From contig NZ_CP045309.1 in the NCBI RefSeq assembly GCF_009671205.1, positions 62,001 to 126,000 of the forward strand: a DNA stretch of 64,000 nucleotides. Direction: 5' to 3'. This document shows, piece by piece, positions 1-64,000 of this stretch (within the stretch, counting starts at the first letter, position 1; every line of letters starts with the position of its first letter). Source of the stretch: Micromonospora terminaliae (GTDB lineage Bacteria > Actinomycetota > Actinomycetes > Mycobacteriales > Micromonosporaceae). The notes below the pieces were generated by a model. It made no database searches, had not been told where the DNA came from, and saw only the letters and a list, made by a program, of their open reading frames with translations. The translations under genes and the position numbers were made by a program.

Positions 1-705
1 CCCGCCCGCCTGCACCTTGTAGCTCACGGTGCTGTTGGCCTTCCAGAACGACTTCGGCCGGTAGTGCACCTCGGTGGGGCTCACCCAGTGCCAGATGCCC
101 TCCTGGGCGGGCTTGGCGGTGACCGTCATCCGGCGCTGCAGGTCGTCGCGGTAGTCCTCCGGGATGGCCCGGCCGAACTTCACGATCAGCGGCATGCCCA
201 CGCCGACGACCTGGTTGTCGCCGAGGAAGCTGGTGACCCGGATCTGCTTGCCCGGCTTCGCCATGGTGGTGAAGGTGCTGGTCGCGGTGGCCGGCTTGCC
301 GTCGTCGCCGGTCGCGGTCACCGTGGCCGTGTACGTCTCGCCGTAGTTCAGCGCGCCGTCCGGCAGCCAGCTCTTCCCGTCCCTCGCGAGCTCGCCCTCG
401 ACGACCTTGCCGGCGGAGTCCTTCAACTCGACGGTGGTCTCCTGCGCGTCCTTCGTGGTGAAGGTGAGCGCCGTGGAGGCCGGGACGTCCTTGGCGTCGG
501 CCGCGGGCTCGGTGATGGTCGCCGCCGCCTTCGGGCCGCTCTCGCCACCGCCCTGCCAGCTCGACCCCTTGTCGTCCCCGCCCTTGTCGCTGGTGCACCC
601 GGTCAGGGCCATGGCGGCGGCGAGCACCGCGGCCGCGAACACGCGGCGTCGCCCGCCGCGCCGGGGGGTGCCGCCCCGGATCAGCTCGTCCTGGCTAGCT
701 CGCAT
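1..705 (-). CDS. L,D-transpeptidase-type lipoprotein, N-terminal part (cut by window start)
   Basis: About 235 N-terminal residues of a lipoprotein whose catalytic domain lies outside the window. The start ATG (703-705) follows GAGGGA at good spacing. An arginine-rich n-region, a short hydrophobic segment and the lipobox LTGC (Cys near residue 37) predict lipid attachment outside the membrane. The rest reads as two Ig-like domains, with the segment STFTTMAKP shared with the next gene upstream (918-2183), which does carry an L,D-transpeptidase catalytic motif. The two are clearly tandem paralogues. Enzymes of this family make 3-3 cross-links in peptidoglycan. That this copy is catalytic is inferred, because the SHGC region is not visible. 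Confidence 0.85.
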   Translation of the reverse strand, partial: MRASQDELIRGGTPRRGGRRRVFAAAVLAAAMALTGCTSDKGGDDKGSSWQGGGESGPKAAATITEPAADAKDVPASTALTFTTKDAQETTVELKDSAGKVVEGELARDGKSWLPDGALNYGETYTATVTATGDDGKPATATSTFTTMAKPGKQIRVTSFLGDNQVVGVGMPLIVKFGRAIPEDYRDDLQRRMTVTAKPAQEGIWHWVSPTEVHYRPKSFWKANSTVSYKVQAGG

Positions 706-917
706 GTTTCCCTCACAAGTCGTGATCCCGGCCCATCGTCCCTATAGACGCACCGGAACGGTTACCCGTTGCCGGACGTGAACCGAAACACCCCGCCCGC
801 GATGTAACGATTCTGATATCGTGCGGCGCTTTGCCGGGTGGAGTGGTCTCTCCGCCACCCGACGGTACGTGGGCGGACGACCGCCATCGGCGCCGCGCCC
901 GCCCACGTTACGCCGGT
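706..917. other. intergenic region upstream of the first L,D-transpeptidase
   Basis: 212 bases between the two minus-strand transpeptidase genes. It must carry the promoter of the 1-705 gene. A TATAGG on the minus strand about 40 bases before the start codon is a plausible -10, but I see no convincing -35. I see no RNA gene, hairpin terminator or repeat here. Confidence 0.4.
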
Positions 918-2183
918 TCAGAAGGGCGATCCCTGACCGCCCTCCGGCACCGGCACGGCGCTGCCCGCGACGAACTGCGACCAGCTCATGCTCCAGGCCG
1001 TCCAGCCGTTGCCCGGCTCCAGCCGCCGCTCGGTGCCCTTCACCGTGATCGGGTCGCCGACCAGCGTCTTGCCGAAGAGCCACCGGCCGTTCGCCATCGA
1101 GACGTTGACGCAGCCGTGCGAGACGTTCACCCTGCCCTGCTTGCCCTCCGACCACGGCGCCGCGTGGATGTACTCCCCGCCCCAGGTGAGTCGCTGGGCG
1201 AAGTCGATCTCCGTGACGTACTGGTTGCGGGGGTCCGGCTCGTCCCGGGTGTCGAAGACCGTGGACTCCTTCTTCTCCATCACCACCATGGTGCCGCTGG
1301 ACGAGGGGGTGCTCTTCTTGCCCAGGCTCACCGGGATGGTGCGGACCACCGAACCGTTCTCGTAGACGGTCATCTGCTTGGTCGCGTTGTCGACCTTCAT
1401 CTCGAACGCGCGGCCGATCTTGGCGGTGGCGCTGCGGTCGACGTTGCCGTAGCGGCCGTTGCTCAGCGGGATCCCGGCAAGCGCCAGCCGGACGGTGATG
1501 GTGGTGCCCGGCTTCCAGTACTCCGGGGCCCGGTAGTACGCCTGGGTGCCGTTGTAGAGCCAGTGCCAGGCGCCCGGCTGCGGCGGGTCGGTCTGCACGA
1601 ACATCCGCTTCTGCACCGCGGCGCGGTCCTTCTTCGGGATGCCCGGCGAGAACTCGGCGACCACCGGCATGCCCACCCCGTACGTCTTGCCGCTGAACAT
1701 GTAGAGCCCCGAGCCGATCATCGACTTCGGCTTGGCCATCGTGGTGAAGCTGCTGGTGCCCTGCCGGGCCTGGCCGTCGCTGCCGGTCCCGGTCACCGTG
1801 GCGGTGTACCGGGTCCCGTACTTCAACGGAGCCGACGGCACCCAGGACGAGCCGTCCCGGCGCAGCCGCCCGGCGACGGTGGCGCCGTCGGCGGCGGTGA
1901 GGACGACCTTCGACACCTTCCCGCCGCCCGGGATCTTCGCGCTGATCTCGGTGCTGACCGGGCGCTTCTCTGCCCCGTCGGCCGGGCTCACCGACAGCGT
2001 CGGCAGGGCGGCCTGGCTCGGCTCGCCCGTCGTGTCCGGTGACGTGGTCGCGACCGGGTCACCCTGCTGCGCGCCGGCCACGAACGCCGGCTTCTTCTGG
2101 TCGTCGCCGCACCCGGTCAGTGCCAGCGACGCCGTGAGGACCAGGACGCCCACCATCGCCCCGGACCGCGCGAACCTGCCCAT
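918..2183 (-). CDS. L,D-transpeptidase lipoprotein (Ig-like domains plus YkuD catalytic domain)
   Basis: 421 residues. I chose the ATG at 2183 because AGAGGTG sits just upstream; an in-frame ATG at 2216 would add 11 residues. The signal peptide ends in lipobox LTGC (Cys near residue 25). Two Ig-like domains follow, and the C-terminal YkuD domain carries the motif SHGCVNVS near residue 357, with the catalytic Cys and its neighbouring His, plus an upstream conserved His (EYIHAAPWS). This layout matches mycobacterial LdtMt2-type enzymes, which form 3-3 peptidoglycan cross-links and are the carbapenem-sensitive transpeptidases. It lies head-to-tail with its paralogue at 1-705, suggesting duplication. 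Function is confident; the exact role in growth or wall repair is not visible. Confidence 0.93.
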   Translation of the reverse strand: MGRFARSGAMVGVLVLTASLALTGCGDDQKKPAFVAGAQQGDPVATTSPDTTGEPSQAALPTLSVSPADGAEKRPVSTEISAKIPGGGKVSKVVLTAADGATVAGRLRRDGSSWVPSAPLKYGTRYTATVTGTGSDGQARQGTSSFTTMAKPKSMIGSGLYMFSGKTYGVGMPVVAEFSPGIPKKDRAAVQKRMFVQTDPPQPGAWHWLYNGTQAYYRAPEYWKPGTTITVRLALAGIPLSNGRYGNVDRSATAKIGRAFEMKVDNATKQMTVYENGSVVRTIPVSLGKKSTPSSSGTMVVMEKKESTVFDTRDEPDPRNQYVTEIDFAQRLTWGGEYIHAAPWSEGKQGRVNVSHGCVNVSMANGRWLFGKTLVGDPITVKGTERRLEPGNGWTAWSMSWSQFVAGSAVPVPEGGQGSPF

Positions 2184-2370
2184 CCCCACCTCTGTTCTCG
2201 CGTGCCTGGCCGACATCGTGCCGCATGATTGCCCGCGTCCTGCGCCCCGTGGCCGGAGGGATGCGAACTTTGCGGGCTTTCGCCGGTTAAGCTCGTCCGA
2301 AGGGTGGAGCCCGGTATCGGATTGGAACCCGGCTCGGCGTGCGTGCTAAGGTTCTTCCCGTTGTCAGCGA

Positions 2371-2443
2371 GCGCCGCTAGCTCAACTGGCAGAGCAGCGG
2401 ACTCTTAATCCGCGGGTTCGGGGTTCGAGTCCCTGGCGGCGCA
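2371..2443 (+). tRNA. tRNA-Lys(CTT), copy 1
   Basis: A 73-nt cloverleaf: acceptor arms GCGCCGC and GCGGCGC pair perfectly, discriminator A at 2443, D-arm GCTC..GAGC, anticodon loop with CTT, and a T-arm containing GGTTCGAGTCCC-type sequence. The CTT anticodon reads AAG, the dominant lysine codon in this GC-rich genome. CCA is not encoded. It is identical along its whole length to copy 2 at 2587-2659. Confidence 0.97.
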
Positions 2444-2453
2444 CAGTTCAGAT

Positions 2454-2487
2454 CAGGCCCGGTGCAGTGCACCGGGCCTGTTCTTTT
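2454..2487 (+). terminator. rho-independent terminator of tRNA-Lys copy 1
   Basis: A near-perfect 12-bp stem (CAGGCCCGGTGCA against TGCACCGGGCCTG) directly followed by TTCTTTT at 2481-2487. It sits 10 bases behind the tRNA 3' end. Confidence 0.85.
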
Positions 2488-2586
2488 GCGCTGCCTGCGG
2501 GGCCGTGCGCGGCGCCCTGCGCAAGGGTGACCGCCCCTGGCGGAGGCGGATCGGTGGCGTGTTACCGTTCCTGCCGTTGCCGGCGA

Positions 2587-2659
2587 GCGCCGCTAGCTCA
2601 ACTGGCAGAGCAGCGGACTCTTAATCCGCGGGTTCGGGGTTCGAGTCCCTGGCGGCGCA
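2587..2659 (+). tRNA. tRNA-Lys(CTT), copy 2
   Basis: Identical to the tRNA at 2371-2443. The roughly 20 bases upstream (CCGTTGCCGGCGA against CCGTTGTCAGCGA) are also similar, so the duplication included the 5' flank and probably the promoter. Each copy has its own terminator, so they are probably transcribed separately. Confidence 0.97.
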
Positions 2660-2666
2660 CGGTTCG

Positions 2667-2706
2667 GTCAGGCCCGGTCCAGCACGGACCGGGCCTGACG
2701 TCTTTC
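2667..2706 (+). terminator. terminator of tRNA-Lys copy 2
   Basis: Perfect 14-bp stem, GTCAGGCCCGGTCC paired with GGACCGGGCCTGAC around a 5-base loop, then GTCTTT. It starts 8 bases after the tRNA. Confidence 0.82.
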
Positions 2707-2828
2707 CGGCCCGGCCTCCTTCCCACGCATGCCGCCCGGCGTCGCCTGAATCGGACACGGCACGTGAGTGGTCGCGAGGGGTCTGTCACCGCCTGGGGTG
2801 GTTGTCCGGTTCGGCGCACCGCGGCGGC

Positions 2829-2855
2829 GGAATGCCGGGTGGGTGGGGGTCGTTG
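2829..2855 (+). promoter_or_regulatory. SigR/SigH-type promoter P1 of the secreted lysozyme-like gene
   Basis: GGAAT at 2829-2833 and GTTG at 2852-2855 with exactly 18 bases between. This is the published consensus for promoters read by the disulfide-stress sigma factor SigR (Streptomyces) or SigH (Mycobacterium). Transcription would start near 2862, leaving a leader of about 225 nt before the gene at 3089. Confidence 0.65.
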
Positions 2856-2909
2856 TATCCCGGTGCGCGACCGAGGAGGGTGGCCCGTGGAGGCGGGTGC
2901 CCGTGGCCT

Positions 2910-2936
2910 GGAATGTTGGTGGGCCGGTGGTCGTTG
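2910..2936 (+). promoter_or_regulatory. SigR/SigH-type promoter P2 of the secreted lysozyme-like gene
   Basis: A second GGAAT (2910-2914) - 18 bases - GTTG (2933-2936), 81 bases downstream of P1. Both copies share the longer form GGAATG...GTCGTTGTA, so they are either duplicated or equally constrained. Start of transcription would be near 2943, with a leader of about 145 nt. Confidence 0.7.
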
Positions 2937-3024
2937 TACATGGTCCCGGCGCGGTGAAGTGGCCCCCCGGCCTCGCGCGTCGGTGATCCCCCGGAGTGAC
3001 TTTTTGAGCGCCTGACGGTGCTTG

Positions 3025-3063
3025 CGCACACCATTCAGCCGGCCCCCCGTCGGTGGGTGTGCG
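3025..3063 (+). promoter_or_regulatory. hairpin in the 5' leader of the lysozyme-like gene
   Basis: CGCACACC (3025-3032) pairs with GGTGTGCG (3056-3063), and an inner CCGGC/GTCGG stem can stack inside it. It ends about 12 bases before the GGAG ribosome-binding site. It could stabilise the mRNA or mask the ribosome site. It matches no riboswitch class I recognise. Confidence 0.4.
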
Positions 3064-3088
3064 TCGACCCCCGAATGGAGCTACCCCC

Positions 3089-3673
3089 GTGAACACGATG
3101 CTGCGTAAGAGTGTGCTGGGTATTGCTGGTCTGGCTGTTGCCGGTGGTCTGGCTGCCGGTCCGCTGAACCACCACGAGGTGGGGCCGTCGGGTCTGTCGG
3201 AGGCTGCGGTGGTGCAGGCGGACAAGCCGGATGCGGGCAAGCTGATCCCGCACGGTGTGCAGGGCGCGCAGTCGCGGATCGACCTGAGCGACGAGCAGGT
3301 CGGCAACGCGAAGGCGATCATCGCGGCGACGAAGAAGGCCGGTCTGCCGGAGCGGGCGGCGGTCATCTCGATCGCCACGAGCCTGCAGGAGTCGAAGCTG
3401 GAGAACCTGGGCCACCTCGGCGACGCCAACGACCACGACTCGCTGGGCCTGTTCCAGCAGCGCCCGTCCAGTGGTTGGGGTTCGCCGGAGCAGATCACCG
3501 ATCCGGAGTACTCGACGCTGGCGTTCCTCAAGGGTCTGAAGCAGGTCGACGGGTGGCAGGACATGCCGCTGACCGAGGCCGCCCAGACCGTGCAGGTCTC
3601 GGCCTACCCGGACGCCTACGCCCAGTGGGAGCAGCAGGCCGCCGACATCGTCGGCCAGTACTGGAACAGCTGA
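3089..3673 (+). CDS. secreted lysozyme/transglycosylase-like protein
   Basis: 194 residues from GTG 3089, preceded by GGAG at 3076-3079. An N-terminal hydrophobic segment rich in Ala and Gly (about residues 8-25) is a signal peptide. The mature part has the pattern ATSLQESKLENL, a possible catalytic Glu, followed by DSLGLFQQRPSSGWG and ITDPEYSTLAFL, typical of actinobacterial secreted domains with a lysozyme-like fold. Peptidoglycan cleavage is inferred from that family and not proven. The first codons use more T-ending triplets than neighbouring genes. Two SigR-type promoters upstream suggest induction by oxidative or disulfide stress. Transcribed alone and closed by a strong hairpin at 3688. 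Confidence 0.75.
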   Translation: MNTMLRKSVLGIAGLAVAGGLAAGPLNHHEVGPSGLSEAAVVQADKPDAGKLIPHGVQGAQSRIDLSDEQVGNAKAIIAATKKAGLPERAAVISIATSLQESKLENLGHLGDANDHDSLGLFQQRPSSGWGSPEQITDPEYSTLAFLKGLKQVDGWQDMPLTEAAQTVQVSAYPDAYAQWEQQAADIVGQYWNS

Positions 3674-3687
3674 CCCAACTAACGAAC

Positions 3688-3724
3688 GCTGGCCGGCACC
3701 CCCAACATCGGGGTGCCGGCCAGC
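3688..3724 (+). terminator. terminator after the lysozyme-like gene
   Basis: Perfect 15-bp stem (GCTGGCCGGCACCCC with its complement) and a 7-base loop. There is no U-tract, as is usual for GC-rich actinobacterial terminators. Confidence 0.7.
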
Positions 3725-3748
3725 GGCATCTCCGCGGCCCGGGAGATC

Positions 3749-3765
3749 GTCAACCAACGGTTGAC
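3749..3765. promoter_or_regulatory. palindromic operator O1 of the Clp-N/HTH gene
   Basis: GTCAACCAACGGTTGAC: two 7-base inverted half-sites around 3 bases. Its right half supplies the -35 hexamer TTGACG (3761-3766) of the promoter that reads the gene at 3796. Confidence 0.8.
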
Positions 3766-3795
3766 GGTGCCGCTGCGTCAACCTATGGTTGACGC
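3761..3795 (+). promoter_or_regulatory. promoter of the Clp-N/HTH gene, leaderless
   Basis: TTGACG at 3761-3766, 17 bases, then TATGGT at 3784-3789, then 6 bases and the ATG at 3796. Spacing is ideal for a housekeeping sigma factor, and the expected start point falls on the ATG, so the mRNA should be leaderless. Both hexamers lie inside the two operators, so a bound repressor would block polymerase. Confidence 0.75.
3777..3793. promoter_or_regulatory. palindromic operator O2 of the Clp-N/HTH gene
   Basis: GTCAACCTATGGTTGAC: same half-sites as O1, centre to centre 28 bp. It covers the -10 hexamer and ends two bases before the start codon. Confidence 0.8.
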
Positions 3796-4536
3796 ATGAC
3801 GGAAGACGCAGAGCCGCTGAAGATGAACCACCCGGTACGCCTCGACGAGCTGATCGACGGCATCAAGAAGGTGCACGGCGACGCCCTGGACCAGCTCGCC
3901 GGCGCCGTCCTGGTCGCCGACCACCTGGGCGACCTCGCCGACCACCTGGTCGGGCACTTCGTCGACCAGGCTCGCCGGTCGGGTGCGTCCTGGACGGACA
4001 TCGGCCGCAGCATGGGGGTGAGCAAGCAGGCCGCCCAGAAGCGGTCGGCCGCGAAGGCCGAGACGGCCGCGGCTCTCGACCCGAACGCGGGGTTCGGCCG
4101 GTTCACCCCGCGCGCCCGTAACGTGGTGGTGTCCTCTCAGGAGGAGGCGCGGGCCGCCGGCAACGCCGAGATCACGCCGGGGCACGTCGCCCTGGGCCTG
4201 CTGGCCGAGCCGGAGGGGCTCGCGGCCGCGCTGATCGTGGCCCGGGGCGTACCCCTGGAGCGGCTGCGGGAGGCGGTCACCGCGACCCTGCCGGCGAAGG
4301 CCGAGACGGTGCCGGACCTGATCCCCTACGACGCGCGGGCCAAGAAGGTCCTGGAGCTGACCTTCCGGGAGGCGTTGCGGCTGGGGCACAACTACGTGGG
4401 CACCGAGCACATCCTGCTCGCCCTGGTGGAGGAGGAGGGCGGCGACGGCGTGCTCACCGGCCTCGGGCTGGAGAAGGCGGCCCTGGAGCACGCCGTGGAG
4501 GGCGCCCTCGCCGAGATCACCCGCAAGCGGGCCTGA
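3796..4536 (+). CDS. HTH plus Clp N-terminal domain protein, probable autorepressor
   Basis: 246 residues. The N-terminal third has a helix-turn-helix-like stretch, SWTDIGRSMGVSKQAAQKR (about residues 66-84). Residues about 100-245 form two Clp-N (ClpA/ClpC N-domain) repeats, recognisable from FTPRARNVV, EITPGHVALGLL and NYVGTEHILLAL. There is no AAA+ module, so it is not a Clp ATPase. In ClpC the N-domain binds adaptors and substrates; here it may sense a ligand, adaptor or damaged protein. Two identical-type operators on its own promoter strongly suggest autoregulation through the HTH. The single-gene transcript starts at its own ATG. What signal the Clp-N part reads cannot be told from the sequence. 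Confidence 0.82.
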   Translation: MTEDAEPLKMNHPVRLDELIDGIKKVHGDALDQLAGAVLVADHLGDLADHLVGHFVDQARRSGASWTDIGRSMGVSKQAAQKRSAAKAETAAALDPNAGFGRFTPRARNVVVSSQEEARAAGNAEITPGHVALGLLAEPEGLAAALIVARGVPLERLREAVTATLPAKAETVPDLIPYDARAKKVLELTFREALRLGHNYVGTEHILLALVEEEGGDGVLTGLGLEKAALEHAVEGALAEITRKRA

Positions 4537-4590
4537 CCCGCGGCAAGACGCACCGGCACGAAGGCCCGAACCCGCACCAACGCCCGGACC

Positions 4591-4627
4591 GCGCCGGGCA
4601 CGCGCCACGGGGGCGCGTGCCCGGCGC
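4591..4627. terminator. bidirectional terminator between convergent genes
   Basis: Perfect 16-bp stem, GCGCCGGGCACGCGCC against its complement at 4612-4627, loop of 5. It lies between the converging genes ending at 4536 and 4635 and can serve both. Confidence 0.75.
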
Positions 4628-4634
4628 GCCGGCG

Positions 4635-5150
4635 TCAGGCGCCGGGGAAGCCGTAGCGGGCCGCGTGCTCGGGGTCGGCCGGGTCGACCTGCCGGATGCC
4701 CGCGTCGGCGAGGCGCTTGTTGACCTCGTCGAGCTGCTCGCGGACGAGCCGGGCCTCCTCCTCGGTGACCCGGCCGCGGTGCGGCTTGCCGGCGTGCTCG
4801 ATGGTGCCGTAGTCGATCTTCTCGGCGGACCGCCGGGCCTTGGGCGGCTTGACCCGCTCGGCGGTACGCAGCAGTTGCGCCATCGGCACATCGGTCGCCA
4901 TCGCGTCGAACTCGCTGGCGGTCAGCACCACCCGACGCGGCTCGCCGCCGCCGTGCCGGTCGTGGATCTCCACGACGGCCACGTCGAGCGCCGCGTCGTC
5001 GATGCTCTCCACCTCGACCGGGGTGGCGTCGAGTTGCACGGGCCCGGCGACGAGGTCCGGGTGCTCCAGCACGACGACCTTGACCACCTCGTCGTCGGGG
5101 CGCAGCACCTGGCCGCTGAAGTCGGAGACGTGGATCGTCTTCTTGCCCAT
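4635..5150 (-). CDS. conserved protein of unknown function
   Basis: 171 residues from ATG 5150, which has AGGAGA about 10 bases upstream; an in-frame start at 5192 lacks such a site. It opens MGKKTIHVSDFSGQ, has a compact beta-rich first half (VVKVVVLEHPDLVAG, PVEVESI) and ends in a charged helical tail (VTEEEARLVREQLDEVNKRL). There is no signal peptide or membrane segment. The first residues recall the N-terminus of Lsr2-like proteins, but the Lsr2 DNA-binding tail is not recognisable, so I give no function. It is single, with its own terminator. Confidence 0.72.
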   Translation of the reverse strand: MGKKTIHVSDFSGQVLRPDDEVVKVVVLEHPDLVAGPVQLDATPVEVESIDDAALDVAVVEIHDRHGGGEPRRVVLTASEFDAMATDVPMAQLLRTAERVKPPKARRSAEKIDYGTIEHAGKPHRGRVTEEEARLVREQLDEVNKRLADAGIRQVDPADPEHAARYGFPGA

Positions 5151-5249
5151 GCGCGGGGTTTCTCCTGTGGTAGGCCGGGATTCGGACCACAAGACGGTAC
5201 CGGACAGGTGTGCGAAAGCTCGGTGCGGAGCACCCCGGTGTGTCGGGCG

Positions 5250-5435
5250 TCAGTGGGCGGTGAGGCCACGCCGGGTGGAGGCGCCCGCCGGCAGCGCGTT
5301 CAGCGCCGCCCAGGAGAGTGACCGGCGGCGCGCCCCCCGGTAGTCGGCCTGCGCCGGGAACCGCCCGGCGGCCTCCACGGCCTGCCAGCGCTGCTCGGCG
5401 TCCTGCTGGTACCGGTCATTCGGCTGATTCGGCAT
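5250..5435 (-). CDS. small conserved-looking protein of unknown function
   Basis: 61 residues starting MPNQPNDRYQQDAEQRW. I took the ATG at 5435, with GGACGG about 9 bases ahead; an ATG at 5441 is nearly as good, and an extension to 5573 would overlap the promoter region and looks wrong. The protein is Gln/Arg-rich, soluble, without Cys or a membrane segment. The region just upstream (about 5440-5490) is unusually A/T-rich for this genome and contains the palindrome TACATGTA, a plausible promoter/operator. Confidence 0.5.
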   Translation of the reverse strand: MPNQPNDRYQQDAEQRWQAVEAAGRFPAQADYRGARRRSLSWAALNALPAGASTRRGLTAH

Positions 5436-5605
5436 GACCATTACCGTCCCAGAGAAACTTGTACATGTATGGAAATGAATATGACGCGGGATCGATGTCT
5501 CCGGTTCCGGCGACCGCCGGTGCTGTTCTGAACCGTCTACCCACCGGGCGGGCGCCTCAACCAACTCACGCACCGGATGCGGCTCGCCGGGCGTACCATG
5601 ATCAC

Positions 5606-6271
5606 GTGCTCGACCGGCGGTTGTTCCTGCACCTGGCGACCTGGTTGGGGCAGTGGCCGGCGGGTCCCGGACTGCACGTGGTCCGGTCAGGCCGGCGCGC
5701 CCGGCCGGCCTGGGACGGGCGGCTGCGCCCGGCCATCGCGGTCGCGTCCCCGGAGTGCGCGCTCCTCTCGGTGCCGCCGGACCGGGCCGCCCTGGTCCGG
5801 GACCTGATCCGGGAGCGGCCCGGCGAGACGCTGCTGCCCGCCCTGCCGGCGGCGGTCGGCGCGCCCGACTTCATCACCCACGCGGGACTGTTCCGGTGGA
5901 GCACGGCGCCGGCGCCGCTGCCCGACGCCGGCGACTGGGTGCCGCCGACCACCCCCGGGCTGCCGCCCTGGCTGCGGCTGTTCGACCGTGAGGTGCTGGT
6001 GGCCCGGGACGACGACGGGGCGTACCTGGCCGGTGCGGCGATCAAGCGGCACGACGCGTACGGGCACGAGTTGGCCGTGGGCACGGCGCCGGCGGCGCGG
6101 GGGCGGGGGCTGGCCCGGCGGCTGGTCGCCCAGGCGGCCCGGCGGGTGCTGGACGAGGGGGCCGTGCCGACCTACCTGCACAACCACGACAACCACGCCT
6201 CGGCGCGGGTGGCCGAGGCGGCCGGATTCCCGGACCGGGGCTGGACCTCGTACGGCGTGTTCCCGCGCTGA
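5606..6271 (+). CDS. GNAT family N-acetyltransferase
   Basis: 221 residues from GTG 5606. TACCAT at 5594-5599 stands six bases before this GTG, supporting a leaderless start, although the frame is open back to 5459. The C-terminal half has the acetyl-CoA binding signature of GNAT enzymes (AVGTAPAARGRGLARRLVA, residues about 155-175) followed by YLHNHDNHASARVAEAAGF, the usual last helix and strand. The substrate-specific N-terminal part is not recognisable. It stands alone on the plus strand and is closed by the hairpin at 6283. Substrate unknown. Confidence 0.82.
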   Translation: MLDRRLFLHLATWLGQWPAGPGLHVVRSGRRARPAWDGRLRPAIAVASPECALLSVPPDRAALVRDLIRERPGETLLPALPAAVGAPDFITHAGLFRWSTAPAPLPDAGDWVPPTTPGLPPWLRLFDREVLVARDDDGAYLAGAAIKRHDAYGHELAVGTAPAARGRGLARRLVAQAARRVLDEGAVPTYLHNHDNHASARVAEAAGFPDRGWTSYGVFPR

Positions 6272-6282
6272 GCAGGGCGGGC

Positions 6283-6318
6283 GCGGACCGTGGATCCCGG
6301 GCCGGATCCACGGTCCGC
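6283..6318. terminator. terminator after the GNAT gene
   Basis: Perfect 15-bp stem, GCGGACCGTGGATCC with its complement at 6304-6318, loop of 6. It starts 11 bases after the stop codon. Confidence 0.75.
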
Positions 6319-6592
6319 GGCCCCTTCCCCCCAGGTCCCGACCCTGGTAACGCTAAGTGCCCGCCCCGTGCCGGGCAAGGGGTGAAGGGCTGTTGACCCC
6401 TGTCCGGTTGCGGACTTGACCTGGGGTCCAGCCCGACGGGGTGCTCGCGGCGGTCAGTGACGCAGCGTGTGGATCAGGGCGACCACCTGGCGGGTCACGG
6501 GACGCAGCCAGGTTTTGAACACGTCCAAGTACACCGACCGGCGTGCGGGCCGGTATGGTCGCGGCGGCGTTGGCGGAGCGAACGGGCGGATC
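6319..6592. other. intergenic region upstream of the STAS gene
   Basis: 274 bases without a convincing gene. Several short inverted pieces occur (for example GACCTGGGGTCC near 6418), but nothing I can name. A TATGGT about 40 bases before the STAS start codon may be a -10. The AT content is slightly higher around 6510-6535. Confidence 0.3.
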
Positions 6593-6955
6593 ATGGAGAT
6601 CGGTACGCGGAACGCGGGGGCGGGGCGGCTGGTCCTCAGCCCGGTCGGCGACCTCGACATGGCGGGGGTGCCGGCGTTCGACCGCGCGCTGGACGCCCTG
6701 CTGGGCCGGCCCGACCTGCTGGAGATCGTGGTGGACCTCGCCGGTGTCGACTTCCTCGACTCGACCGGGGTGGCCGCCCTGCTGCGCGGCGCCGCGGAGA
6801 CGGTCGGCCGGGGCGCGACCCTCCGGGTGACCGACCCGCAGCCGCTGGTGGCCCGGGTGCTGCGGATCACCGCCGTCGACGTCCTGCTCGGCTGGCCGGG
6901 CGGACGCGACGACGACGGCTCCGCCGTGGAGTCCGGCTGGCGTCGCCTGCGCTGA
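6593..6955 (+). CDS. STAS-domain anti-sigma factor antagonist
   Basis: 120 residues, essentially one STAS domain. The motif VDFLDSTGVAALL (about residues 52-64) contains the Ser (in DSTG) that anti-sigma kinases phosphorylate in SpoIIAA/RsbV-type antagonists. The family releases a sigma factor by binding its anti-sigma kinase in the unphosphorylated state. No kinase or sigma gene is adjacent. The convergent neighbour only 6 bp away (6962-8158) is a SpoIIE-type phosphatase, the class of enzyme that reactivates such antagonists, so the two may act in one partner-switching pathway. The opposite strand also has a long open frame, which I regard as a shadow. Confidence 0.88.
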   Translation: MEIGTRNAGAGRLVLSPVGDLDMAGVPAFDRALDALLGRPDLLEIVVDLAGVDFLDSTGVAALLRGAAETVGRGATLRVTDPQPLVARVLRITAVDVLLGWPGGRDDDGSAVESGWRRLR

Positions 6956-6961
6956 CCGGCC

Positions 6962-8158
6962 TCAGGGCTCCGTCCGAGCCGCCGCAGCGCCGGACCACTC
7001 CACCAGCACCATGCTGGCGTCATCCCGGGAGGCGGTGCCGCGGTGCGCGGTCACGGCGCGGCTCAGCCGGCGCAGCGTCTCCGCCGCAGGCAGCTCCGAG
7101 CCGATGTGCCGCTCGGCGAGATCGGCCAGCCGGGGCAGTCCGAACATCTCCCCGGCCGCGTCGCGGGCCTCGGTCACGCCGTCGGTGTAGAGCAGCAGCC
7201 GGTCCTCCGGCTCCAGCCGGGCCTCGCCCGGCTCGCCACCGGGTAGGTTCAGTCCGAGCGGCGGGCGCCGGCCACCGGTCAGGGCCCGCACCGCTCGTCC
7301 CCGGCGTAGCAGGACCGGGGCGGGATGGCCGGCGTTGACGTACCGGACCAGGCCGGTGTCGACCTCGACCTCGGCCAGGACGGCGGTCACGAACCGCCCG
7401 TCCCGCCACTGGCTCAACAGGGCCGCGTCGACCGCGGCGACCTGCTCGGCGAGCCCGCCGCCGGTGCGCCGGGCGGCCCGCAGGGCGGCGAGCGCCACCG
7501 AGGTGGTCAGCGTGGCGGGCAGCCCGTGCCCGACCCCGTCCAGCACCGCCAGCGCGAGCCGGCCGTCGTCCAGCGCGTAGTCGAACGCGTCCCCGCCCAC
7601 CTCGTAGCAGGGCTCCAGGATCGCGCTGACGGCGACCGTGTCGATGGCGAAGGTGAGCGGCGGGAGCTGTTGCCAGAGCAGCTCGGCGGAGACCGCCATG
7701 GGCTCGCTCCGCCGGATGCGGTGCAGGCCGTCCCCGTACGAGATCTTGCTGGTCACCAGGTGCCCGATCAGGCCGGCGATCAGCCGGCAGCCGTCCCGGA
7801 GGGCGGGGTCGTCCGGGTCGGCCCCGTCCGGCAGCCGGACCTCCAGCAGGCCCAGCCGGGCGGTGCCGTTGACCACCGGCACCCAGAGCCGGCCGTCCTG
7901 CCCGGCCCGCGCCCGGACCTCGGTGTAGGCGCGGCCGGGCAGGCTGGCGTCGATCGGCAGCGGATCCGGCAGCGGTCGACCCGGCTCGGGCAGCGGGCGC
8001 AGCGACTCCTGCTCGACGTCCACCACGTAGATCGTGATGGCCACGCCGAGCTCGCGCACCGCCGCGGTCACGGCCGTGGGCAGCGCGTCCGGGGGCACCC
8101 GGTGGGACCGGGCGACCAGGTCGGCCAGCGCCCGGTGCCAGGGGTCGGTTGCGCTCAT
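6962..8158 (-). CDS. PP2C/SpoIIE-type serine phosphatase with GAF-like sensor domain
   Basis: 398 residues. The N-terminal half (about 1-150) looks like a GAF sensor. The C-terminal half is a SpoIIE phosphatase with metal-site motifs CYEVGGDAFDYALDDGRL, VLDGVGHGLPA, YVNAGHPAP and LLLYTDGVTEARD, ending with the conserved DDASMVLVEW. A TACAGG lies six bases before the ATG, suggesting a leaderless transcript. These phosphatases dephosphorylate STAS antagonists and so switch on a sigma factor. It is convergent with the STAS gene at 6593-6955. A second, larger enzyme of the type is at 54416-56221. The signal sensed by the GAF part is unknown. Confidence 0.9.
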   Translation of the reverse strand: MSATDPWHRALADLVARSHRVPPDALPTAVTAAVRELGVAITIYVVDVEQESLRPLPEPGRPLPDPLPIDASLPGRAYTEVRARAGQDGRLWVPVVNGTARLGLLEVRLPDGADPDDPALRDGCRLIAGLIGHLVTSKISYGDGLHRIRRSEPMAVSAELLWQQLPPLTFAIDTVAVSAILEPCYEVGGDAFDYALDDGRLALAVLDGVGHGLPATLTTSVALAALRAARRTGGGLAEQVAAVDAALLSQWRDGRFVTAVLAEVEVDTGLVRYVNAGHPAPVLLRRGRAVRALTGGRRPPLGLNLPGGEPGEARLEPEDRLLLYTDGVTEARDAAGEMFGLPRLADLAERHIGSELPAAETLRRLSRAVTAHRGTASRDDASMVLVEWSGAAAARTEP

Positions 8159-8194
8159 CCGGACCCTGTACCCCGAATACCGGCCGGGCAGACC

Positions 8195-9646
8195 TCAGCC
8201 GGCCAGGCCGAGCACCTGCGCCGCCGCGCGGCCGTTGGCGTGGCTGGCGCCGTACGTGGTGACGAAGGCCCGCGCGCCGGTCGGGCGCCAGGCGCCGGGC
8301 CAGCCCATCTCGACCACGGTCACCGGGTGCGTGGCGGCCAGCGCGTCGACCAGCTCCCGCGCCCCGGGCAGCCGGTGCAGGTGCCGGCCGACCAGCACGA
8401 TGGGCCGCTCCCCGGCGAGTCGGCGCAGCTCGGCCGGGTCGGTCTCACCGGCGACCGCGCGGACGACCTCCGCGCCGGCCAGGTGCGGGCCGAGTCCCCA
8501 CGGCACCCGCCCCTCGGCGATGGTGGAGGCGGCGTGCACCTGCACCACCAGCGGCGCGGTCAGGCCGGTGACGTCGCCCTCGACGCGTACCGCCCGCAGG
8601 GCGGCGGCGTAGCCGAGGCCGTCCGGGGTCCCGGTCGCGGAGGCGGCCGCACCGGTCGAGGCGGCCAGCTCGGCGGCCCGGCCGGCGGCCTCCTCGACCC
8701 GGGCCCGGTCCAGCCGGCCGTCGGTGAGCGCCGCGACGATCTCCTCAGCGACGTGCTCCACCAGGTCGGCGTCGACCTTGGCGCCGATGCAGAGCAGGTC
8801 CGCCCCGGCGGCCAGGGCGCGGACCGCGGCCGGTCCGACCCCGCCCGCGGCCGACGCCGCGCCCTTCATCTCCAGCGCGTCGGTGATCACCGCGCCGCTG
8901 AAGCCGTACTCGGTGCGCAGCAGGTCGACCAGGACGGCCCGGCTGAAGGTGGCCGGACCGTCGCCGGTCAGCGCGGGCACCCGGATGTGCGCGGTCATGA
9001 CGGCGCGTACACCGGCGTCGACCACGGCGGCGAACGGTGGCAGGTCACGCTGGCGCAGCACGGCCGGTGGCACGTCGACGGTGGGCAGCTCGTAGTGGGA
9101 ATCGGCGACCGTGGCGCCGTGGCCGGGGAAGTGCTTGGCGCAGGCGGCCACCCCGGCGGACTGGAGGCCGACGACCGCGGCGGCCGAGTGGACGGCCACC
9201 CGGACCGGGTCGGCGCCGAACGAGCGGGTGCCGATCACGGGGTTCTCGTCGGCGGTGTTCACGTCCACGGTCGGGGCGAGGTCGAGGTTGATGCCGAGGG
9301 CGGCCAGCTCCGCGCCGATCGCCGCGTACACCTGGCGGGTCAGGGTCGGGTCGTCGACCGCGCCGAGGGCGGCGTTGCCCGGGTACGGGCTGCCGGTCGC
9401 GTGGGCGAGCCGGGTGACGTCCCCGCCCTCCTCGTCGATCGCGACGAGGACGTCCGGGCGGCCGGCGCGCAGCGCCGCGGTGGTCGCCGCCATTTGGGCC
9501 GGGTCGTGGACGTTGGTGCCGAACAGGGTGTGCCCGGCGAGACCCTCGGCGAGCAGGTCGACCGCCCAGTCGGGCGGGACCGGGCCGGGGTACGCCGCGA
9601 GCAACGTGCCCAGCGCGAGCCGGCGGAGTCCTGGATCCAACCCCAC
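8195..9646 (-). CDS. glycoside hydrolase family 3, NagZ-like beta-N-acetylhexosaminidase
   Basis: 483 residues from GTG 9646, with AAAGGGG just ahead; the frame is open to 9715. The N-terminal GH3 barrel has GTRSFG, the diagnostic KHFPGHGATVADSH (about residue 170), whose His-containing loop acts as acid/base in NagZ enzymes, and VITDALEMKG with the nucleophile Asp (about 254). A second domain follows (about 340-483). NagZ removes N-acetylglucosamine from muropeptides or other glycans. There is no signal peptide, so it acts in the cytoplasm, fitting cell-wall recycling or use of imported chito-sugars. It is divergent from a ROK-family gene that probably regulates it. Confidence 0.9.
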   Translation of the reverse strand: MGLDPGLRRLALGTLLAAYPGPVPPDWAVDLLAEGLAGHTLFGTNVHDPAQMAATTAALRAGRPDVLVAIDEEGGDVTRLAHATGSPYPGNAALGAVDDPTLTRQVYAAIGAELAALGINLDLAPTVDVNTADENPVIGTRSFGADPVRVAVHSAAAVVGLQSAGVAACAKHFPGHGATVADSHYELPTVDVPPAVLRQRDLPPFAAVVDAGVRAVMTAHIRVPALTGDGPATFSRAVLVDLLRTEYGFSGAVITDALEMKGAASAAGGVGPAAVRALAAGADLLCIGAKVDADLVEHVAEEIVAALTDGRLDRARVEEAAGRAAELAASTGAAASATGTPDGLGYAAALRAVRVEGDVTGLTAPLVVQVHAASTIAEGRVPWGLGPHLAGAEVVRAVAGETDPAELRRLAGERPIVLVGRHLHRLPGARELVDALAATHPVTVVEMGWPGAWRPTGARAFVTTYGASHANGRAAAQVLGLAG

Positions 9647-9735
9647 GAGTATCCCCTTTCCCTGCCGGGTCGTCCGACGGCCCCGGATCGGGGTGGCCGA
9701 TACGCTAACGGACACCCCTCGGCAGGCGTTTTGTG

Positions 9736-9760
9736 GTTAGCAAACTTTACTGAAAATAAA
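9736..9760. promoter_or_regulatory. AT-rich candidate operator between the GH3 and ROK genes
   Basis: The stretch TTAGCAAACTTTACTGAA with the following AATAAAG is strongly AT-rich against its surroundings and contains the inverted halves CTTTA and TAAAG separated by 7 bases. It lies directly before the ROK gene (start 9770) in the intergenic region shared with the GH3 gene. It is a reasonable ROK binding site, by position and composition only. Confidence 0.45.
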
Positions 9761-9769
9761 GGACGTGGC

Positions 9770-10945
9770 ATGAGTGCGACCCGGCTGCCCGGCACCCCCC
9801 GACTGTTGCGGGCGCTCAACGACCGTGCGGCGCTGGAGCTGCTGCTCGAGCAGGGGCCGCTGACCCGGGCGCGGATCGGCGAGCTGACCGGGCTCTCCAA
9901 GGTCACGGCGTCCCAGCTGGTCGAACGGCTGGAGGAGCGCGGCCTGGTCGCCCGGGTCGGCGAGCAGGCCGGCGGGCGGGGCCCGAACGCCCAGCTCTAC
10001 GCGGTCCGCCCGGGCAGCGCGTACGTGGTCGGTGTGGACGTCGGCGCCGAGCGGGTGGTGGCCGCCTGCGCCGACATCACCGGTGCGGTGGTCGGCCGGG
10101 TCGAGCAGTCCACGAAGGACACCGACGACCCGGTCGGTGTGGTGCACAACGCCGTGGTCCAGGCCGTCGGCAGCGCGGGCGCCGAGCTGTCCAGCGTGCG
10201 GCGGATCGTGCTCGGCACCCCCGGCCTGGTCGACCCGGGCACCGGCGACATCACCTTCGCGTTCAACCTGCCGCGCTGGCACCGCGGCCTGCTCGCGGCG
10301 CTCCGGGAGGACCTGCACACCCCCGTGGTCTTCGAGAACGACGTGAACCTGGCCGCCGTGGCCGAGGCGCAGTCCGGTGCGGCGCAGGGCACGGCGGACT
10401 TCGTGCTCGTCTGGCTGGACGCCGGTGTGGGTCTGGCGATCATGCTGGGCGGGCGGCTGCACCACGGCAGCAGCGGGGCGGCCGGCGAGATCGGCTACCT
10501 GCCGGTGCCCGGCGTGCCCATCCCGCGCGACGTGTCGAAGCGTGCCAAGCCGGCGTTCCAGCAGCTCGCCGGGGCCGACGCGGTCCGCGCGGTGGCCGCG
10601 GAGCACGGCTTCGCGGCGGACGGCGCGGCCGACGCGGTGCGCGCCGCGATCGCCGCCGGCCCGGCCGGCGGCCCGATGCTGGACGAGCTGGCGCGCCGCC
10701 TGGCACTCGGGGTGGCGAGCACCTGCGTGGTGCTCGACCCGCCGCTCGTCGTGCTGGCCGGCGAGGTGGGGCGGGCCGGCGGCGCGGCGCTGGCCGAGCG
10801 GGTGCAGCACGAGGTCGCCGCGATCACGCTGGTCCGGCCGCGGGTGGTCAGCACCGGGCTGACCGAGGAGCCGATCCTGCGCGGCGCGCTGCGCACCGCC
10901 CTGGACGCCGTGCGCGACGAGGTGTTCGGCTCGACGGTCGGCTGA
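9770..10945 (+). CDS. ROK family transcriptional regulator
   Basis: 391 residues from ATG 9770, which has AAAGGA seven bases upstream. Residues about 12-75 form a winged HTH (ALELLLEQGPLTRARIGELTGLSKVTASQLVERL). The rest is a ROK sugar-kinase fold with VVGVDVGAERV, the acidic FENDVNLAAVAEA and GAAGEIGYLPVPG. The zinc-binding CxCGxxGC segment that normally follows GEIG in ROK proteins is missing here. The family senses sugars or sugar phosphates such as N-acetylglucosamine. Being divergent from the NagZ-like gene, it probably controls that gene and itself through the AT-rich site at 9736-9760. Confidence 0.9.
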   Translation: MSATRLPGTPRLLRALNDRAALELLLEQGPLTRARIGELTGLSKVTASQLVERLEERGLVARVGEQAGGRGPNAQLYAVRPGSAYVVGVDVGAERVVAACADITGAVVGRVEQSTKDTDDPVGVVHNAVVQAVGSAGAELSSVRRIVLGTPGLVDPGTGDITFAFNLPRWHRGLLAALREDLHTPVVFENDVNLAAVAEAQSGAAQGTADFVLVWLDAGVGLAIMLGGRLHHGSSGAAGEIGYLPVPGVPIPRDVSKRAKPAFQQLAGADAVRAVAAEHGFAADGAADAVRAAIAAGPAGGPMLDELARRLALGVASTCVVLDPPLVVLAGEVGRAGGAALAERVQHEVAAITLVRPRVVSTGLTEEPILRGALRTALDAVRDEVFGSTVG

Positions 10946-10975
10946 CCGCCGGCCCGTCGTCGCCCCGGCCGCCAT

Positions 10976-10992
10976 GTGAAGGAATTCTTCAC
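10976..10992. repeat. 17-bp inverted repeat
   Basis: GTGAAGGAATTCTTCAC, perfect 6-base arms around 5 bases, in the gap between two convergent genes. It looks like an operator but no promoter is expected here. Function unknown. Confidence 0.5.
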
Positions 10993-11018
10993 GAGGCGGT
11001 GGAACTCTGCAAGGAGTT

Positions 11019-11052
11019 GCCGGTGCGGCCCTCGGCCCCGGGCCGCACCGGC
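11019..11052. terminator. bidirectional terminator between ROK gene and ABC permease
   Basis: Perfect 13-bp stem GCCGGTGCGGCCC against GGGCCGCACCGGC, loop of 8, between the convergent stops at 10945 and 11058. Confidence 0.75.
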
Positions 11053-11057
11053 GCCCC

Positions 11058-12068
11058 TCAGATCAGGTCGCGGCGGCGGAACGCCGTGAAGGCCCCCACC
11101 ACGAGGGCGGCGGTCAGGGCCAGCAGGACCACCAGGCCCGGTGCCCAGCCCAGCGAGTAGTAACCGTCGCAGAAGCCCGCGATGTCGCCGGAGCAGGCGT
11201 CGTTGTCCCAGAACCGGGCCTCGCCGCTGAGCCAGGCGGCCAGATAGCTGGAGAGCATGAACCGGTCCGGGCGGGTCACCGAGAGGATCTGGAACACCAG
11301 CCGCGCGCCCAGCTCCCACACCACCAGGTAGGCGGCCACCGTGCCGAGCGCCGCCGACGTGTGCCGGCCGAGCGTGGCCAGAGCGAAGCCGAGCGCCGCG
11401 GCGAGCAGCACCAGCACCAGCCCCCGCACCCAGACGGCCGCGAGCGACGACCAGAACCCGCCGCCCATCCGGCCGGTCAGCCCGGACGCCTCGCCGATCA
11501 GCCAGAACACCCCGAGGTAGACCACCGACGCCAGCGCGGACAGCCCGAGCAGCCCGCCGAGCAGCGTGCCCAGCTTGGCGCCGAGGACCGCGAACCGGCG
11601 CGGCCGCCAGAGCAGCAGGTTGACCACGCCGCCCGAGTTCAGGTCGGCGCCGATGTAGGAGGCGCCGACCAGGAACCCGAACATGGCCAGGAACGCGACC
11701 AGGAAGTAGAGCAGCGGCTCGGCCTCGTTGGCGAAGACGAACACCCCGCTGAGGTAGTCCGAGGCGCTGGGCAGCTTCTCCATGAGGGCCGGGTCGATCT
11801 GCGCGCAGTCCCGCGGCAGGTAGTCGTTCTCGTCCGGCGTCACGGTGCCCGCCTTGATGCGCAGGCAGCGGTCGTGCGCCAGCTCCATGTTGCGCACCTC
11901 CTCGGCGGCCTGCGCCTGGGCCCGGCTTAGCTCCACCGGCGTGGGCCGGTGCGAGCCGGCCAGCGTGGTCGCCACGGTCAGTGCGAAGGCCACCGCCAGC
12001 AGCAGCACCATGAGCTGCACGAAGCGGCGGGCGGCCAGCCGCTCCAGCTCGGCACGGACCAGGTTCAC
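11058..12068 (-). CDS. ABC transporter permease (ABC-2 type)
   Basis: 336 residues from GTG 12068, which overlaps the stop codon of the ATPase gene by 4 bp (GTGA), so translation is coupled. It opens MNLVRAELERLAARRF and has about six hydrophobic segments: one near residue 20-40, an extracellular loop of about 85 residues, then five helices from about residue 125, ending in the short cytoplasmic tail FRRRDLI. This is the layout of ABC-2 exporter permeases with a large first external loop, which here contains several Cys. With the upstream ATPase it forms an export or membrane-protection pump of unknown substrate. Confidence 0.85.
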   Translation of the reverse strand: MNLVRAELERLAARRFVQLMVLLLAVAFALTVATTLAGSHRPTPVELSRAQAQAAEEVRNMELAHDRCLRIKAGTVTPDENDYLPRDCAQIDPALMEKLPSASDYLSGVFVFANEAEPLLYFLVAFLAMFGFLVGASYIGADLNSGGVVNLLLWRPRRFAVLGAKLGTLLGGLLGLSALASVVYLGVFWLIGEASGLTGRMGGGFWSSLAAVWVRGLVLVLLAAALGFALATLGRHTSAALGTVAAYLVVWELGARLVFQILSVTRPDRFMLSSYLAAWLSGEARFWDNDACSGDIAGFCDGYYSLGWAPGLVVLLALTAALVVGAFTAFRRRDLI

Positions 12069-13069
12069 GCGCCCACCTCCCGGCTCTCGCGGACGTCCAG
12101 GTCGATCACACCGTCGCTCGGCGGGGCACCGTCCACCTGGCGGGGCAGCGCCGGCACCGGGTGGTCGCCGGTCAGCTCCAGGAAGACGCTCTCCAGATCC
12201 GGCCGGAGCGGGATCAGCTCGCGTACCCACAGGCCCTGCTCGCCCAGGGTGCGGCTGATCAGTTCGGGGTCGACCACCCCGGTCACCACGAGGTGGCCGG
12301 GACCCGGGGTCACGGCCAGGCCGGCGCGACCGAGCAGCTCCACGGCCCGCTCGGGCTCCGCCACCCGGACCTGCCACTGGTGCTGGTCGAAGCCGGCCAA
12401 CACCTCCGCCACCGGCCCGTACGCGACCCGCCGGCCCCGGCTGATGATCGTCACGTGGTCACAGATGAGCTGGATCTCGGCCAGGATGTGGCTGGAGAGC
12501 AGCACGGTCACCCCGGCCGCGGCGAGCGACCGCGTGAGGTCGCGCATCTCCCGGATGCCGGCCGGGTCGAGCCCGTTCGCCGGCTCGTCCAGGATCAGCA
12601 GCTGCGGGTCCTTGAGCAGCGCCGACGCGACCGCCAGCCGCTGCTTCATGCCCAGCGAGTAGCCCTTGACCCGCTCGTCGCCCCGGTCCCGCAGGCCCAC
12701 CTGCTCCAGCACCTCGTCCACCCGGGCGGTGGGCACATTGCCGGCCAGGGCCAGCAGCCGCAGCGTCTTGTGGGCGGTGAAGTTGCCGAAGAACTGCGGG
12801 CTCTCCACGATGGCGCCGACCCGCCCGGCCACGTCGGCCAGCCGCTCCGGGGACTCGGCCCCGAGCACCCGCATCCGGCCCGCGTCGGCCCGGACCAGCC
12901 CGAGCAGGGCGCGCAGCGTGGTGGTCTTCCCCGAGCCGTTCGGGCCGAGGAAGCCGTGCACCTGGCCGGCCTCGACCAGCAGGTCGAACCCGTCCACCGC
13001 GATCCGGCGGCCCTGACGCAGGGTGTGGAACGTCTTGCGGAGACCGGCGATCTCGATGACCGCGCTCAT
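12065..13069 (-). CDS. ABC transporter ATP-binding protein
   Basis: 334 residues from ATG 13069, with GGGAGG at ideal spacing. Walker A GPNGSGKTT (about residue 42), ABC signature YSLGMKQRL, Walker B LLILDEPANGLDP and H-loop LLSSHILAE are all intact. The C-terminal 100 residues are the accessory domain seen in bacitracin- and lantibiotic-type exporters (BcrA-like). It is the first gene of a two-gene operon with the permease at 11058-12068. Function is export or self-protection; the substrate is not readable from sequence. Confidence 0.9.
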   Translation of the reverse strand: MSAVIEIAGLRKTFHTLRQGRRIAVDGFDLLVEAGQVHGFLGPNGSGKTTTLRALLGLVRADAGRMRVLGAESPERLADVAGRVGAIVESPQFFGNFTAHKTLRLLALAGNVPTARVDEVLEQVGLRDRGDERVKGYSLGMKQRLAVASALLKDPQLLILDEPANGLDPAGIREMRDLTRSLAAAGVTVLLSSHILAEIQLICDHVTIISRGRRVAYGPVAEVLAGFDQHQWQVRVAEPERAVELLGRAGLAVTPGPGHLVVTGVVDPELISRTLGEQGLWVRELIPLRPDLESVFLELTGDHPVPALPRQVDGAPPSDGVIDLDVRESREVGA

Positions 13070-13201
13070 CCGCACGCCTCCCGGCAGCGGTCGGGCATGA
13101 GGCGTCCTCCCGGATTGGTGACCAACGACACGGCGCCCCACCCTATGGCGACGACGCCGCCCGTGGGGGGCACCGGGCCGGCTGCGTGGTTGGATGGACC
13201 G

Positions 13202-14041
13202 GTGAAAGGTGACCTGATCCCCGGCGCCACCGGCGCCTCCGCCCCCGCCCCCGTGGACGCGGATCTGGTGGTCAGCCTCGACGGGGTCGGCGTCCGGCGC
13301 TCCGGCAGCGCGCTCGTGCAGGACGTCGACTGGCGGGTCGAGCTGGACGAACGCTGGGTGGTGCTCGGCCCGAACGGCGCCGGCAAGACGACCCTACTCA
13401 ACCTGGCCGCCGGCCGGCTGCACCCGACCACGGGCACGGTGCACGTGCTCGGCGAACGGATCGGCCGCACCGACGTCAACGAGCTGCGGACCCGGATCGG
13501 CCTCTCCACCGCCACGCTCGCCGAGCGGATCCCCACCGAGGAGCGGGTCACCGACGTTGTGGTGACCGCGGCCTGGTCGGTGGTGGGGCGCTGGCGGGAG
13601 AACTACGACCGCAGCGACGAGGCGCGCGCCCGCGCGTTGCTCGGCCAGCTCGGCATCGCCCACCTCGCGGAGCGCACGTTCGGCACGCTGTCCGAGGGCG
13701 AGCGCAAGCGGGTGCAGATCGCCCGCGCCCTGATGACCGACCCGGAGCTGCTGCTGCTCGACGAGCCCGCCGCCGGGCTAGACCTGGGCGGCCGCGAGGA
13801 CCTGGTGGCCCGCCTCGCCGAGCTGGCGTACGACCCGGACGCCCCGGCCATGGTGCTGGTGACGCACCACGTGGAGGAGATCCCGCCCGGCTTCACCCAC
13901 GCGCTGCTGCTGCGCGAGGGAGGCGTCGTGGCGCAGGGCCTGCTCGCCGAGACGCTCACCGCCGACAACCTGTCGAAGACGTTCGGCCTGCCGCTGGTCG
14001 TCGCGCGCGCCGGCGAGCGCTGGACCGCCCGCGCCGCCTGA
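13202..14041 (+). CDS. ABC transporter ATP-binding protein, YlmA-like, without a permease gene
   Basis: 279 residues from GTG 13202. TTGGAT ends six bases before this GTG, suggesting a leaderless start, and there is no ribosome site. Walker A GPNGAGKTT, signature LSEGERKRVQIARAL, Walker B LLLLDEPAAGLDLGG and the switch His in LVTHHVEEIP are all present. The sequence is like the YlmA group of stand-alone ATPases, which have one nucleotide domain and no linked membrane partner, and no permease is adjacent here. It is divergent from the exporter genes at 11058-13069 and followed 19 bp later by ribokinase. Role unknown. Confidence 0.85.
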   Translation: MKGDLIPGATGASAPAPVDADLVVSLDGVGVRRSGSALVQDVDWRVELDERWVVLGPNGAGKTTLLNLAAGRLHPTTGTVHVLGERIGRTDVNELRTRIGLSTATLAERIPTEERVTDVVVTAAWSVVGRWRENYDRSDEARARALLGQLGIAHLAERTFGTLSEGERKRVQIARALMTDPELLLLDEPAAGLDLGGREDLVARLAELAYDPDAPAMVLVTHHVEEIPPGFTHALLLREGGVVAQGLLAETLTADNLSKTFGLPLVVARAGERWTARAA

Positions 14042-14060
14042 GCCCGACGGAGGGTACGCC

Positions 14061-14960
14061 GTGCAGCAGACCCGGATCGCCGTGGTGGGCAGCGCGAACA
14101 TGGACCTGGTCGGCACCGCCGCCGCGCTGCCCCGGGCGGGGGGGACCGTGCTCGGCGACGACTTCGTCATGTTGCCCGGTGGCAAGGGCGCCAACCAGGC
14201 CGTCGCCGCCGTCCGGGCCGGCGCGTCCTGCGTCTTCCTCGGCGCGATCGGCTCGGACGCCTTCGGAGTGACCCTCCGGGCCCGCATCACCGCGGCCGGC
14301 GTCGACACCGGCCACCTCCGGGTCGTGTACGGCGCCTCCGGCGTCGCCCTCGTCATGGTCGGCGGCGCGGGGGAGCACGCCATCCTGGTCACCCCCGGCG
14401 CCAACGAGGCGTTCACCGGCCTCACCGAGGACGAGCTGGCCGCCGTACGCGAGGCGGACGTGCTGGTCGCGCAGCTGGAGGTGCCGGTCGAGACGGTGAC
14501 CGCGGCGGCGCTGGCGGCCCGGTCGGCCGGCACCCGGGTGGTGCTCAACGCGGCGCCGGCCCGGCCGGTGCCGCCGGAGCTGCTGGCCGCGACCGACCTG
14601 CTGGTGGTCAACGAGACCGAGGCGCGGGCGCTCACCGGCCGGGGCCGGGACGAGCCGGAGGCGCTGCTGTCGGTGGTGCCCCGGGCGGTGCTCACCCTCG
14701 GCGGTGACGGCGCCTGGTACGTCGAGCGCGACCGGCCCGCCGTGCACATCCCCGCCGTGAAGGTCGACGTGGTCGACTCGACGGCGGCCGGCGACGCCTT
14801 CACGGCCGCCCTCGCGGTGGCCTGGGGCGAGGGACGCGAACTGGTCGAGGCGGTGCACTGGGCGGCGGCCGCCGGGGCGGCCTGCGTCCGCAAGCTGGGC
14901 GCCTCGGTGGCCCTGCCCCGCCGGGTGGAGATCGACGAGCTGTTCAGCCGGCCGGTCTGA
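14061..14960 (+). CDS. rbsK: ribokinase (PfkB family)
   Basis: 299 residues from GTG 14061. It has PfkB signature 1 (LPGGKGANQAVAAVRAGA, residues about 36-53) and signature 2 (VVDSTAAGDAFTAALAVAW, with the catalytic Asp in GDAF, near residue 240), plus VVNETEA. It phosphorylates ribose, or a related sugar, to the 5-phosphate with ATP. The usual ribose transport genes are absent from the window. Its stop codon is two bases from that of the convergent GlxA-type gene, with no room for a separate terminator. Confidence 0.88.
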   Translation: MQQTRIAVVGSANMDLVGTAAALPRAGGTVLGDDFVMLPGGKGANQAVAAVRAGASCVFLGAIGSDAFGVTLRARITAAGVDTGHLRVVYGASGVALVMVGGAGEHAILVTPGANEAFTGLTEDELAAVREADVLVAQLEVPVETVTAAALAARSAGTRVVLNAAPARPVPPELLAATDLLVVNETEARALTGRGRDEPEALLSVVPRAVLTLGGDGAWYVERDRPAVHIPAVKVDVVDSTAAGDAFTAALAVAWGEGRELVEAVHWAAAAGAACVRKLGASVALPRRVEIDELFSRPV

Positions 14961-14962
14961 CC

Positions 14963-15931
14963 TCAGGCGGCGCCCGCGCGGAATGCCCGCCGGTACGCCG
15001 ACGGCGACGTCCGCATGGACCGGCCGAAGTGGTGCCGGTAGGTGACCGGGCTGTCGAAGCCCACCGCTCCCGCGATCTCGGCCACCGGCGCATCGGTGGT
15101 CTCCAGCAGGGCCAGGCTGGCCCGTACCCGCTGATCGATCAGCCAGCGGATCGGGCTGGTGCCGGTGGCCCGGGCGAAGTGCCGCAGGTAGCTGCGGGTC
15201 GACAGGTGGGCCTGCCGGGCCAGCGCCGCCACGGTCAGCGGCTCGGCCAGGTGGCGCACCGCCCAGGCCAGGCTCGCGGCGATCCGGTCGTCGTCCGGGT
15301 CCACGCTCACCGGCGCCTCGATGAACTGCGCCTGCCCGCCGTCGCGGTGCGGCGGGATGACCAGCCGGCGGGCCACCGCGTTGGCGACCGCGGCGCCGAA
15401 GTCGCGCCGGACCACGTGCACGCAGAGGTCCAGCCCGGCAGCGCTGCCCGCGCTGGTGAGGATGTCGCCGTCGTCCAGGTAGAGCACGTCGGGGTCGACC
15501 GTGACGGCCGGATGGCGGCGGGCCAGCAGGTCCGCGTACCGCCAGTGGGTGGTGGCCCGCCGGCCGTCGAGCAGGCCCGCGCCGGCCAGGGCGAAGGCGC
15601 CTGAGCAGATGGACATGAGCCGGGCGCCCCGGCGGTGCGCCCGGCGCAGCGCGGCCACCAGCTCGGGCGACGGGTCGACGGTCACGTCCGGCACCCCGGG
15701 CAGGATGACCGTGCCGGCCGCGGCGAGCGTCTCCAGGCCGTACGGGGTGTGCAGGGCGGCCCCGCCGACGACCGGCACCGGGCCGGGGCGCTCCGCGCAG
15801 ACGGTGAGCCGGTACCAGTCGACCTTCAGCTCGGGCCGGGGCAGCCCGAACACCTCGGTCACGATGCCGGTCTCGAAGACCGACATCCCCGGGTACGCGA
15901 GCACGGCCACGGTCCGGTCGGCGGAGGTCAT
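14963..15931 (-). CDS. GlxA-type AraC family regulator (DJ-1/PfpI domain plus AraC HTH)
   Basis: 322 residues. Residues about 1-190 are a DJ-1/PfpI-like domain with the nucleophile-elbow pattern LMSICSGAFALAGAGLL. The C-terminal 100 residues have the two AraC helix-turn-helix units (LTVAALARQAHLSTRSYLRHF and VAEIAGAVGFDSPVTYRHHF). Members of this group sense small molecules through the DJ-1-like part. It is divergent from the rhodanese gene with a 71-bp gap, so that gene is the obvious target. The signal is unknown. Confidence 0.92.
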   Translation of the reverse strand: MTSADRTVAVLAYPGMSVFETGIVTEVFGLPRPELKVDWYRLTVCAERPGPVPVVGGAALHTPYGLETLAAAGTVILPGVPDVTVDPSPELVAALRRAHRRGARLMSICSGAFALAGAGLLDGRRATTHWRYADLLARRHPAVTVDPDVLYLDDGDILTSAGSAAGLDLCVHVVRRDFGAAVANAVARRLVIPPHRDGGQAQFIEAPVSVDPDDDRIAASLAWAVRHLAEPLTVAALARQAHLSTRSYLRHFARATGTSPIRWLIDQRVRASLALLETTDAPVAEIAGAVGFDSPVTYRHHFGRSMRTSPSAYRRAFRAGAA

Positions 15932-16002
15932 GGCGGGATGTTAGCGAAGGACGGCGATCACGCCACTCCCGGCGGCGGCGTGACGGGCCGCAGGATCGGG
16001 GC

Positions 16003-16455
16003 ATGACCTTCGCCGTGCCGCCGGCCGACCCGGCCACCGCCGCCGCCCACTTCCGTGCCCGACTCAGCTTCGAGACCGACGTCAGTGACGTGCACGCCGC
16101 GCTGGAGGCGGGCACGCCCGGGCTGGTCGTGGTCGACTCCCGCGGCGACGCCGCCTGGGAGCAGGGCCATTTGCCGGGCGCCCTGCACCTGCCCACCGCC
16201 GAGATCGCCGCCCGGGCCGCCGACCTGGTGCCGGCCGGGTCGACGGTGGTGACGTACTGCTGGGGTCCGGGCTGCAACGGCGCCACCCGGGCGGCGCTGG
16301 AGTTCGCCCGGCTCGGCTGGCCGGTGAAGGAGATGCTCGGCGGCTTCGAGTACTGGGCGCGGGAGGGGTTGCCGGTGGTCACCCCGGCCGGCACGGTGCG
16401 CCGCCGGCCCGACGAGCTGACCGCGCCCCGGTCGGCGGTCTCCTGCGACTGCTGA
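16003..16455 (+). CDS. rhodanese-like sulfurtransferase
   Basis: 150 residues. A single rhodanese domain: VVVDSRGDAAWEQGHLPGALHLP is the entry motif, and TYCWGPGCNGATRAALEFARLGW holds the active-site loop. The catalytic Cys should be the first in CWGPGC, with a second Cys five positions on that could form a disulfide. The C-terminus ends SCDC, another redox-capable pair. A CAGGAT six bases before the ATG suggests a leaderless transcript. The family transfers sulfane sulfur or handles persulfides. The divergent GlxA-like regulator probably controls it. Confidence 0.85.
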   Translation: MTFAVPPADPATAAAHFRARLSFETDVSDVHAALEAGTPGLVVVDSRGDAAWEQGHLPGALHLPTAEIAARAADLVPAGSTVVTYCWGPGCNGATRAALEFARLGWPVKEMLGGFEYWAREGLPVVTPAGTVRRRPDELTAPRSAVSCDC

Positions 16456-16460
16456 CCGGC

Positions 16461-17189
16461 TCAGTCGACCGGCTCGTCGGTGAGGCGTTCGCCCCGGCGG
16501 CGCAGCATGCCGAGCCCGGGGATGCCGGCCACCGCCAGCTTGAGGTCCCGGGTGACCGCCAGCAGGTCGTGCAGGTCCGGGCCTACCCGGTCCAGGGTGG
16601 CCAGGATCGGCAGCACGTCCGAGGTCAGGTGCTCCTTCAGCTTCGGCAGCTCGTCGACCAGCCGGATCGCCGCGGTCACCTCCTCCGGGCTGAGCTGCTC
16701 GACGAACCGGGTCGCCATGGGTGCGGCCCGGCGCAGCGCCGGCTCGTACGCCGCCAGCAGTTCGGCGGCGGTGCCGGCCGCCCCCTCGGCGGCGACCACC
16801 GTGCCGGCGGCCCGGGTGGCCACCGCGTCCGCCTCGACGACCAGGGTGCCCGCCGCCCGGGCCACCCGGTCGGCCTCGCCCACCACCACGGCTGCGGCCG
16901 TGGCCACGCCGGTGGCGGTCTCGATCGCCTCGGTGGCGGCGGCACTGATCACGCCGACCTCCCGGACCGCCGCCTCGGCGTCGTCGAGCACCCGGTCGGT
17001 GCGGTCCAGGGTGCCCTCGATCCGGTCGACCACCCCGTTGATCCGCCGCAGCAGCGTCTCCACCTCGTCGAGCACCGCGAAGGCGCGGGCCGGCACGGCG
17101 GCGAACGCGGCGGCCGAGCCGAACGCCTGGTCCAGGGCGGAACGGGTGAGCCCGACGACGGCGCCGGGACGGGGGAGGGGAATCGCCAT
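16461..17189 (-). CDS. protein of unknown function, Ala/Val-rich helical
   Basis: 242 residues from ATG 17189 (an in-frame start at 17210 is possible). There is no signal peptide. The middle (about 45-160) is strongly helical with repeated hydrophobic/Ala spacing, for example RINGVVDRIEGTLDRTDRVLDDAEAAVREV, and is probably a coiled coil or long helical bundle. A conserved-looking C-terminal half follows (RFVEQLSPEEVTAAIRLVDELPKLKEHLTSDVLPIL). I recognise no enzyme motif. It is convergent with the rhodanese gene and upstream of nothing else on its strand. Confidence 0.65.
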   Translation of the reverse strand: MAIPLPRPGAVVGLTRSALDQAFGSAAAFAAVPARAFAVLDEVETLLRRINGVVDRIEGTLDRTDRVLDDAEAAVREVGVISAAATEAIETATGVATAAAVVVGEADRVARAAGTLVVEADAVATRAAGTVVAAEGAAGTAAELLAAYEPALRRAAPMATRFVEQLSPEEVTAAIRLVDELPKLKEHLTSDVLPILATLDRVGPDLHDLLAVTRDLKLAVAGIPGLGMLRRRGERLTDEPVD

Positions 17190-17261
17190 GCCACCCAGTG
17201 TGCGTCCCACCGGCCAGCACCGCCGGGTGGCGGCGGGGCGGCCGGCGTCACACCCGGGCGG

Positions 17262-17744
17262 TCAGCGGCGGTCGCCCTGCTGCTCGACGGCCCGCTGAAC
17301 GGCCCGGTAGATCTGCCCGAACCGGAGCGCGTCGGGCGTGCGCAGCAGCAGCACCTCCCGCCCGTGGTGCTGCACCCACAGCTCGTGCACCCGGTTGCCC
17401 CGCTCGTAGGAGCGGTCCAGCCAGCTGAGCGGCACCTCCAGGAACGGGGTGAGGGCCAGCCCGACCACCACGAACGCGGCCAGGATGACCAGCGCGAGCT
17501 TCCAGTCGCCCCGGTCCTGCGCCGCCCAGGCCAGCGAGAGCACGCACACCAGCGCGACGAGCGGCGGCAGCGACAGTAGCAGGACCAGCACGCCGCGCCC
17601 CAGGACCCGGCCCCGGACCGCCATCGTGGTGGCGCCGCGGGCGTGCCAGACGTACGTGACGTCGGCGAGCGCGACGACGTGCCCGCCGGCGTGGATGGCC
17701 TCGGAGGTGACCTGTACCGCGTCGTCCCGGTAATAGAGGGTCAT
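17262..17744 (-). CDS. DUF6232-like membrane protein, copy A
   Basis: 160 residues. I prefer the second of two adjacent ATGs (17744), because TAGGCT at 17750-17755 is five bases ahead, giving a leaderless start and matching the N-terminus of its paralogue (MTLYYRDDAVQVTSEAI against [17 protein letters not shown]). A short beta-rich N-terminus (about 1-40), two membrane helices (about 48-70 and 78-98) and a C-terminal segment with [19 protein letters not shown] follow. It shares the whole layout with the gene at 18967-19491, including the block [15 protein letters not shown]. Function unknown. Its promoter faces the 75-bp repeat array. Confidence 0.78.
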   Translation of the reverse strand: MTLYYRDDAVQVTSEAIHAGGHVVALADVTYVWHARGATTMAVRGRVLGRGVLVLLLSLPPLVALVCVLSLAWAAQDRGDWKLALVILAAFVVVGLALTPFLEVPLSWLDRSYERGNRVHELWVQHHGREVLLLRTPDALRFGQIYRAVQRAVEQQGDRR

Positions 17745-18589
17745 CATTCAGCCTAACCACCCGCAGTCCAGTGTGGCCGGTGTCGCCGGCGCCTCCGCTC
17801 GCTGACGTGGACGACGAAGATGTCCACGTCGATGTGGGCGATCTGCTTCTCCTCGGCAGACCGGCGCGGGATCGGCTCCGCAGGACGGCGGGGTGCGCTG
17901 TCCGCCTTTCGAGCTGAGTCGTTCAAGACATCGCCCATCAGGCGCGGCCCTGACCGCTGGCCGTGCACGGCTCCGATCGCCTTTCGAGCTGAGTCGTTCA
18001 GGGCATCGCCCATCGGGCGTGGCCCTGACCGCTGGCCGTGCACGGCTCCGATCGCCTTTCGAGCTGAGTCGTTCAGGGCATCGCCCATCGGGCGTGGCCC
18101 TGACCGCTGGCCGTGCACGGCTCCGATCGCCTTTCGAGCTGAGTCGTTCAGGGCATCGCCCATCGGGCGTGGCCCTGACCGCTGGCCGTGCACGGCTCCG
18201 ATCGCCTTTCGAGCTGAGTCGTTCAGGGCATCGCCCATCAGGCGCGGCCCCGAACATGCCACGGCCCACCGGCGTTCTGTGGCGAGCGCTAGGCGTGGCG
18301 GATTGCACCCGGGCCCGCAACCCCCGGGCGCTCTGGCGGGCGGTGCCGGGTCGGACGGCGGTGAGTCGTTGGTGACATCAGCTCGACAGGCGGTCGGTAA
18401 GAGGGTTGGTGGTCGGCCGGGCGTCACCGGGGACCCGCAGGGCGGTCCCCGATCACGGGGGACAGCGAGGCGCCGGGACGGCCGAGGCGGCCGGGACGGC
18501 CGGGGCGGTGAGGCGGCGACTGGCCGCGCCGGGCCGAGGAGGGGTGGCCGGGGCGGCGGGGACCGGGGCCGTCGGGATAGCGTCCGAGC
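17745..18589. other. 845-bp divergent intergenic region containing the tandem repeat array
   Basis: The gap between the leftward DUF6232-like gene and the rightward NTF2-like gene. Bases 17905-18250 are the 75-bp tandem array. The flank 18251-18577 is G-rich with a purine-rich tail (GGGGTGGCCGGGGCGGCGGG-like near 18541) and no convincing gene. TAGGCT (17750-17755, minus) and TAGCGT (18578-18583, plus) are the likely -10 elements of the two flanking genes. Long open frames cross the region on both strands only because the repeat length is a multiple of three. Confidence 0.6.
17905..18250. repeat. five-unit 75-bp tandem repeat array
   Basis: Units start at 17905, 17980, 18055, 18130 and 18205; the fifth stops after 46 bases. 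Units 2-4 are identical. Unit 1 differs at four positions (offsets 22, 24, 36, 41) and unit 5 at offsets 36 and 41. Each unit begins CCTTTCGAGCTGAGTCGTTC. Offsets 19-49 can fold into a hairpin (TCAGGGC with GCCCTGA, inner CGCCC with GGGCG), and offsets 56-67 are the perfect palindrome GCCGTGCACGGC. There are no variable spacers, so it is not CRISPR. Near-identity of the inner units implies recent amplification or ongoing homogenisation. Confidence 0.95.
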
Positions 18590-19021
18590 ATGGTGGACCG
18601 GGACGGGGCCGGGGCGGCCCGCACCGAGCAGGAGCGCAACGTCGAGGTGGTCCGGCGGTACCTGCGGACCTTCGTCACCAAGGACCTGGCCGAGCTGGCC
18701 GAGGTGGTCGCCGAGGACGTGGAGATCTACGGCTCGGGCTCGGCGGTGCGCGGCCGGAGCTACCCGGAGGCGGCCGTCTCCTCGCCCGGGCTGACCGTGC
18801 TCGACCAGCGGATCCTGGAGATCTTCGCGGCGGAGGACCGGGTGGTGGTCTCGATGGCGCAGACCTACCGGCGCGACGCCACCGGGGCCACCACGGTGCA
18901 GAGCGCCTGCAAGATGTACCGGCTGGCCGGCGGCCGCATCGTCCAGTTCTGGGGCGAGCAGGACACCTACGGCCTGCTGCGTGGCCTCGGGCTGCTGCCC
19001 GACGGCCCGATCGTCTTCTGA
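18590..19021 (+). CDS. NTF2/SnoaL-like protein
   Basis: 143 residues from ATG 18590, with TAGCGT exactly six bases ahead (leaderless). The pattern [34 protein letters not shown], then a strand-rich part ending [29 protein letters not shown], is that of the SnoaL/NTF2-like cone fold (polyketide cyclase, isomerase or ligand-binding members). No catalytic residues can be assigned. Its 3' end overlaps that of the convergent DUF6232-like gene by 55 bp. Confidence 0.8.
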
Positions 19022-19491
19022 CCGGCCCGCTGACCGGGTGGCCCGCTCTCCATGGCCCGCTGCACCGCCCGGTAGATCTGGCCGAAACGCAGCGCGTCGC
19101 CGGTGTGCAGCAGCCGCACCGGCCGGCCCCGCCAGCGCGCCCACATCTCCAGCTCCCGGCTGCCCCGGGCGTACGAGCGGTCGAGGTGTTCGAAGAGCAC
19201 GTCGGCGAGCGGCCCGATGCCGAGGCCGACCAGCACGGACGCCCCGACGATGGCGATCGTGACCACGGCGGAGCGGTGCAGCCAGACCGCCAGCCCGATA
19301 CCGAGCACGGCGGCCACCAGCGGGCCGGCGAGGGCGGCGCCGATCGCGCCCCGGCCGGCGAGCACCCGCCAGGAGCGGTTGCCCCGGCGGTGCCACACCA
19401 CGCCCAGCTCGGCGAGGGGATAGCTGCGCCCGTCCACCCGGACGGCGGTGGAGGTGACCTGGACCGAGCGGTCCTCGTAGTAGCTGATCAT
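18967..19491 (-). CDS. DUF6232-like membrane protein, copy B
   Basis: 174 residues from ATG 19491 (GGGAGTGAGG just ahead). It is the paralogue of 17262-17744: [17 protein letters not shown] at the N-terminus, two hydrophobic helices (about 50-70 and 77-97), and [18 protein letters not shown] and [15 protein letters not shown] near the C-terminus. A 25-residue basic, proline-rich tail is extra. The stop codon lies inside the NTF2-like gene on the other strand, so the last 18 codons are antisense to its end. Function unknown. Confidence 0.78.
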
Positions 19492-19596
19492 GGCCTCACT
19501 CCCGGTGCGACCTGGAGCCGTCGACACCACACTGTCTACCCCAACGACCCTGGTCGTAAGGTTGGCACGCGACTTCGACGAGGAAGTGAGGGCAGC

Positions 19597-20370
19597 GTGG
19601 GCGAGTTCGTCAGGCTGGAAGTGAAGGACGGCGTCGGCACCATCCGGCTGGAGCGGCCGCCGATGAACGCGCTCAACACCCAGGTGCAGGAGGAGTTGCG
19701 CGCCGCCGCCGCGGCGGCCACCGCCGACGCCGAGGTCCGCGCGGTCATCGTGTACGGCGGCGAGAAGGTCTTCGCGGCCGGCGCGGACATCAAGGAGATG
19801 GCCGACATGTCCTACGTGGACATGGCCGAGCGGGCCGCCGACCTGTCCAGCGCCCTGGGTGCGATCGCCCGGATCCCCAAGCCGGTGGTCGCCGCGATCA
19901 CGGGGTACGCCCTCGGCGGCGGCTGCGAGCTGGCCCTGGCGTGTGACTGGCGGATCGTGGCCGACGACGCCAAGCTCGGCCAGCCGGAGATCAAGCTCGG
20001 CATCATCCCGGGCGCCGGCGGCACCCAGCGGCTGGCCCGCCTGGTCGGCCCGGCCCGCGCCAAGGACCTGATCATGACGGGCCGGATGGTCGACGCCGAG
20101 GAGGCGCTGCGGATCGGCCTGGCCGACAGGGTGGTCCCGGCGGCCGAGGTCTACGAGGCCGCCGTCGCCTACGTGAAGCCCTACCTGACCGGACCGGTGC
20201 AGGCGCTGCGGGCGGCCAAGCTGGCCGTCGACGGTGGCCTGGACATGGACCTCAACTCCGGCCTGGCCTGGGAGAGCCAGCTCTTCGCGGCGCTGTTCGC
20301 CACCGACGACCGGCGCGAGGGCATGGCCGCGTTCGTCGAGAAGCGCAAGCCGGGCTTCACCGGCCGCTGA
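19597..20370 (+). CDS. enoyl-CoA hydratase/isomerase family protein
   Basis: 257 residues from GTG 19597. It is a typical crotonase: [10 protein letters not shown] (oxyanion hole and CoA contact, about residue 63), [20 protein letters not shown] (second oxyanion Gly and a Glu at the hydratase position), and [21 protein letters not shown] with the second catalytic Glu (PEI). Both Glu residues that define hydratases are present, so hydration of trans-2-enoyl-CoA in beta-oxidation is likely. It is a single gene with its own hairpin terminator at 20381. Confidence 0.9.
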
Positions 20371-20380
20371 TCCGCCCGTC

Positions 20381-20410
20381 CGGGTCGGCGGCCCGCCCGC
20401 CGCCGACCCG
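20381..20410 (+). terminator. terminator after enoyl-CoA hydratase
   Basis: 12-bp stem CGGGTCGGCGGC with GCCGCCGACCCG, loop of 6, starting 10 bases after the stop codon. Confidence 0.7.
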
Positions 20411-20477
20411 AGAACGGTTCACATCCCGCTTACCGGCCAGTAGCGTGTGACTCCGGTCATGACGAAGGGGAGTGGCG

Positions 20478-22100
20478 ATGACGGAACGGGTCGAGGGGCA
20501 CGGCGGCGAGCTGGCCCTCGCGGCGCTGCGCGCGCACGGCGTACGGGAGATGTTCACCCTCTCCGGCGGGCACGTCTTCCCGCTCTACGACGCCGCGCAC
20601 CGCGCCGGCTTCCCGATCTACGACGTCCGGCACGAGCAGTCCGCCGTCTTCGCCGCCGAGGCCGTGGCGAAGCTCCAGCGCCGCCCCGGCCTGGCCGTGC
20701 TCACCGCCGGCCCCGGCGTCACCAACGGGGTCTCCGGCCTGACCAGCGCCTTCTTCAACGCCTCGCCGGTCCTGGTGCTCGGTGGCCGGGCCCCGCAGTT
20801 CCGCTGGGGCTCCGGCAGCCTCCAGGAGATGGACCACCTGCCGCTGGTCGCTCCGGTCACCAAGCACGCCGAGACGGTGTTCAGCGCCGACGACATCCCC
20901 CGTGCCGTCACCGCGGCCCTCACCGCCGCGCTCACCCCGCACCGCGGCCCGGCCTTCCTCGACTTCCCCCTGGAGGCGGTCTTCTCCGTCGGCGACGCCG
21001 ACATGCCCGCGGTCACCCCACCCACCGCCATCGAGGCCGACCCGGGCGAGGTCGCGAAGGCCGCCGCCCTGATCGCCGGCGCGTCCCGGCCGGTGATCAT
21101 CGCCGGCTCCGACGTGTACGCGGGCGACGCGGTCGAGGCGCTGCGGGCCGCCGCCGAGGCCCTCCAGGTGCCGGTCTTCACCAACGGCATGGGCCGCGGG
21201 GCGCTGCCGCCGGAGCACCCGCTCGCCTTCGCCAAGGCCCGCCGGGTCGCCCTCAAGGGCGCCGACGTGGTCGTGGTGGTCGGCACCCCGCTCGACTTCC
21301 GGCTGGCCTTCGGCGACTTCGGCGACGCGCGGGTGGTGCATGTCGTCGACGCGCCCAGCCAGCGGGCCGGGCACGTCGAGCCGGCCGCCAGCCCCGCCGG
21401 TGACCTGCGGCGGATCCTCACGGCGTTCGCCGAGCACCCGGGTGACCGGGCCGACCACGCCGACTGGATCGCCCAGCTGCGTACCGCCGAGGACGCCGCA
21501 AAGGTGCGCGACGCGGAGGAGATGGCCGCCGAGACCGACCCGATCCGGCCGGCCCGGGTCTACGGCGAGCTGCGCAAGGTGCTCGCCCGGGACGCCATCA
21601 CCATCGGCGACGGCGGCGACTTCGTCTCGTACGCCGGGAAGTACCTGGAGCCCGCCCAGCCCGGCACCTGGCTCGACCCCGGCCCGTACGGGTGCCTGGG
21701 CACCGGCATGGGCTACGCCATGGGTGCCCGGGTCAGCCACCCCGACCGGCAGATCTGCGTGCTCATGGGCGACGGGGCCGCCGGTTTCTCGCTCATGGAC
21801 GTGGAGTCCCTGGTCCGCCAGCAGCTCCCCGTGGTGATCGTGGTCGGCAACAACGGCATCTGGGGCCTGGAGAAGCACCCCATGCGGGCCATGTACGGCT
21901 ACGACGTGGCCGCCGACCTCCAGCCCGGCCTGCGCTACGACAGGGTGGTCGAGGCACTCGGCGGCGCGGGCGAGACGGTGGAGAAGGCCGCCGACCTCGG
22001 CCCGGCCCTGGCCCGCGCCTTCGACTCCGGGGTGCCGTACCTGGTCAACGTGCTCACCGACCCGTCCGACGCGTACCCCCGCTCGTCGAACCTGGCCTGA
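20478..22100 (+). CDS. thiamine-diphosphate enzyme, acetolactate synthase-like
   Basis: 540 residues from ATG 20478, preceded by AAGGGGAG; an in-frame GTG at 20472 is too close to that site. It has the three-domain POX/ALS fold: an N-terminal domain with the ThDP-activating Glu (YDVRHEQSAVFAAEA), a central FAD-like domain (about 190-330), and a C-terminal ThDP domain with GDGAAGFSLMDVES...VGNN. No small subunit (ilvN), ilvC or other branched-chain genes are near, so it is probably not the biosynthetic IlvB. A 2-hydroxyacyl-CoA lyase, oxalyl-CoA decarboxylase or pyruvate-type activity is possible. Substrate open. Confidence 0.82.
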   Translation: MTERVEGHGGELALAALRAHGVREMFTLSGGHVFPLYDAAHRAGFPIYDVRHEQSAVFAAEAVAKLQRRPGLAVLTAGPGVTNGVSGLTSAFFNASPVLVLGGRAPQFRWGSGSLQEMDHLPLVAPVTKHAETVFSADDIPRAVTAALTAALTPHRGPAFLDFPLEAVFSVGDADMPAVTPPTAIEADPGEVAKAAALIAGASRPVIIAGSDVYAGDAVEALRAAAEALQVPVFTNGMGRGALPPEHPLAFAKARRVALKGADVVVVVGTPLDFRLAFGDFGDARVVHVVDAPSQRAGHVEPAASPAGDLRRILTAFAEHPGDRADHADWIAQLRTAEDAAKVRDAEEMAAETDPIRPARVYGELRKVLARDAITIGDGGDFVSYAGKYLEPAQPGTWLDPGPYGCLGTGMGYAMGARVSHPDRQICVLMGDGAAGFSLMDVESLVRQQLPVVIVVGNNGIWGLEKHPMRAMYGYDVAADLQPGLRYDRVVEALGGAGETVEKAADLGPALARAFDSGVPYLVNVLTDPSDAYPRSSNLA

Positions 22101-22201
22101 CCCTGGCGCCGCGAAAATCAGCGGTCTGTCAGCGGTTGTCGCCGTACCGTCAGCGCCGTCGCTCAAGGTTGGGGTGACCAGCGAGAACGACGGGAGTTGC
22201 G

Positions 22202-23167
22202 ATGACGTACGCGATCCGCGCGGAGGGTCTGGTGCGCCGCTTCGGCGCCACCACCGCGCTGGCCGGGGTGGACCTGGCCGTCCCCACCGGGACGGTGTTC
22301 GGGCTGCTCGGGCCGAACGGGGCGGGCAAGACCACGGCGGTCCGGGTGCTGGCCACCCTGCTCGCCGCCGACGAGGGGCACGCCACCGTGGGCGGCTACG
22401 ACGTCCGCCGCGACGCACACCGGGTGCGCCAGCTGATCGGACTCACCGGTCAGTACGCCTCGGTCGACGAGAACCTGACCGGCACCGAGAACCTGCTGCT
22501 CATCGGCCGGCTGCTCGGCCTGTCCCGGGCCGACGCCCGGGCCCGCGCCCGGGCGCTGCTGGCCGACTTCCAGCTCAGCGACGCCGCCGAGCGGGCGGCC
22601 AAGACCTACTCCGGCGGCATGCGCCGCCGGCTCGACCTGGCCGCCAGCCTGGTCGGCCGCCCGCAGGTGCTCTTCCTCGACGAGCCCACCACCGGCCTCG
22701 ACCCGCGCAGCCGTAACGAGCTGTGGGACATCGTCCGCACCCTGGTCGCCGACGGGGTGACCGTGCTGCTCACCACTCAGTACCTGGAGGAGGCCGACCA
22801 GCTCGCCGGCGAGATCGCGGTGGTCGACCACGGCCGGGTGATCGCCCAGGGCACCCCGGAGGAGCTGAAGGCGAAGGTGGGCGGGCAGGTGCTCGCCGTC
22901 CGGCCGGTGGACCCGGCCGACCTGCCCACCGTGCTCGCCGTCACCGGCGAGGTGGCCCGGGCCACCCCGGAGGTGGCCCACCAGACCGTCACCGTCGGCG
23001 TCAGCGACCCGGAGGTGCTGCCCGCGGTCGTCCGCCGCCTCGACGACGCCGGAGTACGCGTGGCCGAGCTGGCCCTGCGCAGCTCCAGCCTCGACGAGGT
23101 CTTCCTCTCCCTCACCGGCCACCGGGCCGAGGAGGCCACCTCCACCCTGGAAGGGAGCCCGGCATGA
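22202..23167 (+). CDS. DrrA-type ABC exporter ATP-binding protein
   Basis: 321 residues. Walker A LLGPNGAGKTTAVR, Q-loop IGLTGQYASVDENLTG, signature TYSGGMRRRLDLAASL, Walker B VLFLDEPTTGLDPRSR and switch region LLTTQYLEEADQLA agree with the daunorubicin-resistance DrrA group. The C-terminal part ends SSLDEVFLSLTGHRAEE, the DrrA regulatory domain. The stop codon overlaps the permease ATG (ATGA), so the two form an operon. Probable export of a hydrophobic compound or lipid. There is no biosynthetic gene next to it. Confidence 0.92.
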   Translation: MTYAIRAEGLVRRFGATTALAGVDLAVPTGTVFGLLGPNGAGKTTAVRVLATLLAADEGHATVGGYDVRRDAHRVRQLIGLTGQYASVDENLTGTENLLLIGRLLGLSRADARARARALLADFQLSDAAERAAKTYSGGMRRRLDLAASLVGRPQVLFLDEPTTGLDPRSRNELWDIVRTLVADGVTVLLTTQYLEEADQLAGEIAVVDHGRVIAQGTPEELKAKVGGQVLAVRPVDPADLPTVLAVTGEVARATPEVAHQTVTVGVSDPEVLPAVVRRLDDAGVRVAELALRSSSLDEVFLSLTGHRAEEATSTLEGSPA

Positions 23168-23976
23168 CCACCCTCACCGCCACCGCGTCCCCGGTCGCGC
23201 CCGCCCGCCGGCCGGGGCTCCTCGCCGGCCTGCGACACACTCTCACCCTGGCCTGGCGCAGCCTCGTGCAGATCAAGCACAACCCCATGGAGCTGCTCGA
23301 CCTGAGCGTCCAGCCGGTCATGTTCGTGCTGCTGTTCACGTACGTCTTCGGCACGGCGATCTCCGGCTCGCCCGGGACGTACCTGAAGTTCGCGCTGCCC
23401 GGCATCATCGTGCAGACGGCCCTCTTCGCCACCATGACCACCGGGTTCGGCCTCAACCAGGACCTCACCAAGGGCGTCTTCGACCGGCTCCGCGCGCTGC
23501 CGGTGGCGCGCTGGGCGCCGCTGGCCGGCCGGATCGTCGCCGACACCGTCAAGCAGGCCTGGTCCCTGGCCCTGCTGCTCGGCATCGGCATGATCCTCGG
23601 GTTCCGGCTCGGCAACGGCGTGGCCGGGCTGCTCGGCGCGCTGGTCCTGCTGCTCGTCTTCTCGCTGGCCGCGTCCTGGATCTCGGTGCTGGTCGGGGTG
23701 CTGGTCAGCGAGCCGGACAAGGTGCAGATCTTCGGCTTCATGGTGATCTTCCCGCTGACGTTCACGAGCAACGTGTTCGTGCCGACCGACCAGATGCCGA
23801 GCTGGTTGCAGCACTGGGTGGAGGTCAATCCCGTGACGATCCTCGCCGACGCGCTGCGCGGCCTGCTGGTCGGCGGACCGGTGGCCGGCCCCGTCGGGCA
23901 GTCGCTGCTCTGGGCGGCCGGGATCCTGCTGGTGTTCGCCCCGCTGTCGGTGCGGGCGCTCAGGCGCCGAGTGTGA
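23164..23976 (+). CDS. DrrB-type ABC exporter permease
   Basis: 270 residues, translationally coupled to the ATPase by a 4-bp overlap. Six hydrophobic segments: one near residue 50-70 (PVMFVLLFTYVFG), then about 85, 130-155, 160-185, 195-215 and 240-262. The C-terminal conserved block (NVFVPTDQMPSWLQHWVEVNPVTILADALRGLL) is characteristic of ABC-2 permeases of the DrrB kind. Its last 17 bp overlap the end of the convergent AfsR-type gene. Confidence 0.9.
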   Translation: MTTLTATASPVAPARRPGLLAGLRHTLTLAWRSLVQIKHNPMELLDLSVQPVMFVLLFTYVFGTAISGSPGTYLKFALPGIIVQTALFATMTTGFGLNQDLTKGVFDRLRALPVARWAPLAGRIVADTVKQAWSLALLLGIGMILGFRLGNGVAGLLGALVLLLVFSLAASWISVLVGVLVSEPDKVQIFGFMVIFPLTFTSNVFVPTDQMPSWLQHWVEVNPVTILADALRGLLVGGPVAGPVGQSLLWAAGILLVFAPLSVRALRRRV

Positions 23977-26900
23977 CGGCGACGGCCTCGGCGGCCGTGT
24001 TCCAGCGGTAGGTCTGCCCGCCCGCGTACGCCTCGGCGAAGGCCGCCTCGCCGAGCGCGTCGCGGGCGGCCGCCTCCACCCGGGGGCGGTCCAGCACCGT
24101 GTGGTCGGTGCCGCCCCGGATCCCGGTGGCCGCACCGAGCAGCCGGGCGGCGGCGGCCGGGCGGTCGAGCCGCAGCGCCAGGTCGGCGTACCCGACCAGC
24201 ACGGCCGCGACCACCGGGGCGTCCTGCGACCCGACGGCCAGCTTCAGGGCCTGGTCGTGCCGGGTACGCGCGGAGGCCAGGTCGCCGTCGTCGGCGTCCA
24301 GCACGGCCAGGCTGGAGGCGTTGAGCGCCCGCCACTGCGGGGCGATCGCCCGGTCGCCCACCAGCCGGGCGCTCTCCGCGAGGCAGGCCCGTGCCCCGGC
24401 CCGGTCGCCCTCGGCCCGCAGCAGTTCGGCCCTGCCGTACGCGACCGCCGCCCGGGTCTCGTCGGACCCGGAGAGCTCGGCCTCGTGCACGGCCCGGTCG
24501 AGTTCCGCCCACGCCCGGTCGCGGTCGCCGCGCCGCCACAGGTTGTGCGCCAGCCGCACCCGCATCTCCGGCACGTCCTCGCGGACGCCCAGCTCCTCGA
24601 AGTAGGTCATGGCCTCCTCGTGGTACGGCGTGGCCTCGGCGGCCTGGCCCCGCCGGTCGAGCAGGTCGGCCAGCGAGGTGAGGCTGAACGACATGCCCCA
24701 CCGGTCGCCGACCCGGCGATAGTGCGCCAGCCCGGCCCGCAGGTCCGCCTCCGCGTCGGAGTCCGGCAGGCCCCCGTTGAGCAGGGAGTGCGCCCGGATC
24801 AGCCGGGCGATGCCGGCCACCCACGGATCCGGGTCGTCGAACAGGGCCACCATGGCCGCCATGGCCGGCGGCTGGAAGTTCGTCTCGAACGCCGCCGCGA
24901 TCGGTGCGGCGAGGCGCAGCAGCGGATGTCCGTGCTCGTGCCCGCGGGCCAGCTCGACGGCCCGGGCCAGCCGCTCGCTGCTGACCGTGCCGTTGTCGGG
25001 GTGGGTGGCGATCAGGTTCAGCGCGGCGGTGGCCAGGGCGAGCGCCGTGGCGGCGGGCGGCGCGTCGGCCACGCCGGGCAACGCCAGCACCTGGCCGGCC
25101 AGGTCGGCGCCCTCGGCGCGCTGGCCGGTCAGCCACCAGTACCAGCCCAGCGCGGCGGCGTACCGCACGGCGGTGGGGGCATCGCCCGTGCCGATCGCGT
25201 ACCGGAGGCCGGCGTGCAGGTTGTCGTGGTCGTCCGAGAGCCGGCGCAGCCAGTCCAGCTGCGCCGCGCCGCGCAGTTCCGGCTCGGCCGCCTCGGCCAG
25301 GGCCAGGTACTCCGCGGCGTGCGCCCGCCGGATCTTCTCCGTCTCGCCGGCCTCGGCCAGCCGGTCCAGGCCGTACTCGCGGATGGTCTCCAGCATCCGG
25401 TAGCGCGGCTCGTGCGTGCCGCCCGCCACCACCAGCGACTTGTCCACCAGCGCGGAGACCTCGTCGACGACGTCCGGAACCGCTCCTGGGCGTGGCGCGG
25501 CGAGCTGGAGTGGTGGCACGGCGACGCAGACCCGCTCGACCGCCTCCAGGGTGGCGCCGCCGGCGAACACGGCCAGCCGCCGCCACAGCGCCCGCTCACC
25601 GTCGCCGAGCAGGTCCCAGCTCCAGTCGACCACGGCGCGCAGCGTCTGGTGCCGGGGCAGGGCCGTCCGGCTGCCGCCGGTGAGCAGCCGGAACCGGTCG
25701 TCCAGCCGGGTGTCCACCTGCGCCGCGGTCATCGTGCGCAACCGGGCCGCGGCCAGCTCGATGGCGAGCGGCATGCCGTCCAGGGCGCGGCAGATGCGCA
25801 CCACCGGGCCCACCGTGGCCGGGTCCACGGCGAAGTCCGGGCGGACCGCGCCGGCCCGGTCGGCGAAGAGCCGCACCGCGGGGTACGCCAGCGCGGTCGC
25901 CGGGTCCGCGCCGGCCGGGGGCAGTGCCAGCGACTCCACCGGCCGCAGGGCCTCGCCGGTGATACCCAGCGGCTCCCGGCTGGTGGCCAGCACCCGCAGC
26001 CCGGGGCAGGCGGTGAGCAGCCGTTCGGTGAGGCCGGCCGCCGCGTCGAGCAGGTGCTCGCAGTTGTCCAGCAGCAGTAGGACGGCACGCCCGGCGAGCG
26101 CGTCGACGAGGCGCCCGACCGGGTCGGCCGGCTCGGCGGCGGACCGCCCGGCCCGGGCCAGCAGCGCCTGCTCGCGCAGGCCGAGCGCGGCGAGGGCGGC
26201 CTGCGGCACCTCGGCGGGGTCGGTGACCGGGGCGAGCGGTACGAGCCACACCCCGTCGGGGAAGCGTCCGGCCACCGCCCGGCCCGACTCGATCGCCAGC
26301 CGGGTCTTGCCGGCCCCGCCCGGGCCGGTGAGGGTCGCCAGCCGGAACCGGTCGAGCAGCCCCGCGACCCGGGCCACCTCCTCCTCACGCCCCACGAAGC
26401 TGGTGAGCGTGGCGGGCAGGTTCCCGCGGGCCGGGCCGGCGGGGGCGGGGTGGTCGCCGCGGAGCGGGGCGGCGGCCGGCTCGCCGCGCAGGATCTCCAG
26501 GTGCAGGGCGGCCAGCTCGGGGCCGGGATCGGTGCCGAGCGTGTCGGCGAGCGTGGCGCGGAGCCGTTCGTACTCGGCGAGGGCCTCGGCCGGGTGGCCG
26601 GCCCGGTGCAGCGCCCGGATCAGCAGCCCGGCCAGCCGTTCCCGCAGCGGGTGGGCGGCGACCAGCTCGCGCAGCTGCGGCAGCAGGGCGTCCGGCGCCG
26701 ATCGTGCCAGCCGTGCCTCGGCCAGGTCCTCCGTGGCGGCCAGCCGCACCTCGGCGAGGCGGGCCACCGGCGCCCGGGCGAACTCGGCGTCCGCCACGTC
26801 GGCCAGGGCCGGGCCGCGCCAGAGCGCCAGCGCCTCGGCCAGCCGGCGGCAGCCCTCGGCCGGGTCGTCGGCGAGCCGGGCCCGGCCGGCCCGGACGGCG

Positions 26901-27199
26901 GCCTCGAACCGGTGCACGTCCACGTCGTCCGGTGCGACGGCCAGCCGGTAGCCGCCGGGCTGCGCCTCGACCGGCAGCCCGGACCGGCGGAGCCGCGAGA
27001 CCAGGGCCTGGAGCGCGTTCGCGGCCCCCGCGGGCGGCTCGCCCGCCCAGAGCGCGTCACCGAGCCGGCCGACGGTCACGGTGCGGCCCGGCTCCAGGGC
27101 CAGCCGGATCAGCAGCCGGCGCAGCCGAGCGCCGCCCACCTCGACCGGCACGCCGGTGTCGGCGCGTACCTCCAGGGGGCCGAGCAGGCTGATCCGCAC
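23960..27199 (-). CDS. AfsR/SARP family transcriptional regulator
   Basis: 1079 residues from GTG 27199 (CAGAAT lies seven bases ahead, consistent with a leaderless start). An N-terminal OmpR-type winged HTH (MRISLLGPLEVRADTG..., about 1-85) and a BTAD domain (about 90-245) define the SARP class. An NB-ARC-type ATPase module follows with P-loop GPGGAGKT (about residue 296), Walker B-like VLLLLDNCEHLL and GLRVLATSREPLG. The last 450 residues are TPR-like Ala/Leu-rich helices. Large SARPs of this kind activate secondary-metabolite or developmental genes. The convergent DrrAB exporter is a possible target, but no biosynthetic cluster is next to it. Confidence 0.9.
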   Translation of the reverse strand: MRISLLGPLEVRADTGVPVEVGGARLRRLLIRLALEPGRTVTVGRLGDALWAGEPPAGAANALQALVSRLRRSGLPVEAQPGGYRLAVAPDDVDVHRFEAAVRAGRARLADDPAEGCRRLAEALALWRGPALADVADAEFARAPVARLAEVRLAATEDLAEARLARSAPDALLPQLRELVAAHPLRERLAGLLIRALHRAGHPAEALAEYERLRATLADTLGTDPGPELAALHLEILRGEPAAAPLRGDHPAPAGPARGNLPATLTSFVGREEEVARVAGLLDRFRLATLTGPGGAGKTRLAIESGRAVAGRFPDGVWLVPLAPVTDPAEVPQAALAALGLREQALLARAGRSAAEPADPVGRLVDALAGRAVLLLLDNCEHLLDAAAGLTERLLTACPGLRVLATSREPLGITGEALRPVESLALPPAGADPATALAYPAVRLFADRAGAVRPDFAVDPATVGPVVRICRALDGMPLAIELAAARLRTMTAAQVDTRLDDRFRLLTGGSRTALPRHQTLRAVVDWSWDLLGDGERALWRRLAVFAGGATLEAVERVCVAVPPLQLAAPRPGAVPDVVDEVSALVDKSLVVAGGTHEPRYRMLETIREYGLDRLAEAGETEKIRRAHAAEYLALAEAAEPELRGAAQLDWLRRLSDDHDNLHAGLRYAIGTGDAPTAVRYAAALGWYWWLTGQRAEGADLAGQVLALPGVADAPPAATALALATAALNLIATHPDNGTVSSERLARAVELARGHEHGHPLLRLAAPIAAAFETNFQPPAMAAMVALFDDPDPWVAGIARLIRAHSLLNGGLPDSDAEADLRAGLAHYRRVGDRWGMSFSLTSLADLLDRRGQAAEATPYHEEAMTYFEELGVREDVPEMRVRLAHNLWRRGDRDRAWAELDRAVHEAELSGSDETRAAVAYGRAELLRAEGDRAGARACLAESARLVGDRAIAPQWRALNASSLAVLDADDGDLASARTRHDQALKLAVGSQDAPVVAAVLVGYADLALRLDRPAAAARLLGAATGIRGGTDHTVLDRPRVEAAARDALGEAAFAEAYAGGQTYRWNTAAEAVAVTLGA

Positions 27200-27237
27200 G
27201 CCGTCGATTCTGCCCGGCCGGCGCCCGGCGCCGGCGC

Positions 27238-27645
27238 TCAGACCTCGGGCCGGTCCCGGTCGTCCTGGCCGCGGCGCAGCTCCTCCTCACGCCGGCGCAG
27301 GTCCTCCTCCCAGCGGCGGAGCCGTTCCCGGTCCTCGGCCCGGGAGCGCTCGGCGATCGAGGAGAGGAACTCGGGGTCGTCGTCCGGCGCGACCGGCCGG
27401 CGACGCTGCTCCTCGGAGAAGCCGTTGCCCATCGGCCAGGCGGTCCGCTGGCGCCGTGCGCCGGCCTCCCGGCCGGCGACGAACCAGGCGATCGAGCCGA
27501 CGAGCGGGAAGAACAGGATGATCAGCACCCAGGCGATCCGGGGCAGCGCGCGGATCTCGCCCTCCTCGGCGGAGAGGCAGCTGATCAGCGCGCAGACGGC
27601 GAGCACGATCTGGGCCAGGAAGAGCAGCCCGTAGAGGCGAACCAT
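27238..27645 (-). CDS. PLD-N domain membrane protein
   Basis: 135 residues if it starts at ATG 27645; two further in-frame ATGs up to 27657 are possible. Two membrane helices (about 3-24 and 37-58) surround a short loop, with LPRIAWVLIILFFPLVGSIAWFV matching the phospholipase-D N-terminal (PLDc_N) domain found in small actinobacterial membrane proteins. A long, highly charged tail (about 95-130, RAEDRERLRRWEEDLRRREEE) should form a coiled coil in the cytoplasm. No phospholipase catalytic motif is present, so it is not an enzyme of that class. Function unknown. Confidence 0.75.
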   Translation of the reverse strand: MVRLYGLLFLAQIVLAVCALISCLSAEEGEIRALPRIAWVLIILFFPLVGSIAWFVAGREAGARRQRTAWPMGNGFSEEQRRRPVAPDDDPEFLSSIAERSRAEDRERLRRWEEDLRRREEELRRGQDDRDRPEV

Positions 27646-27673
27646 GCCGGACATCATGGCGCACGGCGGACGC

Positions 27674-27973
27674 TCAGCGCAGCCCGCGCACCACGTGCAG
27701 GACGCCCAGCAGTGCCAGCCCGGCCGTGGCCAGCGCGGTGAGCGGGACCGACCAGCGCGCCACCCGCCGCGGCCCGCTGCCGGTGGCCCGGCGCCAGTCG
27801 ACCACCAGGACGCCCAGCCAGGCGACCACCGCCAGCCCGGCCAGCACCGCGTCGAACGTGCGCCCGGTGAACGCCAGCCGGAGTTCCAGCAGGAGGATCG
27901 CGGTGACCGCGAGCAGCGTCCGCCGCCAGGCCAGCCGGGTGCGTTCCGGTTGCAGCCCGGGGTCCCGGCTCAC
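27674..27973 (-). CDS. DUF202 family small membrane protein
   Basis: 99 residues from GTG 27973, which overlaps the stop of the upstream gene by 4 bp. It opens with the DUF202-like LQPERTRLAWRRTLLAVTAILLLELRLAF and has three hydrophobic helices (about 18-38, 43-62 and 75-97). It forms a coupled pair with the YidH-like gene at 27970-28356. The function of this family is unknown. Confidence 0.75.
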   Translation of the reverse strand: MSRDPGLQPERTRLAWRRTLLAVTAILLLELRLAFTGRTFDAVLAGLAVVAWLGVLVVDWRRATGSGPRRVARWSVPLTALATAGLALLGVLHVVRGLR

Positions 27974-28356
27974 CCGAGGCCCCGGGCCAGCACGGCGGCC
28001 ACGAGCAGCAGCGCGCCGGCCGCGACCACCAGGGCCAGGACGGCCGGGAAGCGGGACGCCGGCAGCTCCTCGCCCAGCCGGATGGCCCGCTCGGTGCGCG
28101 CCCAGTGGTCCACGGCCCGGACCGCGACCGTGGCGCCGAGCAGCAGCAGCGCGACGGCGATCACCTCGCGCAGGTAGGCCAGGGGGAGCCGGGGGAGGAA
28201 CTGCGCTGCGGCCAGCCCACCCGCGATCAGCGCCAGCCCGGTGCGCAGCCAGGCCAGGAAGGTGCGCTCGTTGGCCAGCGAGAAGCGGTAGTCCGGCGTG
28301 CTGCCGACCGACCGCAGCTCGCGCGGGTCGAACCAGCGCCTGATCGCCTCCCACAC
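27970..28356 (-). CDS. YidH/DUF202 family membrane protein
   Basis: 128 residues from GTG 28356. The motif FSLANERTFLAWLRTGLALIAGG is the hallmark of DUF202/YidH proteins. Three membrane helices (about 36-55, 60-82 and 103-125) follow a short cytoplasmic N-terminus. It is translationally coupled to a second DUF202 protein. Role unknown; pairs of this kind are often found together. Confidence 0.85.
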   Translation of the reverse strand: MWEAIRRWFDPRELRSVGSTPDYRFSLANERTFLAWLRTGLALIAGGLAAAQFLPRLPLAYLREVIAVALLLLGATVAVRAVDHWARTERAIRLGEELPASRFPAVLALVVAAGALLLVAAVLARGLG

Positions 28357-28397
28357 ACGGTCGATTATCCGCTTTGCCCGGTGCCTAGCCTGAAAGG

Positions 28398-29195
28398 ATG
28401 ACCGATCTTGATGCGCGGAGCCTGCGCGACGCCTACGACACCCAGATCCGCCCGGAGATCCCGGACCCGCTGCCGGCCGGGGTGACCGTCGAACGGGACG
28501 GTCCGCTCGTCCGGATCCTCGGCCTGGACCACCGCGGCTTCATCACGTACCGGACTCTGGACGGGCTGGCCGGCGCCGAGCTGGACGCGCTGATCGCGCG
28601 CCAGGTCGAGTTCTTCCGCGCCCGGGGCGAGGGGGTCGAGTGGAAGCTCAACGGGCATGACGAGCCGGCCGACCTGGGCGACCGCCTGCGCGCCGCCGGC
28701 TTCGTGCCGGAGGACCTGGAGACCGTCGTGGTCGGTCCGGTCGCGGCCCTCGCCGCCGCCGTCCCGACGCCCCCCGAGGGGGTACGCCTGCGCGAGGTCA
28801 CCAGTCGTGAGGACCTGGAACGGATCGCCGCCATGGAGGAGGCGGTCTGGAATGAGGACCGGAGCCACCTGGTGACCGGGCTGGCCAAGGAGATCGAGGC
28901 CGACCCGCAGTCGATCACGGTCGTGGTGGCCGAGGCGGGCGACACCGTGGTCAGCGCCGGCTGGGTGCGCTACCTGCGCAACACCGGTTTCGCCACGCTC
29001 TGGGGCGGCTCGACGCTGCCGGAGTGGCGGCGCAAGGGCGTCTACCGGGCGCTGGTGGCGTACCGGGCACGGCTGGCCGAGCAGCGCGGCAAGACCCTGG
29101 TGCAGGTGGACTGCTCCCCGGACAGCCGGCCCATCCTGGAGCGTCTCGGTCTCGTTGCGGTCACCACGACCACCCCGTACGTCTACACTCCGTGA
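28398..29195 (+). CDS. GNAT family N-acetyltransferase
   Basis: 265 residues. TAGCCT at 28386-28391 stands exactly six bases before the ATG, and GAAAGG follows it, so the start is well supported. The C-terminal half contains the GNAT core: AMEEAVWNEDRSHLVTGLAKEIEADPQSITVVVAEAGDTVVSAGWVRYL, then GGSTLPEWRRKGVYRALVAYRARLAEQRGKTL, where RRKGVYRAL is the acetyl-CoA loop. The N-terminal 130 residues are a second, poorly conserved domain. Substrate unknown. Confidence 0.85.
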   Translation: MTDLDARSLRDAYDTQIRPEIPDPLPAGVTVERDGPLVRILGLDHRGFITYRTLDGLAGAELDALIARQVEFFRARGEGVEWKLNGHDEPADLGDRLRAAGFVPEDLETVVVGPVAALAAAVPTPPEGVRLREVTSREDLERIAAMEEAVWNEDRSHLVTGLAKEIEADPQSITVVVAEAGDTVVSAGWVRYLRNTGFATLWGGSTLPEWRRKGVYRALVAYRARLAEQRGKTLVQVDCSPDSRPILERLGLVAVTTTTPYVYTP

Positions 29196-29197
29196 TC

Positions 29198-29602
29198 ATG
29201 GAGCGGTTGACGGCGGACGAGCAGCTCACCCTCAAGACCGGAGCCTTCGGGGCCGTCTTCCTGGTGTCCAACGCCGTGCCCGGCATGCTGGCCATGGTGC
29301 GGGAGAGCATCGCGGCGTCCGGGGCCCTCGCGGACGCCAGCGGGGTGGTCAAGGAGGCGCTCACCACCGGCCCGCTGCCGCAGCTGCCGCGGGACTCGGC
29401 GCTGGAGATCGAGGCGACCGTGCTGCCGGCGCTGGGCCGGGCCGTGGAGATCCTGCGGGCCAAGTCACCGGGGGACGTCGAGGCGTACCGGTCGGTGGTG
29501 CTGGCCGCCGCCGACCGGGTGGCGCAGGCCCACCGGGGTGTCTCGCCCGCCGAGGCCGCGGTGATCGACAAGATCAGGCACGCGCTGGCCGAGCCCGCCT
29601 GA
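29198..29602 (+). CDS. conserved helical protein of unknown function
   Basis: 134 residues from ATG 29198. A GTG six bases earlier overlaps the stop of the GNAT gene and is an alternative start. TACACT at 29184-29189 could be its -10. It is all-helical in appearance with a short hydrophobic stretch (FGAVFLVSNAVPGMLAMV, about residues 18-35) too weak to call a membrane helix with confidence. Recognisable pieces are PRDSALEIEATVLPALGRAVEIL and VSPAEAAVIDKIRHAL. There is no family I can name. It may be co-transcribed with the GNAT gene. Confidence 0.62.
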   Translation: MERLTADEQLTLKTGAFGAVFLVSNAVPGMLAMVRESIAASGALADASGVVKEALTTGPLPQLPRDSALEIEATVLPALGRAVEILRAKSPGDVEAYRSVVLAAADRVAQAHRGVSPAEAAVIDKIRHALAEPA

Positions 29603-29762
29603 GCGGCTCGGCCGACCAGAGCGCCTGCACGCTGGCCCGGACGCAGCGGTCGCGGACCCGGCCGCAGGCGCAGCGGTAGGTCTCCGGGAGCATCCGGCGG
29701 CAGGGGCGGCGGACGGTCCGCGGGCCGTCCGCCGCCTTCGCCGAAACGCTCTTTTCCGACAT
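29574..29762 (-). CDS. small Cys-containing protein of unknown function
   Basis: 62 residues starting MSEKSVSAKAADGPRTVRR, with a very good ribosome site (AGGGGGTGA) about 8 bases ahead of ATG 29762. It contains a compact Cys cluster, TYRCACGRVRDRC, of the CxCx(6)C type, which could bind a metal or form a disulfide. It overlaps the end of the gene on the other strand by 29 bp. The short length leaves doubt; the ribosome site is the main support. Confidence 0.5.
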   Translation of the reverse strand: MSEKSVSAKAADGPRTVRRPCRRMLPETYRCACGRVRDRCVRASVQALWSAEPLRRARPARA

Positions 29763-29981
29763 ATCCGTCACCCCCTGTTTCGGGAGCTTACCCGGCGCGA
29801 CGGGTCCCGGTGAGCTGTGTCACTCTGAGGCTCCGGAGAGGCCAAGCTACTTGTGGGTAACATAGGGCCGTGGGCAACTGCACAGCTCCGCGCGGTTGAC
29901 CGAACGTTAAGTCTCGCGCGAGGCTGCGCCCGTGACCGGGCGAGTGATCGCTACACCAAACAGGAGGGTCGTCGAAGCGCG

Positions 29982-30761
29982 ATGAACATCGTCGTACTCG
30001 TCAAGCAGGTGCCCGATTCGGGCGCGGACCGCAACCTGCGTCCTGACGACAACACCGTCGACCGCGGTTCGGCGAACAACGTCATCAACGAGATGGACGA
30101 GTACGCCATCGAGGAGGCATTGAAAATCAAGGAGGCGCACGGCGGCGAGGTCACCATCCTGACCATGGGTCCGGACCGGGCGACCGAGTCGATCCGCAAG
30201 GCGCTCTCCATGGGGCCGGACAAGGCCGTGCACGTCGTGGACGACGCCCTCCACGGGTCCTGCGCCGTGACCACCTCGAAGGTGCTCGCCGCCGCCCTGG
30301 GGCAGCTGGGCGCCGACCTGGTCATCTGTGGCGCCGAGTCGACCGACGGCCGGGTCCAGGTCATGCCGCACATGATCGCCGAGCGGCTGGGCGTGGCCGC
30401 CCTGACCGGCGCGCGCAAGCTCACCGTCGACGGCGGCACCCTGACCGTCGAGCGGCAGACCGAGGAGGGCTACGAGGTGGTCACCGCCTCGACCCCGGCC
30501 GTGGTCTCCGTGTGGGACACCATCAACGAGCCGCGCTACCCCTCCTTCAAGGGCATCATGGCCGCCAAGAAGAAGCCGGTGCAGACGCTCTCCCTGGGTG
30601 ACCTGGGCGTCGCCCCCGCCGAGGTGGGCTTCGACGGCGCCACCAGCGCCGTGCTCGAGCACACCAAGCGCCCGCCGCGCTCCGGCGGCGAGAAGATCAC
30701 CGACGAGGGCGAGGGCGGCGTGAAGCTGGTCGAGTTCCTCGCCACCGAGAAGTTCGTGTGA
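29982..30761 (+). CDS. etfB: electron transfer flavoprotein beta subunit
   Basis: 259 residues. MNIVVLVKQVPDSGADRNLRP, then INEMDEYAIEEALKIKE and the ETF-beta signature region VDGRVQVMPHMIAERLGV identify it. The protein binds AMP and, with EtfA, accepts electrons from acyl-CoA and related dehydrogenases and passes them to the quinone pool. AGGAGG is 14 bases from the ATG, which is longer than usual. About 210 bp of upstream sequence holds the promoter; TTGACC near 29897 is a possible -35. It is followed 12 bp later by etfA. Confidence 0.96.
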   Translation: MNIVVLVKQVPDSGADRNLRPDDNTVDRGSANNVINEMDEYAIEEALKIKEAHGGEVTILTMGPDRATESIRKALSMGPDKAVHVVDDALHGSCAVTTSKVLAAALGQLGADLVICGAESTDGRVQVMPHMIAERLGVAALTGARKLTVDGGTLTVERQTEEGYEVVTASTPAVVSVWDTINEPRYPSFKGIMAAKKKPVQTLSLGDLGVAPAEVGFDGATSAVLEHTKRPPRSGGEKITDEGEGGVKLVEFLATEKFV

Positions 30762-30773
30762 GAGGTCTGGGAC

Positions 30774-31733
30774 ATGTCTGAGGTTCTCGTCGTCGTCGAA
30801 GCCACCAAGGAATTCGGCGTCAAGAAGGTCACCCTGGAGATGCTCACCCTCGCCCGCGAGCTGGGCACCCCGAGCGCGGTCGTGCTCGGTGGCGCCGGCG
30901 CCGCCGAGGCGCTGAGCGCCAAGCTGGGCGAATACGGGGCGGAGAAGATCTACGCCGCCGAGGGCGAGGAGATCGACGGCTACCTGGTGGCCCCGAAGGC
31001 CACCGTGCTGGCCGAGCTGGTCCGGCGGGTGCAGCCGGCGGCCGTGCTGCTCGCCTCCTCGCAGGAGGGCAAGGAGATCGCCGCCCGCCTGGCCGTCAAG
31101 CTGGAGAACGGCATCCTCACCGACGTGGTGGCCCTCGCCGCCGACGGCACCGCCACCCAGGTCGCCTTCGCCGGCTCCACCATCGTCAAGTCCAAGGTCA
31201 CCAAGGGCCTGCCGCTGGTCACCGTCCGGCCCAACTCGCTCAACCCGGCCCCGGCCGCGGCCACCCCGGCCGTCGAGCAGCTCACCGTGTCGGTCTCCGA
31301 CGCCGACAAGTTGGCCAAGGTCGTGGAGCGGGTCGCCGAGCAGAAGGGCTCCCGTCCGGAGCTCACCGAGGCGTCGGTCGTCGTCTCCGGCGGCCGCGGT
31401 GTCGGCAACGCCGACAACTTCAAGCTGGTCGAGGAACTGGCCGACCTGCTCGGTGGGGCCGTCGGCGCGTCCCGCGCGGCCGTCGACTCCGGCTTCTACC
31501 CGCACCAGTTCCAGGTGGGCCAGACCGGCAAGACCGTCTCCCCGCAGCTCTACGTCGCGCTGGGCATCTCCGGCGCGATCCAGCACCGGGCCGGCATGCA
31601 GACCTCGAAGACCATCGTCGCGGTGAACAAGGACGCCGAGGCGCCGATCTTCGAGCTGGCCGACTTCGGCGTGGTCGGCGACCTGTTCAAGGTCGTCCCG
31701 CAGGCCGCGGAGGAGATCCGCAAGCGCAAGTGA
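30774..31733 (+). CDS. etfA: electron transfer flavoprotein alpha subunit
   Basis: 319 residues. The N-terminal domain has [30 protein letters not shown]. The C-terminal FAD domain carries [55 protein letters not shown] and [24 protein letters not shown], the standard EtfA signature with the FAD-binding Ser and Thr residues. Length is normal. It forms a two-gene operon with etfB, closed by a strong hairpin. Confidence 0.96.
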
Positions 31734-31746
31734 CCCGTTCACGACA

Positions 31747-31780
31747 CGAGCCGCCGCCCGGTGATCCGGGCGGCGGCTCG
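31747..31780 (+). terminator. terminator of the etfBA operon
   Basis: 15-bp perfect stem CGAGCCGCCGCCCGG with its complement, loop TGAT, starting 13 bases after the etfA stop. Confidence 0.8.
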
Positions 31781-31814
31781 CGCGTGTTACGGCCCTTCCG
31801 TGCGGTGGAAGGGA

Positions 31815-31857
31815 GCTGATCGGCGGGCCGGGGAGCTGAGCCGGCCCGCCGATCAGC
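31815..31857 (-). terminator. terminator of the sigma/anti-sigma operon
   Basis: 17-bp stem GCTGATCGGCGGGCCGG against its complement at 31841-31857, loop of 9. The right arm contains the stop codon of the anti-sigma gene (31853-31855). Confidence 0.7.
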
Positions 31858-32611
31858 CCGTCAGGGTGCCCCTCAGCAGGCTGTCGCCGGAGTGGGCGGG
31901 CTTGTTGTCGAACTGTTCGGCGGAGACGTCGACCACCGAATAGGTGCGGAGGTCGACGTTCGGGGGCATCGGCAGCAACTCGTCTCCCGACGCCTTGCTC
32001 AGGGTACCCAACGAGAACATCTTCATCGTCTCGGGATCGATGAGCCAGACCTCGTAGTACCCCGGAACGCTCGGCAGATTCGCCACGTGCAGGTGCAGCT
32101 GGTTGCCGCCGAGCACCCGGGCGTCCCCCGAGGCGTCCTTCGGCGTCGACCCGAACGCGGCCAGCGGCGCGCTGGCCAGCACCGTCGGCCGGGGCGCCGG
32201 CTCGTCACCGCCGCCCAGTACGACGGCGGTACCCACCACGCCGATCAGCGCGGCGGCCGTCGCGGTGACCGCGGTGGTGGCCCAGCGTGGCCAGCGGCGG
32301 CCCCGGCGGCGAGGGCGCTCGGCCGGTGGGTCGGCGGGATCGGCCGGCCGGGGTACCCGTCGGTCGGCCAGCGCGGGCAGTTCCTCGGCGGCCCGCACCT
32401 CCGCCACGATGCCCTGCCAGACGTGCTCCGGCGGGTCGGGCAGGTCGCCCAGGCCCTGGGTGTCGGCGCCCAGCCCGGCGACGTGCCGCAGGGTCGCCAC
32501 CTCGTCCCGGCAGTGCGCGCAGGTGTCGAGGTGCGTGGTCTCACCGTCCTCGGCCTCGCTCTCACCGAGCGCCAGAAAGACCAGCCGGTCGTGGTCCAGG
32601 TGCTGCACCAT
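31853..32611 (-). CDS. RskA-like anti-sigma factor
   Basis: 252 residues from ATG 32611, with GGGAGGTGG five bases before. The N-terminal cytoplasmic part has the zinc anti-sigma motif HxxxCxxC in THLDTCAHCRDEVATL. One membrane helix (about residues 108-132, TTAVTATAAALIGVVGTAVVL) separates it from an extracellular RskA-type domain (PSVPGYYEVWLIDPETMKMFSLGTL). It should hold the co-transcribed ECF sigma factor inactive until regulated proteolysis. The start lies inside the sigma gene (50-bp overlap), which keeps the two proteins in balance. Confidence 0.9.
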   Translation of the reverse strand: MVQHLDHDRLVFLALGESEAEDGETTHLDTCAHCRDEVATLRHVAGLGADTQGLGDLPDPPEHVWQGIVAEVRAAEELPALADRRVPRPADPADPPAERPRRRGRRWPRWATTAVTATAAALIGVVGTAVVLGGGDEPAPRPTVLASAPLAAFGSTPKDASGDARVLGGNQLHLHVANLPSVPGYYEVWLIDPETMKMFSLGTLSKASGDELLPMPPNVDLRTYSVVDVSAEQFDNKPAHSGDSLLRGTLTG

Positions 32612-33167
32612 CCACCTCCCATCTGCGTCGCAGGCTCTGCATGCCGCGTCGAATGTGGCTCTTCACCGTGCCGAGCGGCACACCGGTCACGGTCGCGATC
32701 TGCTGGTGGGTTAGGTCGTCGTAGAACGCCAGCTCCAGCATCCGGCGCTGGTCGTCGGGCAGCCGGGCCAGCTCGTCGGCGACCACCAGCCGGTCGACCA
32801 CGGTGTCCGGGTCCGGCCCGGTGGGCACCGGCTCGGGCAACTGGCGGACCGTCTCGACCACCCGGGTCTCCCGGGCGGCGGCCCGGAGCCGGTCGACCAC
32901 CTTGCGCCGCCCGATCCCGAGCAGCCAGCCGACCAGCGAGCCCTTCGCCGGGTCGAACGTCTCCCGGCCGAGCCAGGCGGCGACGAACGTCGCCTGCGTC
33001 ACGTCCTCGGCGTCACTGCGGTTGACCAGCGTCGTGGTGGCCAGGTGCAGCACCGCTCTGCCGTACCGGTCGTACGCCTGGCGCAGGGCGGCCTCGTCGC
33101 CGGCACGGAACCGCGCCGCGAGGTCGTCCTCGCCCGGTGGCTCCGGTCCCTGCGGTGGCGCCGTCAC
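32562..33167 (-). CDS. ECF RNA polymerase sigma factor, SigK/SigL-like
   Basis: 201 residues if it starts at GTG 33167; the frame is open to 33365, but the upstream part looks non-coding and contains a TACAGT-type -10. Region 2 is RQAYDRYGRAVLHLATTTLV...AEDVTQATFVAAW with the following GWLLGIGRRKVVDRLRA; region 4 is LARLPDDQRRMLELAFYDDLTHQQIATVTGVPLGTVKSHIRRG. Pairing with an RskA-like anti-sigma factor places it with the SigK/SigL-type ECF group. A divergent gene pair (DUF4397 and sortase) is the likely target, see 33327-33354. Confidence 0.9.
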   Translation of the reverse strand: MTAPPQGPEPPGEDDLAARFRAGDEAALRQAYDRYGRAVLHLATTTLVNRSDAEDVTQATFVAAWLGRETFDPAKGSLVGWLLGIGRRKVVDRLRAAARETRVVETVRQLPEPVPTGPDPDTVVDRLVVADELARLPDDQRRMLELAFYDDLTHQQIATVTGVPLGTVKSHIRRGMQSLRRRWEVDGAAPGPRPAGLSGAR

Positions 33168-33283
33168 GGGGCGGCTCGCCTTCCCTGGGGCATGCCGAAC
33201 TGTAACTCCCACAGCCCTCGCCCCACTTCTCCGGTGTGTCCGTCGGTCCCCCGTCACCTCTCGCTTCGTCGAAAAGGGCCGGT

Positions 33284-33333
33284 CCGGATGCGCCGCGGGC
33301 CGGGAAAAGAAATCGGATCCGGGGCGCATCCGG
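33284..33333. repeat. inverted repeat between sigma gene and DUF4397 gene
   Basis: CCGGATGCGCC at 33284-33294 is repeated in inverse orientation at 33323-33333 (GGCGCATCCGG), 28 bases apart. The right arm overlaps the candidate ECF -35 element. It could be an operator or two facing ECF -35 elements. Confidence 0.6.
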
Positions 33334-33354
33334 CGGCGACGGGGCCGGCGTAAC
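33327..33354 (+). promoter_or_regulatory. candidate ECF sigma promoter of the DUF4397-sortase operon
   Basis: CATCC at 33327-33331, 17 bases, CGTAAC at 33349-33354. ECF promoters of the SigK type have a CATCC-like -35 and a CG-beginning -10. Start of transcription would be about 33360, giving a leader of about 48 nt with AGGAGG before the ATG at 33408. Assignment to the divergent ECF sigma is inference. Confidence 0.45.
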
Positions 33355-33407
33355 CCGTTCTGCAAGCCAGGCCTGACGAATCAGCACCAACCAGCAGGAG
33401 GCAGACA

Positions 33408-34238
33408 ATGCAGTTCGCCATGTTCCGTCGGGTCGCCGCGGGCGGCGCGGTGGCCGCCCTGACCTTCGCCGGCGTCGGCGCCGCCACGATGAGCCCGGCC
33501 TACGCCGCCTCGTCGAAGGTCTCCGTGGTCCACGGCATCCCGGACACCCCGGTCGACGTCTACGTCAACGGCAGGAAGACCCTCGACAACTTCAAGCCCG
33601 GCGACATCGCCGGCCCGCTCACCCTGCCCGAGGGGGAGTACGACATCGCCCTCACCAAGCCGGGCGAGGCGGTCGACAAGGCGATCCTCACGGTCGACGA
33701 CGCCAAGGTCCCGGGTGGGGCGAACATCAGCCTGGCCGCACACCTGAGCGCGGACGGCAAGCCGCAGATCACCCCGTTCGTCAACGACGTGTCCAAGGTG
33801 GGCGCCGGCAGGGCCCGGCTGATCGTCCGGCACACCGCCGCCGCGCCGGCCGTCGACGTACGGGCCGGGGGCAAGCCGGTCTTCGAGGACCTCACCAACC
33901 CGAAGGAGGTCAAGGCCGACGTGGCGGCCGGCACGGTCAAGGCGGACGTGGTGCTCGCCGGCACCGACACGGTCGCCATCGGTCCGGCCGACCTCAACCT
34001 GAAGGAGGGCACCGCGACGATCGTGTACGCCATCGGCTCGGCGCAGGACAAGAACCTCGAACTGGTCGCCCAGACCATCAACGGGCTGCACTCGGCCCCC
34101 GGCGGCGTGCCGAGCGGCACCGGCGGCCGGGCCGGCACCGGCGTGGACACCTGGTGGTACGTGCTGGCCGGCGCCGGCGTGCTGCTGCTGCTCGGCGGCG
34201 GAGCGCGGGTGGCCACCGCACGGGCCGGTCGCCGGTGA
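33408..34238 (+). CDS. secreted DUF4397 protein with C-terminal membrane anchor
   Basis: 276 residues, AGGAGG ahead of the ATG. A Sec signal peptide (about 1-33, ending SPAYAASS) precedes a DUF4397 domain (KVSVVHGIPDTPVDVYVNGRKTLDNFKPGD...LPEGEYDIAL and a related second half, RARLIVRHTAAAPAVDVRAGGK). A Gly-rich linker and one C-terminal helix (TWWYVLAGAGVLLLLGGGARV) followed by Arg residues resemble a sortase sorting signal, but no LPxTG-type motif precedes it. It is the first gene of an operon with the sortase and probably depends on the divergent ECF sigma factor. The domain's function is unknown. Confidence 0.88.
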   Translation: MQFAMFRRVAAGGAVAALTFAGVGAATMSPAYAASSKVSVVHGIPDTPVDVYVNGRKTLDNFKPGDIAGPLTLPEGEYDIALTKPGEAVDKAILTVDDAKVPGGANISLAAHLSADGKPQITPFVNDVSKVGAGRARLIVRHTAAAPAVDVRAGGKPVFEDLTNPKEVKADVAAGTVKADVVLAGTDTVAIGPADLNLKEGTATIVYAIGSAQDKNLELVAQTINGLHSAPGGVPSGTGGRAGTGVDTWWYVLAGAGVLLLLGGGARVATARAGRR

Positions 34239-34900
34239 CGGTCCGGCACCGCGGGGCGCTGGCGGCGATGGCCGCCGGCGCTGCCGCGCTCACCGTCGCG
34301 ACCGCGGTGGCGTGCGGGTCGCAGCCCGCCGAGGATGTCGGCGCGGGCGAAGCGGCGGCCCTGGCGAGCGTCACCCCGACGCCCACGGCCTCGGCCGCGG
34401 GTGACCCGGCGGTGCCGGTGAGCGCGGGCACCCTGCCGGCGGACGGGGCGACCGTCCCGCCGGTGCGGCTGCGCGTCCCGCCGATCGGGGTCACCGCCAC
34501 GGTCGACCCGGTCGGCATCAACGAGCGGACCGGCGAGTTCGAGATGCCGCCCAGCGTGGACCGGGTCGGCTGGTACCGCTACGGCCCGGGCCTGGAGGCC
34601 GGGACCGGCTCGGTGGTCATCGCCGGCCACGTCGACAGCGCCGACCAGGGCAGGGGGGCGTTCTTCCGGCTACGCGAGCTGGACCGAGGCGACACCCTGA
34701 CCGCCACGGGCTCGGACGGCCGGGAGCGCCGCTACCGGGTGGTGGCCCGGGAGGAGTACGCGAAGACGCGGATCCCGCTCGACCGGTACTTCGCCCGCGA
34801 CGGCAGCCCACGGCTGACCCTGATCACCTGCGGCGGCCCGTTCGACGCGAGGACCCGGCACTACCGGGACAACATCGTCGTCACGGCCGTGCCCGCGTGA
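34235..34900 (+). CDS. class F sortase-like transpeptidase
   Basis: 221 residues from GTG 34235, overlapping the DUF4397 stop by 4 bp. The N-terminal hydrophobic segment ends TAVACGSQPAED, which could be a lipobox, so it may be a lipoprotein rather than a plain membrane protein. The sortase barrel has the catalytic His in VVIAGHVDSADQG, Cys in LTLITCGGPFD and Arg in RHYRDNIVV. Coupling with a gene whose product ends in a membrane anchor suggests that its substrate is the DUF4397 protein, although that lacks a recognisable sorting motif. Class F assignment is by size and motif context. Confidence 0.88.
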   Translation: MTVRHRGALAAMAAGAAALTVATAVACGSQPAEDVGAGEAAALASVTPTPTASAAGDPAVPVSAGTLPADGATVPPVRLRVPPIGVTATVDPVGINERTGEFEMPPSVDRVGWYRYGPGLEAGTGSVVIAGHVDSADQGRGAFFRLRELDRGDTLTATGSDGRERRYRVVAREEYAKTRIPLDRYFARDGSPRLTLITCGGPFDARTRHYRDNIVVTAVPA

Positions 34901-34905
34901 GGCGT

Positions 34906-34948
34906 CCGGACCACCCGTTCCCACCCCCGTACGGGACGGGTGGTCCGG
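34906..34948 (+). terminator. terminator of the DUF4397-sortase operon
   Basis: 13-bp stem CCGGACCACCCGT with ACGGGTGGTCCGG, starting 5 bases after the sortase stop codon. Confidence 0.75.
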
Positions 34949-34985
34949 CATCCGGCGGCACGCGCGTCGGCCGTTAGGCTGAGCG

Positions 34986-36164
34986 GTGATGGCATACCTG
35001 GATCACGCGGCGACGACCCCGATGCTCGACGAGGCACTCGAGGCGTACGTCGCCACGGCCCGCGAGGTGGGCAACGCGTCGTCGCTGCACGCGGCGGGCC
35101 GGCGCGCCCGGCGGCGGGTGGAGGAGTCCCGGGAGCGGGTGGCGGCCGTGCTCGGCGCCCGCCCGTCCGAGGTGATCTTCACGGGGGGCGGCACCGAGAG
35201 CGACAACCTCGCCGTGAAGGGCATCTTCTGGGCCCGGCGCGCCGCGCGGGCCGAGCGGGTCCGGGTGGTCTCCAGCGCCGTCGAGCACCACGCCGTGCTG
35301 GACGCGGTCGACTGGCTGGCCGGGCACGAGGGCGCCGAGGTCGGGTGGCTGCCGGTCGACGCCGCCGGCCGGCTCGACCCGGAGCGCCTCCGCGCCGACC
35401 TGGCCGCGCACGGCGACCGGGTGGCCCTGGTCACCGCCATGTGGGCCAACAACGAGGTCGGCACCGTGCAGCCGGTGGCCGAGCTGGCCGCCGTTGCCGC
35501 CGAGCACGGGGTGCCGTTCCACACCGACGCGATCCAGGCGGTCGGCCAGGTGCCGGTCGACTTCGCCGCCAGCGGCGCCGCCGCGCTCACCGTCACCGGT
35601 CACAAGCTCGGCGGCCCGACCGGGGTCGGCGCGCTGCTGCTGGCCCGCGACGTGGCCGCCACGCCGGTGCTCCACGGCGGCGGCCAGGAGCGCGATGTCC
35701 GCTCCGGCACCCTCGACACCGCCGGCATCGTCGCCTTCGCGGTCGCCGTCGAGGCCGCGGTGAAGGGCCAGCAGGAGTACGCGGCCCGGGTCGCCGCGCT
35801 CCGCGACGAGCTGGTCGAACGGGTCCGGCAGGCGGTCCCCGAGGTGATCTTCAACGGCGACCCGGCCGACCGGCTCCCCGGCAACGCGCACTTCTCGTTC
35901 CCGGGCTGCGAGGGGGACGCGCTGCTGCTGCTCCTCGACGCCCAGGGCATCGCCTGCTCGACCGGCTCGGCCTGCTCGGCCGGGGTGGCGCAGCCCTCGC
36001 ACGTCCTGCTGGCGATGGGCGCCGACGACGACCGGGCCCGCTCGTCGCTGCGCTTCACCCTCGGCCACACCAGCACCAGGGCCGATGTCGACGCGCTGAT
36101 CGCGGCGCTGCCGGCGGCCGTGGAGCGGGCCCGCCGCGCGGCCGCCCTCCGCACGCCCCGCTGA
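34986..36164 (+). CDS. cysteine desulfurase (NifS/IscS type)
   Basis: 392 residues from GTG 34986. TAGGCT at 34975-34980 is five bases ahead, so the mRNA is probably leaderless; an ATG follows at 34989. The fold-type I PLP enzyme motifs are clear: [10 protein letters not shown], the PLP Lys in [18 protein letters not shown], and the catalytic Cys loop [23 protein letters not shown]. It removes sulfur from L-cysteine as enzyme-bound persulfide. The gene 37 bp downstream is mnmA, so its main client is probably tRNA 2-thiolation. Iron-sulfur assembly genes are not adjacent. Confidence 0.95.
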
Positions 36165-36201
36165 CCCGGATACCCTCGGTGATGACGAGGGGAGCGAGCT
36201 G

Positions 36202-37275
36202 GTGAGGGTTCTGGCGGCGATGTCGGGCGGGGTGGACTCCGCCGTGGCGGCGGCGCGCGCGGTCGAGGCCGGGCACGACGTGACCGGCGTGCACCTGGCG
36301 CTGGCCCGCAACCCGCAGACCTACCGCACCGGCGCCCGGGGCTGCTGCACGCTGGAGGACTCCCGGGACGCCCGCCGTGCCGCCGACGTGCTCGGCATCC
36401 CGTTCTACGTGTGGGACATGGCCGACCGGTTCCACGAGGACGTCGTGGACGACTTCGTGGCTGAGTACGCGGCCGGCCGTACCCCGAACCCGTGCCTGCG
36501 CTGCAACGAGAAGATCAAGTTCGCCGCGGTGCTGGACCGGGCCGTGGCCCTGGGCTTCGACGCCGTGGTCACCGGCCACCACGCCCGGCTCGGCGCGGAC
36601 GGCCTGCTGCGCCGCAGCGTCGACGCGGCCAAGGACCAGTCGTACGTCCTCGCGGTGCTCACCCGCGCGCAGCTCGGCCGGTCGATCTTCCCGCTGGGCG
36701 ATTCGACCAAGGCCGAGGTGCGCGCGGAGGCCGCCCGGCGCGGCCTCGCGGTGGCCGACAAGCCGGACTCGCACGACATCTGCTTCATCGCCGACGGCGA
36801 CACCCGGGGCTTCCTGTCCCAGCGGCTCGGCGAGGCCCCCGGCGCGGTGGTGGACGCGCTGACCGGCGCGGTGGTGGGCAGCCACACCGGCGCCTACCAG
36901 TACACCGTCGGGCAGCGGCGCGGCCTGCACCTGGACCGGCCGGCACCGGACGGCCGCCCCCGCTACGTGCTCTCCATCACCCCGAAGACCAACACGGTCA
37001 CGGTCGGCCCGGCCGAGGCCCTGGAGGTCGCCGAGGTCCGGGCCGCCCGCCCGGTCTGGACCGGCGGCGCGCGCCCCGACGGGCCGATCGAGTGCGAGGT
37101 GCAGCTCCGGGCGCACGGCGACGTGGTGCCGGCCACCGTGTCGCTGCACGCCGACGAGCTGCACGCCGACCTGCGCCGCCCGGTCCGCGGGGTGGCCGCC
37201 GGGCAGGCGATCGTCGCGTACCGCCCGGACCCGGCCGGCGACGTCGTGCTCGGCTCGGCCACGATCACCGCCTGA
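36202..37275 (+). CDS. mnmA: tRNA-specific 2-thiouridylase
   Basis: 357 residues from GTG 36202. The N-terminal PP-loop [15 protein letters not shown] binds ATP. The two active-site Cys lie in [14 protein letters not shown] and [12 protein letters not shown], and [15 protein letters not shown] and [15 protein letters not shown] are typical MnmA blocks. The enzyme makes 2-thiouridine at position 34 of tRNA-Lys, -Glu and -Gln (UUN anticodons), using sulfur from a desulfurase such as the one just upstream. The C-terminal beta domain is shorter than in proteobacteria, which is normal for actinobacteria. Confidence 0.96.
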
Positions 37276-37312
37276 GCCCTCGGGGCGCGCGGGGGGTGGA
37301 TAGGCTGCGGCG

Positions 37313-38317
37313 GTGAGTGAGACGACCTGGCCGTGGGGCGTGGGAACGGCGACCGGGATCGGGTCGCTGCCCGGCACCGACGTCGCCGAGGCGCAGCGCA
37401 TCGTGCTCGGTGAGCTGCCCGACCTGCCGCACCTGCCGGAGCTGCCCGACCGCGGCCCCGGCGCCGACCTGATCGGCCGCACCGGCGGTCTCCTCGTCGA
37501 ACTGCCGGTCGAGCTGCACGCGGCCCGCTGGCGGATCGCCCCCCGTCCCGGCAAGGACCTGCGCCGCGCCCGCGACCTCATGGAACGCGACCTCGACCAG
37601 CTCGCCGAGCAGGCCGAGGACTACGCCGGCCCGGTCAAGGTCCAAGCCGCCGGCCCGTTCACCCTGGCCGCCTCGCTGGAGCTGCCGATCGGCGGCCGGC
37701 TGCTGCGCGACCCCGGCGCGGTCCGGGACCTCGCCGGCTCGCTCGGCGAGGGGCTGCGCGGGCACGTGGCGGCGGTGGCGCGGCGGCTGCCCCACGCCAC
37801 GGTGCTGCTCCAGCTCGACGAGCCGTCGCTGCCCGCCGTGCTGGCCGGCCGGGTGCCCACCGAGAGCGGCTTCGGCACCCACCGGGCCGTCGAGTCCGAG
37901 GTGGCCCGCACGCTGCTGCACGGCGTGATCGAGGCGGCCGGCGTGCCCACCGTGGTCCACTGCTGCGCCCCGGGCGTGCCGCTGGAGCTGATCCGCACCG
38001 CCGGGGCCGTCGGCGTCGCCCTCGACCTGGGGCTGGTCACCGACCTGGACCCGCTGGGTGAGGCGATCGACGCCGGGCTCGGGTTGCTGGCCGGCGCCGC
38101 TCCCGCGCTGCCGCCGCCCGCCGGCCGCGCGCCGACCTCGGCCCAGGTCGCCGACCGGGTACGCCGGATCTGGGACCAGCTCGGCTTCCCCCGCCGCCGG
38201 CTCGCCGAGCAGGTCGTGGTCACCCCCGCCTGCGGCCTGGCCGGTGCCGATCCGGCGTACGTGCGGGCGGTCCTCGCCGCCTGCCGGGACGCCGGCCGCC
38301 GGCTCGCCGAGCAGTGA
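37313..38317 (+). CDS. MetE-like methionine synthase domain protein
   Basis: 334 residues from GTG 37313 (TAGGCT six bases ahead). It corresponds only to the catalytic half of cobalamin-independent MetE. Visible zinc-site pieces are VVHCCAPG (HxC pair) and VVTPACGLAG (the late Cys). The Glu that normally follows the HxC pair by about 22 residues appears as Asp in ALDLGL. The start GVGTATGIGSLPGTDVAEA is a family hallmark. Such short homologues sit after mnmA in many actinobacteria; whether they use methylfolate, a corrinoid or another donor is not settled by sequence. Confidence 0.8.
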   Translation: MSETTWPWGVGTATGIGSLPGTDVAEAQRIVLGELPDLPHLPELPDRGPGADLIGRTGGLLVELPVELHAARWRIAPRPGKDLRRARDLMERDLDQLAEQAEDYAGPVKVQAAGPFTLAASLELPIGGRLLRDPGAVRDLAGSLGEGLRGHVAAVARRLPHATVLLQLDEPSLPAVLAGRVPTESGFGTHRAVESEVARTLLHGVIEAAGVPTVVHCCAPGVPLELIRTAGAVGVALDLGLVTDLDPLGEAIDAGLGLLAGAAPALPPPAGRAPTSAQVADRVRRIWDQLGFPRRRLAEQVVVTPACGLAGADPAYVRAVLAACRDAGRRLAEQ

Positions 38318-38353
38318 GGTTTCCTGTCGTACGCCGGGGGCAGGATGACCGGC

Positions 38354-38722
38354 ATGATTGGACAGCTGCGTTCCGTGGTGATCGACTGCCCTGATCCGCG
38401 CGCGCTGGCCGGCTTCTACGCGGAGCTGCTCGGCCTCCCGCTGATCGAGGACAACTCCGACGGCGACGACTGGGTGGTGCTCGGCAACCGGCCGGGCCAG
38501 CAGCCGCGCCTCGCCTTCCAGAAGGCGCTCGACCTGCGTGCCCCCGCGTGGCCCGACCCGGAGCGGCCGCAGCAGTTCCACCTCGACGTGACGGTCGACG
38601 ACATCGAGGCCGCCGAGAAGGCCGCGCTGGCCCTCGGCGCCCGCCGGCTGCCCGGCGAGGGGGAGGGCTTCCGGGTCTACGCCGACCCGGCCGGGCACCC
38701 GTTCTGCCTCTGCTGGGACTGA
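38354..38722 (+). CDS. VOC family (glyoxalase-like) protein
   Basis: 122 residues from ATG 38354, which has AGGA eight bases ahead; an ATG at 38345 is the alternative. It is one glyoxalase/bleomycin-resistance fold: LRSVVIDCPDPRALAGFYAELLGLPLIE, HLDVTVDDIEAAEKAALALGARRL and VYADPAGHPFCLCWD. Metal ligands of glyoxalase I are not all evident. It may be a metal-dependent isomerase or a small-molecule binder. It overlaps no neighbour and may be co-transcribed with the MetE-like gene. Confidence 0.85.
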   Translation: MIGQLRSVVIDCPDPRALAGFYAELLGLPLIEDNSDGDDWVVLGNRPGQQPRLAFQKALDLRAPAWPDPERPQQFHLDVTVDDIEAAEKAALALGARRLPGEGEGFRVYADPAGHPFCLCWD

Positions 38723-38760
38723 CCGGCCGGGGCTTGCGCGGGCGGGGCATGATCACCTGC

Positions 38761-39762
38761 GTGATCGACTCCGCCCCGCGCCGCGCGTCCGGCTCGCTCT
38801 TCGGCCTCGCCTACGGTGACGCCCTGGGCAAGCCCACCGAGTTCCTCACCGTCGCCGAGATCGTCCGCCGCTACGGCCCGGCCGGCCCGCGGGAGCTGAC
38901 CGGCGACCCGGCGCTGGTCACCGACGACACCCAGATGGCGCTCGCGGTGGCCTGGGCCCTGCACGACGCCCCGTCCCTCACGGCGGACGCGGTGGAGCCG
39001 TTGCTGCGGCGGCGGTTCCTCGACTGGGCGGTCAGCCCCGACAACAACCGCGCGCCCGGGATGACCTGTCTGCGCGCCTGCGCCGAGCTGGACCGGGGCA
39101 CCCGCTGGCAGGAGGCGACGGTCGCCGGCTCGAAGGGCTGCGGCGCCAACATGCGGGTCACCCCGGTCGGGCTGCTCGATGTCGACCTCGACACCCTGGC
39201 CGGGCTGGCCCAGCTCCAGGCCGGCCTGACCCACGGCCACCCGACCGGCCTGGCGGCCAGCGAGCTGACGGCGTACGCGGTCCGGCTGCTCCGCGACGGC
39301 GCCGCGCTGCCGGAGGTGCCCGGGCTGCTCACCGACCGGGCCCGCGAGCAGCGCACGGTCTACCGGGGCGACTGGCTCGGTGACCTGTGGCAGCGCCCGG
39401 GCGAGTCGACGCCGGGGGAGTTCATGGCCCGGGGCTGGGACGACTGCCTGCGCGTGCTCGGCCGGCTCGACGCGGCGCTGGCCCGTCCCGACGACGGCGG
39501 CGACCCGTGCCGGCTCACGGGTGAGGGCTGGATCGCGGAGGAGGCGCTGGCCACCGCCCTGCTCTGCGCGTTGCGCCACCCCGACGACCCGGTGGGTGCG
39601 CTGGCCCGGGGCGCCACCACGGCCGGCGACTCGGACTCGATCGCGGCCCTGGCCGGCGCCTTCCTGGGCGCCGCACACGGCATGGCCGCCTGGCCGGCGG
39701 AGTGGTCCACCCGCATCGAGTACGCCGACCAGCTCACCGCCCTGTCCACGCCCCTGGACTGA
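38761..39762 (+). CDS. ADP-ribosylglycohydrolase
   Basis: 333 residues from GTG 38761 (a CATGAT seven bases ahead fits a leaderless start; ATG 38749 is possible). The family motifs are present: GLAYGDALGKPTEF, ALVTDDTQMALAVAWAL with the paired Asp that bind Mg, GCGANMRVTPVGLL, and GATTAGDSDSIAALAGAFLGA with the second metal-binding DSD. The enzyme removes ADP-ribose from arginine or other acceptors (DraG/ARH-like). No ADP-ribosyltransferase gene is in the window. Confidence 0.92.
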   Translation: MIDSAPRRASGSLFGLAYGDALGKPTEFLTVAEIVRRYGPAGPRELTGDPALVTDDTQMALAVAWALHDAPSLTADAVEPLLRRRFLDWAVSPDNNRAPGMTCLRACAELDRGTRWQEATVAGSKGCGANMRVTPVGLLDVDLDTLAGLAQLQAGLTHGHPTGLAASELTAYAVRLLRDGAALPEVPGLLTDRAREQRTVYRGDWLGDLWQRPGESTPGEFMARGWDDCLRVLGRLDAALARPDDGGDPCRLTGEGWIAEEALATALLCALRHPDDPVGALARGATTAGDSDSIAALAGAFLGAAHGMAAWPAEWSTRIEYADQLTALSTPLD

Positions 39763-39782
39763 CCGGCCCGACCCCCGCCCGG

Positions 39783-40283
39783 TCAGGCGGTCAGGTGGGG
39801 GAGGCGGCGGATGCCGCGCCAGAGGTCGGGGTCGCAGGCGCCCGCGCGGTCCTCGAAGGCGGCGAGGGGCACCGGGATGGGCTCGCTGATGTCCAGGTAG
39901 CTGTCGTGGTCGGCGTCCGGGTCCCAGCTCCGGGTGGGGATCGGCAGGTGGTCGTCCCGGTTCGACTTGTCCTGGCTGGTGATCTTCAGGACGTCGGCGT
40001 CCCGGCCGTCGACCCGCAGCACGAGGCAGGGGCGCACCTTCGACCCGGTCCCGTCGGCGTAGGGCACGTCGGCCCACCAGATCTCCCCGGGCCGGGGCGC
40101 GCTCGCCGGCGCCCGCGCGGCATCGCGCGGCCGCGGCGGCGCGCCGGTCCGCCCGTCCTGGCGCCCCGCGCTCCGACCCGCCTCGGCGGACCGGTCCGCG
40201 GCCCGGCGTCGCCACTCGCCCCACAGCCAGCCGGCCGCGACACACGCCACGATCACCGCCGCCCAGAGCAGCCCGTCGCGCAT
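39783..40283 (-). CDS. membrane-anchored PemK/MazF-like protein
   Basis: 166 residues from ATG 40283 (GAGGCGGGGG ahead). An N-terminal helix (about 3-20, LLWAAVIVACVAAGWLWG) anchors it. A 45-residue basic, proline-rich linker leads to a PemK/MazF-like barrel: PRPGEIWWADVPYADGTGSKVRPCLVLRVDGRDADVLKITSQDK. The motif KVRPCLVL and the preceding GEIWWADV are typical of MazF endoribonucleases. No antitoxin gene is present on either side, which is unusual for this family, and the anchor places the domain at the inner membrane face. It may be a housekeeping RNase or a binding domain rather than a toxin. Confidence 0.78.
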   Translation of the reverse strand: MRDGLLWAAVIVACVAAGWLWGEWRRRAADRSAEAGRSAGRQDGRTGAPPRPRDAARAPASAPRPGEIWWADVPYADGTGSKVRPCLVLRVDGRDADVLKITSQDKSNRDDHLPIPTRSWDPDADHDSYLDISEPIPVPLAAFEDRAGACDPDLWRGIRRLPHLTA

Positions 40284-40371
40284 CCGTACCCCCGCCTCTC
40301 GCCCGTGCCGGCCGACCAACGCCCGGCGATCGTCCCACGGCGCCCACCCCCAGCCCTCGGGCCGGGCCGGT

Positions 40372-40428
40372 CGATCATGAGGTGTGCGGGGTGGAATGTC
40401 CGCTTCGGTGCCGGCAACTTCATGATCG
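40372..40428. repeat. imperfect palindromic (REP-like) element
   Basis: CGATCATGA at 40372-40380 and TCATGATCG at 40420-40428 form inverted ends of a 57-bp element, with further partial pairing inside (GGTG.. against ..AACT). It lies in the gap between two divergent genes. It looks like a dispersed intergenic palindrome; a genome search would be needed to confirm that. Confidence 0.45.
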
Positions 40429-40491
40429 TCGGGGAAGGTGGCGGTCTGGCGGGGGCGGTTGTCAGGCCCGACCGATACCGTGCGGGAGTAG

Positions 40492-42669
<2,178 letters not shown>

Positions 42670-42812
42670 CCGAGGCGCTCGCCGCGCATTCCAACTTAAT
42701 TACGACTACGACCGATTCGTGACTGTCGTGTCGGGGAAATCGGCACCAAGGGCGTTTCATTGGCGTACGGCGTGTGACGGCGCGCGCCAGGGGCCGACCC
42801 CGGGGAGGTGCG
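42670..42812. other. promoter region of the GGDEF-EAL gene
   Basis: 143 bp. Bases 42695-42730 (TTCCAACTTAATTACGAC and following) are markedly AT-richer than the surroundings and should hold the promoter. A ribosome site GGGGAGG lies six bases before the ATG at 42813. No RNA gene or terminator hairpin is seen. Confidence 0.4.
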
Positions 42813-45620
42813 ATGGAGACGGGCGACCCGCGAAACTCCGTCCCGCCCGGGCGGACCGGCCCGTTCTTCGGCTTCGTCGGCGTGGTCGGCGTCCTGGCCC
42901 TGCTCATCTCGGCCGGGCCGCTGGCCGCGCTCCCCGACGAGCTGCCCCACCTGCCGGCCGCCTTCTGGACCATGGCGGCGCTGGCCGTCGCCTGCGACGC
43001 CCGCCCGTTCGTGCCGCCCGGCCGGCGCCAGACCTCGGCGGTCTTCCCGTCGACCTGCTTCACCTTCGCCATCCTGCTCGGCTGGGGGCTCGGTCCGGCC
43101 GTCGCGGTGCAGGCCGTGGCGGTCGCCGTCTCCGGCTGGCGGCTCGGCTACGCGGGCTGGCGCACCGCCTTCAACGGTGCCCAGTACGCGTGCGCGCTGG
43201 CCGCCGCGTACGCGGTCACCCGGCTCGGCCCCGGCGAGCTGTTCGGCGACGGCCGGCTGCACTGGACCGACGTGGCGGCGGTGGGCGGGGCCACCGCGGC
43301 CTGGTTCGTCGTCAACTACGGCCTGGTCAGCTGCGCGATCCGGCTGCGGTTCGGCGACCGCTGGTGGCCCAGCGTCCGGCAGGGCCTCGCCTACGAGCTG
43401 CTCTCCACCGGCTCGCTGCTGCTGCTCGCCCCGGTGCTGGTGGCCGCGGCCCGGGCCAGCGCCGCGCTGATCCCGCTGGTGCTCGTGCCGCTGTTCGCGG
43501 TCTACCGGATGGCCCGGCTCTCCGCCGAGCGGGAGCAGCTCGCCGACCTCGACCCGCTCACCGGGCTGCCCAACCGCAAGGCCCTGCTCACCGAGGTGGC
43601 CGAGCAGGTGCACCTGCACGCCGAGCGGGCCGCCCGTGGCGACGCGGACGCCCACCTGGCCCTGCTGCTGCTCGACCTCGACCGGTTCAAGCACGTCAAC
43701 GACGCGCTCGGGCACGCCGTGGGGGACCGGCTGCTGGTCGAGGTGAGTGCCCGGCTCATCGAGGTGATCGGTGAGGAGGACCTGGTGGCGCGGCTCGGTG
43801 GCGACGAGTTCGCCATCGTCGTACCCCGGCTCACCGGCACCGACCAGGCCCGGGAGCGGGCCGACCGGGTGGTGGCGGCGCTCGCCGAGCCGGTGCCGCT
43901 GGACGGCCTGCCGCTGGACGTGGGCGGCTCCATCGGCATCGCCCTCTTCCCCGAGCACGGCGAGGACTTCGCCACCCTCATGCGCCACGCCGACGTGGCC
44001 ATGTACGACGCGAAGCACCGCAACGACACCGTCGCCGTCTACGCGCCCGAGTCCGACCACAACTCCGCCGAGCGGCTGAGCCTCCTGGCCGACCTGCGCC
44101 GGGTGCTGGACTCCGGCCCGCCCGCGCCGACCGAGGAGCCGACCGGCGTCCGCGGCGGCGACGGCGCGGCCCTCGCGCCGGCGCCCGGCCTGCCCGCACC
44201 GGCCCCACCCGCCCACGGCGACGACGGGCCCCGCAACGGTGGCCGGCCCCGATCCGGCCAGGGGTTCTCCGGTGCCCCCGGCTCGGCTCGGGTCACGCCA
44301 CGCCGCGACCTGGAGGCGCCGGCACGGTGGCGGCTGCGGCGGCGCGAGCGGGTCGAGGTGCGGCACGACGACGAGCTGATCAACCGCATCGTCACGGGCG
44401 CCGACCCGATCCGCCGCCGGGCCACCCGCACGGCCCCGGCGGACACCCCGACGTCCGGCGACGGCGACCGCCTCACCCCGGCGCCCGGGGACAGCCTCAC
44501 CCCGGCGCCCGGCGACCGCCACGCCCCGGCGCCCGGGGACGGCGACCGCCTCGCCCCGGCGTTCGGTGGCCAGCCGGGCACGCTCCCCGAGGCCGGCCCG
44601 GACGTGACGCCCGACGACCGGCCCGCGCCGCCGGGCGGCCGGCCCGGCGCGCTCCCCGATAGCCGACCGGAGACGACGCCCGCCGGGGCTTCCGGGGAGG
44701 AGGCCGGTGGCCGGGCCGGAATGCGGTCCGCCGACGGCCCGGAGCGCGGCGGTCCGGACGTCCCGGACCGTGCTGCGGAGGGCGCCGCACCGGCGCGGAC
44801 CCGGGCGGCCGAGCAGCGTGCGGGCACCGCCCTCGACGACCCGGGCGAGATCACCATGTACTACCAGCCCCAGGTCGCCATCGCGACCGGCCAGGTGGTC
44901 GGTGTCGAGGCGCTGCTGCGCTGGCGGCACCCGCGCCGGGGCATGGTCGACCCCGGGGAGCTGATCCAGGTCGCCGAGCAGAGCGCCGTGATGCGGCTGC
45001 TCACCCGCCGGGTGGTGGACGACGTGGTGGAGCAGCTCGCCAAGTGGTCCGCGGCCGGCGTCACGCTGCGCGCCGCGCTCAACGTCAGCGTCCGGGACCT
45101 GCACACCGGCGAGATCGCCGAGCAGATCGCCGACCGGCTGGCCCGGTACGGCGTCCCGCCGGACCGGCTCCAGGTGGAGATCACCGAGGGCGCGCTGATG
45201 GCCGACCCGCGGCGGGTGCTGGCCAGCATCACCCAGCTGCACCGGATCGGCGTCGGCATCGCGCTGGACGACTTCGGCACCGGCTACTCGTCGTTGCAGC
45301 ACCTGCGCCGGCTGCCGCTGTCCGAGGTGAAGGTGGACCGGTCGTTCGTGCTCGGGATGGCCGACGACCCGGACGACGCGGCGATCGTCCGTTCGATGAT
45401 CGAGCTGGCCGCGGCGCTCGGCCTCCGGGTGGTGGCCGAGGGCGTCGAGGACGAGCGCACCTGGCGGCTGCTGCACGCGGCCGGCTGCGACGTGGCGCAG
45501 GGCTGGTTCTACGCCCGGCCCATGCCGGCCGAGGAGCTGGTCACCTGGCTGTCCCGCTACCGCCCGGTGCACCCGGCCGTCGCGGCGGACGGCGAGCGGC
45601 CGCGCCGCCCGTCCCGCTGA
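42813..45620 (+). CDS. GGDEF-EAL protein with membrane sensor (c-di-GMP turnover)
   Basis: 935 residues from ATG 42813. Seven or so hydrophobic segments (about 15-230) make an N-terminal membrane domain. The GGDEF domain (about 240-405) has [11 protein letters not shown] and an intact [12 protein letters not shown]. The allosteric I-site Arg is replaced (GEED before LVARL), so product inhibition is probably lost. A Pro/Gly/Asp-rich linker of about 240 residues follows, with short repeats such as LTPAPGDS. The EAL domain (about 665-920) has [29 protein letters not shown] and VKVDRSFV all intact. The protein can in principle make and degrade c-di-GMP. It is a single gene. Confidence 0.92.
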
Positions 45621-45771
45621 CCGGCGCTCCGGGGCCGGGCACCGGGAGTCGGAGGCGTCGACCCGACCGGAGGGCAATAGACTCGCTCCGGTCACCGCGT
45701 GTCATCGTCCCCGGCGAGCGCGCGGCCGGCACACCGCAGACGCAGCAGGACAGCCACGAAGGGGGCACCCG

Positions 45772-46077
45772 ATGGCCGCCATCTCCCGCGAGGAGGTCGC
45801 GCATCTCGCGCGACTGTCGCGGCTCGCCGTCACCGAGGAGGAGTTGGACACCTTCGCCGGCCAGCTGGACGTGATCCTCCAGTCGGTCGCCCAGGTGGGC
45901 CAGGTCGCCGCGGCGGACATCCCGCCGACGTCCCACTCGGTGCCGCTGACCAACGTCCTCCGCGAGGACGTGGTGACGCCGTGCCTGACCCCGCAGGAGG
46001 CGCTGTCGGGTGCGCCCGACGCCGAGGAGCAGCGGTTCCGCGTCCCGCGGATCCTGGACGAGGATGTGGCTTCATGA
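45772..46077 (+). CDS. gatC: Asp/Glu-tRNA(Asn/Gln) amidotransferase subunit C
   Basis: 101 residues. [36 protein letters not shown] and the C-terminal [10 protein letters not shown]...[12 protein letters not shown] are typical of GatC, the small stabilising subunit of the GatCAB complex. TAGACT near 45678 is a likely -10, giving a leader of about 85 nt. It overlaps gatA by 4 bp. Confidence 0.95.
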
Positions 46078-47549
46078 CTGACCTGACCCGGCTCACCGCC
46101 GCCGAGATCGCCGGCCTGGTGGCGACGGGCGAGACCTCCGCCGTGGAGGTCACGCAGGCCCACCTGGACCGGATCACCGCCGTCGACGAGCAGGTCCACG
46201 CCTTCCTGCACGTCGACACCGAGGGCGCGCTGGCCGCGGCCCGCAGCGTCGACGAGCGCCGGGCCGCCGGCGAGGAGCTGGGCCCCCTGGCGGGCGTGCC
46301 GGTCGCCGTGAAGGACGTGCTCACCACGAAGGGCGTGCCGACCACCGTCGGCTCGAAGATCCTGGAGGGCTGGCGCCCGCCGTACGACGCGACGATCGTC
46401 GAGCGGCTGCGCGCCGCCGGCACGGTGATGCTCGGCAAGACCAACATGGACGAGTTCGCCATGGGCTCCTCCACCGAGTACTCGGCGTACGGGCCGACCC
46501 GCAACCCGTGGGACCTGGAGCGGATCCCGGGTGGCTCGGGCGGTGGCAGCGCCGCCGCGCTGGCCGCGTACGAGGCGCCGCTGTCGATCGGCTCGGACAC
46601 CGGCGGCTCGATCCGCCAGCCCGGCGCGGTCACCGGCACGGTCGGCGCGAAGCCCACCTACGGCGGCACCTCGCGGTACGGCCTGGTGGCGTTCTCCTCC
46701 TCGCTGGACACCCCCGGCCCGTGCGCCCGCACCGTGCTGGACGCGGCCCTGCTGCACCAGGTGATCGGCGGCCACGACCCGCGCGACTCCACCTCCATCC
46801 CGGCCCCGGTGCCGGACGTGGTGGGCGCCGCGAAGCTCGGCGCGTCCGGCGACCTGACCGGGGTCCGCCTCGGCGTGGTCACCGAGTTCACCGGCGAGGG
46901 CGCCGAGCCGGGTGTGATGGCCGCGTTCCGCGAGTCGGTCGAGGCCCTCGCGAAGCTGGGCGCGGAGATCGTCGACGTCTCCTGCCCGCACTTCCAGTAC
47001 GCGCTGCCGGCCTACTACCTGATCGCGCCGAGCGAGTGCTCCTCCAACCTGGCCCGATTCGACGGCGTCCGGTTCGGCCTGCGGGTCGGCGACGACGGCA
47101 ACCGGTCCCTCGAGGAGGTCATGTCGCTGACCCGGGAGGCGGGCTTCGGCCCCGAGGTGAAGCGGCGCATCATGATCGGCACGTATGCGCTGTCCTCGGG
47201 CTACTACGACGCCTACTACGGGCAGGCGCAGAAGGTCCGCACCCTGATCACCCGGGACTTCACGGCCGCCTTCGAGGGGGTGGACGCGCTCATCTCGCCC
47301 ACCACCCCGTTCGTGGCCTTCCCGATCGGTGCGCGTACCGCCGACCCCTACCAGATGTACCTGGCCGACCTGTTCACCATCCCGACCAACCTCTACGGCG
47401 GACCGGCCATCTCGGTCCCGTGCGGCCTCTCCGAGGGGCTCCCGGTCGGTTTCCAGATCATGGCGCCGACCATGGCCGACGACCGGATGTACCGGGTCGC
47501 CGCCGCGCTGGAGTCCACGGTCGGCACGTTCACCCCACCGGCACTGTGA
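46074..47549 (+). CDS. gatA: Asp/Glu-tRNA(Asn/Gln) amidotransferase subunit A
   Basis: 491 residues, coupled to gatC by ATGA. An amidase-signature enzyme: catalytic Lys in [10 protein letters not shown], cis-Ser and Ser nucleophile in [32 protein letters not shown]. It hydrolyses glutamine to supply ammonia for conversion of misacylated Asp-tRNA(Asn) and Glu-tRNA(Gln). The complex is essential where GlnRS or AsnRS is missing, as in most actinobacteria. Confidence 0.97.
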
Positions 47550-47562
47550 GGCAGGAGCACCG

Positions 47563-49062
47563 ATGACGACGACACTGCCCGCGTACGACGAGGTCGTGGC
47601 GCGCTACGAACCGGTGATCGGTCTGGAGACCCACGTCGAGCTGGGCACGAACACCAAGATGTGGTGCGGCTGCCCGACCGACTTCGGCGGCGAGCCGAAC
47701 ACCCGGGTCTGCCCGGTCTGCCTGGGCCTGCCCGGCTCGCTGCCGGTGGCCAACAAGGCGGCCATCGAGGCGACCATCCGGATCGGCCTCGCGCTGAACT
47801 GCTCCATCGCCGAGTGGTGCCGGTTCGCCCGGAAGAACTACTTCTACCCGGACATGCCGAAGAACTTCCAGATCAGCCAGTACGACGAGCCGCTCTGCGT
47901 CGACGGCTACCTGGACGTGGAGGTCAACGGCGAGACCGTGCGGATCGGCATCGAGCGGGTGCACCTCGAGGAGGACACCGGCAAGACGCTGCACGTCGGC
48001 GGCGCCACCGGCCGGATCCACGGCGCGACCGAGTCGCTGGTCGACTACAACCGGGCCGGCATCCCGCTCGTCGAGATCGTCACCAAGCCGATCCCCGGCA
48101 CCGGCGCGCTCGCCCCCGAGGTGGCCCGGGCGTACGTCACCGAACTGCGCGACGTGATCCGCTCGCTGGGCGTCTCCGACGTCCGGATGGAGGAGGGCTC
48201 GCTGCGCTGCGACGTCAACACCTCGCTGAACCTGCCGGGCGAGGAGTGGGGCACCCGCACCGAGACCAAGAACGTCAACTCGCTGCGCTCGGTCGAGCGG
48301 GCGGTCCGCTCGGAGATGCTGCGCCAGGCGTCGGTGCTCGACGCCGGCGGCAGCATCACCCAGGAGACCCGGCACTTCCACGAGGACACCGGGGACACCA
48401 CCCCCGGCCGCTCCAAGGAGACCGCCACCGACTACCGGTACTTCCCGGAGCCGGACCTGGTCCCGCTCGCGCCGGACACCGCCTGGGTGGCCGAGCTGAA
48501 GGCCGCCCTGCCGGAGCTGCCGCGGCTGCGCCGCAAGCGGATCCAGCAGGATTGGGGCCTGTCCGACCTCGACATGCAGTCGGTGGTCAACGCCGGCGCG
48601 GTCGAGCTGATCGAGCGGACCGTGGCCGCCGGCGCCACCCCGGCCGCCGCCCGCAAATGGTGGCTGGGCGAGCTGTCCCGGCGGGCCAACGAGACCGGCG
48701 TGGAGCTCTCCGACGTCGGGGCCACCCCGGAGCAGGTCGCCGAGCTGCAGGGGCTGGTCGACGCCGGCAAACTCAACGACAAGCTGGCCCGGATCGTGCT
48801 GGAGGGCGTGATCGGCGGCGAGGGCTCGCCGGCCGAGATCATGACCAACCGGGGCCTGGAGGTCGTCTCCGACACCGGGGCGCTGACCGCCGCCGTGGAC
48901 GAGGCCATCGCCGCCAACCCGGACGTCGCCGACAAGGTCCGCAGCGGCAAGGTCGCGGCGGCCGGTGCGCTGGTCGGCGCGGTCATGAAGACCACCCGCG
49001 GCCAGGCCGACGCCAAGACCGTCCGCGAGCTGATCCTGGAGCGCCTCGGCGTCCAGGGCTGA
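47563..49062 (+). CDS. gatB: Asp/Glu-tRNA(Asn/Gln) amidotransferase subunit B
   Basis: 499 residues, ribosome site CAGGAGC just ahead of ATG 47563, 13 bp after gat[21 protein letters not shown]...[13 protein letters not shown] holds the zinc Cys. [34 protein letters not shown] and [15 protein letters not shown] form the kinase-like tRNA-activating domain. The C-terminal YqeY domain ends in [18 protein letters not shown]. It activates the tRNA-bound Asp or Glu by phosphorylation. The operon is closed by the hairpin at 49071. Confidence 0.97.
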
Positions 49063-49070
49063 GCCCGCAG

Positions 49071-49103
49071 GGAAGGGCCCCTTCGCCACGAAGGGGCCCT
49101 TCC
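49071..49103 (+). terminator. terminator of the gatCAB operon
   Basis: 15-bp perfect stem GGAAGGGCCCCTTCG with its complement, loop of 3, eight bases after the gatB stop; followed by TGTCC. Confidence 0.8.
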
Positions 49104-49155
49104 TGTCCGTCAACCCCTCGGTGGGCGTCAACGGCGACGCCCGGATGGAGTCACC

Positions 49156-51513
49156 GTGAACCAGCACGACCTCGACGTCCTCGACGAGATCCAGCGGCGG
49201 GTGCTCTGGCTCGCCACGCGCATCGTGGACGCGGCCAACCATGACCGGGACACCGGCGACGGGGTGAAGGTCGGCGGCCACCAGGCGTCCAGCGCCTCGC
49301 TGGTCACGGCGATGACCGCGCTCTGGTTCGCCCACCTGGACGCCGAGGACCGGGTGGCGGTCAAGCCGCACGCCTCGCCGGTCTTCCACGCCGTCCAGTA
49401 CCTGCTGGGCAACCTGGACCGGTCCTACCTGCCGAAGCTGCGGGCGCGTGGCGGGCTCCAGTCGTACCCGTCGCGGACCAAGGACCCGGACGGGGTGGAC
49501 TTCTCCACCGGCTCCGTGGGCCTGGGCGCGGCCGCGCCGCTGTTCGCGGCGGTCACCCGCCGCTACGTCGACGCGCACTTCGGCGAGCGGCCGCACGCCC
49601 GGTTCATCGCCATCATCGGCGACGCCGAACTGGACGAGGGCAACATCTGGGAGGCCGTCGCCGACCCGGCCACCACCGGGCTCGGCAACGTGATGTGGCT
49701 GGTCGACTTCAACCGCCAGTCGCTGGACCGGGTCGTGCCCGGGGTGCGGATCAACCAGTGGCGGGGCCAGTTCGAGGCCGCCGGCTGGCACGTGGTCGAG
49801 GTCAAGTACGGGCGCCGGCTCGCCGAGGCGTACGAGCGGCCGGGCGGCGCGGCGCTGCGCGACTGGATCGACCTGATGCCGAACGAGCAGTACCAGTCGC
49901 TGTTCGGGCTGGCCGGGCCGGCCCTGCGCAAGCAGTTCCTGGACGGCGCCCCGGCCGAGGTGGCCGCCTTCGTGGCCGACATCCCCGACGACGAGCTGGG
50001 CCCGCTCGTCACCGACCTGGGCGGGCACGACCTTGCGGCGATGCTCGACGCCTACGCCCAGTGCGACGCGGTCACCGACCGGCCCAGCGTGGTCTTCGCC
50101 TACACGGTCAAGGGCTGGGGCCTGCCGATCGCCGGCAACCCGCGCAACCACTCGGCGCTGCTCACCACCGAGCAGGTCGACACCCTGCGCGCCGCGCACG
50201 GCCTGACCCGCGACACCGAGTGGGACCGCCTCGACCCGGCGTCCCCGGCCGGCATCCGGGCCGGCGAGCGCCGGGAGGCGCTGTCCCGCGCGCCGCGCGA
50301 GCGGTCGCTGGGGGTCACCGTCCCGGAGACCACCAAGGTACGCGTGAACAAGCCCGTCTCCACCCAGGAGGTCTTCGGCCGGGTGCTGGTCGACCTGGCC
50401 CGCGACCCGAAGGTCGCGCCCTACCTGGTCACCACCGCGCCGGACGTGGCCACCTCCACCAACCTGGCCGGCTTCATCAACAAGACCGGCGTGTTCGCCC
50501 CGACCGAGCAGCGTTCCTGGACCGAGGACCGGATGCTGCGCTGGACGGAGACCCCGGCGGGCCAGCACATCGAGCTGGGCATCTCCGAGATGAACCTGTT
50601 CCTGCTGCTCGGCCAGCTCGGCCTGTCGTGGGACCTGTCCGGGCAGCCGCTGCTGCCGGTCGGCACGGTCTACGACCCGTTCGTGCTGCGCGGCCTCGAC
50701 GCCTTCCTCTACGGCACCTACTCCGGTTCCCGGTTCGTGGTGGCCGGCACGCCGTCCGGCATCACCCTCGCCCCCGAGGGCGGCGCCCACCAGTCGACCA
50801 TCACGGCCTCCGTCGGCCTGGAACTGCCCGGGGTCACCTTCTGCGAACCGGCGTACGCCGGCAGCCTCGACTGGCTGCTCTGCGACGCGCTCGGCCAGAT
50901 CGCCGGGGGAGCGGCGCTGGCCGCCACGGCCGCGCCGGCCGAGGACGGGGCGTACTACTTCCGCCTCAGCACCCGGCCGATCGACCAGGCCCCGTTCGAG
51001 GCGGCCCGGGCCCGGATCGGCGACGCGGTGCTGCGCCGGCAGGTGGTGGCGGGCGCGTACCGGCTCGTCGACGCGCACGAGGCGTACCCCCAGCTGGCCG
51101 ACGCCCCGGTCGTGCAGCTCGCCGCCTCCGGCGCGGTGCTGCCGGAGGTCCTCGCGGCCGCCGCGGAGCTGGCGGAGGAGGGCGTCGCGGCGCACGTCGT
51201 CGACGTGACGAGCCTGGACCGGCTCTACCGGGCGTGGCAGCGCACCCTGCGCCAGGGTGTGCGGACGGCGACCGTGCCGAGCGTGCCCGGCGCGCTGCGG
51301 TCGGCCTTCGCCGACCGGGTGCCGGTGGTCACCGTGCACGACGCCGCCTCGCACGCGATGGCCTGGCTGGGCTCGGCGCTCGGCGCCCCGGCCGTGCCGC
51401 TCGGGGTGGACGAGTTCGGCCAGTCGGGCAGCGTGGGCGAGCTGTACGAGTTGCACGACCTGCTGCCCGGCAGCATCGTCAACGCCGCGCTGGCCGCGCT
51501 CTCGCTGCGCTGA
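49156..51513 (+). CDS. AceE-like pyruvate dehydrogenase E1 / transketolase-like enzyme
   Basis: 785 residues from GTG 49156. The first domain has GGHQASSASLVTAMTALWFAHL and the ThDP motif IIGDAELDEGNIWEA...WLVDFNRQSLD, characteristic of homodimeric AceE-type E1 subunits. The central and C-terminal transketolase-like domains follow (NKTGVFAPTEQRSW, LGISEMNLFLLLGQLGLSW). It is about 100 residues shorter than typical AceE, mostly at the N-terminus, where AceE contacts E2. No E2 or E3 gene is near. The substrate may be pyruvate, or it may act as a transketolase-like enzyme on another 2-keto acid. Confidence 0.82.
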   Translation: MNQHDLDVLDEIQRRVLWLATRIVDAANHDRDTGDGVKVGGHQASSASLVTAMTALWFAHLDAEDRVAVKPHASPVFHAVQYLLGNLDRSYLPKLRARGGLQSYPSRTKDPDGVDFSTGSVGLGAAAPLFAAVTRRYVDAHFGERPHARFIAIIGDAELDEGNIWEAVADPATTGLGNVMWLVDFNRQSLDRVVPGVRINQWRGQFEAAGWHVVEVKYGRRLAEAYERPGGAALRDWIDLMPNEQYQSLFGLAGPALRKQFLDGAPAEVAAFVADIPDDELGPLVTDLGGHDLAAMLDAYAQCDAVTDRPSVVFAYTVKGWGLPIAGNPRNHSALLTTEQVDTLRAAHGLTRDTEWDRLDPASPAGIRAGERREALSRAPRERSLGVTVPETTKVRVNKPVSTQEVFGRVLVDLARDPKVAPYLVTTAPDVATSTNLAGFINKTGVFAPTEQRSWTEDRMLRWTETPAGQHIELGISEMNLFLLLGQLGLSWDLSGQPLLPVGTVYDPFVLRGLDAFLYGTYSGSRFVVAGTPSGITLAPEGGAHQSTITASVGLELPGVTFCEPAYAGSLDWLLCDALGQIAGGAALAATAAPAEDGAYYFRLSTRPIDQAPFEAARARIGDAVLRRQVVAGAYRLVDAHEAYPQLADAPVVQLAASGAVLPEVLAAAAELAEEGVAAHVVDVTSLDRLYRAWQRTLRQGVRTATVPSVPGALRSAFADRVPVVTVHDAASHAMAWLGSALGAPAVPLGVDEFGQSGSVGELYELHDLLPGSIVNAALAALSLR

Positions 51514-51516
51514 GCG

Positions 51517-53127
51517 TCAGCCCGTGGGACTGGGCGTCGCGGTCGGGCTGCCGTTCGGGGCGGGCGAGGCGGGCCCGCCCCGGGTCGGCGTCGGGGTGAC
51601 CGGCACCTGGTCGCCCTTCGTCGGGTCCTGGATGATGTGCCGTTCCAGGTTGACCTGCGACTGCCCGGTGCCGCCCACGGTGATGTCGTCGTAGGCCTGG
51701 AGCAGCTTCTGCTTGTCGAAGTAGAGCACCGTCATCGACAGCGGGGTGGGCTTCTCGCCCTCCAGGCCGCGCAGCCCGGCGCCGCCCGTGGAGCCCTCGA
51801 CGAAGAGCTGGGTGGGCTGTTTGCCCGGCACCTGCGGCAGCTTCGACACCTGCCGGGCGTGGGTGTGCCCGGCGAGCACCAGCGGACAGGTGCCGGAGAG
51901 CGGGCCGGCCGAGGCCGGGTCGTGCACCAGGGCGATGTTCACCGGCTTCGGCGAGTTGTTCACGGTGACGGCAAGCTGCTCGCCGGCCCCGATCACCTGG
52001 TCGGCGACCACCTTGGTGAGCCCGCTGCCGGCCGGCGAGGTCTCCTTGTCGGGGGTGAACCGGGGATCGCCGATGCCGGCGATGGTCAGCCCGGCGACCG
52101 TGGCCGTGGAGTTGTCCAGCACGACGGCGTTGGGCTGGGCGGCCACCGCGGCGGCCGTACGCGCCGAGTCGTGGTTGCCGCGGATGTAGACGTAGGGCTT
52201 CTTGAGCAGGCCGATCGAGCCGACGAAGGAGGCCTCGGGCTCGCTGCCCCAGTCGGTGATGTCGCCGGTGTCGATCACCACGTCGATGCCGAACTGCTCC
52301 ACCACGGTGCGGATGAGCTGCCAGCCGGTCGGGTTGAGGTGCATGTCGGAGACGTGCAGCACCCGCGTGGTGCCGGGCGACGGCTGGACCACCGGCAGTG
52401 AGGAGACCGTGGTGTAGAGCTTGCTGACGTTGCCGACGAGCCGTTGCAGCTGCTCCGCGTACTTCGTGTAGTCGTTGGCGATCCGCCGCGCGTCACCGAC
52501 GATCGCCGGGGCGTTGACCAGCAGCCCCTCGTAACGGGGCTCCTCTATCGCCTGCGGCCGGATGGTGGCGGCGGCCAGGCCGAGGCTGCCGGCGGTGACC
52601 GCGAGCGCGAGCCCGCCGGCCCACGCGGTGCGGCGCACGTCGCGGAAGACCAGCCCGGCCAGCAGCAGGGTGGCCAGCACCGCTGAGGCGAGGGTCTTGA
52701 GTCCGAGGCGCATCGCGCCGGCCCGGACGTCCTCGACCGCCGACTGGCTGGCCCGGCTGATGCTCGCCGGGTCGTCGATCAGCGCCTCGGTGCGCCGCTG
52801 GTCGAGCGCGCCCAGCTCGACGGTCAGGTAGGCCGGCCCGTCGTGGCTGTCCAGCAGCAGCGCGCCCAGCGGCGGGATGTCGACGGTGGTGCCGCCGCTC
52901 AGTGACGGGCTGAGGTTGAGCTGCGCGCGGAACGGCCCGATGTCGGTGCTTACGTGCCCGCCCGCGTACGTGCCGGCCACCACGCCGGCGAGGGTGACCA
53001 CGAGCAGGGCCAGCACCACGCCGAGCCGGCGCAGGTGGGGGCCGGGGCGCCACCGGCGGCGGGCACGCTCCTCCTCCGGGGCCGCTCCGCCCCCGGCGTC
53101 GTGCTGCTCGTTCTCCTGGCCGTCCAT
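51517..53127 (-). CDS. membrane-anchored metallophosphoesterase
   Basis: 536 residues; CAGAAT six bases before ATG 53127 suggests a leaderless start. One N-terminal helix (about 33-54), then about 75 residues outside, and two further helices (about 140-160 and 170-190). The C-terminal half is a calcineurin-like phosphoesterase with all metal motifs: HVSDMHLN, DTGDITDWG, RGNHD, HD in ALVHDPASAG and LAGHTHARQ. The tail is a Pro/Thr-rich repeat. The catalytic domain should face outside, given the odd number of helices and the basic N-terminus. Substrate unknown. It is convergent with the AceE-like gene, 3 bp away. Confidence 0.88.
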   Translation of the reverse strand: MDGQENEQHDAGGGAAPEEERARRRWRPGPHLRRLGVVLALLVVTLAGVVAGTYAGGHVSTDIGPFRAQLNLSPSLSGGTTVDIPPLGALLLDSHDGPAYLTVELGALDQRRTEALIDDPASISRASQSAVEDVRAGAMRLGLKTLASAVLATLLLAGLVFRDVRRTAWAGGLALAVTAGSLGLAAATIRPQAIEEPRYEGLLVNAPAIVGDARRIANDYTKYAEQLQRLVGNVSKLYTTVSSLPVVQPSPGTTRVLHVSDMHLNPTGWQLIRTVVEQFGIDVVIDTGDITDWGSEPEASFVGSIGLLKKPYVYIRGNHDSARTAAAVAAQPNAVVLDNSTATVAGLTIAGIGDPRFTPDKETSPAGSGLTKVVADQVIGAGEQLAVTVNNSPKPVNIALVHDPASAGPLSGTCPLVLAGHTHARQVSKLPQVPGKQPTQLFVEGSTGGAGLRGLEGEKPTPLSMTVLYFDKQKLLQAYDDITVGGTGQSQVNLERHIIQDPTKGDQVPVTPTPTRGGPASPAPNGSPTATPSPTG

Positions 53128-53181
53128 GCTGAGATTCTGACCTGCCCGTCGAAGGATCTTGGCAAACCTGGGGAAGCGGGG

Positions 53182-54357
53182 TCAGCTGCGCCCGGCGCCG
53201 CCGTCCGCGAAGACCAGCCGCAGGATCCGGTCGTCGTCGCCGGCCGGCTTGCCGCGCCCGTCCCGGTTGGAGGTGCTCACCCAGACCGACCCGTCCGGCG
53301 CCACGGCGGCGGCCCGCAGCCGGCCGTACCGGCCGGTGAGCAGCTCGCGCGGCTGGCCGAGGACGGTGCCGTTGCCGGCCAGCTCGACCAGCCAGAGCCG
53401 CTGCCCACGCAGGCAGGCGGTGATCAGCAGCCGGCCGACGGACGCCAGGCCGGAGCAGGACGCCTCGCCGGTGCGCCACTGCACGATCGGGTTGACGTAG
53501 CGCTTGTCGTCGCCGCGACCCTCGACCTGCGGCCAGCCGTAGTTGCCGCCCTTGTTGATCTGGTTGATCTCGTCCCAGGTGTTCTGGCCGAACTCCACGG
53601 CGTACAGCTTCTTGTCCGGCGTCCAGGCGAAGCCCTGCACGTTGCGGTGCCCCGTTGACCAGACCAGGGAGCCCGCCGTGGGGTTGCCGGGGGCCGGCTT
53701 GCCGTCGCGGGTGAGCCGCAGGATCTTGCCGCCGAGGCTCTTCGGGTCCTGCGCGTTAGCGGTGCGCCCGGCGTCGCCGGTGCTGGCGTAGAGGAAGCCG
53801 TCCGGGCCGAAGCCCAGCCCGCCGCCGTTGTGGTTGCCGGCCTTGGGGATGCCCGTGACGATCGGGGTCGGGGGCCGGCCCAGTTCCACCTTCGCGATCC
53901 GGTTGTCCTCGGCACTGGTGTAGTAGACGAAGACCGTGCGGTCCCGGGCGTAGGCCGGGGAGACCGCGATGCCCAGCAGCCCGCCCTCGCCGGCGGCGGC
54001 CACGTCCGGGACGGTCTGCACCACCCGGACGGTCATCCCCTCCGGCCCCGACTCCGGGCCGACCTGGAGGATCCGCCCGCTGTCCCGTTCGGTGACCAGC
54101 GCGGCGCCGTCGGGCAGGAAGGCGATGCCCCAGGGCACCGCGAGCCCCTTCGCCAGCACCGTGGCCACCACCTGCTGCCCGGCCCCGCCGGGGCTGGCCG
54201 AGGTCGACGGCGACGGGAAGTTGGGCGGCTCACCGGCCGGGTCGGGATCCGGGTCGCCGAAGGCACAGCCGGCGGTGCCCAGCAGCAGCGTCGCGCAGGA
54301 CGCCGCCAGCGCCGCCCGGAGGCGGCCGGCGCGGGGGTACGGGGGACGCGGCCTCAC
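53182..54357 (-). CDS. PQQ-dependent-type sugar dehydrogenase lipoprotein
   Basis: 391 residues from GTG 54357, with TAGGCT six bases ahead (leaderless). The signal peptide ends with lipobox LGTAGC (Cys near residue 31), so the protein is lipid-anchored outside. The beta-propeller of the GSDH (soluble glucose dehydrogenase/Asd) family is clear from [81 protein letters not shown] and [10 protein letters not shown]. Members oxidise aldose sugars with PQQ, although many actinobacterial homologues have no known substrate. No PQQ biosynthesis genes are in view. Confidence 0.88.
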
Positions 54358-54415
54358 CCGGCCCAGCCTAGCCGGGCCGGGTGGGGAACCGGGCCGGACT
54401 GAACCGGGTAGCGGC

Positions 54416-56221
54416 TCAACGGGCGCGCAGGGCGAGCAGGGCGACGTCGTCCTCCCGCCGGTGGGCGGCGGCGAGCAGCCGGTCGCAGAGGGTCGCGAGG
54501 GGGAGCGCGGCACCTCCGGCGAGCTGCGCCATCAGTTCGACCTCGCCCTCGTCGATCGGCCGGTCCCGGCGCTCGGTCAGCCCGTCCGTGTACAGCAGCA
54601 GCGTGTCGCCGGGCGCGAGGGTCAGCTCCTGGCGGGTGCGCCGGGGCGGGCGGGTCAGGCCGAGCAGCGTCCCCCGGTCGCCGTCCAGGGCCCGCACCGG
54701 CCCGTCGGCGGGGATCAGCAGCGGCGGCGGGTGACCCGCGTTGCACCAGGAGACCCGCAGCCCCGGCGCGCCCGGGCGGACCCGGGCCAGGACGGCGGTG
54801 GCGACGGTCGGCACGGGCAGGCCCCGGATGGCCCGGTCCAGATGGGTCATGATCTCGTCGACCGGGTCGCCCCGCCCGTACGCGTCGCCCCGGACCAGGT
54901 TGCGCAGCTGGCCCATGGTCGCCGCGGCCTCGATGTCGTGCCCCGCGACATCGCCGATGGCGGCCACCAGGTCGCCGTCGGGCTGGACGAAGGCGTCGTA
55001 CCAGTCGCCGCCCACCTCCACCCGGTCCGCCGCCGGCAGGTAGCGGGCGGCCAGCTCGACGCCGGGCACCACGGGCAGGGTGGGCAGCATGCTGTGCTGC
55101 AGCACCTCGGCGACGTGCCGCTGCTCGTCGTAGAGCCGGCTGTTGCCCACGGCCTGGCCGGCCCGGCGGCCGACGTCCAGGGCGGTCCGGAGGTCGGTCT
55201 CGTCGAACCCGCGCCGGCGCGGGCCGTTGACCAGCGTGACGGCGCCGATGGCCCGGCCGCCGGTGGCGGTGATCGGCACGCTGAGGTGGGAGCCGAAGCC
55301 CAGCCGCTCGGCCAGCGGCACCAGCTCCGGATTGGTGGCGCCCCTCTCGACGTCGGCCAGGGCGGCCGCTTCGCGCCGGACCGGCCGCCCGGTGCGCAGC
55401 ACGGACCGGATGATCGAGTCGGGGCCGAGGCCGGTGGCCAGCAGCGCGGCGAACCGGGCGGTGTCGGCCGCCCGCTCCGGGTCCCAGTGGAATCCCGCCA
55501 CGGTACGGGGCCGGCCCGCACGGTCGACCAGGGTGATCAGACACCAGTCGGCCAGCAGCGGGACCATGGCGCGCCCGAGCCGGTCGACCGCCGTGGCCAC
55601 GTCGAGCGTGCCGCCCAGCATCTCGCTCATCCCGGCCAGCATGGCGAGCCGGTCGTGCGCCTCCTCGGCGCGGCGGCGGGCCTGCTCGGCGCTCTCCACG
55701 GCGATCCGCAGCCGCAGCTCGGACGAGCAGGCAGCGGCCAGGTCGGCGAGGGTACGCAGCTGTTCGGCGGTCCAGGCCCGGGGCTTGCTGTCGATGGCGC
55801 AGAGCGAGCCGAGCACCCGGCCGTCCAGATCGGTCAGCGGCATCCCGGCGTACGCGACGACGCCGAGGTCCTCGATGGCCGGGTTCCGCCGCACCCGGGG
55901 GTAGAGCCGGGCGTCGGGCAGCACCATGGGCACCTCGACGTCGACCACGTGCTGGCAGAACGAGTGGGTCAGCGGGGTCTCCCGGCGGGCGGCCCACGGC
56001 TCGGGCAGCCCGGTCGCGCCGGGGAAGAACTGGCGGTCGGCGGTGACCAGCGAGACCAGGGCGACCGGCACGTCGAGCAGGTCGCCGACCAGCCGCGCGA
56101 ACCGGTCGAACGCCTCGTCGGGTGTCGCGTCGAGCCGGGTCTCCGCGAGGGACCGCAAGCGCTCGGGGTCGGTCAGCGCCGGAATCGGCACGACCGCGCG
56201 TCCGGCGCTGTCCTCGCTCAT
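54416..56221 (-). CDS. two-GAF SpoIIE-type serine phosphatase
   Basis: 601 residues from ATG 56221. The first GAF domain (about 15-170) has [55 protein letters not shown], common in light- or redox-sensing proteins. The second GAF (about 195-350) is more divergent. The PP2C domain (about 360-600) has [49 protein letters not shown] and [13 protein letters not shown], with full metal ligands. It should dephosphorylate a STAS antagonist such as that at 6593-6955. It is convergent with nothing nearby. Confidence 0.9.
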
Positions 56222-56363
56222 GGCCACCCGTCTTCGGTGTGCGGGGCGCCGGCCGACGCTCCGTCCTCGGTTATACCTCGCGCGCTCCGCCGCCAATCGT
56301 CCCAGCGGTGATCGTCACGACCCCGCGCGCCCGGGCGGTCCGGGACGGCTATCGTCGGCGGTC

Positions 56364-57290
56364 GTGAAGGTATGGATTCCGCACCCGGCCGGCCGGGGCC
56401 TCGTCGGCGAGCTGCCTCCGGGCGTCACCGTGGAGGTGCTGGAGGACCCCGCCCGGCCGCCGTCGTCCCCGGCCGGCGTGCGCTTCTGGGTGCCGCCCTT
56501 TCTCGCCGGCCCGGACGCCGGCGCGTTCCTGGCCGAGCTGCCGGACCTGGAGGTCGTGCAGCTCCTTTCCGCCGGGGCGGATGCCTGGGTGGGGCGGGTT
56601 CCCGAGGGCGTGACGCTCTGCGACGCCCGGGGTGTGCACGACTCGGCCACCGCCGAGTGGGTGGTCACCGCGATCCTGTCCGCGCTGCGCGGCTTCGGCC
56701 CGCTGGCCCGCGCCCAGGCCCGCCGGGAGTGGGCGTTCGACGAGGTGGCCCCGACCGACGAGCTGGCCGGCAAGCGGGTGCTGATCGTCGGCGCCGGCTC
56801 GATCGGCGCGGCCGTCCGGGCCCGGCTGGCCCCGTTCGAGGTGACCTTCACCCTGGTCGCCCGGTCGCCGCGTCCGGCCGAGGGCGTGCACGGTGTGGAC
56901 GAGCTGCCCGCCCTCCTGCCCGAGGCGGACGTGGTGGTGCTGCTCGTGCCGTTGACCGACCAGACCCGGGGGCTGGTCGACGAGAAGTTCCTCGCCGCGA
57001 TGCCGGACGGCGCGCTGCTGGTCAACGCCGCCCGGGGCCCGGTGGCCCGCACCCCGGCCCTGGTCGCGGAGCTGGCGTCGGGCCGGCTGCGGGCCGCGCT
57101 GGACGTGACCGACCCGGAGCCGCTGCCCGCCGACCATCCCCTGTGGGAGCTGCCGAACGTGCTGCTCACGCCGCACGTCGCCGGGTCGGTCCGTGGCCTG
57201 CTGCCGCGCGCGTACCGGCTCGTGGGGGAGCAGGTGCGCCGGTTCGCCGCCGGGCAACCGCTGGCGAACCGGGTGGTCGACGGCTACTGA
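56364..57290 (+). CDS. D-isomer specific 2-hydroxyacid dehydrogenase
   Basis: 308 residues from GTG 56364 (TATCGT eight bases ahead). The Rossmann NAD site is LAGKRVLIVGAGSIGAAVRARL. The catalytic triad is visible: Arg in LLVNAARGPVARTPALV, Glu in LDVTDPEPLPADHPLW and His in VLLTPHVAGSVRG. The N-terminal catalytic domain is shorter than in phosphoglycerate dehydrogenase. It likely reduces glyoxylate, hydroxypyruvate or a related 2-keto acid. Substrate cannot be named. Confidence 0.9.
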   Translation: MKVWIPHPAGRGLVGELPPGVTVEVLEDPARPPSSPAGVRFWVPPFLAGPDAGAFLAELPDLEVVQLLSAGADAWVGRVPEGVTLCDARGVHDSATAEWVVTAILSALRGFGPLARAQARREWAFDEVAPTDELAGKRVLIVGAGSIGAAVRARLAPFEVTFTLVARSPRPAEGVHGVDELPALLPEADVVVLLVPLTDQTRGLVDEKFLAAMPDGALLVNAARGPVARTPALVAELASGRLRAALDVTDPEPLPADHPLWELPNVLLTPHVAGSVRGLLPRAYRLVGEQVRRFAAGQPLANRVVDGY

Positions 57291-57294
57291 CCGG

Positions 57295-57675
57295 TCAGCC
57301 CGCGGACTCGGGCAGGGCCTGCCCGGTGGCGGCGACCAGCCGGGGCAGGTCGGCGGCGCGGACCGCGGGGAGCACCAGCGTCTCGCCGTCGTCGAGCCGG
57401 GCGACCGCCCGGCCGCGCGGGTCGGCGGCCAGCTCGGCGACCCGCTCCCAGGGCACCCTCCGCTGGCCGAGCAGCGCCCGCAGCCGCAGCTCGCGGGCGT
57501 CCGCGTCGGTGCCGGCCCGCCACGCCCAGACGCCGACCGCGAGCGGGATCAGCAGCACCCAGAGCAGCCACCACCGCGCGGTCGCCAGCGGCAGCGCGCC
57601 GAGGAACGCGACGATCGCGGCGACGAGGATCGCCTGGCTGTGGCGGAAACGGACGGTGTCGGCGCGGCTCACCAC
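57295..57675 (-). CDS. small membrane protein with a PH-like domain
   Basis: 126 residues from GTG or ATG near 57675. Two helices (about 15-32 and 36-54) make a hairpin, followed by a beta-rich 70-residue domain (GQRRVPWERVAELAADPRGRAVARLDDGETLVLPAVRAADL) typical of actinobacterial 'PH domain' membrane proteins. Function unknown. It is convergent with the dehydrogenase gene, four bases away. Confidence 0.75.
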   Translation of the reverse strand: MVSRADTVRFRHSQAILVAAIVAFLGALPLATARWWLLWVLLIPLAVGVWAWRAGTDADARELRLRALLGQRRVPWERVAELAADPRGRAVARLDDGETLVLPAVRAADLPRLVAATGQALPESAG

Positions 57676-57909
57676 CCGATGATCCCACCCCGCACCGGCG
57701 CCGGCTCCGGCGGGCGGCGGGCGCCGACGGGACGCGAGGTGTGACGGGCGTCACGTCGGGTGTCGCGTAACCACGAGTGTCCGGGATCGTTTATGGGCGT
57801 GGCCGCGCCGGTCCCCGTCCGGCGCCGGCCGCACCCGCACCCGACCCGTTGACCCCGCACGTCGTACCGCAACCGCACCGCCCCGTGCCCCCTCACGAAG
57901 GCGACCGCC

Positions 57910-60177
57910 GTGCCCGTCACCCACCCCGCCGCCGGCCCCCTCCGCCGGCCACCGCTGCCCGACCTCGCCGTGTCGCTCGCCGGCGCGCTGTTCGTCCTCG
58001 CCGGTGCCGCCGGCCTGGTTCCCGGCCCGGCCGCCGTGGCGCTCGCCGTGGCCGGTGGCTCCGCCCTGGCCTGCGTCCGGCTCGCCTGGCTGGCCGGCGC
58101 CCCGCCCGCGCCACCCGACCCGGCCGCCCCCGCGCCCGCCGGCCGGCAGGCCCGCCGGGTGGCGCTGTCCCGCCGTGTCGCCGGGATCCTCGACGCCGCC
58201 GTGCTGGCCGCCGGCCTCACCGTCGCGGTGCTGCCGCTGAGCGACCCGGCGCACCGGCTGCCGGTCGCGCTGGCCGGATTGACGATCACCGCCCCGCTGT
58301 ACGCGCTCGCCCTGCTGCGGTTGCCCGGCCGCTCCCGTCTCTCCGGCGGTGAACGGCTGCGGCGCGGCGTGGACGTGGCCGGCCTCGGCGTCAGCCTGGT
58401 CTTCGCCGGCTGGGTGCTGCTGCCCGCCGGTCCGGTGCCCCCGGCCGCGCGGGCCGCCAGCGTCGGCGGCGCCCTGGCGCTGGCCGTCCTGCTGGTGGCC
58501 GCGTTCGCCGAGCGGCGGCGACGGCCCGGCGCGGCCCGCTGCCATGCCGGCGCGGCCACCACGCTCGGTGCGCTGGCGCTGCTCGTGGTCCTGCTCGCCT
58601 ACGCCACCCCGGAGCGGGCCCTGCTGGTCGTCGCGCCGCCGCTGCTCGCCGGCGCGCTGCTCACCGCGGCCGGCGCCCGGCGCACCGCCGCCGGGGAGCG
58701 GCCGCGCCGGGACGCGGCGCCGGCCGCCTGGCCCGGCCTCACCGCGCCGGCCGGCATCGCGGCGCTGGCCGCCGGTCAGCACCTGTGGACGGTGGGCGAG
58801 TTCACCGCCCCGGCGATCGCGCTCGGGCTGTCCGTCATCCCGCCCATGGTCGTACGCGAGGTCCTCGCGGCCACCGACCAGCGGCGCCGGGCCGAGCGGC
58901 TGGCCGCCAGCGAGGCACGGCTGCGGCACCTCGTCGGGGAGGACCGCCTGCCCGCCGACACCCCGCCGGCCGACCGGGCGGAGCTGGTCCACGCCCTCAC
59001 CCGGCGGGCCGGCGGCGCGCTGCTCGTGGTCGACCTGCACGGCGCCGACGAGACGGCGGTGCTCGACCGGCCGGTGCTGGCCGAGGTCGTCCACCGGCTC
59101 CGGTCCGGCTCCGGCGCGCACGACCTGGTGGCCCGGCTCACCGACACCGAGTTCGCCGTGCTCACCGACCTCGGCCCGGTGCCCGCGTACGCGCTGGGCA
59201 CCCGGCTGCTGGCCGCGCTCGCCGAGCCGTGTCCACGGCCCGGCGGGGTGAGCCGGATCCGGGCGAGCATCGGGCTGGCCGAGACCACCGGCGGCGAGCC
59301 GGAGGACGTGCTGCGCCAGGCCGACCTGGCCCGGCGGCGCGCCGTGCAGCTCGGCCGCGACCGGGTCGAGTGGTACGACGCCTACCTGGAGGAGCAGCTG
59401 GTCCGCCGGCTGGACCTGGAACGCGAGCTGCCGGGCGCGGTCGCCCGGGGCGAGCTGGACCTGGTCTACCAGCCGGTGCTGGCGCTGGCCGACCGGCAGC
59501 CGGTGGGCACCGAGGCGCTGCTGCGCTGGCGCAGTCCCGCACTGGGCACGGTGCTGCCGGAGGAGCTGCTGCCCGTCGCGGCCGACCTCGACCTGCTCGG
59601 CGAGGTCGGGCGGTGGGTGCTGGACCGGGCCTGCCGGCAGCTCGCCGACTGGTCGGGCAGCGGCCGGGAGCTGTGGATGGCGGTCAACGTCACGCCCCGG
59701 GAGCTGGCCGCGCCCGATTTCGTGGCCCGTACGGCGACGGCCCTGGCCGCGTACGACGTGCCGCCGGAGCGCCTGGTGGTCGAGGTGGCCGAGCCGGCGG
59801 TGGCCGCCGAGCTGTCCACCGTGGTGGCCCGGCTCGCCGGTCTCCGCTCGCTCGGCGTCCGCACCGCGCTCGACGACTTCCGTGCCGAGCACGCCTCGCT
59901 CGCCCAGCTCCGCCGGCTCCCGATCGACTTGCTCAAGGTGGGCCCGCACCTGGTCGGGCCGGGCGCCGACGGGCAGCGCCCGCTGATCGACGTGGTCGCC
60001 AACCTGGGCGACCGGCTCGGGCTGGAGGTGGTGGTCGAGGGGCTGGAGTCCGACGCCCAGGTGGCCGGCGCCCGGCGGGCCGGCTGCCGCTACGGGCAGG
60101 GCTTCGTGCTGGCCCGGCCGGCCCCGGCCGAGCGGGTGGAGGCGTGGTTCGAGGAGTTTCCCTCGACACCCCGCTGA
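57910..60177 (+). CDS. EAL protein with degenerate GGDEF domain
   Basis: 755 residues from GTG 57910. An N-terminal membrane domain of about eight helices (about 15-320) precedes a GGDEF-like domain (about 345-495) in which GGDEF reads TDTEF (ARLTDTEFAVLTD), so it cannot be a cyclase. The EAL domain (about 510-750) keeps EALLRWRSP, NVTPRELA, the DDF Asp pair, the catalytic Lys in LLKVGP, the Glu in VVEGLES and YGQGF. However, loop 6 reads DDFRAEHASL instead of [10 protein letters not shown], and KVDRSF is KVGPHL. Phosphodiesterase activity is uncertain, and it may be a c-di-GMP receptor. It is a single gene with 234 bp upstream. Confidence 0.9.
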   Translation: MPVTHPAAGPLRRPPLPDLAVSLAGALFVLAGAAGLVPGPAAVALAVAGGSALACVRLAWLAGAPPAPPDPAAPAPAGRQARRVALSRRVAGILDAAVLAAGLTVAVLPLSDPAHRLPVALAGLTITAPLYALALLRLPGRSRLSGGERLRRGVDVAGLGVSLVFAGWVLLPAGPVPPAARAASVGGALALAVLLVAAFAERRRRPGAARCHAGAATTLGALALLVVLLAYATPERALLVVAPPLLAGALLTAAGARRTAAGERPRRDAAPAAWPGLTAPAGIAALAAGQHLWTVGEFTAPAIALGLSVIPPMVVREVLAATDQRRRAERLAASEARLRHLVGEDRLPADTPPADRAELVHALTRRAGGALLVVDLHGADETAVLDRPVLAEVVHRLRSGSGAHDLVARLTDTEFAVLTDLGPVPAYALGTRLLAALAEPCPRPGGVSRIRASIGLAETTGGEPEDVLRQADLARRRAVQLGRDRVEWYDAYLEEQLVRRLDLERELPGAVARGELDLVYQPVLALADRQPVGTEALLRWRSPALGTVLPEELLPVAADLDLLGEVGRWVLDRACRQLADWSGSGRELWMAVNVTPRELAAPDFVARTATALAAYDVPPERLVVEVAEPAVAAELSTVVARLAGLRSLGVRTALDDFRAEHASLAQLRRLPIDLLKVGPHLVGPGADGQRPLIDVVANLGDRLGLEVVVEGLESDAQVAGARRAGCRYGQGFVLARPAPAERVEAWFEEFPSTPR

Positions 60178-60208
60178 CCTGGCCGGCCGTCCAGGTTGCT
60201 GAACCGGT

Positions 60209-61228
60209 TCAGCGCAGGCGCGGCGGCGCGGTGCTGCCGCGCGGCGTGAGGTGGGCGGTCTCGTCCTGGAGCCCGGCCACCGGCTCGCCCGCGATCACGG
60301 CGAGGAGTTGGCGCGCGGCGTGCGCCCCGTACGCCGGGATGTCGCGGCCCAGCGCGGTGAGCGGCGGGTGCACGAGCTGGCAGAGCGGGGAGTCGTCCCA
60401 GGCCACGATGGACAGGTCGCCGGGCACGGCCAGCCCCATCTCCTGGGCAACGGAGAGCCCGGCGATCGCCATCACGTCGTTGTCGTAGATGACCGCGGTG
60501 GGCCGCGCGGCGGAGCTGAGCAGGCGGCGGGTGGCCCGCGCCCCCTCCTCGCCGGTGTAGTCGGACCACACCGTGCTGGCCTCGTCGAGCCCGAGCCGCC
60601 GGCACACCTGCGTGAACGCGTCGGTGCGGATCTCGGTGTGCAGCAGCGAGGGCAGCCCGCCGACCCGGGCGATCCGCCGGTGGCCGAGCGCGACCAGGTA
60701 CTCCACCGTCTCGACCAGGGCCGCCGCGTCGTCGGACCACACGCTGGCCAGGCTGCCGGTGTGGCCCGGCCCGCCGATGACGACGGCCGGCAGCTGCAAC
60801 TCCTCCAGCGCGGGCACCCGCCGGTCGTCGGTGCGCAGGTCGCAGACGAACACGCCGTCCACCCGGCGCTCGGCCCACCAGCGGCGGTAGACCGCGATCT
60901 CGGCGTCCTGGTCCGCCACCACCTGGAGGGTCAGCGCGTAGGAGCGGGCCGACAGCTCGGCCTCCACGCCGCTGATCAGCTCCATGAAGAAGGGCTCGAT
61001 GCCCAGTATCCGGGCGGGCCGGCACAGGGCCAGGCCGACCGCCTTGGCGGTGGCGCCGGACAGCGCCCGGGCGGCACTGCTCGGGCTGAACCCGATCTCC
61101 GCGGCGATCGCCAGGATCCGCTGGCGGGTCGCCTCGGACACGCCGGGCTGGCCGTTCAGCGCGTACGACACCGCGCCCTTGGAGACCCCGGCCCGCCGGG
61201 CGACATCGGCGATGGTCGGCCGCTTCAC
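60209..61228 (-). CDS. LacI family transcriptional regulator
   Basis: 339 residues from GTG 61228 (GGAGG six bases ahead). The N-terminal HTH is TIADVARRAGVSKGAVSYALNGQPGVSEATRQRI with the hinge helix SSAARALSG. The periplasmic-binding-protein-like domain ends with WDDSPLCQLVHPPLTALGRDIPAYGAHAARQLLAVI. It lies divergent from the beta-mannosidase and should repress it, with a mannoside or related oligosaccharide as inducer. Confidence 0.93.
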   Translation of the reverse strand: MKRPTIADVARRAGVSKGAVSYALNGQPGVSEATRQRILAIAAEIGFSPSSAARALSGATAKAVGLALCRPARILGIEPFFMELISGVEAELSARSYALTLQVVADQDAEIAVYRRWWAERRVDGVFVCDLRTDDRRVPALEELQLPAVVIGGPGHTGSLASVWSDDAAALVETVEYLVALGHRRIARVGGLPSLLHTEIRTDAFTQVCRRLGLDEASTVWSDYTGEEGARATRRLLSSAARPTAVIYDNDVMAIAGLSVAQEMGLAVPGDLSIVAWDDSPLCQLVHPPLTALGRDIPAYGAHAARQLLAVIAGEPVAGLQDETAHLTPRGSTAPPRLR

Positions 61229-61360
61229 CGGCGCTCCTCCACTGGTCCGGCCCTCGCGGGCCCGTCTCCGCCGCCGGGGTGAACCGGCGGCCGTCACGCT
61301 AATGCACCGCCCGCGGCGCCGTCGGTCCGGCGCGGTGCGCCGCTTGCGCGGTTAAGCTCG

Positions 61361-61516
61361 ATGGTCGCGGTCTCCGACCTGGCCAGCGGCAACTACGTGA
61401 TCTACCGGCGGGTCCTGGCCGGGGCGTTCATCGCCACCGTGCCGCTGCTCGTCATGCTGTTCATCGGTGGACGTCAGATCGTCCGCGGAATCATGGAAGG
61501 CGCGGTGAAGTCGTGA
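61361..61516 (+). pseudogene. C-terminal remnant of a carbohydrate ABC transporter permease
   Basis: A 51-codon open frame, MVAVSDLASGNYVIYRRVLAGAFIATVPLLVML continuing FIGGRQIVRGIMEGAVKS, ending TGA at 61516. It matches the end of a MalG/LacG-type sugar permease: the last transmembrane helix and the conserved VRGIMEGAVKS tail. In-frame stop TGA at 61280 bounds it upstream and no earlier permease sequence is present. The stop overlaps the GTG of the beta-mannosidase (GTGA), so the old translational coupling is intact. It implies loss of the transporter genes from a LacI - transporter - mannosidase operon. It may still serve as a leader peptide. Confidence 0.75.
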
Positions 61517-63960
61517 GCCGTCAGACGCTGCACGAGGGTTGGGTGCTGCGGGCCGTACCGGGTCCGCAGGTGCCGCCGGAGCTCGCCGGGCGGGCCGTGC
61601 CGGCGACCGTCCCCGGAGAAGTGCACACCGACCTGCTGGCGGCCGGCCTCATCCCCGACCCCTACCTCGACGACAACGAGAACCGCCTGCACTGGATCGG
61701 CCGCACCGACTGGGTCTACGAGACCACCGTCCAGCGGCCGCCCGGCGACGACGAGCGGATCGACCTCGTCTGCGCCGGCCTGGACACGGTCGCCACGGTC
61801 GGCCTCAACGGCACCGAGGTCGGCCGCACCGAGAACCAGCACCGCGGCTACCGGTTCCCGGTCGGCCCGCTGCTCCGGCCGGGCGCCAACACGCTCACCG
61901 TGCGCTTCGACTCGGCGTACCGCTACGCCGAGGCGCACCGGGACCGGCTCGGCGACCGGCCCAACGCGTACCCGGAGCCGTTCCACTTCATCCGCAAGAC
62001 CGCCTGCAACTTCGGCTGGGACTGGGGACCGACCGTGGTCACCGCCGGCATCTGGCAGGAGATCGGGCTGCACGCCTGGTCCACCGCCCGGCTGGCCACC
62101 GTTCGGCCGCTGGTCACCGTCGAGGGCGGCACCGGCCGGGTGGAGCTGCACGTCGAGGTCGAGCGGATGCAGGACGGCCCGCTCACCGTGCGGGCCACCG
62201 TGGCGGGCGCCGCCGTCGAGGTCACCGTCCCGGCCGGTGAGTGCCGGGCCGTGGCGACCCTCACCGTCCGCGATCCGGCGCTCTGGTGGCCCGCCGGGTA
62301 CGGCGACCAGCCCCTCCACGACCTCGACGTGACGCTCCACGCCGCGGACGGCCCGGTGCTGGACCGGTGGTCCCGGCGGATCGGCTTCCGCTCGGTACGC
62401 CTGGACACCGCGCCCGACGCGCACGGCTCCGCGTTCACCCTGCACGTCAACGAGGTGCCGGTCTTCGTGAAAGGGGTCAACTGGATCCCCGACGACGCGT
62501 TCCCCAACCGGGTCACCCGGGCCCGCCTCGCCGAGCGGTTCGGGCAGGCGGTCGGCGCGAACGTGAACCTGCTGCGGGTCTGGGGCGGCGGCCGCTACGA
62601 GTCGGAGGACTTCTACGAGCTGGCCGACGAGCTCGGGCTGCTGGTGCAGCAGGACTTCCTCTTCGCCTGCGCCGCCTACCCCGAGGAGGAGCCGTTCCGC
62701 AGCGAGGTCGAGGCGGAGGCGCGGGAGCAGGTCACCCGGCTCGCGAGCCACCCCTCGCTCGTGCTCTGGACCGGCAACAACGAGAACATCTGGGGCTGGC
62801 ACGACTGGGACTGGCAGGAGCCGCTCGCCGGCCGCACCTGGGGACGCGGCTACTACCTGGACCTGCTGCCCGCGGTCGTCGGCGAGCTGGACCCCACCCG
62901 GCCGTACTGGCCGGGCAGCCCCTGGTCGGGCAGCGAGGACGTGCACCCCAACGACCCGGCGCACGGCACCACACACATCTGGGACGTGTGGAACACCGAC
63001 GACTACACGAAGTACCGGGAGTACGTGCCCCGCTTCGTCGCCGAGTTCGGCTACCAGGCGCCCCCCGCGTACGCGACGCTGCGCCGGGCCCTCTCCGACG
63101 AGCCCCTCGCCCACGACTCGCCCGGGATGGCGCACCACCAGAAGGCCGCCGACGGGGACCGGAAACTCCAGCGTGGACTCGAGGCCCACCTGCCGGCGCC
63201 CGCGGGCTTCGACGACTGGCACTACCTCACCCAGCTCAACCAGGCCCGGGCCATCCAGCTCGGCGTCGAGCACTTCCGCTCGTACCGGCCGGTCTGCATG
63301 GGCACGATCGTCTGGCAGCTCAACGACTGCTGGCCGGTCACCTCGTGGGCGGCGGTCGACGGCGACGGGCGGCGCAAACCCCTCTGGTACGCGCTCCGCC
63401 GCGCCTACGCGCCCCGCCTGCTCACCGTGCAGCCGCGCGACGGCGGGCTGGCGCTCGTGGCGGTGAACGAGACCGGCGAGGCGTGGCACGCGCCGGCCAC
63501 GGTCACCCGGGTCGGCCTCACCGGGGAGCCGAGGGCGAAGACCTCGGTGGACCTCGACGTCCCGGCGTACTCCTCGGTGGTGCTGGCGCTGCCGGCGGAG
63601 CTGGCGCGGCCGGACGAGGCCCGGCGGGAGCTGCTGGTCGCGGAGGCCGGGGAGACCGCGGAGCGGGCGCTGTGGTTCTTCGCCACCGACCGGGAGATCG
63701 AGTGGCCGGCGGCGGAGCTCGCCGCGACGGTCGAGCCGGTCGAGGGCGGGCAGCGGGTGCGGGTGACCGCCCGGACGCTGCTGCGCGACCTGACCCTCTT
63801 CCCGGACCGGCTCGACCCGTCCGCGCAGGTCGACGGGGCGCTGGTCACCCTGCTGCCGGGGGAGTCGGCCACCTTCACCGTGCACTCCGGGGCCGCGCTC
63901 GACCCCGCCGCGCTGACCACCCGCCCGGTGCTCCGCTGCGTCAACGACCTCACCGGGTAA
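61513..63960 (+). CDS. beta-mannosidase (glycoside hydrolase family 2)
   Basis: 815 residues from GTG 61513. Sequential jelly-roll (VPATVPGEVHTDLLAAGLIPDPYLDDNENRLHWIGRTDWVYET), immunoglobulin and TIM-barrel domains are those of GH2 beta-mannosidases. The acid/base Glu is in LWTGNNENIWGWHDWD (about residue 421) and the nucleophile in FVAEFGYQAPP (about residue 510). KTACNFGWDWGPTV is a mannosidase signature. No signal peptide, so it works in the cytoplasm on imported mannosides. It is controlled by the divergent LacI protein; its transporter genes appear to be lost (see 61361-61516). Full length. Confidence 0.93.
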   Translation: MSRQTLHEGWVLRAVPGPQVPPELAGRAVPATVPGEVHTDLLAAGLIPDPYLDDNENRLHWIGRTDWVYETTVQRPPGDDERIDLVCAGLDTVATVGLNGTEVGRTENQHRGYRFPVGPLLRPGANTLTVRFDSAYRYAEAHRDRLGDRPNAYPEPFHFIRKTACNFGWDWGPTVVTAGIWQEIGLHAWSTARLATVRPLVTVEGGTGRVELHVEVERMQDGPLTVRATVAGAAVEVTVPAGECRAVATLTVRDPALWWPAGYGDQPLHDLDVTLHAADGPVLDRWSRRIGFRSVRLDTAPDAHGSAFTLHVNEVPVFVKGVNWIPDDAFPNRVTRARLAERFGQAVGANVNLLRVWGGGRYESEDFYELADELGLLVQQDFLFACAAYPEEEPFRSEVEAEAREQVTRLASHPSLVLWTGNNENIWGWHDWDWQEPLAGRTWGRGYYLDLLPAVVGELDPTRPYWPGSPWSGSEDVHPNDPAHGTTHIWDVWNTDDYTKYREYVPRFVAEFGYQAPPAYATLRRALSDEPLAHDSPGMAHHQKAADGDRKLQRGLEAHLPAPAGFDDWHYLTQLNQARAIQLGVEHFRSYRPVCMGTIVWQLNDCWPVTSWAAVDGDGRRKPLWYALRRAYAPRLLTVQPRDGGLALVAVNETGEAWHAPATVTRVGLTGEPRAKTSVDLDVPAYSSVVLALPAELARPDEARRELLVAEAGETAERALWFFATDREIEWPAAELAATVEPVEGGQRVRVTARTLLRDLTLFPDRLDPSAQVDGALVTLLPGESATFTVHSGAALDPAALTTRPVLRCVNDLTG

Positions 63961-64000
63961 CCGTTCCTGGATCTTGGCGAGTTGCCGTTCGTGGCGGACG
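63961..64000. other. start of the next intergenic region
   Basis: 40 bases beginning CCGTTCCTGGATCTTGGCGA. No gene is visible before the window ends. The sequence may be the first arm of a longer palindrome, but the other arm would lie outside. Confidence 0.3.

Follow-up and report, generated by a model that had tools for sequence, protein, structure and literature searches.

Results

The array and its intergenic gap

In the window, the whole 64,000-nt stretch of Micromonospora terminaliae DNA analysed here, an 842-bp chromosomal gap separates a DUF6232 gene from a SnoaL-like gene that is read in the opposite direction, which bears out the divergent gap proposed in the initial annotation. The gap holds a 75-bp tandem array, and a codon-usage gene finder predicted no gene inside it. 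The features of the gap and its borders are as follows:

17262..17747, minus strand: DUF6232 gene (PF19744), start side facing the array
17905..18250, plus strand: tandem array, with full 75-bp units at 17905, 17980, 18055 and 18130 and a partial fifth unit at 18205-18250
17960..17971, no strand assigned: 12-bp palindrome GCCGTGCACGGC, found again at 18035, 18110 and 18185 by unit comparison
17998..18028, plus strand: hairpin of unit 2 (TCAGGGC AT CGCCC ATC GGGCG TG GCCCTGA), with the same hairpin in units 3 and 4
18590..19021, plus strand: SnoaL-like gene (PF12680), start side facing the array

Beyond the SnoaL-like gene lies a second DUF6232 gene on the minus strand (18967-19491 or 19530, according to the start chosen), and the SnoaL-like gene thus sits between two DUF6232 genes (17262-17747 and 18967-19491/19530). 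On the DUF6232 side of the array, the adjoining 122 bp (17783-17904) resemble a minus-strand coding remnant (EEKQIAHIDVDIFVVHVSE in one frame); by eye, nothing similar was seen in the corresponding gaps of loci L033-L036.

Tandem Repeats Finder (TRF) placed the array at 17903-18250, with a period of 75, 4.6 copies, 97% matches and a score of 654, the top of its 26 rows for the window. Together with a comparison of the units, this result confirmed that the array is real, with the correction that four of the five units described at first are full and that the fifth comprises only 46-49 bases. Units 2-4 are identical, as had been reported, and unit 1 differs from them at offsets 22, 24, 36 and 41. 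The changes at offsets 36 and 41 are indeed common to the outer units, the partial unit 5 having the unit-1 letters there and the letters of units 2-4 at offsets 22 and 24. A second, weaker array was found elsewhere in the window, at 44431-44561 (24/48-bp period, score 139).

The initial annotation had assigned a palindrome and a 12-bp hairpin to each unit. The palindrome is present in units 1-4 and absent from the partial fifth, and the hairpin is strong in units 2-4 and degenerate in units 1 and 5. The 12 pairs of this hairpin form two blocks (7+5) flanking a 2x2 internal loop. Folded as DNA, the hairpin of units 2-4 reached -13.5 kcal/mol (z -5.2, with 0 of 200 shuffles as low), against -4.2 kcal/mol for the equivalent stretch of unit 1, for which 43 of 200 shuffles were as low. 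Of the four changes that set unit 1 apart from units 2-4, three (offsets 22, 24 and 36) add pairs to the spacer hairpin and bring its energy from the higher to the lower value; two of these three changes are found in unit 5.

With 75 equal to 3 x 25, several mechanical open reading frames (ORFs) run open across the array. The frames that span it measure 160-547 amino acids, as would be expected of a repeat-protein gene with units of 25 codons; we regard such a gene as scarcely credible and rejected it, because the codon-based gene finder gave no coding signal and three array-crossing ORFs had no Pfam match over the cut-off. Other arrays of the same family, moreover, have periods that are not divisible by 3 (61 and 76). 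A multi-hairpin RNA, one of the roles initially proposed, gained no support either: there was no Rfam match in 17000-19600 at E values up to 1, and a consensus scan of 17700-18650 detected neither a sigma-70-like promoter nor a U-tailed terminator-like site. A known RNA family and a U-tract terminator were accordingly dropped as candidates for the array region.

Only the head of the unit is a common repeat

Of the two probes named in the initial annotation, the 75-mer and its first 43 bases, the latter was the apt one: the head of the unit recurs, with the commonality ending near base 29. A second whole 75-mer was found neither in the own genome (G000, 6.74 Mb, two contigs) nor in 150 other genomes of the genus, in a search that scored six candidates per genome and may miss weak copies. 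The 75-mer matched in 26 of these 151 genomes, the own genome included. Among the 25 others, the match consisted of the first 29-41 bases of the unit in 12, of 66-71 bases at 76% identity in two (G017 and G092), and of some 20-30 bases of the spacer in 11. Among the matches listed for other genomes of the genus, all 15 head matches were intergenic, 14 of them with the end motif described below, whereas all 12 spacer matches fell inside predicted genes and are taken as probable chance hits. Because head matches lie between genes and spacer matches within them, only the head appears to be a common repeat, and the second half of the unit was rejected as one.

A source locus for the whole unit in the own genome was also discarded, the matches listed being end-sized only. 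In the 80 orthologous loci described below there was no unit-length match, the best being 19 nt.

The element and its ends

The head copies, when read side by side, presented a motif that recurs between genes and frequently stands together with its own inverse, from which we recognised an element with the consensus CC-TKTSGAGCT-GARTCGTTnnnGACATC ... core-AGCTCSAMA-GG. Its ends at the array locus are:

17905..17933, plus strand: left end, CC followed by the inverted repeat TTTCGAGCT and the core GAGTCGTTCAAGACATC, supported by pattern matches in the own genome and the genus
18363..18390, minus strand: right end, GAGTCGTTGGTGACATC followed by AGCTCGACA and GG, with 0 mismatches to the right-end pattern, and recovered also by the ends scan

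The left end heads every unit of the array (also at 17980, 18055, 18130 and 18205), and the right end (G000:C1:80363-80390) is inverted relative to these left ends. Of the four roles suggested for the array in the initial annotation, a mobile repeat amplified in place came closest, since the head of the unit is a dispersed end and a right end begins 113 bp beyond the array, although no dispersal mechanism was found.

The element consists of two inverted ends of ~29 bp, and its interiors differ from locus to locus. The two ends either close on each other as a 35-bp palindrome or are separated by as much as several hundred bp. In a logo of 246 ends, the signal runs from -2 (the CC) to about +26, with little outside. 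Among 80 paired elements, the median span was 172 bp, and the 17-bp core was direct in 51 and inverted in 29.

The left-end and right-end patterns matched the own genome 20 and 22 times, respectively, with 0 matches for both controls, and these matches form 19 element loci when those within 1 kb are joined. A scan of loci L133-L178 for ends gave 141 matches, against 0 in the reversed control. In a family-level survey of 300 genomes, the own genome included, 75 of the 106 genomes of the genus had matches (656 matches versus 1 in the control), whereas 19 of 194 genomes of other genera yielded 20 matches versus 11 in the control, which is near chance. An order-level survey with a longer pattern found matches in 14 of 200 genomes, all of them among the 23 sampled from the genus. 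The number of matches per genus genome ranged from 0 (31 genomes) to 54. In the samples searched, the element is therefore a trait of the genus Micromonospora. A search of the open literature by topic and by sequence, which covers few subscription papers, returned no title or opening of an abstract on such a Micromonospora family.

The orthologous gap in relatives

Ends were present in 26 of 80 orthologous gaps beside the DUF6232 gene; at four of these 80 loci, the contig stops short of the next gene. On a gene tree (n=81), the presence of ends requires 20 changes, at least 14 of them on well-supported (starred) branches, and barely beats shuffled labels (mean 22.8, with 58 of 500 shuffles as low). 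We also noted by eye that the next gene in many of these 80 relatives is not SnoaL-like and has a beginning that resembles that of a DUF6232 gene.

The nearest relative in the gene tree is M. chaiyaphumensis (L034), in which the flanking gene is 98% identical and both genes are present around a 68-bp gap. Alignment with this gap, guided by the gene tree, defines one further feature of the window:

17782..18555, no strand assigned: 774 bp that are extra relative to the L034 gap

This extra sequence extends 123 bp to the left and 165 bp to the right of the element ends. The blocks that flank it are identical at 41 of 43 and 54 of 64 bases between the window and L034, and comprise ~34 bp of gap beside each start codon together with 9 and 30 coding bases, respectively. 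In AMSO31t (L033) and MA102 (L035), ends are found, including a recognisably related right end, without the 75-bp array. Absence of the array from relatives, which the initial annotation had named as one half of what would make it a neutral local duplication, thus holds among the relatives examined. We infer that the element was either ancestral to a small clade and lost twice or gained repeatedly, and that it was amplified only here.

These comparisons bear on the proposal that the array serves the DUF6232 and SnoaL-like genes as a repeated operator or a nucleoid-protein platform, with the number of units acting as a switch. Its position in a divergent gap and the regular spacing of its palindromes at 75 bp would suit such a role. 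However, none of the 80 loci that share the DUF6232 gene has the array, not even the nearest one with both genes, and the ~34 bp beside each start codon are preserved whether or not the array is there, so that we consider this role very improbable. It is in these ~34 bp that the promoters should lie.

Genomic placement of copies

We then classified the gaps in which copies lie, using gene calls from an unbenchmarked codon-usage finder of our own, which was trained on the fetched loci and picks up the long genes in the window. The count omits clusters at most 60 bases from the end of a stretch, the orthologous loci L033-L112, and also L113-L132, L226 and L228. Of the 110 element clusters that remained, 107 had no predicted gene inside and three contained one. 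Another five lacked a usable flanking gene, and 102 could be typed, giving 61 tandem, 14 divergent and 27 convergent gaps, compared with 166 tandem, 87 divergent and 36 convergent among element-free gaps of at least 30 bp (chi-square p 2e-4). Element copies are thus under-represented in divergent gaps, the rarest setting (14/102) and yet that of the window copy. The 19 loci of the own genome comprise 10 convergent, five tandem and four divergent gaps. The distances to stop codons cluster at 60-99 nt (37 of 127), whereas those to start codons have no such peak (8 of 86). This preference for positions behind stops could mean that the ends have a role in 3' regions.

One form of such a role would be that the ends are long hairpins serving as bidirectional 3'-end signals, either terminators or mRNA stabilisers, with the array as a side effect. 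Besides the bias towards convergent and tandem gaps and towards 60-99 nt behind stops, three solo 35-bp sites, picked for their long stems, folded with their flanks at -23.5 to -25.8 kcal/mol, and no shuffle was as low. However, complementarity of the outer pairs was 0.49 in 25 full sites, a value that shuffles also reach (mean 0.43, maximum 0.53). In 63 half sites it was 0.29, below the shuffled mean of 0.37. Selection for a hairpin, sought by covariation, was rejected, the shuffle test on the outer pairs of the 25 full sites, imperfect ones included, being not significant. In addition, there is no U-tract terminator in 17700-18650, the presence of ends at the array gap changes often among relatives, and the window copy itself sits in a divergent gap. 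Taken together, we consider a 3'-end signal to be a rather unlikely explanation.

Tandem repeats lie between the ends

With a TRF score of at least 80 as the threshold, tandem repeats cover 5,325 of 19,779 bp (27%) between the outermost ends, 4,348 of 51,621 bp (8.4%) outside the ends of the same gaps, and 1,946 of 63,227 bp (3%) in 224 element-free gaps of 150-1,500 bp. The 124 element gaps are not independent, as they include the orthologous DUF6232 gaps and the G071 copies, and they were admitted whatever their length; part of the tandem-repeat excess may reflect the greater length of element gaps. By score, the window array is fourth in this set. Periods such as 10, 174, 50, 75, 27, 76, 33 and 61 mark the units as local inventions. 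Of the 19 element loci in the own genome, eight have tandem repeats (TRF score of at least 60); besides the window array, those with an end inside the unit have periods of 76 (3.9 copies), 174 (2.9 copies) and 61 (3.0 copies). The unit includes an end in the window and at L134, L135 and L136.

Several other repeats were noticed. At L145 (G134), a 10-bp repeat of ~75 copies (TRF score 1321) lies in intergenic sequence beside element ends. By eye, a second hairpin, approximately AGATCTTGGACAGTTGCCGTTCG...CGAACGGCAACTGTCCAAGATCT, recurs between genes at L067, L083, L134, L168, L176 and others, and a third lies around GCCGAGGTGGCGG...CCGCCACCTCGGC at L135 and L039; both could represent additional repeat families in the genus.

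Tests for a transposon

We also assessed whether the ends are a non-autonomous transposon (a miniature inverted-repeat transposable element, MITE) that is moved by a Micromonospora transposase, in which case the array would have arisen from repeated end insertion or from transposase action on the left end. Terminal inverted repeats are present in the form of the ~29-bp inverted ends of the 80 paired elements, and dispersal is intergenic, limited to the genus and patchy. Furthermore, G071 appears to have undergone a burst, with 57 matches at no more than three mismatches and 1 in the control; four of its element loci run into the end of a contig (2, 5, 9 and 84 bases beyond the matched end), and another two contigs start 9 bases before an end, as near-identical repeats cause in draft assemblies. 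In G071, 17 of 20 aligned copies have common mosaic flanks of up to ~240 bp to the left and ~700 bp to the right of the left end. The repeated unit in this genome is thus larger than the end pair, and the moving unit may exceed the end-to-end span.

However, no target-site duplication was seen by eye in the flanks examined, alignment gave no clean point of insertion, and insertion or excision boundaries did not coincide with the inverted repeats in three filled/empty pairs from one locus (window/L034, L056/L101 and L058/L101), in which they lie 87-165 bp outside them. For L056/L101, the common flanks of filled relatives suggest a deletion rather than an insertion. No autonomous element with matching terminal inverted repeats was found among the fetched loci, whole genomes being screened for the Y1 transposase family PF01797 only. 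We rejected an autonomous copy that carries a transposase between its facing ends, since the genes found there in the loci read were host-type (DoxX and DivIVA relatives). In this connection, three genomes (L243, L244 and L007/L178) carry a small gene between facing ends 0.9-1.06 kb apart, which belongs to the DoxX family by Pfam in L243 and L244 and is clearly alike by eye in L007/L178.

The Y1 (RAYT) transposase that accompanies REP sequences did not qualify as the mover. PF01797 was present in three of seven genomes tested and was not found in the copy-rich G134; no ends lay within the four loci fetched around PF01797 genes, and the foot of the hairpin carries CC in the logo of 246 ends and not a GTAG or CGTC tag. 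Since neither a transposase nor a target duplication nor a precise excision came to light, membership in MITEs or REPs is not established, and we hold movement as a MITE to be possible but on balance doubtful.

Discussion

In our judgement, the array at this locus (4.6 x 75 bp) quite probably arose by lineage-specific tandem amplification, in which the left end of a dispersed intergenic Micromonospora element was copied together with 46 bp of adjacent spacer. The following course of events would produce it. The inverted ends and the spacer hairpins would stall or re-prime replication; direct copies of the end would then allow slippage or unequal exchange, by which blocks are duplicated. Template switching at a quasi-palindrome could have perfected the spacer hairpin: one unit would have gained the changes at offsets 22, 24 and 36, and that version would have filled the middle of the array. 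The array itself is probably a by-product of ordinary slippage without a selected role, and a neutral origin is easiest to accept because the sequence beside both start codons survives.

Known repeat families offer partial parallels. As described in the accessible text on it (PMC4596501), BrickBuilt (MITE464/PgRS) of Porphyromonas gingivalis is intergenic, has short inverted-repeat ends and contains a tandem minisatellite; it occurs in 19 copies in one genome, has a narrow host range and shows no transposase remnant, and its target duplications are irregular, being present in three of four complete copies with differing lengths. The same text reports one conserved 23-nt repeat, a conserved leader and tail, and terminal inverted repeats close to those of IS5-family insertion sequences (IS) (PMC4596501). 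On this description, the Micromonospora element is like BrickBuilt in being dispersed between genes, with defined inverted ends and a tandem array inside, and unlike it in that interiors and minisatellites vary by locus, the unit can hold an end and no parent IS is known. The BOX element of Streptococcus pneumoniae, in the portion of its description available to us, is likewise an intergenic repeat built of modules, with defined ends and, inside, tandem modules whose number varies (PMC3049150), an organisation that the Micromonospora element resembles. In BOX, however, boxB is one conserved module, whereas the Micromonospora units are locus-specific, and BOX is reported to make target duplications (PMC3049150), whereas none were seen for the Micromonospora element. 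Short palindromic extragenic repeats that occur solo or paired also recall REPs and CGTC-tagged palindromes, and CGTC REPs, according to the available text, also seem to lack a dedicated transposase (PMC3733652). Unlike REPs as portrayed there, the Micromonospora element has CC at its foot and not GTAG or CGTC, and its half-sites can be hundreds of bp apart. That text, so far as accessible, makes no mention of Micromonospora, Streptomyces or Actinobacteria (PMC3733652).

With amplification of an element end as the preferred reading, a formerly unexplained array becomes one visible product of a genus-wide family of small repeats, and the scattered, array-spawning family is a more interesting find than the array. 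Micromonospora is a genus known for antibiotics, and the family, if confirmed, would offer loci for typing strains. It would also prompt a search for the missing transposase or recombinase, and would be a natural system for how inverted repeats seed minisatellites at high G+C. A bolder reading, which we think unlikely, is that an unrecognised mobile or recombination system of Micromonospora has its active sites in the 29-bp ends, disperses between genes and repeatedly builds locus-specific tandem arrays between its ends; if true, this system would be a minisatellite-generating module of actinobacterial genomes.
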